Source of the DNA: Bryobacterales bacterium
Lineage (GTDB): Bacteria > Acidobacteriota > Terriglobia > Bryobacterales > Bryobacteraceae
NCBI GenBank assembly: GCA_003170295.1
Contig: PNAJ01000049.1
Coordinates: 1 to 42,431 of the forward strand
Length of the DNA: 42,431 bases
Reading direction: 5' to 3'
The notes beneath the pieces were generated by a model that worked only from the letters and a program-made list of their open reading frames with translations, had not been told where the DNA came from and ran no database searches. Position numbers and translations under genes: made by a program. Shown here in pieces: positions 1-42,431 of the stretch. Positions within the stretch are counted from its first letter, which is position 1, and every line of letters begins with the position of its first letter.

Positions 1-356
1 TTGATGAAGTTGTTGCAGAGCGTACACGGGATGGGCGTTCGGCCGGCGAGATATTCGTCGACAAAAGGCTTCACGACTTGGGCTTCGAAGCGGTCCTCAA
101 AATTGACGACGTAATAAGGAATCCCGAGAATCTGCGCGACATGGCGTGCGTCGTAGACATCGTCGAGCGAACAGCATCGGCCAGTGGATCCGCCTTCGGG
201 GATGAGATCCGGCAAGCGGCGCTGATTCCAGAGCTGCATGGTAAGCCCAACGACATTTTCGCCGCGCGCGCGCAGCATTCCCGCGACGACAGAGCTATCG
301 ACTCCGCCGGACATTGCGACTGCGATGGTGGCTGTCTCCAATGTGTTCTCAGGCAT
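1..356 (-). CDS. mnmA: tRNA-specific 2-thiouridylase MnmA (partial, C-terminal part outside window)
   Basis: Cytoplasmic enzyme that adenylates and thiolates U34 of Lys, Glu and Gln tRNAs, using sulfur relayed from a cysteine desulfurase. The visible N-terminal 118 residues read [20 protein letters not shown] from the ATG at 356. They carry the PP-loop ATP-binding SGGVDSS motif near residues 16-22, the early GCCSLDD segment with Asp for tRNA/ATP handling, and the TPIPCTLCN stretch near residues 109-117 that contains a catalytic cysteine of the family. The gene runs off the left edge, so its 3' end is unseen. Its start overlaps the last 8 bases of the upstream cysteine desulfurase gene, so the two are almost certainly co-transcribed and translationally coupled. 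This pairing resembles the YrvO-MnmA arrangement of Bacillus, where a dedicated desulfurase feeds the thiouridylase directly. Confidence 0.93.
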
Positions 357-1470
357 AAGCGGGCGCCAGCTTTCGCAGATGCGCGACGGATTCGGCAACA
401 GCGTCGATCAACGCGTCGACCTGCGCAGCGTCGTTCGACCGGCCGAGCGAGAAACGGATACTTGACTTGGCTTGTTCGCGCGTGAGGCCGATGGCGATGA
501 GGACAGGCGAAGGCTCCTGCGCGCCGCTCGAACAGGCGGAGCCTGCGGAGACGGCGAAACCTCTCAAGTCGAGTGCGATGAGCAAAGCCTCGCTGTCAAT
601 TCCATCGAAGCGGATATTAGTGACGTTGGGCGCGCGGAGGCTGCCCGCGGCATTGACGTGTGTGTCGGCGACACGGGACAATATGCTGCGTTCCAGGCGA
701 TCGCGAAGTGCGGCGAGGTCGGGCCATTCCGCGGCGGCGTGTTGATTGATCCACTGCGCGGCGGCGCCAAGGGCAACGGCTCCGGCGACGTTTTGCGTGC
801 CCGCGCGGTGGCGGCTCTCATGACTTCCGCCGTACATCTGCGGGCGAAGATTGAGTCCTTTGCGAATAAAGAGAGCACCGGTGCCCTTCGGCGCGTAAAT
901 CTTGTGACCGCTGATGGCGTAGATATCGGCGTGGATGGCGCGGACATCGATAGGGACTTTCCCAGCCGCTTGCACGCCGTCGGAATGGAAGGCGAAGCCT
1001 GCATCGCGCGCGATGCGGCCGATCTCTTCAACCGGCTGGATGGTACCTAGCTCGTTATTGACGTGCATCACGGTGATCAACTTCGTGTCGGGGCGGATGG
1101 CGTTTCGGATCGCGTCGGGATCGACGATGCCGCTGCGGTCGACGGGTACTTGGGTGACCGAGAGTTGATCGGCACTGGCTAGCACGGCGGGATGTTCGAT
1201 GCTGGTCGTGATTACGTGGCCGCCAATTCCGAGAATCGCCAGATTATCGGACTCCGTGCCGCCGCTGGTGAAGACGATTTCGTTATCGGAGCAATGCAAC
1301 ATGGCAGCGACCTGGCGGCGCGCGGCATCGAGTTTCGCGCGAGCGGCTTGGCCGTAATGATGGATACTGGAGGGGTTGCCGAAAACCTCGGTCATCACCG
1401 GGAGCATGGCTTCCAGGACTTCAGGGGACACGGGCGTCGTCGCGTTGTGATCGAAATAATATCGCTGCAC
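349..1470 (-). CDS. cysteine desulfurase, NifS/IscS family
   Basis: PLP-dependent class V aminotransferase-fold enzyme that removes sulfur from L-cysteine as a protein persulfide. At 373 residues it has the usual family length. Visible motifs are the N-terminal FDHNATTPV, His93 in the IEHPAVL segment, the PLP-binding lysine in SGHK (Lys190), and the mobile catalytic-loop cysteine in SAGSACSSG (Cys313). The short catalytic loop with [11 protein letters not shown] is typical of group I (IscS/NifS) enzymes. No iscR, iscU or other Fe-S assembly gene is adjacent; the only downstream partner is mnmA, overlapping by 8 bp. A dedicated role in tRNA thiolation is therefore inferred, though a general role in Fe-S supply cannot be excluded. 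It is divergent from the SAM hydrolase gene with only 24 bp between the two starts. Confidence 0.93.
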
Positions 1471-1494
1471 GGCTATCTTTAATTTTAACAGCAG

Positions 1495-2289
1495 ATGTTA
1501 CGCGGACCTATCACACTCATCACCGATTTTGGAATCACCGACCATTTTGTGGGCACGATGAAGGGTGTGATTCTTGGTATTGCGCCTCGTGTGAGGATCG
1601 TGGATATCACGCATGAGATCCAACCGTACGAGGTGAACGAAGCCGCATTCGCGATCGCGCAGGCGTGGCGCTACTTCCCGAAGGGCGCGATTCACGTCGT
1701 CGTGGTCGACCCGGGTGTCGGCAGCGCGCGCCGGCCGATTCTGTGTGAGGCGGAGGGGCACTTTTTCATCGCGCCGGATAATGGCGTGCTGTCGATGATT
1801 TACGATACAACGCGTCACAAGGTGCGGGTGATTTCGAACGAGAAGCTTTTCTTAAAGAAAGTGAGCAAGACGTTTCATGGGCGTGATGTTTTTGCTCCCT
1901 CTGCGGCACACCTGTCACGAGGCCTGGCTCCGGCGAAGTTCGGGAAAGCAATTCACGACCCGGCGCGCAACTTTCTGCTGAAGCCGACCAGATTGTCGCG
2001 GCACGACTGGAGCGGACTGGTGCTGAAGACGGACCGGTTTGGGAACCTGATCACGAATTTTCACACCGACGAATTTCCGGATCTGGCGGAACGTCCAATC
2101 GAGCTCCGCGCGGGGTTGGAGAGAATCACCAAGCTGGCGGCGACATACGCGGAGACGATGATCGGCGAGTTGTTCGCGATTGTCGGCAGTTCGGGATATA
2201 TCGAGATCGCGGTGAATCAGGGGTCGGCAGCGAAGATGTTGGGGGTTGGCGCGGGGTCGCCGGTTGAGCTTAAGATTGTTTTCGACTGA
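1495..2289 (+). CDS. S-adenosyl-L-methionine hydrolase (SAM hydroxide adenosyltransferase, DUF62/COG1912)
   Basis: The 264-residue protein belongs to the DUF62 family, whose characterised members hydrolyse S-adenosylmethionine to adenosine and methionine with hydroxide as nucleophile; relatives are the fluorinase and chlorinase. Recognisable family features are the N-terminal ITLITDFG motif, the DPGVGS segment near residues 77-82 and the APDNGVL segment near residues 98-104, both contributing to the SAM site, and the DRFGNLITN segment near residues 178-186 at the start of the C-terminal domain. These residues are those of ordinary SAM hydrolases; no halogenase-type insertion loop was noticed. 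The start ATG has no strong Shine-Dalgarno sequence. The physiological role in bacteria remains unclear. A dispersed palindromic repeat lies immediately after the stop codon. Confidence 0.88.
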   Translation: MLRGPITLITDFGITDHFVGTMKGVILGIAPRVRIVDITHEIQPYEVNEAAFAIAQAWRYFPKGAIHVVVVDPGVGSARRPILCEAEGHFFIAPDNGVLSMIYDTTRHKVRVISNEKLFLKKVSKTFHGRDVFAPSAAHLSRGLAPAKFGKAIHDPARNFLLKPTRLSRHDWSGLVLKTDRFGNLITNFHTDEFPDLAERPIELRAGLERITKLAATYAETMIGELFAIVGSSGYIEIAVNQGSAAKMLGVGAGSPVELKIVFD

Positions 2290-2300
2290 TCCCGGTGGTT

Positions 2301-2356
2301 CCGGACGGCGACACGAGTGTCGACGCGGCACGCACGAGTGCGCGCGCCACAAAAGA
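2301..2356 (+). repeat. dispersed palindromic repeat, copy 1
   Basis: This stretch just after the SAM hydrolase stop contains two successive perfect palindromes, GACACGAGTGTC at 2310-2321 and CGCACGAGTGCG at 2331-2342. An inverted copy sits at 41319-41375, with a 22-bp identical core (2312-2333 here, 41342-41363 there) and a shared flank ending in CCACAAA. It has no coding pattern of its own and lies between genes, as expected for a REP-like or MITE-like dispersed element. Confidence 0.75.
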
Positions 2357-2369
2357 CAGGAGATATTTT

Positions 2370-2531
2370 TTAGTCTTCTGGTTTGCGTTCGTAGCCGCGG
2401 CATTCTAGAACGGGCAGGCGGGGATATTTCGGGAACGTGGGATCGGTGAGGGCGCGTTCACACAAGAGGAAGATCGACTCGCGATCGTTCCGGATGATGC
2501 GGCAGTGTTGGCAGGTGTCGCAGAGATTCAT
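2370..2531 (-). CDS. 53-aa Cys-rich small protein (CxxCxxC, possible metal-binding)
   Basis: A short ORF on the minus strand gives a 53-residue protein starting MNLCDTCQHC and ending RGYERKPED. It has an N-terminal CDTCQHC cluster (Cys4, Cys7, Cys10), a further Cys24, and Cys44 in a PRLPVLECRGYE segment, which suggests a small metal-binding or redox knuckle. The start lies one base after the stop of the LuxR-type response regulator, so it is probably the third gene of that two-component operon. No function is known to me. The regular Cys spacing, the acidic and basic content and the tight junction support it as a real gene rather than a chance ORF. It ends close to the dispersed repeat at 2301-2356. 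Confidence 0.72.
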   Translation of the reverse strand: MNLCDTCQHCRIIRNDRESIFLLCERALTDPTFPKYPRLPVLECRGYERKPED

Positions 2532-2532
2532 T

Positions 2533-3162
2533 TCAGTCGATGAGACCACTTCGCACGGCGAATCTTACCAGCTCGCCGGTGCTATGCAAGTTTAATTTCT
2601 CCATGAGGCGGCCGCGATGCGCTTCCACCGTGTATACGCTCAATGTTAGCGAGGTCGCAATTTCCTTGTTGGTTTTTCCTTCGGCGATGAGTTGCAGGAC
2701 TTCGCGTTCGCGGCTGGTGAGCAGATCGATTGGGTCGGTCACGTGACGGCGGTAGTCGCTGAGCACTGCGTCCGATACGGCGGGGCTCAGGTAGCCTTCC
2801 CCTTTGGCGACAGCGCGCACGGCGGCTAACAGATCCGCATCGGCGGAATCCTTCAATAGATATCCGCGGGCGCCGGCGCGCAGGATCTCGCGAACGTAGA
2901 CTGCGTCCTTGTGCATACTGAGAGCAAGTACTCGCGTGCGGGGCGAGAGTTCGATGAGGCGGCGCGTCGCTTCGATGCCGTTCAGTTCGGGCATGGCGAC
3001 GTCCATCACGACTACGTCGGGCTTGAGCTTCTCGGCAAGCTCGACCGCTTCGCGTCCGTTACCTGCCTCGCCCACGATCTCCATATCGGGCTGCGCGGCG
3101 AGGATCATGCGGAAGCCGTGGCGAACGAGCGAGTGGTCGTCGGCAAGCAAGATTCTGATCAT
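2533..3162 (-). CDS. two-component response regulator, NarL/LuxR (FixJ) family
   Basis: DNA-binding response regulator of 209 residues when started at the ATG at 3162; a longer in-frame reading begins at 3228 but lacks support. The receiver domain occupies roughly residues 1-120, with the acidic pair in LLADDHS (Asp8, Asp9), phosphoacceptor Asp54 in VVMDVAMPE, Ser82 and Lys104 in LLKDS. A LuxR-type helix-turn-helix follows (about residues 145-209), with LTSREREVLQLIAEGKTNKEIA and YTVEAHR. The chosen start overlaps the stop of the upstream sensor kinase as ATGA, which argues for translational coupling and a cognate pair. Target genes are unknown; the 53-aa Cys-rich gene one base downstream is the only local candidate for a co-expressed output. 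Confidence 0.92.
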   Translation of the reverse strand: MIRILLADDHSLVRHGFRMILAAQPDMEIVGEAGNGREAVELAEKLKPDVVVMDVAMPELNGIEATRRLIELSPRTRVLALSMHKDAVYVREILRAGARGYLLKDSADADLLAAVRAVAKGEGYLSPAVSDAVLSDYRRHVTDPIDLLTSREREVLQLIAEGKTNKEIATSLTLSVYTVEAHRGRLMEKLNLHSTGELVRFAVRSGLID

Positions 3163-4424
3163 GTGCGCTCCATGGGGGCCGTAACCTCGATTGTCACGCC
3201 TCCTCCGGGTGTCGAAGAGATGGTGCAATCGCCGCCGGCGCTTCGGGCGCGCGCCTTCATTCCAGTTAAGCCCATCCCAGTCAGCCCCATTCCAGTATGT
3301 TCGGGCTGGGTTTGGGCGAGGCCACGTCCGTTATCGGAGAGAGTCAGCTTGATGCTTCCATTTTCGGCGCGGAGAAAAATGGTGACGCGGGAGGCGTTCG
3401 CGTGGCGGGCGATGTTGGTGAAGGCCTCCTGCACGATGCGGAACAGGTGCGTCTCCGTTTCATCGACAAGGCGGCCGTCGAACTGTGAACGGTAATCGAC
3501 GTCGATGCCCGTGCGCTCGGTGAACCGCTCAGCGAGCCAGCGAATTCCGGCGTCGAGGCCGAAGTCGTCGAGAATGGTCGGCCGCAAGAGTTGCGACAGG
3601 GTGCGCACGTTGGAGATGGCATCGTCGACCAGCTTGATCGAATCTTCTATGCGTTGTGGATCGGCGTTGGTGAGATTTGTTTTAATCGCGGTTAGCGATC
3701 CGCCCAGCTCGTCGTGCAGCTCATGCGAAAAGCGGCGCGCGGTGGCTTCCTGTGTTTCGAGCATTCGGAAAGAGACGCGGCTTAGCTCGCTCGACTGCGC
3801 TTCCATCTGGCGGAATACGCGAGCCGCGATGCGTACGGTCACGACCGCCGAGACGAGCGCGATGAGCAGGCATCCGCCGATCAGCAAGACGGACTCGGTG
3901 ACGATGCTGTCGGTCTGCGCGTCCACTCGCCGCCGCGTGTCGGCTGCTCGAGCGTAGCTCAAGTCGGCGAGATGCGCGATGACCGCGGTCACTTCTTCGT
4001 GGCGAAAAAAAAGATCGCGTGACGAGAATCCAGGCGCCTTCTTGCCCGCTAATAACTGGCGGGCCTCGGTCGAGAAATCGAGCACCGCGCGTTCGAGCGC
4101 ATTCCATGCCGCCTCGTCGGGACTGCCGCGGGCTTTCTCGACGAGAATCGCCACTTCGCCACCCGTCTCGTCCAGAGCGGCGAGGACCTTGGCGCGATCG
4201 ACATTCTCCGGTGCGCGCGACATGCGATAAAAGGCTGCGTTGAGCGCTCCCTGTTCTCGCTCGACTTCATCGAGCAGGCGCGTGATCACTAATTGATCCG
4301 CGACCAGGCCCGCGGTGCTCGCCGTAATCGATCTTGCGTTGTGAACTCCGATCACCGCAGCTGTGGCCAGGAGCGCGATGACCACGGCGAACCCGATCAC
4401 CAGGACGCGTAACAGTGTGCGCAT
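3159..4424 (-). CDS. sensor histidine kinase, NarL-type (HisKA_3)
   Basis: Membrane sensor kinase of 421 residues, starting at the ATG at 4424, which has an AGGAG Shine-Dalgarno six bases upstream; a start at 4448 lacks one. It has an N-terminal transmembrane helix (about residues 4-26), a helical periplasmic region to about residue 170 that resembles four-helix-bundle sensors, and a second transmembrane helix (about 177-200). A HisKA_3 dimerisation domain with phosphoacceptor His237 in SHELHDELGGSL follows, then a HATPase domain with QEAFTNIARHA (N box) and SDNGRGL (near residue 364). The G box contains an in-frame duplication, TGMGLTGMGLTGM, at about residues 377-389, where related kinases have a single GMGL(x)GM. 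The ligand cannot be read from the sequence. The gene is co-translated with the response regulator (4-bp overlap). Confidence 0.92.
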   Translation of the reverse strand: MRTLLRVLVIGFAVVIALLATAAVIGVHNARSITASTAGLVADQLVITRLLDEVEREQGALNAAFYRMSRAPENVDRAKVLAALDETGGEVAILVEKARGSPDEAAWNALERAVLDFSTEARQLLAGKKAPGFSSRDLFFRHEEVTAVIAHLADLSYARAADTRRRVDAQTDSIVTESVLLIGGCLLIALVSAVVTVRIAARVFRQMEAQSSELSRVSFRMLETQEATARRFSHELHDELGGSLTAIKTNLTNADPQRIEDSIKLVDDAISNVRTLSQLLRPTILDDFGLDAGIRWLAERFTERTGIDVDYRSQFDGRLVDETETHLFRIVQEAFTNIARHANASRVTIFLRAENGSIKLTLSDNGRGLAQTQPEHTGMGLTGMGLTGMKARARSAGGDCTISSTPGGGVTIEVTAPMERT

Positions 4425-4453
4425 TGGACTCCTAAGTCGCAGCCGCACAACGA

Positions 4454-4498
4454 AGGCGGGCGGCAGTGTCTTTCTTATGATGAGGTTGCCGCCCGCCT
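4454..4498. repeat. 12-bp perfect inverted repeat upstream of the sensor kinase
   Basis: The arms AGGCGGGCGGCA (4454-4465) and TGCCGCCCGCCT (4487-4498) are exact reverse complements separated by 21 bases. The element lies 30 bp upstream of the kinase start, in a 244-bp gap between that gene and the divergent small secreted-protein gene. It has no adjoining T-run, so it is not a convincing terminator. It could be a leader hairpin, a binding site or a REP-like element. Confidence 0.6.
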
Positions 4499-4668
4499 CT
4501 GTGCGCCTTACTCAACACTAACGTTTTTTCATTAACAAACGCTCGTCGTGTATACGGCAAAGCGGTGCGATTCAGTGGCCTGCGCGGGCTAGTGTTTGAG
4601 AATCGATTCGGCCGCAAGATGGATTTGCAAGGGGAGATCGAAAGCACCCCATCAAAGGAGAAACGAAA

Positions 4669-4953
4669 ATGAAACGCACAATCTTGATTTCTGGTTTGAC
4701 CACGATGTTGACCGCGGCCGCGATGTTCGCACAGAGCGCGCCGCCCACGAGTGCTCCGGTAACCCCGCAGAGCTCGAAGACCACCACCACGGCGCCTGTC
4801 TCCAAAAAGAAGGCCGCTAAGAAAACCGCCAAGGCGACTACGGCGAAGCCCGCCAGTTCGTCTGCGGTGGTCAATAAGAAGGCCGCGAAGCACGTGAAGG
4901 CCTCAAAGACGCCGGCTACTCCGGCGGCATCCAGCACGCCGGTAAAGCAATAA
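4669..4953 (+). CDS. small secreted Lys/Ala/Thr-rich protein
   Basis: A 94-residue protein with a strong Shine-Dalgarno (AAAGGAG) nine bases before its ATG. Residues 1-22 form a signal peptide (MKRTILISGLTTML, then AAAMFA with likely cleavage after AMFA). The mature part is low-complexity: a Ser/Thr/Pro-rich start followed by repeated lysine clusters such as SKKKAAKKTAKATTAKP and NKKAAKHVKASK. The composition resembles histone H1-like tails, but the signal peptide points to export to the periplasm or cell surface, where a polycation could bind envelope polymers; that role is speculative. It stands alone, divergent from the sensor kinase, and is followed by a clear rho-independent terminator. 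Low complexity makes homology searches weak. Confidence 0.8.
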   Translation: MKRTILISGLTTMLTAAAMFAQSAPPTSAPVTPQSSKTTTTAPVSKKKAAKKTAKATTAKPASSSAVVNKKAAKHVKASKTPATPAASSTPVKQ

Positions 4954-4971
4954 CGGCGTGTCCTTGTGAAT

Positions 4972-5003
4972 GGGGTCGGCGATCGTGCCGGCCCCGATTT
5001 TTT
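4972..5003 (+). terminator. rho-independent terminator
   Basis: A 9-bp stem GGGGTCGGC / GCCGGCCCC (one G-T pair) with a 6-base loop is followed by GATTTTTTG. It begins 18 bases after the stop of the small secreted protein and lies between that gene and the converging PPOX-fold gene. Confidence 0.85.
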
Positions 5004-5004
5004 G

Positions 5005-5427
5005 TTAGAACGAGAACTCTTCAATCAGAGGAGGGCGGGCATTGTAGTCACTGAAGCGGATCCACTTCGGGCGCACGACGAAATAGGCGATTCCCGGCCA
5101 GCTCTGCCGGTCCCTTCCATCAGGCAACTTCTTGAAATAAGCTTCCTTGTAACGGTTCAGTTCGTCGCCGACAGGCTCTTCGGCGATCCCCTCATATTGC
5201 ATCGTAATCTCGCCGGTCCACATTACAATAGAACACTGCTCGCACGCCTTCAGGTTGCGATATTTTCGCGAGCTGCTGACGGTGTCGAAGACAATTGCGA
5301 GATCGGGTGTCACGGCGATCCCGACCACCGCGCTCTGCGGCGCGCCGTCGGGTGAAAGAGAACTCACGACCGCCAGATCGCGGGCGGCGATGAAATCCAC
5401 CAGCTCAGCCAGCTTTTGCGGCGACAT
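5005..5427 (-). CDS. pyridoxamine 5'-phosphate oxidase-fold (PPOX) family protein
   Basis: A 140-residue split-barrel flavin-binding family protein. The N-terminal segment LAVVSSLSPDGAPQSAVVG (about residues 18-36), the FDTVSSSRKYRNLK segment, where Ser/Arg/Lys typically contact FMN phosphate, and the WTGEITMQYEGIAE strand region are characteristic of small PPOX-like proteins. Such proteins bind FMN, F420 or haem, and the substrate cannot be deduced here. Length and domain content fit a single-domain homodimer in the cytoplasm. The gene begins within the last 23 bases of the upstream zinc-ribbon gene, so the two probably form an operon. True pyridoxamine phosphate oxidase (PdxH) activity is unlikely because the protein is much shorter than PdxH. 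Confidence 0.85.
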   Translation of the reverse strand: MSPQKLAELVDFIAARDLAVVSSLSPDGAPQSAVVGIAVTPDLAIVFDTVSSSRKYRNLKACEQCSIVMWTGEITMQYEGIAEEPVGDELNRYKEAYFKKLPDGRDRQSWPGIAYFVVRPKWIRFSDYNARPPLIEEFSF

Positions 5428-6145
5428 CCTCGAAGCTCACGGGCGGATTGATGTAAAGGAACCGGCCGCATTGCTCGCAGCGCATCAGCTCTGTTCCTTT
5501 TCTCAGGTCTTGCAAATATTGCGGGCGAATCGCGATCTGGCAAGCCTGGCAGCGCGAATTGATAACCTCCGCGATCGCGACGCCGCCTAACTTCACCCGG
5601 ATCCGGTCGTAAACGTTCACCGTTGCCTTGGGAAGCTTGGCCACCACTTCCGCGCGTTCCCTCCGGTGAGTATCGAGAAACTCCTGATCTTCCGCCGTCC
5701 GCTTGCGGGCGCGCGTTTTCTCTTCCTCGACAACCACCTTTTCGTGTTTCAGAGAGACTTCGGCCTTCTTGACGTTCGCATCGAGCGGCTCGGATTCCGT
5801 CATCAGCTCCAGAATACGGTCCTCGGCTTTGCGGATTTCTTTTTCGACGTACTCGATTTCGTGCTGAAATGCTTTGTACTGCTCGTTGGTCTTCGCCCCG
5901 AGCATCTGCTCCTTGAGCTTGGAGATTTTCTGCTCGTGAACCTGAATCTCCCCTTCCAGCCTCTTGCGATCTTTCTGATTCGCAGTGAGGGCGGCGCGAT
6001 CCGCTTCGAGCTTCCGGTTGTGGGACTCAAGCGCCTTCTCAATCGTCGCGATGTGCTTCGGCAGCGCGGCCACTTCTTTCTCGAGCGCCGCGATTTTTTG
6101 GTCTAGCGATTGGAGCTGAATCACCAGATGGGTATCTGGGTGCAT
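5405..6145 (-). CDS. coiled-coil protein with C-terminal C4 zinc ribbon (COG1579 family)
   Basis: A 246-residue protein. Residues 1-170 are strongly heptad-patterned and charged (LQSLDQKIAALEKEVAALP and later segments), predicting a long antiparallel coiled-coil hairpin. The C-terminal 50 residues carry a zinc ribbon with CQAC and CEQC pairs about 23 residues apart, followed by the family-typical GRFLYINP. Members of this family occur widely in bacteria; structures of homologues show an elongated hairpin with a zinc ribbon, but the function is not settled. The gene is divergent from hemQ with 41 bp between starts and overlaps the PPOX gene by 23 bp. Confidence 0.88.
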   Translation of the reverse strand: MHPDTHLVIQLQSLDQKIAALEKEVAALPKHIATIEKALESHNRKLEADRAALTANQKDRKRLEGEIQVHEQKISKLKEQMLGAKTNEQYKAFQHEIEYVEKEIRKAEDRILELMTESEPLDANVKKAEVSLKHEKVVVEEEKTRARKRTAEDQEFLDTHRRERAEVVAKLPKATVNVYDRIRVKLGGVAIAEVINSRCQACQIAIRPQYLQDLRKGTELMRCEQCGRFLYINPPVSFEDVAAKAG

Positions 6146-6186
6146 TGATTAACGATTCTAGCACGGTACATTGGTAGGAGCCGACT

Positions 6187-7002
6187 ATGTACTCTTTTGA
6201 AAACTTGCCTGCGATGCCGCTTACCATCGAAGGCGCCAGCCTGCTGCATCAGATGCTGCGCGTGCGCTGGGCTTCCTGGCGCGCCCTTGGCGAAGCGGAG
6301 CGTGCCGAGGTTCTGAATGCCGCCGCCGCTGCGCTGACTGCGATGGAGGGCGAAGGAACCGCCGCGTTCTCGATGCTCGGCCACAAAGGCGACATCATGC
6401 TGGTGCATTTCCGCAAGGATTTCACGGCCCTGAATCACGTCGAGCTATCGCTCGCGAAGCTGAAGCTGTGGGATTACCTGGAACAGACGACGTCGTACCT
6501 ATCGGTGGTGGAACTAGGGCTCTACGATTCGTCGGAAAAGCTGTACATGGCGCTTGCCGAACGTGGGATTGCGCCGCACACACCGGAGTGGAATGCGGAG
6601 ATTGAGGATACACTGGCCAGGCAGCGGACCGCCATGCATCCGAGACTGTTTCCAGAGATTCCTGCGAATCCGTTCATTTGTTTTTATCCGATGGACCGAA
6701 AGCGGGGCGAGCATAAAAACTGGTATCAAGTCCCGATGCCGGAACGTCAGAGGCAGATGCAGGATCACGGCGCAATTGGGCGGAGATATGCGGGGAAGGT
6801 GAAGCAGATTATCTCCGGGTCGATCGGCTTCGACGATTGGGAGTGGGGTGTCGATTTATTCGCCGACGATCCTCTCATTTTCAAAAAGCTGATTTACGAG
6901 ATGCGGTTCGATGAGGTGAGCGCGGTGTATGCTCTGTTCGGGACATTTTATGTTGGCCGGCGGGTGGCTGGCAATGAGATCGGATCGCTTTTAGACGTTT
7001 GA
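6187..7002 (+). CDS. hemQ: coproheme decarboxylase HemQ/ChdC (chlorite dismutase-like family)
   Basis: The 271-residue protein matches the HemQ/ChdC branch of the Cld-like family, which converts Fe-coproporphyrin III to haem b by two oxidative decarboxylations in the coproporphyrin-dependent pathway. Visible hallmarks are the YPMDRKRGE segment, in which Tyr167 corresponds to the catalytic tyrosine of the YPM(S/D)K(K/R)R motif, the proximal haem ligand His194 in MQDHGAIGR, and the conserved C-terminal block IGFDDWEWGVDLFADD through RFDEVSAVYALFG. The start has a good Shine-Dalgarno (TAGGAG, six-base spacing). No other haem genes are adjacent. A peroxidase or chlorite dismutase role is less likely, because the YPM motif is specific to decarboxylases. 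Confidence 0.9.
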   Translation: MYSFENLPAMPLTIEGASLLHQMLRVRWASWRALGEAERAEVLNAAAAALTAMEGEGTAAFSMLGHKGDIMLVHFRKDFTALNHVELSLAKLKLWDYLEQTTSYLSVVELGLYDSSEKLYMALAERGIAPHTPEWNAEIEDTLARQRTAMHPRLFPEIPANPFICFYPMDRKRGEHKNWYQVPMPERQRQMQDHGAIGRRYAGKVKQIISGSIGFDDWEWGVDLFADDPLIFKKLIYEMRFDEVSAVYALFGTFYVGRRVAGNEIGSLLDV

Positions 7003-7051
7003 TTGCACGTTTGCCATGATGGCAGCGTCTAGAGTACCAAGGAGTTGGTGT

Positions 7052-8065
7052 ATGCGAGCAAAGGTTATTCTTTTCGCGTTGTTTGTTTCGGTGGCGTTCG
7101 GGCAGGATGCGAACGTGTCCCGAGTCTTTCATCTGCACCACGTCGAGACGACGCAGGATCTGAATGAGTTGGCGGTCCTGATCCGCACGGTTGCGGACAT
7201 TTCCGACGCAACGACGGACACTGTGCAAAAAACCGTATCGGTGCGCGGCACCGCCAGCCAAATTGCGATCGCCGAATGGCTGTTCACCGAGCTCGACCGG
7301 CAAACCTTGCCGGATTCAGTGACGCAAGAGTTCAAAGTGCCGAATAGCGCCGATGACGTGGTGCGGGTGTTCTACCTGCCCAACACGGCAACCGTGCAGG
7401 CCTTTCAGGAAATCGCGACGACGATCCGCACGATTGCCGAGATCCGGCGGGTCTTCACCTACAACACGCCAAGAGCGCTCGCGGTGCGGGGAACCGCCGA
7501 CCAGATCGCGGCTGCCGCATTCATGATTGGCGAACTGGACCAGCCGGCCGGCGCGAAGAGGACCGACTCGCGCGTATTTCAGATGATCGATACCAGCAAG
7601 TACCCCGCGACCGGAGTGCAAGTGTTTTACCTGCCCTACGCCGCTACCGTGCAACAGTTTCAGGAGGTCGCGACGCTGATCCGGACTATCGGAGAAATTC
7701 GCAGAGTGTTCACTTACAACGCGCCGCGTGCCGTGGTGGTTCGCGGAGATGTGGATCAGATTGCGCTCGCCGATTGGCTCATCAAGGAACTCGGTAAACA
7801 AGTAGCCGCGGACACAGTGTCTTCGGCAACATACACGTATCCCGATATCTATCACGACGGCGAGAATCTAGTGCGCGTGTTTTACGTGAAAGGAGTGCCG
7901 ACGATTGCGGCTTTTCAGCAGCTCGCCACGCAGATCCGCACGACGGTTAAGATACGACGGGTGTTCACCTATAACGCAACACTCGCATTGGCGTTGCGTG
8001 GAACTGCCGCGCAGCTAGCGCTTGCGGAGCAAATGCTGAACGATCGGCAGATCGCTGCCAAGTAA
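7052..8065 (+). CDS. secreted protein with four secretin-N-like repeats
   Basis: A 337-residue protein from the ATG at 7052, which has AAGGAG seven bases upstream; an earlier in-frame ATG at 7016 has none. Residues 1-18 are a signal peptide (RAKVILFALFVSVAFGQ). The rest is four imperfect copies of a roughly 56-residue module at about 25-82, 105-163, 190-247 and 275-330. Each runs VF(H/Y)(L/V)...ATxQxFQExAxxIRTIxEIRRVFTYN...(A/V)VRGTxxQIAxAxxLIxELD. The pattern, with a closing (V/L)RG and the AE-LI-ELD helix, resembles the N1/N3 (secretin_N, NolW-like) domains of type II/III secretins, but no C-terminal secretin barrel follows. A periplasmic ring-forming or protein-binding role is a guess. It ends exactly where the converging TPR gene ends. 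Confidence 0.82.
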   Translation: MRAKVILFALFVSVAFGQDANVSRVFHLHHVETTQDLNELAVLIRTVADISDATTDTVQKTVSVRGTASQIAIAEWLFTELDRQTLPDSVTQEFKVPNSADDVVRVFYLPNTATVQAFQEIATTIRTIAEIRRVFTYNTPRALAVRGTADQIAAAAFMIGELDQPAGAKRTDSRVFQMIDTSKYPATGVQVFYLPYAATVQQFQEVATLIRTIGEIRRVFTYNAPRAVVVRGDVDQIALADWLIKELGKQVAADTVSSATYTYPDIYHDGENLVRVFYVKGVPTIAAFQQLATQIRTTVKIRRVFTYNATLALALRGTAAQLALAEQMLNDRQIAAK

Positions 8066-9721
8066 CTAGCTGCCCTTGAGCTCGCGAGTCTTCGCTTCAT
8101 CCGCCGCACTGCCCGCGGCATCGCCTGATGCTTTTCGCGCTAGCGCCCGGTTCTGAAACGCGTTCAAATACTTCGGATTGAGCCGGATCGCTTCATCGAA
8201 ATCCGCCAGGGCCTTTTTGTGATCCTTTAGCAGATAGTAAGCGAATCCCCGGGCGTTGAGCGCTAGAGTGAAGTCTGGTTTCTCCTCCAGCGCCGCGCTC
8301 AACTCCTCTACGGCCTCGCGGTATTTGCCTTGACTCAATAGCTCGCGCCCGGTTTGATTGTGCTGGGCTGAGGATTTTCCGTCACTTTTCGATTCGATCG
8401 CAGGTTTCGATTCGATCACCGGCGCCTTGACCGTCTTCACGGGTTTTGCCGCGGCTTTCTCGACGGGCTTTGCCTCGATGGCCCTCGGCTCGGCGACTTT
8501 CAGAGCCATCGTCTCGCGCTCCGGCGGCGCCACAGGCTTAGCCGTAACAGCGGCAATCACCGGAGGATCCTTGGCGACCTCCAGGCGGATAAATGCTTCT
8601 TGCGTCTTGCCGAGCACATTCCGCGCCTCTTGATAGTCGGGCTTCAAGCGCAACGCGTGATTCAGATCGTCCATCGCCTCGCGATACTTTCCCAACAGGA
8701 AGTACGCACTGCCGCGGGCGCACCAGGCCTCGGGCATTTCCGGTTTCAGCTTGATGGCTTCGGTGCGATCCGCCATCCCCTGTTCATGCATGCCGAGTGC
8801 GTGATACGATCCGCCGCGCGCCATGAGGGCCTCGGCCGAATCGGGCCGCAGCTTCACCGCTTCGATACGGTCCGCCAGCGCTTTCTGATTCTCACCCGTC
8901 GCCGCATACACGCTCGATCGCGCTAAATATAAGGACGCGTCTTCCGGCGTCATGGAGATTGCCACGTCGAAATCTGTGACCGACTTTTCGTAGAATCCCA
9001 ATCTTGCCCAGGCTGCTCCGCGCAGCATGAGTGCGCGCCCGTTCTTCGGATCCAGACGCAGCACGCGATCGCAATCCTCCACCGCGTGTGGAAACTCGCC
9101 GAGCTGCCCATAGGCAAAACCGCGCTCTAGATACGCGCCGGCATCGTCCGGTTTTAGTAGTGCCGCCTGGGTGAAATCGTCGATCGCGTCGCGATAGTTT
9201 CCCATAGCGGAAAGCGCCATGCCGCGGCCCTTCCACGGAGCCGGATCGTCCAGCCGCAGCTTGATTGCCTTCGTGTAATCCTCTGCGGCAAGCAGATGCT
9301 CTCCCAAATGTTCGTGCGCGGCCCCTCTCTGCGAATAGAGCACCGACGTCTCCGCGCCCAGTTGAAACAGCGCCGTCACATCGGCGATCACACCACGATG
9401 GTTGCCCAGTTTCGCGTACGTTTCGCTACGCCAGCGGAACATATCCGGATTCTTAGGGTCCAGCCGGATCGCCTCTGTCAGATCGTCAATGGCCTTTTCC
9501 GGGAGATTGAGCGCAAGCTGCGTCTTGGCGCGGTGCAGATACGCCAGCGCCGTTGGATCCGCGTCGAGCGATGCGGAAAACGCGTTATAAGCTTCCTGCC
9601 AGTGGCCGGCTTGTTCAAAGCGAATGCCTTGCTCATACTCGCGCTGCGCTTTTCGCGAGTCGGCGGCAAGCGCCAGCGTCGCTAAGGCAAGCATAGTGCA
9701 AATGTAAGGTCTGATATTCAC
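8066..9721 (-). CDS. exported TPR-repeat protein
   Basis: A 551-residue protein with an N-terminal signal sequence (about residues 1-20, ending ALAADS). An array of about ten TPR units spans residues 24-370, recognisable by repeated (A/G)xxxxxLGxxxxAxxDxxxAIxLxPxxxxxxxxR patterns. A proline/alanine/lysine-rich linker follows at about 385-450, with tandem VEKAAAKPVKTVKAP- and IESKPAIESK-like stretches, then two more TPRs to residue 540. TPR arrays act as protein-interaction scaffolds; no catalytic domain is visible. Convergent with the secretin-N repeat protein, with no base between the two stops. It is not linked operonically to murJ, which lies 72 bp upstream in the same orientation, though read-through is possible. 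Confidence 0.85.
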   Translation of the reverse strand: MNIRPYICTMLALATLALAADSRKAQREYEQGIRFEQAGHWQEAYNAFSASLDADPTALAYLHRAKTQLALNLPEKAIDDLTEAIRLDPKNPDMFRWRSETYAKLGNHRGVIADVTALFQLGAETSVLYSQRGAAHEHLGEHLLAAEDYTKAIKLRLDDPAPWKGRGMALSAMGNYRDAIDDFTQAALLKPDDAGAYLERGFAYGQLGEFPHAVEDCDRVLRLDPKNGRALMLRGAAWARLGFYEKSVTDFDVAISMTPEDASLYLARSSVYAATGENQKALADRIEAVKLRPDSAEALMARGGSYHALGMHEQGMADRTEAIKLKPEMPEAWCARGSAYFLLGKYREAMDDLNHALRLKPDYQEARNVLGKTQEAFIRLEVAKDPPVIAAVTAKPVAPPERETMALKVAEPRAIEAKPVEKAAAKPVKTVKAPVIESKPAIESKSDGKSSAQHNQTGRELLSQGKYREAVEELSAALEEKPDFTLALNARGFAYYLLKDHKKALADFDEAIRLNPKYLNAFQNRALARKASGDAAGSAADEAKTRELKGS

Positions 9722-9793
9722 GTGATACTACTTTCTTGAGGATTCAATCGGATGAATGCCTTAGAACCTTTAGTATTGCTCAGGGTACGGGGC

Positions 9794-11506
9794 CTAGGAC
9801 CCGGCCCGGTGCAGCCGTCGTTTGACCGGCGCGAGCACAGCCTGGATCGCCATATCCAGGTCGGTAACCCCCATCATACGGCACGCGGCATAAAATACCA
9901 CTACGCCTAGTGGTATCGACACCGCCAGATCGGCTCGCCGAGCCATCTGTGACACTCCGAGCCATCTCTCCATCTGGTGTGACGCCAGAAATACCGCTCC
10001 ACCCATGGCAGCCGAAGCGATTGCGACTTTCGCGAACCCAGCCGCCAGTTCACGACCATAAACGCCGCCTAGCCTGGACCGTAAAATCGCGAAGAGAACT
10101 ACGAATCCGAATAACGCCACCGCCGAAGTCGCAAGCGCCAACCCCGCGTGCCTAAAACCCGCCATCCTTATCAGCGTCACCGCAGTGGCATAATTGATCG
10201 CGATCGACAGAATACTGACGATCATTGGAGTGCGCGCGTCCCCCAGCGCGTAAAATGCTGGAGTCAAGACCTTTAGCGCCGCATAACCGGCCAGCCCAAT
10301 CGCGTAGCAGGAGAGTGCGGACGCGGTTTGCTGCGTGTCGTACACCTCGAATTTTCCACCCTGGTAGATCGCGCCGATAATAGACCTGCCCAGCACCACT
10401 AGGCCGACCGACGAGGGCAGCGTCAACAAAAACACCATGCCCAGCGACTTGGAGAAAGTACGGCGAAACTCATCCATGTTTCCCGCTGCGGCGCTGCGCG
10501 AGATCGAGGGCAGCGTCGCCGATCCGATCGCCACTCCAAACAACCCTAGAGGGAGCTGCATGAAGCGGAACGCATAGCCGAGCCAGCTCACCGGGCCGTC
10601 GTATCCGCGAACCGGGTCGGCGATGCCGGACGCTAGATTCGTGCTGACCGCCACGTTGATCAGCACTGCGGCGTTCCCTAAGATCGCCGGCGGCATCATC
10701 CGCAGGATGCGCCGCAGCCCTGGATGCGCCCAGTCGAATGCCGCGTGGAAGCGATACCCGAGCTTATAGAGGCTCGGCAATTGCCAGCACAATTGCAGCG
10801 CACCGCCTAGGACGACGCCGATCGCCATTCCGTCAATACGCGATATATGGATCTGCGACCCGTTGAGCCGCGGCGCAAGCCACCCTCCAATCGCGATGCC
10901 GAATCCAACTGAGCCGATGTTGAAGAATGTCGACGCGGTGGCCGGCACGCCGAACTTGTTCGAGGCGTTCAGCATCCCCATCGCCTGCGCCGCCAGAGCC
11001 ACCAGCAGGAGGAACGGGAACATGATGCGGGTCATGGAAACGGCCAGTTCGAATTTTCCGGGCACGGTCGCGTAGCCCGGCGCCAGCGTCGAAACCAACT
11101 GCGGTGCGAAGATCATGCCCGCCGCGCAGACCGTGCCGACTACGACGATCAATGCCGTCGCCACCAGATTTGCCAGCCGCTCCGCATCTTTGTTGCTGCG
11201 GCTCGAAAGATATTCCGTGAACGTCGGAACAAAGGCACTGGACAACGCGCCTTCGGCGAATAGATCGCGCGTCAGGTTGGGAATGCGGAACCCCAGATTG
11301 AATGCGTCCTGAATCAGCCCCGCGCCGAACAGCCGCGCCATCACCATCTCGCGCAGCAGTCCCGTAAGGCGGCTCATGAATACGGCGAGTGAGACGATTC
11401 CCGCGGAGCGGACGACGCTTTCCTGCGCCGTTCGAGATGAAGCGGTCGCCGTCTGCACAGACGGTCGCGCTGGGTCAGCTTCCGTATTGTTCAAAAAAGT
11501 GGGCAA
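9794..11506 (-). CDS. murJ: lipid II flippase MurJ (MviN family)
   Basis: An integral membrane protein of 570 residues that moves lipid-linked peptidoglycan precursors across the inner membrane (MOP exporter superfamily). After a soluble N-terminal tail of about 35 residues come the family-typical SRLTGLLREMVMARLFGAG, AFNLGFRIPNLTRDLFAEGALSSAFVP and roughly fourteen hydrophobic segments, with the RFMQLPLGLFGVAIGSATLP signature in the middle. The tail and the first 32 bases overlap the 3' end of the upstream M20 peptidase gene; a start further downstream would remove the overlap, but no better Shine-Dalgarno was found. A paralogue serving an exopolysaccharide is possible given the neighbouring locus, but the sequence looks like a canonical MurJ. 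Confidence 0.92.
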   Translation of the reverse strand: MPTFLNNTEADPARPSVQTATASSRTAQESVVRSAGIVSLAVFMSRLTGLLREMVMARLFGAGLIQDAFNLGFRIPNLTRDLFAEGALSSAFVPTFTEYLSSRSNKDAERLANLVATALIVVVGTVCAAGMIFAPQLVSTLAPGYATVPGKFELAVSMTRIMFPFLLLVALAAQAMGMLNASNKFGVPATASTFFNIGSVGFGIAIGGWLAPRLNGSQIHISRIDGMAIGVVLGGALQLCWQLPSLYKLGYRFHAAFDWAHPGLRRILRMMPPAILGNAAVLINVAVSTNLASGIADPVRGYDGPVSWLGYAFRFMQLPLGLFGVAIGSATLPSISRSAAAGNMDEFRRTFSKSLGMVFLLTLPSSVGLVVLGRSIIGAIYQGGKFEVYDTQQTASALSCYAIGLAGYAALKVLTPAFYALGDARTPMIVSILSIAINYATAVTLIRMAGFRHAGLALATSAVALFGFVVLFAILRSRLGGVYGRELAAGFAKVAIASAAMGGAVFLASHQMERWLGVSQMARRADLAVSIPLGVVVFYAACRMMGVTDLDMAIQAVLAPVKRRLHRAGS

Positions 11507-12845
11507 TCGTTACGATTCCTGCGTAATAGTTCGACAGTTTATACTTTTCGTTCGGCGAATGCAGTCCATCGTCAGGTAATCCAAATCCCATCAGGATGGT
11601 CGGAATGTGAAGATGTTTGGCGAAATCTCCCACAATGGGGATCGATCCGCCGCTGCGCACGAACACCGTTTCGCGGCCCATCACATCGCGAAACGCGCGC
11701 GCGGCCACGTCGATGGCGGGATGATCCGGGTTCACCATGATCGCCTCGCCCGCGCTCAGCACACGAACTTCAACTTTAATGCCGGCCGGCGCGTTGTCTT
11801 GGACGAACTTCTGGTACGCCGCGATGATCTTTTCGGCGTTCTGCTTCGGCACCAGCCTTATGCTTACCTTGGCCGTCGCGGTCGCGGGAATCACGGTCTT
11901 CGCACCCGCCGCGGTGAATCCTCCGGCGATGCCGTGGACTTCGAGCGTCGGCCGCGCCCACACTCGCTCTAAAACGGTGTAGCCAGGCTCGCCAGTGAGC
12001 CGCGTCGATCCGACTTCTTTTTTCAGAAACTCCGGTTCATCGAATGGCAGGGTCTTCCAGCTTTGCTTCTCGGCGGGAGCCGGCGGCTCGACGTCGTCGT
12101 ACATTCCTGGAATCTGGATCACGCCGTCGGCATTTTTCAACTTCGCGAGCAACTCCACTAATCCGAACACCGCATTGGGCGCAGCCCCGCCGTACAAGCC
12201 CGAATGCAAATCGCGCGCCGGACCTTTCGCCTCGATCTCGGTGTAGACCAGCCCGCGCAGTCCGATGCACAGCGTAGGAATCCCTTCCGCATACATCGCC
12301 GTGTCGGATACCAGCGCGACGTCGGCTTTCAACTTCGCCGGATTCTCGGCGACATACTTCGCCACCGATTCGCCGCCGATCTCCTCTTCGCCTTCGATCA
12401 GAAACTTCAAATTGACAGGCAGGGTCCCGTTCACCGCACGCAAGGCCTCGACAGCTTTGATGTGCATGTACATCTGCCCTTTGTCGTCGGCCGAACCGCG
12501 GGCGTAAATATTTCCATCGCGCAGAACGGGCTCAAACGGAGGCGACTTCCACAGCTCCAGCGGATCGGGCGGCTGCACATCGTAATGCCCATAACACAGC
12601 ACCGTCGGCTTTCCTGGAGCGTGCAGCCAATCGGCGTAAACCAGAGGATGCTTGGCCGTGGGAATGATCGCGACGTTCTCAAGCCCCGCGCCCGTCAGGC
12701 TATCGGCGACAAATTTCGCGGCCCTGTCGACGTCTCCTTTATTCTCCGGCAGCGTGCTGATGCTCGGAATCCGCAGAAACGCAAACAACTCCTGGAGCAG
12801 ACGATCTTTATTCTGCCCGACAAATGCCGCTGTGGATGGAGACAC
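11475..12845 (-). CDS. M20 family dipeptidase
   Basis: A 456-residue zinc-dependent exopeptidase of the M20 family, dipeptidase/CNDP-like subgroup. The metal site is visible: His87 and Asp89 in CYGHYDVQPPD, the bridging Asp of RGSADDKGQ (about 120-121), the catalytic and metal-binding glutamates of IEGEEEIGG (about 152-156), Asp in VALVSDT, and His in the C-terminal DDGLHSPNE. The inserted dimerisation domain begins around ARDLHSGLYGG. No signal peptide is present, so it is cytoplasmic. It overlaps murJ by 32 bp and follows the exopolysaccharide operon end (62 bp gap). The substrate is probably a dipeptide; a link to peptidoglycan turnover through murJ is inference only. Confidence 0.9.
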   Translation of the reverse strand: MSPSTAAFVGQNKDRLLQELFAFLRIPSISTLPENKGDVDRAAKFVADSLTGAGLENVAIIPTAKHPLVYADWLHAPGKPTVLCYGHYDVQPPDPLELWKSPPFEPVLRDGNIYARGSADDKGQMYMHIKAVEALRAVNGTLPVNLKFLIEGEEEIGGESVAKYVAENPAKLKADVALVSDTAMYAEGIPTLCIGLRGLVYTEIEAKGPARDLHSGLYGGAAPNAVFGLVELLAKLKNADGVIQIPGMYDDVEPPAPAEKQSWKTLPFDEPEFLKKEVGSTRLTGEPGYTVLERVWARPTLEVHGIAGGFTAAGAKTVIPATATAKVSIRLVPKQNAEKIIAAYQKFVQDNAPAGIKVEVRVLSAGEAIMVNPDHPAIDVAARAFRDVMGRETVFVRSGGSIPIVGDFAKHLHIPTILMGFGLPDDGLHSPNEKYKLSNYYAGIVTIAHFFEQYGS

Positions 12846-12907
12846 GACTCAATTATAAGGCGGTCTTGATCCCCGCTTTATAGTTGCCGCGTTCTCCGCG
12901 CTCCGGA

Positions 12908-14323
12908 TCAATACGCGCCGCGCGCAAATAACACCGCCGCGACCGTTCTCGCCAGAATATAAAGGTCGAGCCACGGCGACCAGTTGCGAATGTAGTAGGT
13001 ATCCAGGTGGACGCGCTTTTCGTAAGGAAGGTCGTTCCGCCCGGAGACCTGCCACAGCCCGGTAATTCCCGGCTTTACCTGCATGTAGAGCTCGTAGGCG
13101 TCGCCATAAAGCGGAATCTCATCGGCGACAATCGGACGCGGCCCCACCACACTCATTTCGCCCAGCAGGACATTCCAGATCTGCGGCAGCTCATCCAGAC
13201 TGGTTCGCCGCAGAAAACGCCCGACAGCGGTGACGCGCGGATCGCGGCGCAGTTTATGATCGCGATCCCATTCCTCGCGCAGCGCCGGATTCGCGTGAAG
13301 ATGGCGCGCCAGCACCTCGCTCGCATTGCGCACCATGGACCGGAACTTCCAGGCAGTGAAGGTCGCGCCGTTGTGTCCGCACCTCACCTGCTGATAGAAC
13401 ACCGGCCCGCCGGACGTGAGCCGGATAGCCGCGGCGATCAGCACGACGAACGGAAGCGCCAGCGCCGCCGTGGCGAGAATCAGCCACAGGTCAATCGCGC
13501 GCTTCACCGCTCGCGCCCCCGGCATCAGCAGCCTCTGCCGGAATTCGAGGCCGATGACGCCGCCCAGATCGCGCGCCTCCACCCATAGGCTCGAAAGGCC
13601 GCTCAACTCCGGCACTATCGTGACCCGCCGGAACACACGGCTCAGTTCGCGGTATCCCTTCGCCAGTTCGCCCCCCGGAGTACCAGCCAGAATCGCATGG
13701 CGGATACCGAGCGCGCCGCAAGCCGCCGCCGCGTGGCGCGGATCGCGCACAACCAGAACCGGTCGCAGCCCCAATTCCGGGAGCTCGGTAAGGGACCGCA
13801 CCACCGCCGACGCGGCATCCCCATCGCCGATCACCACCACCGCGTCTCCCCACCACGGCTGCCCTTCGAGCGAGTGCCGCAACAGCGCGCGCCCCACCGG
13901 AACGATTACCAGCGATTGCGCCCACGCCAGCAGGAACACCGCGCGCGAGAAAGATGCGGCGTCCTTGAGAAGAAATGCAGTAACGGCCAGCGCCGGATAA
14001 ACCAGGCTGGTGGCCACCGAGAGCTTTCTCAACTCGTCGGCCGCGTTACGTCCGAACCCCGGATACAGGCCGGACGCGGCATATGCGATCACGAACGTGA
14101 GCAGCACCGGCCACAGCGGGAGGTAATTCTCAGGCACCAGCCGAGCGTCCGCACGGCTCCAAATGAGGACGCTCGAAACCGCGGCGACGGAAAGCGACGC
14201 GAGATCCCCAACCGCGAACATCGCCCCCGACACCGACGGATGCGAAAGCCTGTATACCCCCGCGCGGCCAGCATCTGACCAGGAAGCGAGTTCGCGGATC
14301 GGTGTCTGCTGGAGAGTCGACAT
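12908..14323 (-). CDS. undecaprenyl-phosphate sugar phosphotransferase, WbaP type (initiating transferase)
   Basis: A polyprenyl glycosylphosphotransferase of 471 residues that loads the first sugar-1-phosphate onto undecaprenyl phosphate to begin repeat-unit assembly. The N-terminal half has about four to five hydrophobic segments and a nucleotide-binding-like domain (about 150-245, [15 protein letters not shown]). The C-terminal catalytic domain begins with [18 protein letters not shown], continues through [22 protein letters not shown] and [20 protein letters not shown], and ends with the typical VSGRND and [10 protein letters not shown]. The length and the five-segment membrane region match WbaP rather than the short PglC type. 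It is the last gene of the exopolysaccharide operon, 13 bp after the preceding glycosyltransferase. The sugar (galactose or glucose) cannot be read. Confidence 0.92.
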
Positions 14324-14336
14324 TGTCAGCGCACTA

Positions 14337-15239
14337 TTAGTTTCTAGTCGTGGACTGCGACGCGTGCTGCGCTCGCATGAGACTCCGCGCTCGCTGCAAC
14401 GCGTGACCGCAGTGATACCCGAGAGCTTTAACCGCCGCCTCGGTCAAAGCACCGGGGATCAATTCGGAACGTCCGATGCGGTGCAAGTGCGCAATCTCCC
14501 TCCGCACAAAATCCAGCCCCTCACCGGAACTGCGCTCGGAACGAAATGTCTCGCTGTGCTCGCTCAAGACTTCGCCGATGCGTAAATAACGGCGAAACAA
14601 CGCACTCAGAGAAAAGTGATGCGAATGGATCACCTTGGCCTCCGCGACGTACGCGATTTGATAGCCGGCGTCGAGAAGCCGCGCGCACAGCAGCATGTCT
14701 TCATTGGTCGCTACGGGCGCCGGAAACCTGCCGACTTTCTCGAAGCAAGCCCGGCTGACTGCGGAAGCAGCATTCGAAAAAAAGAATGTCCGCAAAGTTC
14801 GACGCTCCACCCGCGAGATATGGCGCAATGAGGATTCCTCCGGATAGTTGTAAAGCCCGGCGAAGGCCTCCGTGGGCGTCGCCCCGTCAGCAGGAATCTG
14901 CCGCGCGTAGGCAGCAGCCGTGAAGTGACCATCAATGGGCGCCGTCAACCGCGCGAGGAACTCAGGGGAAATGGGCAACGCGTCTTGTGTCAGGAACACG
15001 AGAATGTCGCCGGAGGCGTGATCGGCGCCGAAATTTCGTGCTCCGCCATGGTCGAAACGGCGTCGAGTGATCGGGTAGACAGCGCAGCAAAGCGCCGATG
15101 CCACGCGAGCGGTTCCGTCCTCTGACTCCGAATCGATAACGATCACCTCAATATTCTTCACCGTCTGACGGCGCAACGAAGCTATGAGGTTCGGAATTCG
15201 GCTCGCTCCATTCAGGGTTGGGATGATCACCGAGATCAT
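14337..15239 (-). CDS. glycosyltransferase family 2
   Basis: A 300-residue GT-A-fold transferase beginning MISVIIPTLNGA, with the nucleotide-sugar-binding region IDSESEDGT (about 35-43), RRRFDHGGARNFG (about 59-71) and the metal-binding region VFLTQDALP (about 81-89). The arrangement FDHGGARNxGA with TQDA resembles rhamnosyltransferase-like GT2 enzymes. It lacks transmembrane helices and probably acts at the cytoplasmic membrane face, adding a sugar to the lipid-linked repeat unit. It lies nine bases after another GT2 gene and thirteen before the WbaP-like gene within the operon. The acceptor and donor are unknown. Confidence 0.88.
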   Translation of the reverse strand: MISVIIPTLNGASRIPNLIASLRRQTVKNIEVIVIDSESEDGTARVASALCCAVYPITRRRFDHGGARNFGADHASGDILVFLTQDALPISPEFLARLTAPIDGHFTAAAYARQIPADGATPTEAFAGLYNYPEESSLRHISRVERRTLRTFFFSNAASAVSRACFEKVGRFPAPVATNEDMLLCARLLDAGYQIAYVAEAKVIHSHHFSLSALFRRYLRIGEVLSEHSETFRSERSSGEGLDFVRREIAHLHRIGRSELIPGALTEAAVKALGYHCGHALQRARSLMRAQHASQSTTRN

Positions 15240-15248
15240 GGGATATCT

Positions 15249-16040
15249 TCAGCGCAAGTAGGCGCGTTTGAATCGAAATACAATCGTGTGTGAAACCAAC
15301 ATTGCCAGCAGCGTTCTGGCGATACCGTAGAAGCTGTAGGGAGATGCCGGATCGAAATACCGAAGTTGCAGGCTCAGGCGCTCCCGCTGCTGACGCCGCC
15401 GGCAACTGACAGTAAGCCCCTCCATCGAGTAATCGCACTGCGTCAGGACTTCGGGAAGCACCGCAAGTGTAAAGCGCTGTGCGATTCTCAGGAACAACTC
15501 GTAGTCCTCAGCTCCCGGGACATCCTCTCGATACAGACCAACCTCTTTCAGGGCACTGGCGCGCATCATCGACCCGGCATGCACCAGGCAGTTGTTCAAA
15601 TGCAGCTCTTGGATAATCTTTTCGTGGTCGAATGGAGCGCGATACCGGAATAGCAGCGAGTGGCTTGAATCGACAAAATCGACAAACGATGAGGCCGCGC
15701 CGCACTTTGTGTGAGAGTCGAGAAACTGCACCTGCCGCTCGAAGCGCTCGGGCACGATCGTGTCTCCGGCGTCCAGCCGCCCAACGTAGCTATATTCGCG
15801 CGCCAGGATAAAGCGGAGTCCGCGGTTGAGCGCCGCAGCGATCCCTTGATTTTCCTCAAGTCGCAGCAGGAACACCGGAACGTCATCCCGCAGCCGCGAT
15901 GGCACAACAATGGGCTCAAGGCTGCCGTCGTCCACCACGACAACATCGAAGCGGCCGGAGGCTTTTGTTAGGCTGTCCAGACTTCTCTCCAGACCCGCCT
16001 GGTTTCGATACACAGGAATCAATACAGCGAGCCCCGTCAT
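15249..16040 (-). CDS. glycosyltransferase family 2
   Basis: A 263-residue GT2 enzyme starting MTGLAVLIPVYRNQ. It has VVVDDGSLEP (about 34-43), NQGIAAALNRGLRF (about 64-77) and the DxD-equivalent RLDAGDT (about 88-94), whose LDAGD is common among beta-glycosyltransferases of capsule clusters. Further motifs are LVHAGSMMR and VPGAEDYELFLRIA, the latter carrying the ED catalytic-base region. Its start overlaps the stop of the GT4 gene by four bases (ATGA), indicating coupled translation. It probably transfers one sugar of the repeat unit; its specificity cannot be inferred. Confidence 0.88.
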   Translation of the reverse strand: MTGLAVLIPVYRNQAGLERSLDSLTKASGRFDVVVVDDGSLEPIVVPSRLRDDVPVFLLRLEENQGIAAALNRGLRFILAREYSYVGRLDAGDTIVPERFERQVQFLDSHTKCGAASSFVDFVDSSHSLLFRYRAPFDHEKIIQELHLNNCLVHAGSMMRASALKEVGLYREDVPGAEDYELFLRIAQRFTLAVLPEVLTQCDYSMEGLTVSCRRRQQRERLSLQLRYFDPASPYSFYGIARTLLAMLVSHTIVFRFKRAYLR

Positions 16041-17173
16041 AAGGCCGCCTGGTAGAACTTAACCAACTGGGCTGCGTTTCGTCTGATATCGAAGGCGAGT
16101 TCGACCTGCCGCAAGGCCTCCGTTTGAGTGACCGGTCGGCTTTCGCCGATCCTGCGCAAGATCGCGTCTGCCCAGTATTCCGGTCCCCCCGCTAGCGGGA
16201 ATCGATGTACCAGCGAAGGAACTACAATCGCCTCCGGAGGTATTGCCGTCGAAGCAAAGCAACTCAGCCCGGCTGCCTGTGCTTCCACAAGCGCGAGTCC
16301 CAGACCTTCGTAGAGCGATGGAAATAGGAAGAAGTCGAATGCGCCAAGCATGATTCGAGGAATGTCATCGCGGGGCGCAAATATGGTTATGTGGTCTGTC
16401 AGTCCGCATTCGCGGATCGTATCTTCCGCCAGCTGTTGGGTGGGCCCGGTGCCGATCAATACAAATCGAGCGCGCGGTTCCTTGGTCACCAGAATCGCCG
16501 CCAGTCGTATAAGGAATTCGTGATTCTTCTGCTCCACGAACCGGCCCACGTGGCCGAAGACGATTGCTGAATCCGGGATTCCGAGTTCGCCTCGAACTCG
16601 TCCACGGTCGGAGCATCCACCAAACGGGGCCAGATCGACACACGCCGGAAGTACTTTCCATCGGGGCTCCAAAGACCAGCCATCGCCGAACATCAGGGCT
16701 GCGGCGGACCCGCTAGTGCCGAGCCCTGCGGTTGAAAACCATCGGACTAAAAGCTTCATCGAGCGCGTGTACATCCTGCGCGGAAAACTAGCCACTCGAT
16801 CGACTGCGCGAGTGTTGTTGTGGCTATGCACGATCCTGCCACGCACCCCCATGAGCCGCGTGAGCAGGCAAACGATGCCGCCATAGTAGTCCACGTGGCT
16901 GTGAACGATTTGATACGGACCATGGAGGCGTTGCAGCCGCCGCAGGCCGTTAAGCTGACGCAGCAGGTTTCGATGTCCTTTGCATGCGAAAATCCCCGCT
17001 CCTTGACTGGCGATTTCGGCGTCATATGCCCCTGGCTTGTCGTCATGTACCAGGAAGTCCATCGCCACTTCACGCCGATCGACGTGACGCAGTACGTGCA
17101 GCAGCCACGTTTCCGCGCCGCCCCGATCCGTACTGCTGACGACCTGAAGAACTCGTAGAGGCTCTCGGGACAT
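16037..17173 (-). CDS. glycosyltransferase family 4 (GT-B, EpsF-like)
   Basis: A retaining GT-B glycosyltransferase of 378 residues. The N-terminal acceptor domain starts with RVLQVVSSTDRGGAETWL and includes YQIVHSHVDYYGG. The C-terminal donor domain includes FGHVGRFVEQKNHEFLI (about 210-226), FVLIGTGP and the EX7E motif in FPSLYEGLGLALVEAQAAG (about 302-320). This pattern resembles EpsF of Bacillus and other capsule GT4 enzymes. It lies four bases after the Wzy-like gene and overlaps the next GT2 by four bases. Several codons here look less GC-biased than housekeeping genes in the window, as is common for polysaccharide loci that move between strains. Confidence 0.9.
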   Translation of the reverse strand: MSREPLRVLQVVSSTDRGGAETWLLHVLRHVDRREVAMDFLVHDDKPGAYDAEIASQGAGIFACKGHRNLLRQLNGLRRLQRLHGPYQIVHSHVDYYGGIVCLLTRLMGVRGRIVHSHNNTRAVDRVASFPRRMYTRSMKLLVRWFSTAGLGTSGSAAALMFGDGWSLEPRWKVLPACVDLAPFGGCSDRGRVRGELGIPDSAIVFGHVGRFVEQKNHEFLIRLAAILVTKEPRARFVLIGTGPTQQLAEDTIRECGLTDHITIFAPRDDIPRIMLGAFDFFLFPSLYEGLGLALVEAQAAGLSCFASTAIPPEAIVVPSLVHRFPLAGGPEYWADAILRRIGESRPVTQTEALRQVELAFDIRRNAAQLVKFYQAAL

Positions 17174-17177
17174 GCGT

Positions 17178-18425
17178 TCACGCTGCCTTGTCCGCTGCCG
17201 GATTGGCGAACCGAACCACGGGAGCTCGGAAATGCGCCCCTTCAGTAAGTCCCATTCCGACCGACAGGAAGTACGCTAGAGTGATCCCTGTACCGAGGGA
17301 CCCAAACATGCCCTCCCCGGTGGACAACGTCCAGAAGCAAATTGAGATTAAGACTGGAGTGGCGCGAAACGCTCTACGAGGCCCATGGGACAGCGCCTGT
17401 CGAAACGCGTGCAGCATCCCTACGACCGCGAAACAAACCATGAAGAGCGCGGCAACTGGGCCACGCTCGCCAATTATGTGCATCAGACTGTTGTGTGCCG
17501 ATATGCCGACGGTTGTGGTGAAGTAGTCACCTCCATTGCCCCAAAAGCGCATATCGGTGATCGTCGTTTCCCAGATCTCGTCCCGCTTGCTGAGGACATC
17601 GCCCTTCATGAGTTGCTGCATATGTTTGTCCCAGGTCTTTTGGACAAAACCTAAATCTGGAAGAAGTGTTATTCCAACGAAGAGCAACAAGAGGGTTGCG
17701 GAAAAGGCGGACAATAGACGCCTCCGAGGAAGCGACCGCGCACAGACTAGAGCTGCCGCCGCAGTGGTTATCAGGACAGCGAGCAGCGATGTTCGGGAGC
17801 CCGAAGCCACAACTAGAAAACAGCTTGCTCCAAACAGCGCCGCCAGAGCTGAGCCGGTCTTTCTGGTGAAGGTGCCACTTTCTGCACGCTCAACGATCCA
17901 CGCGAGGCAACAGAGTGCTAGCACCGCCGCGGTCATGCCCATCTCGTTGGGGTGTCCGAAGAGGCCTCTGTATTCAAAATACAAGTCGGGGTAGAGATAG
18001 AACGAAACGACGACGTAAAGAGCGTGACTGACAAATAATGCGAGGATGGCTAGCCTACCGGCGTTGTAGCCGAGTAAACCTGGGAGCCCGAGAAAGAAAA
18101 TGACCGGGACCCCAAGCAGGATCCAGAGCGTGCTCGCGGTCGTCCGCGCGTCGTCGTACGTCAACACCGACGAAATGAGACATGCAACGCCGAACGCAAC
18201 CCAAAGGCAGACCGTAACAGCGCCCCAGACCGTGGTTCTGAAGCGGGCGATTGCCGACGGGAGAAAGGGAGAAAGCGCAAACAACCCGCCGCCTATGAGC
18301 ACGAATCGCGCCGTACTTAAAGCCGGATCGAGTGGAACATAAGCGGAACCGAGGAAGAGGAGCGAGGCACCGCCAAAAAGTGAAGTTAGTGCAAGCAGAC
18401 TCCACCAAAGTGGGGGACTTGTCAT
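17178..18425 (-). CDS. O-antigen/exopolysaccharide polymerase, Wzy/WaaL-like membrane protein
   Basis: A 415-residue polytopic membrane protein with about eleven hydrophobic helices and a larger periplasmic loop near residues 245-320. The loop contains DKHMQQLMKGDVLSKRDEIWE and GISAHNSLMHIIGERGPVA; the AHNSLMHIIGE segment corresponds to the conserved His-bearing motif of O-antigen ligase/polymerase (Wzy_C) proteins. The SGSRTSLLAVL segment also fits. The role is presumed periplasmic polymerisation of lipid-linked repeat units. The chosen start overlaps the upstream methyltransferase stop as ATGA and has AGGAG nine bases upstream; an in-frame start at 18446 is possible but less consistent with operon spacing. 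Confidence 0.85.
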   Translation of the reverse strand: MTSPPLWWSLLALTSLFGGASLLFLGSAYVPLDPALSTARFVLIGGGLFALSPFLPSAIARFRTTVWGAVTVCLWVAFGVACLISSVLTYDDARTTASTLWILLGVPVIFFLGLPGLLGYNAGRLAILALFVSHALYVVVSFYLYPDLYFEYRGLFGHPNEMGMTAAVLALCCLAWIVERAESGTFTRKTGSALAALFGASCFLVVASGSRTSLLAVLITTAAAALVCARSLPRRRLLSAFSATLLLLFVGITLLPDLGFVQKTWDKHMQQLMKGDVLSKRDEIWETTITDMRFWGNGGDYFTTTVGISAHNSLMHIIGERGPVAALFMVCFAVVGMLHAFRQALSHGPRRAFRATPVLISICFWTLSTGEGMFGSLGTGITLAYFLSVGMGLTEGAHFRAPVVRFANPAADKAA

Positions 18426-19378
18426 TGGGGAGGACTCCTGCGCCACACCAAACAGCAGTTCGCTCCGTCATCTGGATAAGCTTCCGCCAGCCCTCGCGCA
18501 GCCCGCTGCCATCGTGCGGGCAGTCGGCCTTCATAGTGCGGACCGAGAAAGGAATAAGTCCGTCGCCACTCGAGATCCCACTCACCTGCGAACGCCGCCT
18601 GGAGGTGACGAAAATCGAGCCCTTTCTCCTCCCTCAGCGCGGACTCATCTTCGATCACGTGAAAATCAACGAGTCCACCGACCAGATGTCCTGGTGGTTG
18701 CCGCTCGAATAGGGCCTCCTCAAATGCGCGGCGTGCCGCGTAATCCTCGGGAAGTTCCACGACGCTGGCCCACCGCTGGAGCCGTCGAACATAGTTGCTC
18801 GGCGAGAGCAGTCGCTGCCATTGATGCCTCACCCGATAGCGCCGCAGGACTGAGCGGCATTCCGGATTTCCGACGAAGCGGCGCGACGGCTCGTGACCGC
18901 ACAACCAGACGGCCGCGCGTGTGAGCAGCGGCTCAATCTCGCGTATTGCCCTCACCGGGTCCACCAAATGGTGAAGCACCGAATTAGTCAGAAGCAGGTT
19001 GAAACCGCCGATTAAGTTCCCCAAATCTCCCACAAATTCGACCTTATTGCGCCACTTAGCCAGCGTTCCTCGACATTGATCGAGCATATGCGTCGACGGG
19101 TCGTAACAGACCATCCTCTCGACACTATTCGCCGCGAATGTTTCGAGGCATTGCCGCGCCTCGAATCCCGTCCCGCAACCAAAGTCCAGCACGCTTAGCT
19201 TCCCGTCCGCGGCATGCAGGCAATCGGCGAAAGTTGTCATCTCCAGCCACTTGGCTGGCAACTGCTCGAAGATCTCGGGGTGGGTGCATTCGTAAACCGC
19301 TGCCTCACGCTCGTGGTAAAGCCTATTCAACTCAGCCACCAATAGCGGCATCGCCCGAGTCGGGCCGTATCGTTGCAC
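18422..19378 (-). CDS. class I SAM-dependent methyltransferase
   Basis: A Rossmann-fold methyltransferase of about 318 residues. The SAM-binding motif I is VLDFGCGTGFEARQC, followed by VCYDPSTHMLDQ (motif II acidic residue) and LLLTNSVLHHL (motif IV region). The C-terminal half (about 150-318) is helical and unassigned. The start is uncertain: the GTG at 19378 lies one base after the kinase stop with GGGA seven bases before it, and the alternatives are ATG at 19444, 19402 and 19351. The gene sits between the autokinase and the polymerase inside the exopolysaccharide operon, so methylation of a sugar or lipid-linked intermediate is inferred; chain-terminating methylation is one option. Confidence 0.85.
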   Translation of the reverse strand: MQRYGPTRAMPLLVAELNRLYHEREAAVYECTHPEIFEQLPAKWLEMTTFADCLHAADGKLSVLDFGCGTGFEARQCLETFAANSVERMVCYDPSTHMLDQCRGTLAKWRNKVEFVGDLGNLIGGFNLLLTNSVLHHLVDPVRAIREIEPLLTRAAVWLCGHEPSRRFVGNPECRSVLRRYRVRHQWQRLLSPSNYVRRLQRWASVVELPEDYAARRAFEEALFERQPPGHLVGGLVDFHVIEDESALREEKGLDFRHLQAAFAGEWDLEWRRTYSFLGPHYEGRLPARWQRAARGLAEAYPDDGANCCLVWRRSPPQ

Positions 19379-19379
19379 G

Positions 19380-21599
19380 TTAGGTCCCGTTCGCCCGGCC
19401 ATAATACTTGCTGTAATGCCCGTAGTAGTAGTAATACCCAGCACTCACTTCCCGGTGGACCTCATTCAACACCACGCCCACCAGATTCGCTCGCAGTCTT
19501 GCCAGCGTGGTGATCACTGAGCTCAGCGCCTTCCTGCTTGTGTCTCCTGCCCGAGCCACCACGATCACTCCGTCCACCGCCGTCGCCATCTGCAAAGGTT
19601 CCGCGAACCCGAGCAGTGGAGGCGCGTCCAGCACCACCAGGTCGTACTCGCGCGTCGCCTCTTCGATCAATTCCGCGAGGCCCATGCCGATTAAATCGGA
19701 AGCCCGCCGCGTCGACGGACCGGCCGGGAGAATGTGCAGCCCCTTCGGCTCGTCCATCGTCACCACTGCGTCGAGCCACGAAACTTCTTTCATCAATACG
19801 TTCGAAAGGCCCATCGTATTGGGCACCTGGAACAAGCGGTGCACGCTCGGTCTCCGCAAATCGCCATCGATTAACAGCGTCCGTTTATGCTGGCTGGCGT
19901 GCGTGGCAGCGAGGTGCGCGGCGACGGTCGATTTCCCTTCCGAGGGCGACGCGCTGGTCAGCAGCACGCTTCGTAAGCGGCGGTCGAAATCCGTCAGCAG
20001 GATGGAATTGCGCAGCGTGCGAATGGCCTCCTCATAATTCGAGAGCGCCTGCTCAGCCGGGTCCTTGAATGATTTTCCGGGCACATGCACCAGCGCGGTT
20101 CCGTTCGAGACTTTCGCGACATGTCCGTTCAAGGCTCCCGCAGCATTGTGATGAATAGGACTCAACCTCCGCCGCCAGTCCTTCACCGCCGGCAGTGAGC
20201 CGATGACGTCGGTATTCAACCACCGCGCCACCTGATCGGGATCGCGAATCGTGTTGTCGAGTACGTCGTTTAGCACCGCCGCGCCCACACCGAAGAACGT
20301 CGCGAATAGAAACGCCAGCAGCACGTTCAGCCAAGTGATCGGAAACACCGGCTTCAACCCCGGGCGAGCCGGATCGGCCACGCGAATCATGCTGTTCTGA
20401 AAGCTCGCGTTGATACCGGCTTCTTTGATCTTGCGGATCAACTCTTCGTACAGCTTCTTGTCGCCCTCGGCCTCGCGCTTCAGCGTTTGATACTCGAACT
20501 GCCGCAAGTTGAGGTGGTCAAACTCGGCCTTGGTTTCCTTCACCGCCGCTTCCAGCATTCTTTCGCGATTCGCCGACTCGTGATATTCGATTTCGACGCG
20601 CTGGGCGATGCTCGCGCGCGTCGAGGCCACCTGCGTTTCCAGTTCCTGCACTCGCGATTGCGCTTTCTTGAACTCAGGATGATTGATGCCGTAATGATTC
20701 TTCGCTTCCGCGAACTTTTGTTCGGCGTCGTTCAAATTCTCGGTGAGTGTTTTGAGCGCGTCCCCTTGTGTCGAGACCTGCGCGGCCGCGAGCGTGCCAT
20801 CTTTCACCGATCCATACGCCGCTTCCTTTTTCACGCGGTCACCCTGCGCGTTGGTGTATTCCGTATTCAACTGCAACAGGCGCGCGGACGTGATATTGGT
20901 TTTTTCCTCCGGATTGATGACATTCAACTCGCGCTCGAACTGTACCAGCGCCGCGCTCGATTTTTCCATCTTTGCGTGCAGCTCTTCAATCTGCCGTTCC
21001 ATGAACTCGCTCAATCCCGCGGTGGCCTTGTAGCGAATTCGATACGTGTGCGCCAGGTACGATAACGCGATTTCGTTCGCAACATCAGCCGCTAGCTGCC
21101 GGTTCGCGGACCGGTAACTGATCAACAGCAGATAAGTATTCGGAGGCCGCGTGACTTTCAAATGCTTCAACACTACGGGAGCCTCGATGCTAGTCGCCGA
21201 TTTGTCGATCGCCTCCTCCAGCGCGTCCTTTTCGACATCCCGAAGCTTATATTTGTCGACCACCGGCCGCAGCACCGAATCGGACTGGATGATTTTGACC
21301 TGCGTGGCAAGAAACTGGTCCGCATCGTTAGTCGCCGTCTGCATCGCCTCCGGTCCCAGCACGCCCGTCGGCATCTGACGATCGACATCGACCGTGGTGG
21401 TCGACTCGTAAATCGGAGTAAGTCGTAACGAAACGATCAGCGTAGCAACCACCACCGCCGCGACGAAGCCGGCGATTTTCCAGCCGTGCCGCCGCAGAAT
21501 CCATAAATAGTGCGAAAGAGGAACGTGTGCGGCCTGCGGCTCATACTCCGCATCCAGAATTGCGGGCGCCGCGTGTTGGGTGATTTGCTCTAATGCCAT
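19380..21599 (-). CDS. polysaccharide co-polymerase / tyrosine autokinase (Wzc-like BY-kinase)
   Basis: A 739-residue fusion of a Wzz-type chain-length domain and a bacterial tyrosine kinase. Transmembrane helix 1 lies at about 40-60. A periplasmic region with two long coiled coils (about 190-240 and 310-395) follows, with a GNVR-like segment, then transmembrane helix 2 at about 420-445 after the proline-containing PGLKPVFPITW. The cytoplasmic kinase has Walker A SASPSEGKST (549-558), Walker A' LLIDGDLRRP (575-584) and Walker B DLVVLDAPP (653-661). The C-terminal tail holds eight tyrosines in its last 18 residues (Tyr722-726, 729, 732, 733), the autophosphorylation cluster. It controls export and chain length with the Wza-like protein. 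Its start overlaps that gene by 10 bp. Confidence 0.95.
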   Translation of the reverse strand: MALEQITQHAAPAILDAEYEPQAAHVPLSHYLWILRRHGWKIAGFVAAVVVATLIVSLRLTPIYESTTTVDVDRQMPTGVLGPEAMQTATNDADQFLATQVKIIQSDSVLRPVVDKYKLRDVEKDALEEAIDKSATSIEAPVVLKHLKVTRPPNTYLLLISYRSANRQLAADVANEIALSYLAHTYRIRYKATAGLSEFMERQIEELHAKMEKSSAALVQFERELNVINPEEKTNITSARLLQLNTEYTNAQGDRVKKEAAYGSVKDGTLAAAQVSTQGDALKTLTENLNDAEQKFAEAKNHYGINHPEFKKAQSRVQELETQVASTRASIAQRVEIEYHESANRERMLEAAVKETKAEFDHLNLRQFEYQTLKREAEGDKKLYEELIRKIKEAGINASFQNSMIRVADPARPGLKPVFPITWLNVLLAFLFATFFGVGAAVLNDVLDNTIRDPDQVARWLNTDVIGSLPAVKDWRRRLSPIHHNAAGALNGHVAKVSNGTALVHVPGKSFKDPAEQALSNYEEAIRTLRNSILLTDFDRRLRSVLLTSASPSEGKSTVAAHLAATHASQHKRTLLIDGDLRRPSVHRLFQVPNTMGLSNVLMKEVSWLDAVVTMDEPKGLHILPAGPSTRRASDLIGMGLAELIEEATREYDLVVLDAPPLLGFAEPLQMATAVDGVIVVARAGDTSRKALSSVITTLARLRANLVGVVLNEVHREVSAGYYYYYGHYSKYYGRANGT

Positions 21600-22462
21600 A
21601 TCAATAATCCCGACGCCGTCGCCGATCCGAACGCAGTGATGCGATCGATCACGGTAAACGTCGTCCGCCGCGTCTTGTTGTCGGGGATGTAGAGCACGTC
21701 GTCGGTTTCAAGCGTCACGTCGGGCGATTTCCGCAGCATGATTTTTTCGAGCGCGACGGAAATCTCTTTCTTATCGCGGTAAATATAAGCCTCCTTGGAC
21801 GCGAACGGCAGCAACCCTTCCGACAGCGCGACCATCCTCAGCACCGAGTTGCCGTTGGTATCGCGCACCGTGAAAGCTCCCGGCTTCCGCACATTGCCGA
21901 CGACGAAAATCTTTCCTGCCTCCGGCACCCGAATTTCTTCGCCGCCGTGCAATTCGTAATTCACTGACGGATCAGCGTCTTTCATGAGCTTCTTCACCGG
22001 AATCCGCTCCACCAATCCGCTACGCGTGATCAGCACTTCGGTGCCGGCGTCGTTTGTCAATCCTTCCGCGCGAGCCAGGGCATCGAGCAGCGTTACTTTG
22101 CCAACCGATTGAAACGTCACTGGCTTATGCACCGCGCCCATCACTGAAATCGGCCGGCTGTGATATTCGACGACGGTCACTTTCACGAACGGATCCACCA
22201 AAATCTGCTCCGTTTTCAATGCTGTGGCGATACTGGTCTCCAATTGACGGGCGAACATGCCGGCTGCTTGCACGCCCTCTTTCAACAGGGGCAGATGAAT
22301 GGTGCCGTCAGCTTCCACGCGCAACGTTCGCGTCAATTCAGGGGCATCGTAAACCGAGATCGCGATCAGATCGTCGACGCCGAGTTTCTGCGACGGCAGA
22401 TTTTCTTTGCCGGCGTCCGTCATTTGCGCGACGGTCAATATAAATAGAAGAAAAGTAGGCAT
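21590..22462 (-). CDS. polysaccharide export protein, Wza-like (Poly_export/SLBB)
   Basis: A 290-residue protein with a signal peptide (residues 1-17, MPTFLLFILTVAQMTDAG). A polysaccharide export domain follows at about 25-110, with KLGVDDLIAISVYDAPEL, VEADGTIHLPLLKEGVQAAG and KVTVVEYHSRPISVMGAV. Two SLBB-type segments come next (about 112-165 with RPISVMGAVHKPV and about 185-235 with IFVVGNVRKPGAFTV). No lipobox cysteine is visible, unlike Escherichia coli Wza. The C-terminal stretch after DNKTRRTT is short and moderately hydrophobic and could form the outer-membrane helix. Its ATG directly follows the stop of the RHH-like gene, and its stop region overlaps the kinase gene by 10 bp. Confidence 0.92.
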   Translation of the reverse strand: MPTFLLFILTVAQMTDAGKENLPSQKLGVDDLIAISVYDAPELTRTLRVEADGTIHLPLLKEGVQAAGMFARQLETSIATALKTEQILVDPFVKVTVVEYHSRPISVMGAVHKPVTFQSVGKVTLLDALARAEGLTNDAGTEVLITRSGLVERIPVKKLMKDADPSVNYELHGGEEIRVPEAGKIFVVGNVRKPGAFTVRDTNGNSVLRMVALSEGLLPFASKEAYIYRDKKEISVALEKIMLRKSPDVTLETDDVLYIPDNKTRRTTFTVIDRITAFGSATASGLLIWH

Positions 22463-22678
22463 TTAGTCCTTCTCCAACAACTCCGCGATCCGTTCTACGC
22501 TCAGTTTCAATTCTGTAAGTTGTTCTTCGATCGGCGGACGATCGATCGCACCTAGTAAACGCGCTCGCGCAAAGTCGGAAAGGCTTCGCGCTCCAGAAGA
22601 TGCCGCTTGCAGGCAGTCGTACTCATCCTGCGTGAGGCGAAAAATCAGCGTGCGATTTCTAGGCTTGTTAACGGCCAT
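22463..22678 (-). CDS. 71-aa ribbon-helix-helix-like protein between NusG paralogue and Wza
   Basis: A small basic-then-acidic protein. Residues 9-20 (RTLIFRLTQDEY) form a plausible beta strand and turn. The next helices, YDCLQAASSGA and SLSDFARARLLGA, match the Arc/MetJ-type ribbon-helix-helix pattern seen in DNA-binding antitoxins and mobilisation proteins. Residues 50-71 (PIEEQLTELKLSVERIAELLEKD) form an amphipathic helix likely to coil. No catalytic residues are present. It overlaps the 3' end of the NusG-like gene by 34 bp and stops one codon before the Wza-like start, so it is tightly embedded in the operon leader position. A regulatory role, DNA- or NusG-paralogue-binding, is inferred from position and fold; the fold itself is not certain. 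Confidence 0.8.
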   Translation of the reverse strand: MAVNKPRNRTLIFRLTQDEYDCLQAASSGARSLSDFARARLLGAIDRPPIEEQLTELKLSVERIAELLEKD

Positions 22679-23142
22679 ATTTCAAGGACTTCGCGGTCCA
22701 CCTCGACTGCGATTGAGCGGTCCAGCGCTTCCACGCTGACAACGACGCGCCAGGCGCTTTCCTCCCGCAGCACGACACCGCGGATTCCGGCGAGGGGGCC
22801 GTTTTCAATTAAAACGCTTTGTCCGATGCGAAGAAACGGCAGATGCGACAATGGTTTACCGGATGCAACCAGCGCGCGGACGGCTTCGATTTCGGAATCG
22901 TTCACGCCTCCCACGATCGATTCGACTCCGGTCAGGTTGAGAACGCGCAGGCGGTCGGAATACGTAAAGCTACAGAAAATATAGCCTGGGAACAACGGCT
23001 CGTCGAGCTCTTTGATGCGATCCGACCAGCGCCGGCGAACCTTTTTGAGGGGCACGTAGTCGTCGAAGCCGAGCTTCGACAGGTTCGTGGCGACCGTTTT
23101 TTCGTGCTTGGGGCGAACCCGCAAGGCGAACCAGTTCGGCAT
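22645..23142 (-). CDS. NusG paralogue, UpxY/LoaP/RfaH-type transcription antiterminator
   Basis: A 165-residue specialised NusG-family protein. The NGN domain (about 1-105) starts MPNWFALRVRPKHEKTVATNL and contains PLFPGYIFCSF (about 48-58), the segment that in NusG contacts RNA polymerase. The KOW domain (about 110-165) has FLRIGQSVLIENGPLAGIRGVVL. It is the first gene of a 10-kb exopolysaccharide operon. Known paralogues such as RfaH, UpxY and LoaP suppress premature termination in exactly such long operons. No clear ops-like GGCGGTAGC element was found in the leader. The start has no strong Shine-Dalgarno. The housekeeping NusG is expected elsewhere in the genome. Confidence 0.92.
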   Translation of the reverse strand: MPNWFALRVRPKHEKTVATNLSKLGFDDYVPLKKVRRRWSDRIKELDEPLFPGYIFCSFTYSDRLRVLNLTGVESIVGGVNDSEIEAVRALVASGKPLSHLPFLRIGQSVLIENGPLAGIRGVVLREESAWRVVVSVEALDRSIAVEVDREVLEIWPLTSLEIAR

Positions 23143-23205
23143 CAGGCAGAGCTATCGCTAGGAAAGTCCCACGAGGGGATCACTCAAAACGGGGGGGAGA
23201 CTTCT

Positions 23206-23233
23206 ACTGTATACGTTTTGTATACGAAGTCAA
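23206..23233 (-). promoter_or_regulatory. predicted promoter of the exopolysaccharide operon with palindromic operator
   Basis: On the minus strand, TTGACT (-35, 23233-23228) and TACAGT (-10, 23211-23206) are separated by 16 bp, about 65 bases before the NusG-like start. Two GTATAC palindromes (23209-23214 and 23220-23225) lie within and across the spacer, their centres 11 bp apart, that is one helical turn. Such placement would let a dimeric regulator bind one face and block or remodel the promoter. The consensus match is moderate (5/6 and 4/6). Confidence 0.6.
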
Positions 23234-23246
23234 GACCTTAATCGCG

Positions 23247-23287
23247 CTTAAATGAGCAGAAAACACCCTTGACGGAGCCTTAAATGA
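23247..23287 (-). promoter_or_regulatory. paired 9-bp direct repeats upstream of the exopolysaccharide promoter
   Basis: The sequence CTTAAATGA (plus-strand reading) occurs at 23247-23255 and again at 23279-23287, 32 bp apart, close to three helical turns. Both copies continue with a partly matching NCANAAA. They end about 14 and 46 bp upstream of the predicted -35 box, where activator sites usually lie. The second copy ends eight bases before the stop of the FecR-like gene. Confidence 0.5.
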
Positions 23288-23295
23288 CCATAAAT

Positions 23296-24219
23296 TTACG
23301 GGCTCGTGGAGTTCTTCTTGCTGACAACCACGATCGCCGCGGCAGCACCGCCGCCGGCGACGGCCGCGATAATCCCTACTGTTGCTCCGGTCGAGATACC
23401 GCCAACGGTCGCTGCAGTGGCCGCCCCAGCCCCCGCCGCCGCAGCTCCCGCCGCGACAGCAACGGAATTAGCTGCGGCGCTTGGCGCTTCGGTTTGTGCG
23501 TTGAGCGTGGAGGCGACGCTTAGGCAACCGCCCGTGGATTTGGGCGTCAGCTTAGCGACATTCACCAAGAGCGTTGCAATGTTCACCGCCGGCTTTGCGC
23601 TGGATGCGGTGCCGGTGATCTCGACACGATTCCCTACTTCCTTATTAAGATTCTCGCCAGTCAACTCCACCACTTCCTGCGTGTTCTCATCTTGCAGGAT
23701 GTAATGATTGTCTTTGAACAGCAGACATCCCGCGCGGGTGACCGTGCCGTTGGCAGATTGCGGCGAAAAGCTCATCGAGCGGCCGGCAGGAATTGCCGCG
23801 AGCAAAATCCCGGCAGCGCTGGATACGCGCGCGCTCCCAATAAGCGATGCGATTTGCACGTTCTCGCCGATCGTGACGCGCAAGCGGCCACTGGTACGGA
23901 TGCGCAGATTGGCGGCGTTCACTTCGAACGATTCCGGAGCGGAGACTTGCCCGAGGCCTTTTTCCATAACAACGCTACCGGCAAGGATGCGCGCGCGGGA
24001 ATCTTTCCCAAGCTGCAGCTTTGCGCCGTTGTGGAGAGCTATTTCCGAAGACGCCGACCCGGTTTCGATGACCGAGCCTTCAAAAACCGTGGCGTTGCCC
24101 CATACCTGCGACCGGTCCAAGGTAAAATGACCGCTTGCCGTCACGATGCCAATGGCGGGAGACGCGGCGGTTGCGGAGGCTGAAATTAATAAGGATAAGA
24201 AAAGTGTTTTGCGAATCAC
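23296..24219 (-). CDS. FecR-domain-like secreted protein with Ala/Gly-rich C-terminal membrane segment
   Basis: A 307-residue protein if begun at GTG 24219, which places a signal peptide at the N terminus (VIRKTLFLSLLISASATAAS). A longer in-frame reading to 24459 would bury that signal and crosses into the divergent gene. The body (about 25-170) resembles FecR-type beta-helix domains: FEGSVIETGSASSEIALHNGAKLQLGKDSRARI, then an IPAGRSMSF segment. The C-terminal 65 residues are Ala/Gly/Val-rich (AAGAAAAGAGAATAATVGG, TVGIIAAVAGGGAAAAIVVV) and end KKNSTSP, which looks like a C-terminal anchor with a basic stop. No haem or iron genes are near. Its position upstream of the exopolysaccharide operon suggests an envelope role. 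A -10 box just before the GTG suggests a leaderless mRNA. Confidence 0.8.
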   Translation of the reverse strand: MIRKTLFLSLLISASATAASPAIGIVTASGHFTLDRSQVWGNATVFEGSVIETGSASSEIALHNGAKLQLGKDSRARILAGSVVMEKGLGQVSAPESFEVNAANLRIRTSGRLRVTIGENVQIASLIGSARVSSAAGILLAAIPAGRSMSFSPQSANGTVTRAGCLLFKDNHYILQDENTQEVVELTGENLNKEVGNRVEITGTASSAKPAVNIATLLVNVAKLTPKSTGGCLSVASTLNAQTEAPSAAANSVAVAAGAAAAGAGAATAATVGGISTGATVGIIAAVAGGGAAAAIVVVSKKNSTSP

Positions 24220-24226
24220 TCTGAAC

Positions 24227-24256
24227 AGTATAGGGTCGCGCAGACGGTGCGGGCAA
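24227..24256 (-). promoter_or_regulatory. predicted promoter giving a leaderless FecR-like mRNA
   Basis: TATACT (24232-24227) matches the -10 consensus at five of six positions, and TTGCCC (24256-24251) lies 18 bp upstream as a weak -35. The -10 box ends only seven bases before the GTG at 24219, so transcription should begin at or within one or two bases of the start codon. No Shine-Dalgarno is present, which fits. Confidence 0.5.
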
Positions 24257-24276
24257 GAAGAATTGTCGTAGTGCAC

Positions 24277-25485
24277 ATGTATTACATTTCTCGAATTGCC
24301 GGGGCCTTCGCGCTGGCCGCACTCGGAATCGCGGTGTGGTATTCGATTGTACTCGCGCGCGCCGATTCTTACTTCCGCGCCGCGACGCCGGAGACGGTCG
24401 AGAGGGCTGTGGAGATCGCTCCGCGCAATACGGACTACCTCGCGCTTCGTGCTTTGCAACTGGACTACGACGGCGCGGATTCGACGGAGCTGAGGGAGAA
24501 GATTGCCGCGTTGAATCCTTATTCATCTGCGCCTCGCATCAGGCTTGGGCTGGCGGCTGAGATCCAGGGCGATTCGGCGAAGGCGGAACGGTGGCTGCTG
24601 GAGGCGGCTCGAGTGGATCATCAATTCGAGCCGGGTTGGACGCTGGCTAATTTTTATTTCCGTGCGGAGAGGCGTGAGGAGTTCTGGACTTGGATGCGCT
24701 TCGCGCTGGAGGTGTCGTATGGCGATCGTACTCCGGCGTTCGATCTCTGCTGGCGCGCGAGTTCGGATGCGGGGAAGATTCTGCAGCGTGGGATTCCGGA
24801 TCGGCATGAGGTGGTTGCTGCGTACTTGGTTTATTTGTTGCGAACAGAGCCGCCTCAAAGGCGGCTGCCGCCACGAATGGCCACCCCACAAGACGTCGGA
24901 ACTCAGGGGGTGGTGGACGTCGCTCGACGGCTTGCGGCGTATCATGATGGGTCCGATTTACCAATGCTTTTCGGTGCTTGCGATCGGTTGCTGGCGGCTC
25001 GCGATTCTGCCGCGGTTGAGGTTTGGCAGATGATGGGGCAGGCTGCGCCGGCGGGGATTTTCAACGGCGATTTTTCTACTGTGCCTTTGAACCATGGCTT
25101 CGACTGGCGGCTGATCGAATCTCCGGGAGTGACGCATGTGAGTTTGAGCGCGCCTTCAGGACATCGCATCGCGTTCAGCGGTCAACAGGCGGAATCCTGC
25201 TCTTTGCTCGCGCAGGCATTGGATCTCAAAGCGGGGAAACATTACCGGCTTCACTGGGAAGCGCGGACGGCGGACATGAAATCGCCATCGGGTCTTCAAT
25301 GGCGGGTCGGCGGTCAACACGCTGCACTTTTCCCGAGTGAGGATTGGACGCCGGGCGAGTTGACGATGGCAGCGACGGAAGTTTTCCAGGTTCTCGAACT
25401 CGCGTACCAACGTCCGATTGGCGAATCTCGCACGGAGGGGAATGTCGAGCTGCGCCAAATTCGCCTGGTTGAGGTTGCGCCTTGA
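24277..25485 (+). CDS. membrane-anchored TPR protein with C-terminal beta-sandwich-like domain
   Basis: A protein of about 402 residues, unrecognised as a named family. An N-terminal transmembrane helix (about 5-27, ISRIAGAFALAALGIAVWYSIVLA) is followed by TPR-like helices (about 30-150; AVEIAPRNTDYLALRALQLDYDG, RIRLGLAAEIQGDSAKAERWLLEAARVD). After a helical region, residues from about 250 read as beta strands with a jelly-roll feel (IFNGDFSTVPLNHGFDWRLI, HYRLHWEARTADM), reminiscent of carbohydrate-binding-like domains. Residues near 195-205 (PPQRRLPPRMATPQ) are encoded by a hairpin repeat inserted in frame. The ATG at 24277 was chosen because the helix starts there; upstream in-frame GTG codons are possible. 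The gene overlaps the downstream ligase-like gene by four bases. Confidence 0.78.
   Translation: MYYISRIAGAFALAALGIAVWYSIVLARADSYFRAATPETVERAVEIAPRNTDYLALRALQLDYDGADSTELREKIAALNPYSSAPRIRLGLAAEIQGDSAKAERWLLEAARVDHQFEPGWTLANFYFRAERREEFWTWMRFALEVSYGDRTPAFDLCWRASSDAGKILQRGIPDRHEVVAAYLVYLLRTEPPQRRLPPRMATPQDVGTQGVVDVARRLAAYHDGSDLPMLFGACDRLLAARDSAAVEVWQMMGQAAPAGIFNGDFSTVPLNHGFDWRLIESPGVTHVSLSAPSGHRIAFSGQQAESCSLLAQALDLKAGKHYRLHWEARTADMKSPSGLQWRVGGQHAALFPSEDWTPGELTMAATEVFQVLELAYQRPIGESRTEGNVELRQIRLVEVAP
24848..24866. repeat. GC-rich hairpin repeat inside a coding region
   Basis: AGCCGCCT (24848-24855) and AGGCGGCT (24859-24866) form a perfect 8-bp stem with a three-base CAA loop. It lies in the middle of the TPR/beta-sandwich gene and keeps the frame. 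Its style matches hairpins found between genes elsewhere in the window (27564-27580, 34824-34869), so it may be a repeat that entered a coding sequence. Confidence 0.5.
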
Positions 25486-26573
25486 TCTGGATCGTCGGGG
25501 TGGTGCTGGCGGCCGGAATTCTGATGATGCGCGTCGAGTCGCGATGGGCGTTGACGGCGTTTGAGACGGCTTTGGTTACGCTGGCGGCGGTCGCGATCGT
25601 GCGCCAACGTTTCGTGTTGCGTGTTCATCCGATTGGCGGGCTGCTGGCGGCGGCGGTTCTGTGGGGACTGGCGCAAGTTGCGATGGGCGCCACTGTCGAC
25701 CCGCAAAGGACGCTCGAATCGTCGCTTGGCTGGGCGGCGAACTGCGCGGCATTTTCTCTGGCTTTGCGGCTCGCGGGAGATCGTGCGCGCCGGCAGAAGT
25801 TTTTGACCGCTCAGTTGATCTTCGGATTGCTGGTCGCGATTGGAGCGGTGATCGCGCTGTTTACGATCGGGTCGCTGGGGCCGTTCGTGTACCGCAACCA
25901 ATTCGCGGCGTTTATCGAGCCGGCGCTGGGCTTGGCGATTGCGGCGGCGATTAGGGACCGGAGGCGGCCGTTGTTGTGGGTGTTTATTGCCGCGGCGCTG
26001 TTTGCATCAGTGGTCGCATCGGGATCGCGTGCGGGGTCGATCATCTGTTTGGCGATGCTGATCGCGATGCCGTTGTTCGCGTATTTTCGAGGCGTGATTT
26101 CCGCGCGTTCCCTGATTCGCGTAGCGGTGCTGGGTGCGGCGTCCGCGTTGGCGCTGGTCGCGGTGGCGGGATGGCAGACGATCTGGGATCGGTTGCAGGA
26201 ACCGAATCCGTATTCGGTGCGCGCCGATCTGAATCGATCGTCGCTCGCGATGATTCGCGACCGGCCGATCGAGGGATTTGGACTGGGCACGTGGTCCTCG
26301 GCGTATCCGCGATATGCGCTTTTCGACGATGGAAATTTTGTCAATCAGGCTCACAACGACTGGGCGCAATGGGCTGTCGAGGGGGGATTGCCGCTCTTTT
26401 TAGTGATGCTGGGAGTTGTCGCGATGCTTGCGCCCGCAGCTGTGAGGTCGTTATGGGGGATCGGATTGATGGCGGTGTTTGTGCATGCGATGGTGGATTA
26501 TCCGTTCGAGCAGAGGCCGGCGCTGGCGGCGTATTTGTTCGCGATGATGGGGGTGCTGGCGGCGGAGGAGTGA
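25482..26573 (+). CDS. O-antigen ligase-like membrane protein (Wzy_C)
   Basis: A 363-residue polytopic protein starting at TTG 25482, which overlaps the previous stop as TTGA. About ten hydrophobic helices are visible. The periplasmic loop (about 235-300) carries RADLNRSSLAMIRDRPIEGFGLGTWSSAYP and FVNQAHNDWAQWAVEGG; the QAHNDW histidine is the conserved residue of the O-antigen ligase family. ASGSRAGSIICL (near 180) is also typical. It could ligate or polymerise the glycan made by the adjacent operon, which already encodes its own Wzy-like protein, or glycosylate exported proteins. It is co-transcribed with the membrane TPR protein, an association recurrent among ligase-like O-glycosylation proteins. 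Confidence 0.87.
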   Translation: MIWIVGVVLAAGILMMRVESRWALTAFETALVTLAAVAIVRQRFVLRVHPIGGLLAAAVLWGLAQVAMGATVDPQRTLESSLGWAANCAAFSLALRLAGDRARRQKFLTAQLIFGLLVAIGAVIALFTIGSLGPFVYRNQFAAFIEPALGLAIAAAIRDRRRPLLWVFIAAALFASVVASGSRAGSIICLAMLIAMPLFAYFRGVISARSLIRVAVLGAASALALVAVAGWQTIWDRLQEPNPYSVRADLNRSSLAMIRDRPIEGFGLGTWSSAYPRYALFDDGNFVNQAHNDWAQWAVEGGLPLFLVMLGVVAMLAPAAVRSLWGIGLMAVFVHAMVDYPFEQRPALAAYLFAMMGVLAAEE

Positions 26574-26706
26574 AGAGGGAACGGGAAGTCGCCCCACTGG
26601 GCTCGGCAACGATAGGCTTAACGTCGCACTAAACGGCAGCAACGCTTCACTGCGGGTGGTAGGCGATAACATACTTTCGTCTAGTAAAGCGGTGGCTTGA
26701 AAAGCC

Positions 26707-27450
26707 TCAATATCTCAATTTAGGGCGACGCTCGGTATCGCGCTCGACCTGATGCACGATTGTTGAAACCGCGTCAGCGAAGTCCGGCGGAAGGCGCACC
26801 GACAACAGCAACAGATCGGGCGGCGCATGGTCGATGAGGATGGCCACGCCATCTATTGCGCCGTCGCTCTTCCTCAGCCCCCAATAGGTACCCAACCCAT
26901 CTGTCCGTGCGGGAGTCGCGTATTCAACGATCGTCTTGCTCTTGTACATCAACTTATCTCCGGGGTACGGCCCAGCGACGAATTTCTCATCGGGGAACAT
27001 CTTTGTCACACCCTCGGCGAATGCCTTGAAATCTGGGAAGACTCGCATAATGATCTCGGCAACGCTAAATCTTCCCGACGTGTCGCCAATTCTGTGGGTC
27101 ACATGAACCACTGGGCCTCGAAATCCGGGCCATGCACTTGAAAAGTACTTCCCCCGGTCGATGGGTTCGGAAGTCACGAATAGCTGGTCGCCGCCGGAGC
27201 CGACGGTCCCGAAGCAATACCACCCACGCGGAGCGAGGACGCCAAGTCCATCTCCCGATCCGTAATAAGTAAGCTTCGCGGCGATTCCGGGACTGGTTGG
27301 TACGGATGCGCTTGAAGCCTTCGGCTCCTCCAGGGACACCTGGCCACCGGTTTGGCATCCGACAAACGGAACTGAGACCGGCGTTTGCTGCGCGTTGAGT
27401 GCTCCCGCAATAAGGATCAGTACTGCGGGCGAAAACCCTCCTCTGATCAT
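26707..27450 (-). CDS. secreted protein of unknown function
   Basis: A 247-residue protein that I do not recognise. Residues 1-20 form a signal peptide (GGFSPAVLILIAGALNAQ). The mature protein begins TPVSVPFVGCQTGGQ with one Cys, followed by another in GWYCFGTVGSGGDQLFV. It appears mixed alpha/beta and globular, with a DFKAFAEGVTKMFPDEKF helix and a KTIVEYATPARTDGLGTYW segment, and no catalytic triad or metal motif is obvious. It is a single gene, convergent with the O-antigen-ligase-like gene (133 bp between stops, with no clear terminator), and is preceded by a 242-bp gap that holds hairpin repeats. Confidence 0.8.
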   Translation of the reverse strand: MIRGGFSPAVLILIAGALNAQQTPVSVPFVGCQTGGQVSLEEPKASSASVPTSPGIAAKLTYYGSGDGLGVLAPRGWYCFGTVGSGGDQLFVTSEPIDRGKYFSSAWPGFRGPVVHVTHRIGDTSGRFSVAEIIMRVFPDFKAFAEGVTKMFPDEKFVAGPYPGDKLMYKSKTIVEYATPARTDGLGTYWGLRKSDGAIDGVAILIDHAPPDLLLLSVRLPPDFADAVSTIVHQVERDTERRPKLRY

Positions 27451-27563
27451 GCCTATCAGTATGCGGCAGGAAACGCCGAAAATTCTAGGTCTGCCGTCAA
27501 CTTCCCATAATCCCTACGTTATGTTTATTCTTGCCTAACCCTGATTGCTCTGGCTTTCCTCCC

Positions 27564-27639
27564 GCAGGGCATGGCCCTGCGCCACTGGGGTTGCAACAAA
27601 GCTGGCAAAAGAGTCCGTAAAAACCACCGCTTCCTGCGG
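27564..27639. repeat. two intergenic hairpin repeats
   Basis: The 242-bp gap 27451-27692 holds no gene that I can support. It contains GCAGGGC-ATG-GCCCTGC (27564-27580), a perfect 7-bp stem, and CCGC-TTCCT-GCGG (27627-27639), followed by TCGCGGCTCGG. Both look like REP-type sequences; neither is followed by a T-run. Confidence 0.5.
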
Positions 27640-27692
27640 TCGCGGCTCGGTAGATCGCTCGTCCGGCTCAGGGATTGTGAGATACATAAGAG

Positions 27693-28772
27693 CTACTTCT
27701 TCACCAACACAACATCCGCTTGCCGGACTTTTCCCGCGTTTGGCTCGGTCTGAAAATTTACTTCCAGCAGATTGAAGGCGGATCCGGGGATCAGCTCGAT
27801 GGTGCCCTTGGTGCCGTCGCTGGTGACGAGGTTGAAAACCTGATTGCGGGTGGGCTGCAAATCTCCGGAGAAATCGAATCGCAGAACCGGGTCGCCGGTC
27901 GAGCCGGGTGGAAGTTTGAAGCGGGCGAACAAGGTGCCTTTCGCTTTCCCGTTCTCCTCATTCACCAGCACGTCCATGAGTTCAGGCTGCGCGCCGTGAA
28001 AGAGGCGGTTGGTTTGCGGAAGTGTCCACGCTCCGATGTAGCGAGCCAGAGGAACCGGCGTTACGGTGGGCGGCGCGGGGGCGGGATTGGTGAGCGTCGC
28101 GGGGGGCACGCCTGCGGGGACCGCGGTCAATGGCGTGGCTGTTCCTGCCGCGCCCTCGCCGATTTTTCGATAGTATTCGGCCCACGCGGCGGCTTCGCGG
28201 CCAGTATCCTCCGCTGCGTCTCTGAGGCCTTGGAGCATGGCACGCGAGGGATCGAGAGCTTTGGCGCGCGCCTGCTCCATTGCTTCCGACGACGCGCTCA
28301 CCGCATCCGTGGCCTTTTTCCGCTGCGCGATCGCGAGCGACAGCGCGTCGAGTGCGAGCCGCTCCCGCCCCAGCGCTTGCCGCAACTCCTGGATCCCTTT
28401 ATCCGGATTGTTGGCGAAGGTATCGATGGTCCTCGCCACCGTGGCGGTTTCCGAGGCTACGAATTGCGCATCGGACTTAGTGGATGTCGCGGGCGATTCC
28501 GGATTCCATGCGGCGGTTTCGAGCCACGAGACCTCCGGGGCCTCGTCCAGGAACATCCCTTCGAGAAACGTTTTGCGCGCGGCCGCGCACTTCGCCGCTT
28601 CCGCTGCCATCCGATCGGTGCGCTGGGCGATGGGCGCTCCCCCGACGGAGGCTTCGCGCTCGAGATTCGGATCCGCCTCCCGCCATGCGCGATAAGCCGC
28701 GCGGTAATCGTCGCGGGAACGCTGTGCGAGCGACAGCATGGCAACCACAATCAGGAGAGCGGCGCGCTTCAC
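27693..28772 (-). CDS. secreted protein, coiled-coil N-terminal half with C-terminal beta domain
   Basis: A 359-residue protein starting at GTG 28772, with AAGGAGA seven bases upstream and a GTGA overlap with the preceding stop. An open frame continues to 29348 but is the shadow of the upstream gene. Residues 1-17 are a signal peptide (RAALLIVVAMLSLAQ). Residues 20-190 are helical and Ala/Glu/Arg-rich (YRAAYRAWREADPNLE, DDAAEDTGREAAAWAEYYR-like). A Pro/Ala/Thr linker (about 200-232, NPAPAPPTVTPVP) precedes a beta-rich C-terminal domain of about 125 residues with YIGAWTLPQTNR and RFDFSGDLQPTRNQVF. The family is unknown to me. It is third in an operon after the S9 peptidase and another secreted coiled-coil protein. 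Confidence 0.82.
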   Translation of the reverse strand: MKRAALLIVVAMLSLAQRSRDDYRAAYRAWREADPNLEREASVGGAPIAQRTDRMAAEAAKCAAARKTFLEGMFLDEAPEVSWLETAAWNPESPATSTKSDAQFVASETATVARTIDTFANNPDKGIQELRQALGRERLALDALSLAIAQRKKATDAVSASSEAMEQARAKALDPSRAMLQGLRDAAEDTGREAAAWAEYYRKIGEGAAGTATPLTAVPAGVPPATLTNPAPAPPTVTPVPLARYIGAWTLPQTNRLFHGAQPELMDVLVNEENGKAKGTLFARFKLPPGSTGDPVLRFDFSGDLQPTRNQVFNLVTSDGTKGTIELIPGSAFNLLEVNFQTEPNAGKVRQADVVLVKK

Positions 28773-29458
28773 GGCTGTCTCCTTCGGCCTGGATTTATGA
28801 TTGCGCACTCGGTCGCGGCACGCGAAATGCGCGCGGCGTAATACGAGGTCCACTTGACCGCTTCCGCATCCAGCAGCGCGGATTCGTTTTCGAGTGCTGT
28901 CTGGCGGTCCTGATAGGCGATCACGAGATCGCCCAACGAAGCGACGATGGAATCTCTGCGCCCGGCCTGCTCCTCCGATTTCGAGGCGCGGTCCTTGATC
29001 ATGCGTGAGAGCTCGACCAGCACCTGCTCCGCGGCGGCGAGCTCCGCACGCTTCCGCATGCTCTCTTTCAAATCTGCGATCTGCGCGTCGATGGCGGTGC
29101 GTTCCTGATCGGCCTCCGCTCGCTCCGTGTTCCATCCACCGGCCAGCGCCGCGTGTGCCGCAAGCACGCGCTTGGCCGCCTCGGTATCGTCCTTGGCCTT
29201 CGCGGCTGCCGCCTTCAAATACGCCGACAACGCGGAAAGACGGGCATCCGACGCGTGGCTGACTTCCTCCACTGCGGCGCGAGAGTTTGGATCGCACGGC
29301 AGCAGACGCGCGATCCTCGGCTCCAGTTTTTTGGCCAGCGCTTCCCAATCCGCCGCGGCTTTATCGGTAGTCTGGCGAAGGGCGGCGAGCTGGTCCGCTG
29401 GTTTATCCTGTGCCCTGGCGATGGCCAGAAATAGGAATAACGAAAGGAAACGGGTCAT
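28769..29458 (-). CDS. secreted alpha-helical coiled-coil protein
   Basis: A 229-residue protein with a signal peptide (about 1-16, FLSLFLFLAIARAQ). The mature part is almost entirely helical, rich in Ala, Glu, Lys and Arg with heptad-like spacing (RQTTDKAAADWEALAKKLEP, AQIADLKESMRKRAELAAAEQVLVELSRMI). Two cysteines are visible, Cys55 in LLPCDPNS and one near the C terminus in ATECAIINPG, which could pair in the periplasm. No enzymatic motif is present. It starts five bases after the S9 peptidase stop and overlaps the next gene by four bases, so the three are one operon. It may form a periplasmic scaffold with the following protein, which has a similar helical half; this is inference. Confidence 0.8.
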   Translation of the reverse strand: MTRFLSLFLFLAIARAQDKPADQLAALRQTTDKAAADWEALAKKLEPRIARLLPCDPNSRAAVEEVSHASDARLSALSAYLKAAAAKAKDDTEAAKRVLAAHAALAGGWNTERAEADQERTAIDAQIADLKESMRKRAELAAAEQVLVELSRMIKDRASKSEEQAGRRDSIVASLGDLVIAYQDRQTALENESALLDAEAVKWTSYYAARISRAATECAIINPGRRRQP

Positions 29459-29462
29459 TTAT

Positions 29463-31922
29463 CTATTCGATCGCGCCCACCTTCGCAGCCTTGGGGATGG
29501 TTGGATTCTTGACGTACTTATCGAACCACTGGAATTTCTCCCAGAGGATGTGCTCGATGGTTTCCTTGGCGCGATAGCCGTGTGCTTCGTCGGGCAGGAA
29601 GACCAGGCGCACGATGGCTTTGTTGCCGCGAAGGGCCTGATACATGCGGTCGCTCTGGATGGGGAAGGTGCCGGAGTTATCGTCCGCTTCGCCGTGGATC
29701 AGCAGGATCGGGTCCTTGATCTTGTCGGCAAAAAGGAACGGCGACATATTAAGGTAGGTGTCGCGCGCCTCCCAGATGGTCCGCTCCTCGGTCTGAAAAC
29801 CGAAAGGAGTCAGCGTGCGGTTGTAAGCGCCGCTCTCGGCGATTCCGGCGCGGAACAGATTACAGTGCGCCAGAAGATTGGCCGTCATGAAGGCTCCGTA
29901 GCTGTGCCCGCCCACGCCTACGCGGTTCGGATCGATGACGCCCATCGAAGCGGCCTTGTCGATTGCGGCCTTCGCGTCGGCCACGATCTGCTCCACATAC
30001 GTGTTGTTCACGACGTCGATGGTTCCCACAACCGGCATCGCGGCGTTTTCCATAACCGCGTAGCCTTCGAGCAGAAAGAACAGCTCCGAGTATCCGGTGA
30101 TGGTTGTGAAGCGCTGGGTCGAGCCTTGGATCTGGCCGGCCGTATCGGCGTCGTTAAACTCGCGCGGATAGGCCCACACTACGGCGGGAAGTTTCGTGCC
30201 CGGTTTGTAATCGGGAGGCAGGTAGAGCTCCATCGAGAGGGGAACACCGTCGGCGCGCTTGTAAGTCACCAGTTGCTTGGTGATGCGGCGGAGCTGCGGC
30301 GCAGGATCTTTGAACGACGTCAGCGCCGTGACTTTCGCGCCGTTGTGGAGATAATAATTCGGCGGCTCCGAAGGACTCTCGCGGCGCGTGATGAACTGCG
30401 TGCCGGTGTCGTCGAGCACGGCGTCAACCACCTCGTAGACATCGGGCGACGATTGGAAAATCCGCTCCGATCGCAGCGTGTTTAAGTTGAAACGATCGAG
30501 AAACGGATGGTCGCCAGTAGGGGAAGCGCCCGCGCCCTCGAGCAGAATCGAATCGCCCGATTGAACGATCTTGCCATTACCACCGCCTCCTCGTCCTCCA
30601 CCACCACCGCCGCGACCACCACCGCCGCCGGCTGTCGATACGGGGGTTCCGGGGTCCTTATAACGATCCTGCGAATTGCGGCTCCAGATCAGCTTCGCTT
30701 CTGTGGCAGGCTTCGCGGGGTCGATTTTGAACGTGCGTACGATGCGCGTGATGCGGGCGCTATCTTCCACCAGCGCAAAATCCTTGCCGAACTGCATGCC
30801 GGAGAAACGTTCCTGCGTCTTGACGATTTCCGACGGCTCGCCGTTGAAGGGCGCACGCAGAGCCAGCACGCTGTCGCGGTTGGGAACCTTTTCGCGAGGA
30901 TTGCCGCCGTCGAGCGCCTCGACATACATCAGCGACGCGGGCTCATTCGGCATCCAGCGGAACTGGCGCGGTCCGGGCTGCACGCCGCCGCCGCGCGACG
31001 CGGTTTTTGGCGTCGGCACGCTGGCTACTTTGTGAACCATCACGCCGGCCTGGTTCCAGATTTCGACTTCTTTCGGAAATTCGCGCGCGGGATGCAGATA
31101 GGAGAACGGACGATGCTCGCGCGTGATGAGCATATACTTGCCGTCGGTTGAAAGACTCACGCCCTCGAAAATTCCGGGCTTGCCGAGCGGTGTCACTTTG
31201 CCGCTGGCCGTATCGATCGAGACGAGCTGCGCGGTCGCGTAGTATTCGTAAAGCTCCTCGTCATGAGGATTCTGCAAAAGATCCTCATACGTCGCGACGC
31301 CGCCGGCGTTGCCATCGCTCTCCTGCACGTGCGGGCCTTTCGGAACGCGCGGTTCCGCAGGCGCGGGGCCTCGTCCAGCAGGGACCGTTTTCACGATGAT
31401 GGTCTTGTTATCGGGCATCCAATCGATGGGATCGCCGTTAACGGCGTTCAACTTCACTGCGGCGACCTTGTGCGTCTTGCCGGTGACCGGATCGCCGAGC
31501 CACAACTCGATTCCATTGGCGACCGTGTTCGAGAACGCGAACTGCTTCCCATCGGGCGACCAGCGGAGCGGACCAGCCTGCGCATTGGGCGGCAGTGCGA
31601 GCCTCGTCTTCGTTCCTTCCGGCAGCTTGACCAGCTCGACCGACAAGCTGTGCGGCGCCAGGTGCAGTCCGTTGGTGCGCGGATCGATGCGCATGCCGGC
31701 AAGCCGGAGCATCGGCTCCGACACTTCGGCGATCGAAGGATAGCGCGCGGCTTGCGACAAGGATGCATATGTCTTCGTCGGATTGACGGCCAGCATCGGC
31801 GTGGCGGGCGCGTTCAGGATTTCTAGAACTTCCTTCGGAGGCTTTTGATACAGGACTTCGTCGGCCTGTACAGGGGCGAGGATAAGAATCGCGAAAGTGA
31901 GCGGAGTTAGTGTGCGGCGCAT
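29463..31922 (-). CDS. exported S9 family prolyl-oligopeptidase-like serine peptidase
   Basis: An 819-residue secreted peptidase. Signal peptide residues 1-20 (TPLTFAILILAPVQA). A beta-propeller-like N-terminal part (about 80-560) with repeated strand motifs such as GPLRWSPDGKQFAF and LSTDGKYMLITREHRP precedes a C-terminal alpha/beta hydrolase domain. The triad is visible: Ser674 in GGHSYG, Asp747/748 in HGEADDNSG and His781 in PDEAHGY. Near residues 435-457 lies an exceptional glycine/arginine-rich loop made of GGGGGRG repeats, probably a flexible propeller insertion. It probably degrades short peptides in the periplasm. It is the first gene of an operon with two secreted helical proteins. 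Glutamyl- or prolyl-specificity cannot be decided from sequence. Confidence 0.92.
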   Translation of the reverse strand: MRRTLTPLTFAILILAPVQADEVLYQKPPKEVLEILNAPATPMLAVNPTKTYASLSQAARYPSIAEVSEPMLRLAGMRIDPRTNGLHLAPHSLSVELVKLPEGTKTRLALPPNAQAGPLRWSPDGKQFAFSNTVANGIELWLGDPVTGKTHKVAAVKLNAVNGDPIDWMPDNKTIIVKTVPAGRGPAPAEPRVPKGPHVQESDGNAGGVATYEDLLQNPHDEELYEYYATAQLVSIDTASGKVTPLGKPGIFEGVSLSTDGKYMLITREHRPFSYLHPAREFPKEVEIWNQAGVMVHKVASVPTPKTASRGGGVQPGPRQFRWMPNEPASLMYVEALDGGNPREKVPNRDSVLALRAPFNGEPSEIVKTQERFSGMQFGKDFALVEDSARITRIVRTFKIDPAKPATEAKLIWSRNSQDRYKDPGTPVSTAGGGGGRGGGGGGRGGGGNGKIVQSGDSILLEGAGASPTGDHPFLDRFNLNTLRSERIFQSSPDVYEVVDAVLDDTGTQFITRRESPSEPPNYYLHNGAKVTALTSFKDPAPQLRRITKQLVTYKRADGVPLSMELYLPPDYKPGTKLPAVVWAYPREFNDADTAGQIQGSTQRFTTITGYSELFFLLEGYAVMENAAMPVVGTIDVVNNTYVEQIVADAKAAIDKAASMGVIDPNRVGVGGHSYGAFMTANLLAHCNLFRAGIAESGAYNRTLTPFGFQTEERTIWEARDTYLNMSPFLFADKIKDPILLIHGEADDNSGTFPIQSDRMYQALRGNKAIVRLVFLPDEAHGYRAKETIEHILWEKFQWFDKYVKNPTIPKAAKVGAIE

Positions 31923-32020
31923 GTTGTGAATCCTCTCTGCGAGCAGTGAGAAGATTCAGTTTACTGCAAATAGTCCGCGAAGGGCACTGCGCCTGCCAGC
32001 GAGTTTTTTCAGCACCCTCC

Positions 32021-32509
32021 CTAGTTGGCCAGCAACTTCAGCCAGCTCTCGGCAATCCTCCGGTGCTCCGTGCCGCCGGTGGCAAGATACGCCTCCACTT
32101 CAGAGCGGGCTTCGACGGTCGACCCTTGATGCGCCAGCACGTCCGCCGCGCCCAAGTGTGCTTCCGGATACGTGCGGGCCGCGCGATGGAGACAATAGAG
32201 AGCCTCGGCGGTGTAATGATACTGGCGCGCCAGGGTCCAGCCAAGGACGAACTGCGCGCGAGAGTTTGCGGGGTCGAGCTCCAGCGATTCGCGCGCCGCC
32301 CATTCCGCTTGCTGCAAGCGATTCAGTGAGAGCAGAGCGAAACTCACATTCACCCGAGCCTCCGCCGACTTGGGATTCTGTGCCGCTGCACCCCAAAGCT
32401 CCGCGAGGGTTTTCTCCGGCTGGTTGGTGTTCAATTCGAGTTGTGACAGAGAAATAGACTGCGCGGAAAGGGCCAGAGAGCAGAGAGCCCCAAGAATCGC
32501 AATTCGCAT
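32021..32509 (-). CDS. small exported TPR protein
   Basis: A 162-residue protein with a signal peptide (about 1-16, AILGALCSLALSAQS). Three to four TPR-like units follow: PEKTLAELWGAAAQNPKSAEARVNVSFALLSL, NRLQQAEWAARESLELDPANSRAQFVLGW, YHYTAEALYCLHRAARTYPEAHLGAADVL and TVEARSEVEAYLATG. It resembles the repeat segments of larger TPR proteins common in this type of genome. No enzymatic domain is present. It lies 98 bp upstream of the S9 peptidase, in the same orientation. A coding-like fragment without a start (32522-32668) ends 12 bases upstream, so it may once have been the second gene of another operon. Confidence 0.8.
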   Translation of the reverse strand: MRIAILGALCSLALSAQSISLSQLELNTNQPEKTLAELWGAAAQNPKSAEARVNVSFALLSLNRLQQAEWAARESLELDPANSRAQFVLGWTLARQYHYTAEALYCLHRAARTYPEAHLGAADVLAHQGSTVEARSEVEAYLATGGTEHRRIAESWLKLLAN

Positions 32510-32521
32510 GGGACAGTTTTG

Positions 32522-32668
32522 TCAGGAATCCGTGCGGCGGACAAGACGCCAAAGTTCGATTTTGTACTGGTACTCGGCATTTTCGCCACGTGGGTCGTAT
32601 GGCTCGCCTCTCGAGACCGTCGGATCTACGCCGTTACCGAACGAAGGCGGAAGTAGATGCCGCGTTTT
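32522..32668 (-). pseudogene. possible 3' remnant of a gene, no start codon
   Basis: A minus-strand frame ending at TGA (32524-32522) encodes about 48 residues with a plausible protein-like tail (PYDPRGENAEYQYKIELW, then RLVRRTDS). It is offset from the HEPN frame, begins after a TAG at about 32668 inside the HEPN 3' end, and has no start codon. The composition looks coding rather than random, and it stops 12 bases before the small TPR gene, as an operon neighbour would. It may be the surviving 3' end of a gene cut by insertion of the DUF262-HEPN module. Chance cannot be excluded. Confidence 0.35.
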
Positions 32669-33269
32669 CTATGTCGGTCTTGAAACTACGCATCAGGAAT
32701 ATCACTTCGTCAGCGAGATCACGCCACGCGTCTGCGTCAAGGTCGACAAATTCGCCGTGAGCTATCTTATTGCGTCGGCTTAGCAGACTTTCGTCCATGA
32801 GCTTGAACCGTGATTCGTAGGGCTGTATTCCGATTCCGATTGACAGAGCGATGTTTTCGAACACCTCGGCTTTGAGGTTCGATTTTGTATCGACATTAAA
32901 CTTCTGAAGCTTCGAAGGCGTCGCCGAAGATTGGCGAATGAAATCTACTGCCGCTATCCTAACGCGGGCCTTCTTCGCCTTGACAAGTTCCGTCATTTGC
33001 TTGCTAATGCCGAGAACAGCAAAACACGTTTGTAGTTCGCCATACGTCTTGCCTTGGCTATCAACGAAATTGATGTAAGCCTGTGCCGCGGACTTGACGA
33101 ATCCTTCCCAATGCGCGTAAAGAATAGCGATCCCAGCGCGTATAAGGGTTCTCTCGCTCAGGCCGTCATTTCGCTTGGCGGCGAGCTTCATGTCGGCGAT
33201 CTCCTTCACCCGCCATGCGATATCTTCGTCAAGAGCGGTCTGTAACTGCCCGAGAGTTCGGATCTTCAT
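32634..33269 (-). CDS. HEPN-domain protein, MAE_28990/MAE_18760-like
   Basis: A 211-residue, mostly helical protein resembling the MAE_28990/MAE_18760-like HEPN group. The N-terminal segment TLGQLQTALDEDIAWRVKEI, the ILYAHWEGFVKSAAQAYINF helix (about 49-68) and the C-terminal SRRNKIAHGEF (164-174) are characteristic. Arg166-Asn-Lys-Ile-Ala-His171 is an intact RX4H motif, the RNase catalytic signature of active HEPN toxins. The start ATG overlaps the stop of the DUF262 gene by four bases (ATGA); a longer reading to 33371 is a frame shadow. The codons look less GC-biased than in neighbouring genes, which suggests transfer. It is probably an RNA-cleaving effector controlled by its DUF262 partner; this is family knowledge plus inference. 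Confidence 0.85.
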   Translation of the reverse strand: MKIRTLGQLQTALDEDIAWRVKEIADMKLAAKRNDGLSERTLIRAGIAILYAHWEGFVKSAAQAYINFVDSQGKTYGELQTCFAVLGISKQMTELVKAKKARVRIAAVDFIRQSSATPSKLQKFNVDTKSNLKAEVFENIALSIGIGIQPYESRFKLMDESLLSRRNKIAHGEFVDLDADAWRDLADEVIFLMRSFKTDIENAASTSAFVR

Positions 33270-34408
33270 GCGACATGAAAAAATTCTTGCGCCATTGGTA
33301 GGAGCTTTGCGAGCCTGGTGGTTCCCCTCACGCCCGCTCCTGAGTTCTGTAGAAAAACTTCGTTCTGCCACAGATCTTTCGCACGACGGACGATAAAGTC
33401 TACCGGGTTGTCGTCAAGTGTTTCGATTTGGTCGATGTTCTTGGATACGCCGAGCGCTACCACCTCGAAAACCGACATCAAGAACTTCCCGGCGAATCGA
33501 TCACCGTCCCAGCGTTTAAAAGCGTTCGCGCCAAGCGCTGCATTGAGAAGCCCAAAGGTACGCTCAAATACGAGCTTCTCTGCTTCCGCCGCGAACGTCT
33601 GATCGCTAGCGAGGGTGATGAGCGACTTGTCTAAATATTCGTGTACATCCAGACCCTGCTTGTAGGGGCAAAGACGAAACGCCACGAATCGAAGCGCGAG
33701 CTCAACTCCCGTCTGCTTCTTCAAAGCTTCTTCAGTTTGAGCCGTCGCGGCGACAAACGGCTCGAACGAAGAGCGGTCTTTTAGCCAATTATAGAATTCG
33801 GGATTAATCATCAAAGCCGTACAATTTCGAACTTCCTGTTCCGAAAGCTCCGTGCCGCCTGTGTTCAACCGCTGGAACAGTTCGTATTTCGCAATGGGGT
33901 CGCTCTCCTTCTTAAGGATCTCCACTCGAATTCGAGCACGCTTGATCGAGATTTGTGCGGCCCCGCCAATCCCGCGATCGCTGTCTTCCTCGGGTGCCTG
34001 CCAGATTTTGCCGGCCAGATCGGGAAGGAAGTTCGTCCCCAATAGCTCTACGGGGCCCGGAGGATCGGGCTCTCCCGCCCGTTTCTTTAAGACTCCAACG
34101 AACTCGAAGATCGTTGAAAGCCTCTGAAGACCATCAATAAGTTCCCAAGCTCCCCGCGACGTCGTAAACACGAAGATCGGAGGTACTGGAATTCCTAACA
34201 GAAGGGATTCAATGAATCTAGTCTTCTGACTGTCCTTCCACCGGAACAGCCTCTGATAATCCGGGTGGATGATTAGTTCGTTGTCGTGATACAAATTGAG
34301 GATCTCTCCAACCGACATGTCGTAACCGTCGGGTGAGATTTCCTTTCGCGCCTTTTCTATCTGCTGATCTAACGGCACATTACCTCCGAGGACCTGCTGC
34401 CTTACCAT
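33266..34408 (-). CDS. DUF262 (ParB/GmrSD N-domain-like) protein
   Basis: A 380-residue protein with the DUF262 core. Its features are IIHPDYQRLFRWKDSQKTRFIESLLLGIPVPPIFVF (about 46-81), the DGxQR motif IDGLQRLSTIFEF (Asp92, Gln95, Arg96), and FQRLNTGGTELSEQEVRN (178-195). In GmrSD-type restriction factors this domain binds or hydrolyses nucleotides and resembles ParB/sulfiredoxin folds. The C-terminal half (about 200-380) is helical and lacks the HNH motif of a DUF1524 nuclease, so any nuclease activity must come from the HEPN partner. The ATG at 34408 has no Shine-Dalgarno; an in-frame GTG at 34378 (giving 370 residues) is preceded by GGAGGTAAT and may be the true start. It overlaps the HEPN gene by four bases. 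Confidence 0.88.
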   Translation of the reverse strand: MVRQQVLGGNVPLDQQIEKARKEISPDGYDMSVGEILNLYHDNELIIHPDYQRLFRWKDSQKTRFIESLLLGIPVPPIFVFTTSRGAWELIDGLQRLSTIFEFVGVLKKRAGEPDPPGPVELLGTNFLPDLAGKIWQAPEEDSDRGIGGAAQISIKRARIRVEILKKESDPIAKYELFQRLNTGGTELSEQEVRNCTALMINPEFYNWLKDRSSFEPFVAATAQTEEALKKQTGVELALRFVAFRLCPYKQGLDVHEYLDKSLITLASDQTFAAEAEKLVFERTFGLLNAALGANAFKRWDGDRFAGKFLMSVFEVVALGVSKNIDQIETLDDNPVDFIVRRAKDLWQNEVFLQNSGAGVRGTTRLAKLLPMAQEFFHVA

Positions 34409-34463
34409 TCAAGCATATGGAGCGAGCGCGCCTCCAGTTCGCGCCTGAACGAGGATGCCGCAG

Positions 34464-34485
34464 GGGGCGTGGGGACAGCCCCGCG
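34464..34485. repeat. GC-rich hairpin between DUF2442 and DUF262 genes
   Basis: The segment CGTGGGG-ACAG-CCCCGCG (34468-34485) can fold with one G-T pair, and GGGGC/GCCCC (34464-34468 / 34478-34482) is an alternative. It lies in the 115-bp gap between the DUF2442 stop and the DUF262 start, so it is either a REP-like insertion or an attenuator. No T-run follows. Confidence 0.45.
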
Positions 34486-34523
34486 TGTGATTCTCTTGAG
34501 CCCCCCAGAAACTCGTGACTTGC

Positions 34524-34799
34524 TTAGCCGCGGAGACGAGCCGGTTCCGCGGCGGCAGGCGCTCCACGTAGCAGGCCTTCCGTACTCAAGCCTTCGTCGA
34601 TGTCCGGCCAGTGAATCCCATAGCCTGCTCCGCTTACCTTCCAGCGAGATCGCTGTTCCATGGTAGCGTTCAAAAGTCGCGGATACCACGTTAGGGGAAC
34701 AATGATCGTGCGCCCGTCCGCGAGGTCCACGGCCAGGGTGTCCTCAGTGAAGTGTACGTCTCGCACGCGCTCTCCGGGATTAGGCTGGGAAGCGCTCAT
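34524..34799 (-). CDS. DUF2442 domain protein
   Basis: A 91-residue protein begun at the ATG at 34799, which has GGAG seven bases upstream; an open frame extends to 34898 through hairpin repeats and is unlikely to be translated. The core VRDVHFTEDTLAVDLADGRTIIVPLTWYPRLLNAT, then EQR.RW, GYGIHWP and DEGLSTEGLL, matches DUF2442. That family is often found next to DUF4160 genes as a putative toxin-antitoxin-like pair. No DUF4160 partner is visible here; the next gene in the same direction, 115 bp on, is the DUF262 gene. Whether the three act together is unknown. It may be an orphan remnant of a mobile pair. Confidence 0.85.
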   Translation of the reverse strand: MSASQPNPGERVRDVHFTEDTLAVDLADGRTIIVPLTWYPRLLNATMEQRSRWKVSGAGYGIHWPDIDEGLSTEGLLRGAPAAAEPARLRG

Positions 34800-34823
34800 G
34801 CCATTTCTCCGAAGCTGAATCAT

Positions 34824-34869
34824 CCCCACGCTGACGCATGGGGTTATAACCCCGCCTGTGAGGGCGGGG
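34824..34869. repeat. tandem GC hairpin repeat with TTATAA linker
   Basis: CCCCACGC-TGAC-GCATGGGG (34824-34843, one G-T pair) and CCCCGCC-TGTGAG-GGCGGGG (34850-34869) are joined by TTATAA. The two-hairpin design is typical of REP-like elements, some of which are mobilised by RAYT transposases. It lies just upstream of the DUF2442 start, between that gene and the permease stop. Confidence 0.6.
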
Positions 34870-34910
34870 ATTGCCGGAGCCAGCAACGCGGTTCGCATGC
34901 GTTCACAGTC

Positions 34911-36281
34911 TCACAGTGGTTGGGGTCGGCGCTTTTGCCGCGCCAGCTCGAAAATCGCGACTCCTATTAGGTTGCCGAGTAAAATGACGCCGCAGATTTT
35001 TGCCGTGAACAATGCCCGGCTCCCGACGTCGACAATCGGAAAAATTGAAAGGGCGACATAGAGCAGCGTCATCAGAAATCCCGACGCCGAGGCGCTTCGC
35101 ACAAAGAGCGACGCGTCTCTGGATACGAACGGCAGCGCGAACATCACCAGGTATGTGAGCGCGTAAAAGATCCCCGACGCGTTGTTGAACAACTGAAACG
35201 CTTCCTGTCTCGCGACCCCCGTCATACCGACTAAGCCACAAGTCAGCGTCGCCGCGCCGACGAACAGAATTGAATTGACTGGCGTCCGGTACTTCGAGTG
35301 CAGCTTGGTGAACCAGCGTGGCAGCAGATGATCCCACCCCGCGACCATCGGCAGTCGCGCGGTCGCAGAAAAGTTGAGGCTGGCCTGTGCGATCCGCATT
35401 CCCAGCACCATCAGAATAACCGCGCCCGCGATTTGCACACTCGCGCCAAAGGGTTTCGCCGCGATGGCCAGTACTTGCGACACCGGCGATACCAGGTCGA
35501 TGGAATTCATCGGCACATAGAACAACACCGATCCTGTCCCGAGGATGAACAGCAGCGCGATCACCGGAGCGGCGATCCATATACTGCGCGCGATGATTCT
35601 CGCCGGATCGCGCGATTCGCCCGCGAAAATCGCCACGTATTCGAAGCCTCCCAGCGCGGCGAATCCCAGCTTGCCGAGGATATTCAGATTCATCAGCGTA
35701 ACCGGAGGCATCGCCAGCGTGAAAGGCTGCGTCACTGGCTTCGCGCCGCGAGCCCATGCGATCGCGGGCAGCACGATCATCGCCGAAAGAATCACAACCA
35801 TCGTGATTCCGCCCGCGCTGTGCAGCCATTTTCCCGCGCCGAGCCCGATGGTAGACAGCACGGCGAGTCCGCCGAGAATGATCACGCTCGCGAGTGCGAT
35901 CGACCACTTGCTCTCCGCGATCCACTCAGCTCCTACCGCGTAAGAGATGTTGGTCGCGGCCTGCACGCCGATCTCCGACATCAGCACCATCGCATAGAGC
36001 CACAGATTCCAGGCGACCAAAAATCCCGCGCGCTCGCCGAATCCGAGCTTCGCCCATTGATACAATCCGCCTTCGAGCGGCATTCTTCGACTCAAATGGA
36101 TCACCACGATCGCGGAAGGAATGTAGAACAACACGACGGCCAGCAGCCAGAAAGTGACGTGCGAGGATCCCAGCTTGGCCGCGGCGCCCACCCATCCCAA
36201 GCCGACCACAAACAGGATCTGCGTGAAGACCAGGTCCCACAGACCGAGCTCGCGTTTCAATCCGTGCTCGGCTGTTTGCAT
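34911..36281 (-). CDS. APC-family amino acid permease
   Basis: A 456-residue polytopic transporter with about twelve hydrophobic helices. The N-terminal segment [24 protein letters not shown] and the first-helix region correspond to the conserved glycine-containing unwound TM1 of the APC superfamily. [41 protein letters not shown] (helices 2-3) and [29 protein letters not shown] (helix 6 region) are further hallmarks. The substrate is probably an amino acid or amine and cannot be refined. It starts 29 bp upstream of, and divergent to, ispG, so the two may share a regulatory region. No transporter subunit or regulator gene is adjacent. Confidence 0.9.
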
Positions 36282-36310
36282 TCGTAGAGTCTAGCCTACA
36301 ATATAGGGAT

Positions 36311-37546
36311 ATGGCAGCAATTCAGCGGCGCCGCTCGGTCGCCGTCCGTATTGGTTCGGTGGAAGTCGGCGGACCGAACCCGATCGTCGTGCAGTCGATG
36401 ACCAATACCGACACCGCCGACGTCCAATCCACCGTCAACCAGGTGATGGCGCTCGCGAACGCCGGCTCTGAGCTGGTGCGCGTCACCGTGAATACCGACG
36501 AAGCCGCCGCGGCGGTGCCGAAGATCGTCGATACGCTCGAAAAATTTGGCGTGCGGGTGCCGATTATCGGGGATTTTCATTACAACGGACATCTGCTGCT
36601 GAAGAAATATCCGGCGATGGCGCGCTCGCTGGCGAAGTATCGCATCAATCCTGGCAACGTCAACATCGGCAAGAAGCACGACGACAATTTCCGCACGATG
36701 ATCGAGGCCGCTGTACAGTACGAGCGTCCCGTGCGCATCGGCGTGAACTGGGGCTCGCTTGATCAGGCGCTGCTCACGCGCATGATGGATGAGAACAGCA
36801 AGCTCGCCGAGCCTCTCGACGCGAAGATGGTGACGCTGCGCGCGATCGTCGTCAGCGCGATCGAATCGGCGAAAGCTGCCGAGCAGTATGGGCTCGCACG
36901 CCATCGTATTATTCTCAGCGCGAAGGTCAGCGGCGTGCAGGATTTGATCGCTGTATATAGGATGCTCGCCGCGGAGTGCGATTATGCGCTGCATCTCGGA
37001 TTGACCGAAGCGGGTCTCGGCGCCAAGGGCATTGTCGCGACCACGGCGGCTCTGGGTGTGCTTCTGCAGGAAGGCATCGGCGACACGATTCGAGCCTCGC
37101 TCACGCCGCTCCCGAATGGCGACCGCACCGAAGAAGTGATCGTCAGCCAGCAGATTCTTCAATCGCTCGAACTGCGCAGTTTCACGCCGCAGGTGACCGC
37201 GTGTCCCGGCTGCGGCCGCACGACCAGCACGTTTTTCCAGGACATGGCCGACCAGATCCAGACCTACTTGCGCGAGCAGATGCCGGTGTGGAAGGCGCGC
37301 TATTCGGGCGTCGAGGAGATGAAGGTCGCGGTGATGGGCTGCATCGTCAACGGACCCGGCGAATCGAAACACGCCAACCTCGGTATCTCGCTTCCCGGCA
37401 CATTCGAGGAACCGGTGGCGCCGGTCTACGTCGATGGCAAATTGAAGTGCACTCTGCGCGGCGATCGCATCGTGGCGGAGTTTATCGAACTTCTGAATGC
37501 CTACGTCGATCGCACCTATGCCGCGCTGGAAACGGTGAATGCCTAA
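36311..37546 (+). CDS. ispG: 4-hydroxy-3-methylbut-2-en-1-yl diphosphate synthase IspG (GcpE)
   Basis: A cytosolic Fe4S4 enzyme of the MEP isoprenoid pathway that converts MEcPP to HMBPP. It has 411 residues, the short bacterial form lacking the plant-type insertion. The TIM-barrel domain starts near residue 10 with [27 protein letters not shown]. The cluster ligands are Cys298 and Cys301 of CPGCGR and Cys344 of GCIVNGPGE, with Glu351 as the fourth ligand. The isoprenoid it provides feeds undecaprenyl phosphate, needed by the polysaccharide and peptidoglycan genes in the window. AGGGA lies unusually close to the ATG (two-base spacing). The next gene overlaps the last 8 bases, suggesting co-transcription with a membrane metalloprotease. 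Confidence 0.96.
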
Positions 37547-38333
37547 CTGGCTTCGGTGGACGGCTGGCGCAATCTTCCTGGTTGTTGTCGCCGCCTTCTT
37601 GGTCGGACCCCTGTTTCCATGGTCGCCCGTGAAGCCAGGCTACACGCATTTCATACTTCATCGCGCCGACATTTACTACCCCACCGGATCCACGCTCGAA
37701 GAACCATACCGGCAACTGGATTCGTTCATCGCCGAAGCGGAAACGTTTCACCGGCTCAAGATGCCCGATCGCATCGCCGTGATCGCGCCGCGCACCTGGA
37801 CCGATTTTCATTTGCAGGCTCCCTGGCAGCAGGGCCCCGCCGGCGCGCTCACTTTGCAGACGGGCACGGTGATCTTTATTACTCCGAAGCTCGCCGAAAA
37901 GCATCTCGATACCGCCGAATTTCTGCGGCACGAACTTTCGCACGCCATTCTCGATCAGAATATGACGTTGTGGCGCGGCCACAAATTCAACGGCCAGCCT
38001 TGGCTGTTTGAAGGGCTCGCGGTAGATTTCGGGCGCCAGAAATCCTATCTGACCGAGGACGAGTTCGTCCAGCGCGCCCGCACAGAGCCACTCGCACCCG
38101 CGTTCAACGGCGGAAGCGCCGACATGCGATTCAACTACGTTGCATGGGAACATTTTCTCGAACACATGATCCACACCCGCGGCCGCGATAAATTCCAGGA
38201 TTATCTGCTGCGTGTGATGCAGGACCCGGATCAGGCTCGCGCACTGTTTCCGGAGATCTTCGGCATTTCCTTCGATGACGCGGTTCGCGAATTCCAGACG
38301 AGAGTGCGATCGGAACCAGTTGCGGCGCGGTAA
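37539..38333 (+). CDS. membrane-anchored metalloprotease-like protein (HExxH, peptidase MA-like)
   Basis: A 264-residue protein with an N-terminal transmembrane helix (about 8-27, [20 protein letters not shown]) that orients the rest to the periplasm. The zinc motif is HELSH (His131, Glu132, His135), and Glu158 in FEGLAVDFG fits the third ligand of gluzincin-type peptidases, about 23 residues downstream. Residues 170-260 are helical and may form the cap. It resembles peptidase-MA-like proteins, whose substrates are mostly unknown. It overlaps the 3' end of ispG by 8 bp, an odd pairing with no evident functional logic. A gap of 108 bp with possible leader structure separates it from the PEP-CTERM gene. 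Confidence 0.85.
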
Positions 38334-38441
38334 GATAAACACCCCTTCGGATCGTAAGGTTTTAGTACTAATGGACTTATTTCGTTGTATCCCTTTCGGT
38401 ATCGGGCTACCATGGTTCTCCATCGGAGGAGAAAAGCATTA

Positions 38442-39095
38442 ATGCGTAGAATTGTTTTCATAGGCGCTTGCCTATGGGCGGCATGTGGCGCCCTCTCAGC
38501 CACACCGGCGTTCACACTTTATGGCACCGGATTTAACAATTCCGGCACGTTGCTGATAACAGCTGGAGCCATCGACGGCAATTTCACATTGACTGTAAAC
38601 CCTGATAGCACTGATACGAACGCCTATCTTGTGGACTCGAGTGCATTCCCGTTGGGCGCGGGCCCGTGGGTACCAGATAACGCCAATTCAGGATGGATAG
38701 GGCTCGCTAGCGCTCAGTCGAGCGGTGTTGCCGGAACATATACCTACCAGGAAACCTTCGATTTGACTGGTTTGGATCCTACTACAGCGCAAATTACGGG
38801 CCAGTTTGCCGCCGACAACAGAGTGGAAATGTTCTTGAATGGAGTTGACACCGGTTCGGGTGTTGTCGGATTCGCTGCTTTAGTACCGTTCTCCATCAAC
38901 TCCGGTTTTCAGGCGGGACTGAACACGATTAGTTTTGCAGTGGTGAATGACCCAGGGGCCAGCCCCAACCCGACCGGTCTGCGCGTGGAGATCGACTCGG
39001 CGACGGCGCAGTTGACTCCAGAACCAGCCTCATTCGGGTTCATGGGTCTCGGACTAGCGGCGATCGGCATCGTCGGCCGCCGGCTCCGTTCCTAA
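38442..39095 (+). CDS. PEP-CTERM sorting-signal secreted protein
   Basis: A 217-residue protein from the ATG at 38442, with GGAGGAG ten bases before it; an in-frame ATG at 38385 has no Shine-Dalgarno. Signal peptide at 1-21 (IVFIGACLWAACGALSA). The mature region is beta-rich with Asn/Thr/Gly (FTLYGTGFNNSGTLL, YTYQETFDLTGLDP) and lacks Cys. The C-terminal sorting region is LTPEPASFGFMGLGLAAIGIVGRRLRS: a PEP motif, a short hydrophobic helix and basic residues. Exosortase (EpsH/XrtA type) would process it; no exosortase gene is in this window. PEP-CTERM proteins commonly accompany exopolysaccharide loci. It is followed by a strong terminator, so it is probably monocistronic. Confidence 0.88.
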   Translation: MRRIVFIGACLWAACGALSATPAFTLYGTGFNNSGTLLITAGAIDGNFTLTVNPDSTDTNAYLVDSSAFPLGAGPWVPDNANSGWIGLASAQSSGVAGTYTYQETFDLTGLDPTTAQITGQFAADNRVEMFLNGVDTGSGVVGFAALVPFSINSGFQAGLNTISFAVVNDPGASPNPTGLRVEIDSATAQLTPEPASFGFMGLGLAAIGIVGRRLRS

Positions 39096-39112
39096 CTCGA
39101 AATTTCTTCTTA

Positions 39113-39146
39113 ACGGCTCCCGTGCTCATGCGCTGGAGCCGTTTTT
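39113..39146 (+). terminator. rho-independent terminator after the PEP-CTERM gene
   Basis: ACGGCTCC (39113-39120) and GGAGCCGT (39135-39142) form a perfect 8-bp stem with a 14-base loop, followed by TTTTT and C. It sits between the converging PEP-CTERM and alpha/beta hydrolase genes. Confidence 0.85.
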
Positions 39147-39151
39147 CATTT

Positions 39152-40009
39152 TCACTCCGCTAGAAATTTCTTCGTCTCCCGCAAAAAAACCTCCAGCTGA
39201 TCGTGATGCACCCAGTGCCCCGCGTTGTCCACCTTCACCACGCGATGATTCTTGATAATGTCCGCCTGCCCGCCCTCCTCCGGGTCCGGCGCCCAGCTCT
39301 GCTTGCCCCAGAACAGCAGCGTCGGGCAAGTAATGCGGGACATCACTTCTTTCGCGTCTTCTATATTGAAGCCATACGAGATGAACGTGCGCACGTAGTT
39401 GTCGAATTTCCACGCGATCGATCCATCGGCGTTCCAGTTGGTGCCGTGCAGCGTCAGATGCGCCGCGACCTCGTCCGATAGAAAGGGATTGGCCTCCTTC
39501 ATTCGGGCGACCGCCGCCTCCAGCGTGGGATAACTGTGCGGAGCCCTGTTTTCGGCCTTGCGTACCACCTCGATCCAGTTGCGCAAGCGTTCCGACGCCG
39601 GCTTCGGCGCGCGATGCGTCACGGGCATTCCGATTCCCTCAATCGCGACCACCTTCTTCACGCGGTCCGGATAAACTCCCGCGTAAAGAAGGCTGACCAC
39701 GCCGCCCAGAGAGTGTCCGATGATGGTCACCGGAAATCCGTTGACGATGTCGGCCAGCGCCGATAAATCCAGCACATGTTCCGCGACGCTGTATAAAGCT
39801 CCCGGAGCCCATGCACTGTTTCCATGACCGCGCAGGTCGAGCGCGTAGACGTGATAATCGTCGCGCAGCGCGCGCGCCACCCAATCCCAGTTGCGCGCAT
39901 GATCCAGACCGCCGTGAACGAGGATCAGGGCCGGTTTGCCCACCGATCCCCAGTCCCAGAACTGGAGCTTCAGCCGGTGTGAGTAGAAGAAATGCGAAAC
40001 GGGTTCCAT
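39152..40009 (-). CDS. alpha/beta hydrolase
   Basis: A 285-residue protein of the alpha/beta-hydrolase fold, begun at the ATG at 40009, one base after the stop of the upstream M20 peptidase; the open frame to 40141 is a shadow. Motifs are the oxyanion HGGLDHARNW (about 32-41), nucleophile Ser100 in IIGHSLGG, and catalytic His265 in DNAGHWVHHD. A probable acidic residue lies in LLFWGKQSWAPDPEEGG near residue 240. It lacks a signal peptide. The substrate is unknown; related proteins act on esters, epoxides or lactones. Genomic linkage to an exported peptidase and a GlcNAc-kinase-like protein gives no decisive clue. Confidence 0.88.
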   Translation of the reverse strand: MEPVSHFFYSHRLKLQFWDWGSVGKPALILVHGGLDHARNWDWVARALRDDYHVYALDLRGHGNSAWAPGALYSVAEHVLDLSALADIVNGFPVTIIGHSLGGVVSLLYAGVYPDRVKKVVAIEGIGMPVTHRAPKPASERLRNWIEVVRKAENRAPHSYPTLEAAVARMKEANPFLSDEVAAHLTLHGTNWNADGSIAWKFDNYVRTFISYGFNIEDAKEVMSRITCPTLLFWGKQSWAPDPEEGGQADIIKNHRVVKVDNAGHWVHHDQLEVFLRETKKFLAE

Positions 40010-40010
40010 A

Positions 40011-41315
40011 TTAATAATCGGAGCGCAGAACGTCAAAATAAATCCGTATCCCGCGCAAAAATTCAACCACTGGAATCCGCTCCTGATCGCTATGCATCGT
40101 CGCGATGGTCGCCGTATCCAGCACCATCGGCATAAAGCCATAGGAAGGGATTCCCCGGATACGCAGCCGCACTTCGTCGGTGCCGTAAGGGACCAGCATC
40201 GGCATCACCACGGCGGTGGGATGCTCCTTCAGCAGCGCTGTGCGCATGGCCGCGAACAACGGCGTCCCGGCCGAGCTGACGCCCGCGTCAACAGGCTCGC
40301 TCAATCGTTCCACGGTCACCCGCGGGTCGTTGATGCGGGCCTTGATGTCACTCTGAAACTCGTCCGCATTGACGCCGGGCAGCAGCCGGCAATCGATGGT
40401 AGCCTCGGCAGTGGACGGAATTACGTTCACCTTCGCCGGCGATCCCACGCCCGATTGCAGCGTAGTCAGGGACATCGTATTATCGAGCGTCGCGTTGATG
40501 AATTTGTTATTGGCGAACGTGCCGCCCACGGCGCGCTTCATCTCCTCTACCACCGGAACCGGTTTCGTCGCCGGCGGCGCATTCATCGCTTTGCGGATAG
40601 CATCCATCAGAATCGTATTCGCGTTGTCGGCGATCGGTTGCGATCCGTGCCCAGCGGTGCCCTTGGCGCTGAGCCGCAGCCACAGCGATTGTTTCTGCCC
40701 CACCGCGATTCCAAAAACCAGCTTCCCCGGCGTGAACAACTCACGGCTGCCGGCTCCCCCTTCGTCGAGAACATACGCCGGGTCCAGCTCGTCGAAATGG
40801 TTGTTCACCATCCATTGAATGCCCAGCTTGCCGTTCGATTCCTCATCGCAGGTCGAGAGCATCACAATATCGCGCGGCGGTACGATGCCGGCGCGCTTCA
40901 ATTCTATGAGCGCGGTCATTTGCTCCACCGCCAGCCCCTTCATATCCAGCGCGCCGCGTCCCCAGATCTGCCCGTCTTTAATAATGGCCGCGAACGGGTC
41001 CATGCCCCACGCCTTCGCATCCACCGGCACGACGTCGAAGTGATTGAGCAACAGCAGCGGCTTTTTCGACCGGTCGCGCCCCGGCAATCGGACGATGAGA
41101 TTCGTCTGCCCATCGGGCCCGCTCGAATAAAGCTTGGGAGTAAATCCGGCTGCTTCCAATTCGCCCTTGATCAGCGCAGCAGCTTCGACCGTATTCGCCG
41201 GGGGATTCACACTGGCGATGCGGACGTACTTTTGCAGCAGCTCGAGCGCATGTTTCTCGACCCCAGGCCAATCGGGCTCCGCCGCGAATAAAGGGAAACA
41301 CAATAAACACATCAT
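40011..41315 (-). CDS. exported M20 family metallopeptidase
   Basis: A 434-residue M20 peptidase with a signal peptide at the chosen start (MMCLLCFPLFAAEPDW, ATG at 41315). Zinc ligands are visible in LLLNHFDVVPVD, GRGALDMKGLA, STCDEESNG and the C-terminal TATIATMHSDQERI region. The length and DEES motif fit the aminoacylase/dipeptidase group, probably acting on periplasmic peptides. The open frame continues upstream to an ATG at 41390 that overlaps the kinase stop (ATGA), but the added 25 residues are encoded by the dispersed repeat at 41319-41375 and would put a long basic stretch before the signal, so the downstream start is preferred. It is followed by the alpha/beta hydrolase gene, one base away. 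Confidence 0.9.
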   Translation of the reverse strand: MMCLLCFPLFAAEPDWPGVEKHALELLQKYVRIASVNPPANTVEAAALIKGELEAAGFTPKLYSSGPDGQTNLIVRLPGRDRSKKPLLLLNHFDVVPVDAKAWGMDPFAAIIKDGQIWGRGALDMKGLAVEQMTALIELKRAGIVPPRDIVMLSTCDEESNGKLGIQWMVNNHFDELDPAYVLDEGGAGSRELFTPGKLVFGIAVGQKQSLWLRLSAKGTAGHGSQPIADNANTILMDAIRKAMNAPPATKPVPVVEEMKRAVGGTFANNKFINATLDNTMSLTTLQSGVGSPAKVNVIPSTAEATIDCRLLPGVNADEFQSDIKARINDPRVTVERLSEPVDAGVSSAGTPLFAAMRTALLKEHPTAVVMPMLVPYGTDEVRLRIRGIPSYGFMPMVLDTATIATMHSDQERIPVVEFLRGIRIYFDVLRSDY

Positions 41316-41318
41316 CAC

Positions 41319-41375
41319 GGTCTTTGTGGCGCACGCCCGTGGCGTGCCGCGTCGACACTCGTGGCGACGCCTCCG
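41319..41375 (-). repeat. dispersed palindromic repeat, copy 2 (inverted relative to copy 1)
   Basis: The reverse complement of this interval shares a 22-bp identical core (41342-41363) and a CCACAAA flank with the element at 2301-2356. It also contains GCACGCC/GGCGTGC palindromic arms at 41329-41347. It lies between the kinase and M20 peptidase genes, in the in-frame extension of the latter. Confidence 0.75.
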
Positions 41376-41386
41376 TGGTATGTTTC

Positions 41387-42316
41387 TCATTTCTCCGCCG
41401 GTACATCCTTCAGTTCAACCGTCAATCCAGCCGCGCGATACGCTTCCAACAGCGCCCCGCCAGCCGGACCATACACAGGGTCCGCCACTTGGTTGCCCTC
41501 TTCGAGCTCCATCAACATACGGTATCGCCCCAGCAAAATTTCGCTGCGGAAAACGCCGCCCAAATAAGAGATGCGGCAAGGTGCGATTCCGTCGAATATT
41601 TGTGCACGCACAGCGCTGGCAATGGTCGCGAGCTGCTGCGCGCCCGTCATCAGAATCTCACGGGCCACCGCGTCCCCGTCGCGCGCGATCCGGTCCACGA
41701 GCTGTGCAAACGCGGCCACCCGTTCCCGCGGAAACTCGTCGCTATAGAAACGATGTAGCAGATCATTGGCGCTGGTCGCACCCGCCGACGACACCAAGGC
41801 GTCGCGCAGTGCCGTTTTCGGCCCCCAACCCTCTTCCTCGCGCAGCGCGGCGCGCAACGCCTGCCGAGCGAGATCGAGACCGCCGCCCTCGTCCCCGAAC
41901 ACATAGCCCCAGCCGCCGGCCCGCGCCGTTTTCCCCGCGCCATTGCGTCCAAATGCGATCGATCCGGTTCCCGCGATGGCGACCACTCCAGGCTCGCCGG
42001 CCGTCGCGCCCATCAGGGCGATGAACGCATCGTGCGTCACAATATACTGCTTCGCTTTAATCAGTTCGCGGACCGTTGCGTCTTTATCCGCGGCGCCGCC
42101 GCTGAATCCCAGGCAAGCGGCTTCAAATTCCACTCCCTCAAAACCCGCGGCCCGAAGGCAACCGCCCACCGCGCGCAGGAATTTTTCGCGACCCTCCCCT
42201 TTCCCCGCGTGATTGCACGGACCGCCGCGCCCGATACCGATCACTCGTCCCGATTCATCGCCCACCAACGCTGTCGTGCTCGATTGCCCGCCATCGACGC
42301 CCAGGAATAGCTTCAC
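41387..42316 (-). CDS. BadF/BadG-type ATPase, N-acetylglucosamine-kinase-like
   Basis: A 309-residue ASKHA-fold protein starting at GTG 42316, which overlaps the upstream stop as GTGA. Phosphate-1 motif FLGVDGGQSSTTAL (about 4-17), phosphate-2/adenosine region GVVAIAGTGSIAFG (about 110-123) and GWGYVFGDEGGG (about 134-145, with the metal-binding Asp) are visible; the GTGS and GDEGGG segments are typical of GlcNAc kinase/BadF-BadG-BcrA-BcrD family proteins. Eukaryotic-type N-acetylglucosamine kinase activity is the leading guess, consistent with amino-sugar salvage from cell wall or chitin. It precedes an exported M20 peptidase and follows an unseen gene from the right edge. Confidence 0.88.
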   Translation of the reverse strand: MKLFLGVDGGQSSTTALVGDESGRVIGIGRGGPCNHAGKGEGREKFLRAVGGCLRAAGFEGVEFEAACLGFSGGAADKDATVRELIKAKQYIVTHDAFIALMGATAGEPGVVAIAGTGSIAFGRNGAGKTARAGGWGYVFGDEGGGLDLARQALRAALREEEGWGPKTALRDALVSSAGATSANDLLHRFYSDEFPRERVAAFAQLVDRIARDGDAVAREILMTGAQQLATIASAVRAQIFDGIAPCRISYLGGVFRSEILLGRYRMLMELEEGNQVADPVYGPAGGALLEAYRAAGLTVELKDVPAEK

Positions 42317-42431
42317 GGCGTCACCACCTTATATATGCGCGCTCCATAACCCTTGGCGATTTCCGCGAATCCCCACGATCCCGGATCCTCCCGCAGATCG
42401 TCGGAGCCCCAGTCCGTGTCCCGCATCACGA
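42313..42431 (-). CDS. unidentified protein, C-terminal fragment only
   Basis: Only the last 38 codons lie in the window, reading VMRDTDWGSDDLREDPGSW, then GFAEIAKGYGARIYKVVTP, before a TGA at 42315-42313 that overlaps the kinase start by four bases. The steady frame, the tight junction and the amino-acid composition support a real gene cut by the right edge. I do not recognise the family; a role in amino-sugar or glycan metabolism would fit the kinase but is unsupported. Confidence 0.7.
   Translation of the reverse strand, partial: VMRDTDWGSDDLREDPGSWGFAEIAKGYGARIYKVVTP

Follow-up and report, generated by a model that had tools for sequence, protein, structure and literature searches.

A DUF262-HEPN gene pair of a Bryobacterales bacterium: a tightly linked and likely anti-phage module with a predicted RNase

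When a DUF262 protein without a nuclease domain is encoded directly beside a HEPN protein, do the two form one unit, and what is that unit for? We have taken up this question for a gene pair in the window, by which we mean the whole stretch of 42,431 nucleotides analysed here (contig PNAJ01000049.1 of Bryobacterales assembly GCA_003170295.1), and the features of the pair are listed in Table 1. Our best explanation, to which we give a probability of roughly 0.6, is that the pair is a linked module, likely directed against phages: the DUF262 protein would restrain the HEPN protein and free it on infection to cut RNA.

Table 1. Positions of the two genes and of their conserved motifs in the window.
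Feature	Position	Strand	Length	Remark
DUF262 / GmrSD_N protein	33266..34408	-	380 aa	PF03235
QR motif of DUF262 (Q52 R53)	34250..34255	-		invariant in 70/70 aligned
DGLQR motif of DUF262 (D92-R96)	34121..34135	-		predicted NTP pocket; invariant in 70/70 aligned
FxxxN motif of DUF262 (F178-N182)	33863..33877	-		F178 and N182 invariant in 70/70 aligned
ATGA overlap (HEPN start ATG, DUF262 stop TGA)	33266..33269	-		read in the sequence
HEPN protein	32634..33269	-	211 aa from ATG	family PF18737 (MAE_28990); predicted RNase effector
YAHWEGFVK block of HEPN (Y51-K59)	33093..33119	-		with Ex3K (E55, K59); second conserved HEPN element
RX4H motif of HEPN, RNKIAH (R166-H171)	32757..32774	-		catalytic motif; R166, A170, H171 and G172 invariant in 70/70 aligned

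The identity of both halves is clear from the Pfam search that an earlier note on this DNA had proposed: the DUF262 protein matches PF03235 (GmrSD_N) with an E-value of 1.1e-25, and the HEPN protein matches PF18737 (HEPN_MAE_28990) with 1.2e-35 and 124.1 bits against a curated cut-off of 26.8, and also PF18735 with 1.7e-32. No HNH or DUF1524 domain was found in either protein at E<=1. The note had described a DUF262 protein with DGxQR and without HNH, a stop/start overlap ATGA and an intact RX4H motif at Arg166 and His171, and all of these were borne out (DGLQR at residues 92-96; bases 33266-33269 on the minus strand; R166-NKIA-H171 exactly). The HEPN ORF of the program-made ORF list begins at a GTG further upstream than the ATG used here, and for the DUF262 gene GTG 34378 is a possible start in place of ATG 34408, giving 370 aa, which is the length of a stored protein matching DUF262 at 100%.

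The AlphaFold2 model of the DUF262 protein has a pLDDT of 91.8, and the best rows of its structure comparison are BrxU, SspE and ParB; a sequence search of solved structures gave weak DUF262 chains. QR, DGxQR and FxxxN are the motifs named for the GmrSD family in the available text of PMC12137116, and a role of DGxQR is described in that of PMC10952713. The protein is a predicted NTP-dependent sensor-regulator without a nuclease domain. Near its C-terminus lies a GAGVRGTTR stretch (R361-R365; 33314-33328, minus strand), in which R365 is invariant in the alignment, and this stretch is a candidate contact to HEPN or to DNA.

The HEPN model (pLDDT 93.7) consists of seven helices, and eight of the nine best rows in a VIA-align structure comparison are titled HEPN, while sequence search gave no credible solved structure. 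Conservation was measured in an alignment of 70 pairs: the window pair and 69 others, taken from a set of 83 rows from which L023, L054, L071 and L096 had been excluded beforehand. In all 70, HEPN residues Y51, H53, W54, E55 and G56 are invariant, as is L132, and position 59 is K or R in 67; an Ex3[KR] element has been described for HEPN domains in the text seen of PMC3710099. Of 89 pair rows, 87 have RX4H; the other two are L023, in which HEPN is cut short, and L071, which ends at the contig.

Are the two genes inherited as a unit? A query of genome contigs with the DUF262 protein matched 125 loci, and in 78 of the best 80, which were taken for analysis, a HEPN ORF directly adjoins DUF262; the two exceptions are L047, in which DUF262 is broken into two ORFs with no HEPN behind them, and L059, which ends at the contig. 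From the HEPN side, viral contigs queried with the HEPN profile have DUF262 directly upstream in 23/23 loci (in two ORFs in L167), and all six HEPN records from plasmids are also DUF262 records with touching coordinates, one of them spanning the record ends. PF18737 was found at E<=0.001 in 17 of 396 genomes sampled across the phylum, including the source genome (15 above the family cut-off), and in each of the 16 others the gene immediately upstream, in the same orientation, is a DUF262 ORF containing DGxQR. Going by record titles, the pair occurs in several phyla. DUF262 and HEPN thus form a tightly linked genetic unit. The commonest spacing is a 4-base overlap (48 of 78 genome pairs, with the start chosen by the nearest-ATG rule of our script), and no fused DUF262-HEPN protein was found among the best 120 of 7800 DUF262 relatives, the longest having 408 aa.

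The linkage loosens with distance on the DUF262 side. HEPN adjoins 41 of 50 viral loci found with a DUF262 profile, or 39 of 48 when L172 and L174, already counted in the HEPN set, are left aside. Of the nine without a profile-matched HEPN, two are cut off by the contig end (L190 and L202), three show an RX4H pattern, unmatched by the HEPN profile, in the ORF downstream (L211, L217 and L218), and four gave no match to that profile (L210, L221, L222 and L223). Similarly, the HEPN profile matches 5 of the 12 enterobacterial PD-T4-2_A loci (L098-L109) and not the other seven. Homologues lacking adjacency, which the earlier note had named as evidence against it, exist for distant DUF262 proteins, which occur with other or no recognised partners, while HEPN and close DUF262 relatives stay paired, and for these the note's reading was not refuted.

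Distances between DUF262 proteins correlate with those between their HEPN partners (r 0.93; none of 2000 permutations as high), and therefore the two proteins have been inherited together; contact between them is not proven thereby. In Klebsiella michiganensis (L054:5998-7700) both halves are broken, DUF262 lying in two frames and HEPN being cut near its end beside an IS903-type sequence. Several other occurrences were registered: DUF262 matches are found in 520 Escherichia plasmid records, one E. coli plasmid (L097:1939-4557) carries DUF262 and a 180-aa PF18735 HEPN just after pemI-pemK, and enterobacterial phages with 163-179-kb genomes, which we read as T4-like, encode their own DUF262-like proteins, possibly as counter-defence or competition genes.

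How might such a unit work? Since HEPN is translated from a frame overlapping DUF262, coupled production and contact of the two proteins are likely, and DUF262 would hold HEPN inactive. We suppose that it senses infection, either as phage DNA, perhaps modified or replicating, or as a changed nucleotide pool, and that HEPN is then freed as the DGLQR pocket binds or hydrolyses an NTP. The freed HEPN would cut tRNA, rRNA or mRNA, and the outcome would be arrest of the infected cell and, likely, abortion of the infection. This reading as a defensive sensor with an RNase draws support from the tight linkage, the invariant motifs, the carriage on plasmids and phage contigs and the homology of DUF262 to that of PD-T4-2, a system proven by experiment. 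To this extent the proposal of the earlier note, a defence or toxin-antitoxin-like module of sensor and RNase, is supported, with the activity itself being a prediction from sequence.

The main rival is a plain toxin-antitoxin pair, in which DUF262 neutralises the HEPN RNase and the genes persist by addiction on mobile DNA, defence being incidental; we consider it rather unlikely. It would account for the order, regulator first, with the 4-base overlap mentioned above, and for plasmid-borne relatives that have ParA and RepA genes nearby or repM beside them. Among the 78 genome pairs, moreover, no HEPN covering at least 90% of its profile lacks an equally complete DUF262, and L023 has kept a complete DUF262 with a HEPN that has lost its RX4H end, but this count of broken copies rests on very few loci. 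The DUF262 protein, with a large conserved NTPase-type domain and three invariant motifs, exceeds the needs of a neutraliser, no palindrome or inverted repeat suggesting autoregulation was found upstream of the pair, and it was for protecting cells from phage that PD-T4-2, the closest tested relative, was isolated (Vassallo et al., 2022, PMC9519451).

DNA restriction is an improbable alternative. Here the ParB-like DUF262 would be the nuclease, or HEPN merely a nucleic-acid-binding subunit, and invading DNA would be cut while the host survives. The likeness of DUF262 to BrxU and SspE is in its favour, as is the 2013 survey, which in the text available lists a ParB nuclease and a DNA methylase (PMC3710099), and some relatives lie beside a DNA methyltransferase (E. 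coli MS8345 and Terrisporobacter phage TVCOM_ph1) or a BsuBI/PstI-type restriction-modification pair (Psychrobacter). However, no nuclease domain, HNH/DUF1524 or other, is found, RX4H is invariant in the aligned set and is not needed for binding alone, and a crude motif scan of the four nearest ORFs showed methyltransferase-type motifs at only 5 of 78 genome loci (L015, L017, L025, L034 and L060). A methyltransferase was therefore rejected as a third core gene.

Two of these surroundings may be described further. In E. coli MS8345 (L096:3696-6794) a DNA methyltransferase gene precedes DUF262 and HEPN, and behind these three comes a partial Arm DNA-binding gene of integrase type; this pair is a more distant relative, and its HEPN is of PF18735/PF18737. 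In TVCOM_ph1 (L091:3983-7412) DUF262, HEPN and a DNA methyltransferase lie between regulator genes and an integrase, the first two being annotated merely as hypothetical proteins. Neighbours were also tallied over the first 25 families listed, using ORFs picked mechanically by length, some of which are spurious, and without a control set. Six of 117 adjacent ORFs of at least 150 aa are phage integrases, PADLOC families are matched by a single adjacent ORF each except mad3 and mad8 (three each), and single ORFs among 104 next-but-one ORFs of 150-600 aa match methylase, AbiLi, PDC-S35 and SoFic models. Enrichment of the pairs in defence islands is weak.

The DUF262 and HEPN genes have GC contents of 0.522 and 0.509 and a third-position GC of 0.59, where five neighbouring genes gave values of 0.65-0.77, and the GC-poorest 1-kb step of the window is 32501-33500 (0.518), which agrees with the note's remark on base composition. 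The genes scanned around the pair encode a DUF2442 protein, a TPR protein, a GcpE/IspG protein and an S9 peptidase. No close DUF262 copy was found in 22 other same-genus genomes (among 101 genomes of wider kin), two of which have a distant match of at best 52.7 bits, against 855 for self. One same-genus relative (G264) keeps the order ispG, permease (73% identity), TPR (52%) and S9 peptidase (71%), and in its interval between permease and TPR another gene is found without match to DUF262, HEPN or DUF2442; from its HHHGDH motif we read this gene as a putative metallo-beta-lactamase-type hydrolase. The pair is also absent beside the permease in four further same-genus loci, which are weaker evidence because the TPR and S9 genes are absent from the stretch and one of them (L150) has only about 1.4 kb.

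We infer that the pair is a local gain in the source lineage, presumably by horizontal transfer. Directly upstream of it, on the same strand, lies the DUF2442 gene (window 34524-34898, GC 0.62), whose protein found no match in any of five same-genus loci; despite its native GC, this gene may have come with the gained segment. No direct repeats of at least 14 bases, which might mark an insertion, were found in 32300-35000, and no tRNA as an integration site in the window. That the pair is idle cargo acquired horizontally is very improbable: it is a GC-poor two-gene stretch among ordinary genes, and its promoter and terminator signals do not rise above chance, but both frames are open and of full length and keep the residues invariant in the aligned set, and relatives keep the two genes together.

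Among known systems, the MNT-HEPN toxin-antitoxin consists of a HEPN RNase and a nucleotidyltransferase regulator, and is similar to the window pair in joining a HEPN RNase to a regulator, whereas the partner here is DUF262 and not a minimal nucleotidyltransferase. Solved MNT-HEPN structures are among the rows of the HEPN structure comparison. MNT-HEPN proteins have a tyrosine two residues after the RX4H histidine; the corresponding position 173 is E in the window HEPN, and 67 of the 70 aligned proteins have E, Q, D or R there. The best PADLOC match of the DUF262 protein is NsnA (8e-57), and this system was set aside: NsnB, its neighbour model, which we read as an ABC-type ATPase, matches all 14 control genomes, and its two matches in the source genome lie on contig C79 and not beside the pair. 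A noisy literature search found no relevant paper under the names NsnA and NsnB. In ptuXYZ, a DUF262 without nuclease is likewise tied to an RNase, but in the text available PtuZ is a BECR-fold RNase and a third, ATPase, gene is added (PMC11980606).

The type IV and phosphorothioate-sensing enzymes GmrSD, BrxU and SspE share the DUF262 domain with its QR, DGxQR and FxxxN set, and the available text of PMC10952713 links the control of a nuclease in these enzymes to NTP binding or hydrolysis by DUF262. Their effector is DUF1524/HNH, the place of which is taken in the window pair by a separate HEPN gene. The earlier note's view that a separate RNase replaces the fused nuclease is consistent with the lack of HNH/DUF1524, but the arrangement is not new, being known from PD-T4-2 and from the ParB operon of 2013. 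In that survey, according to the text seen, a MAE_28990 HEPN is listed in an operon with a ParB nuclease and a DNA methylase (Anantharaman et al., 2013, PMC3710099); the HEPN family name, the conserved RX4H and a ParB-type partner are the same, whereas a methyltransferase is occasional here and the core is two genes. If our reading is true, an RNase too can be controlled by the sensor domain known from modification-dependent restriction of DNA, and the roles of nuclease-less DUF262 proteins, including that of PD-T4-2, would become testable. A wider reading, for which we would put the odds somewhat below even, is that such pairs are a two-gene, RNA-cutting counterpart of type IV enzymes: a DUF262 chassis would recognise DNA that is foreign or modified and set off a separate HEPN RNase, and different HEPN families would have been swapped onto it in evolution (PF18737 in the window pair, PD-T4-2_B in E. 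coli); DUF262 would then be a general trigger for destruction of RNA as well as DNA.

The closest comparison is PD-T4-2, which comprises DUF262 and a PF18735 HEPN (PMC10952713, text in part) and, by the portion of PMC9519451 available, protects E. coli K-12 from T4, T4 plaquing being dramatically increased in ECOR65 after its deletion. Two comparison pairs match both PADLOC PD-T4-2 models: that of G493 scores 527 bits for PD-T4-2_A and 209 for PD-T4-2_B, and that of E. coli MDR_56, which in our reading sits on a P4-like element next to ssrA, scores 538 and 213. PD-T4-2 and the window pair have the same two genes in the same order, DUF262 then HEPN, with DGLQR and RX4H in both, and nuclease-free DUF262 proteins that are homologous (for the L124 protein, 28% of 329 aligned columns are identical; hhalign of the DUF262 family against PD-T4-2 DUF262 proteins, 99.80% and 99.85%). 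The window DUF262 matches the PD-T4-2_A model at 9e-34 with 115 bits, other DUF262 proteins giving about 96-161 bits, against 538 and 527 for the pairs that also match PD-T4-2_B. The HEPN halves differ: the PD-T4-2_B proteins have 167 aa with RNRVAH or RNAAAH, one of them matching PF18735 only at 0.0017, the window HEPN shows no profile similarity to the two (hhalign 1.1% and 0.4%), and it has no PADLOC match at E<=1. Membership in PD-T4-2 was rejected on this half, and the two effectors look like different families. Since a homologous DUF262 is joined to an unrelated-looking HEPN, the window pair is not PD-T4-2 proper but a sister variant, and of its two proteins the PADLOC models of 2023 match DUF262 alone, leaving the HEPN effector unmatched. 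A literature search covering few subscription papers found no experimental study of a DUF262 and PF18737 pair. The pair is thus already of a known kind, and its effector family differs from the tested one of PD-T4-2.
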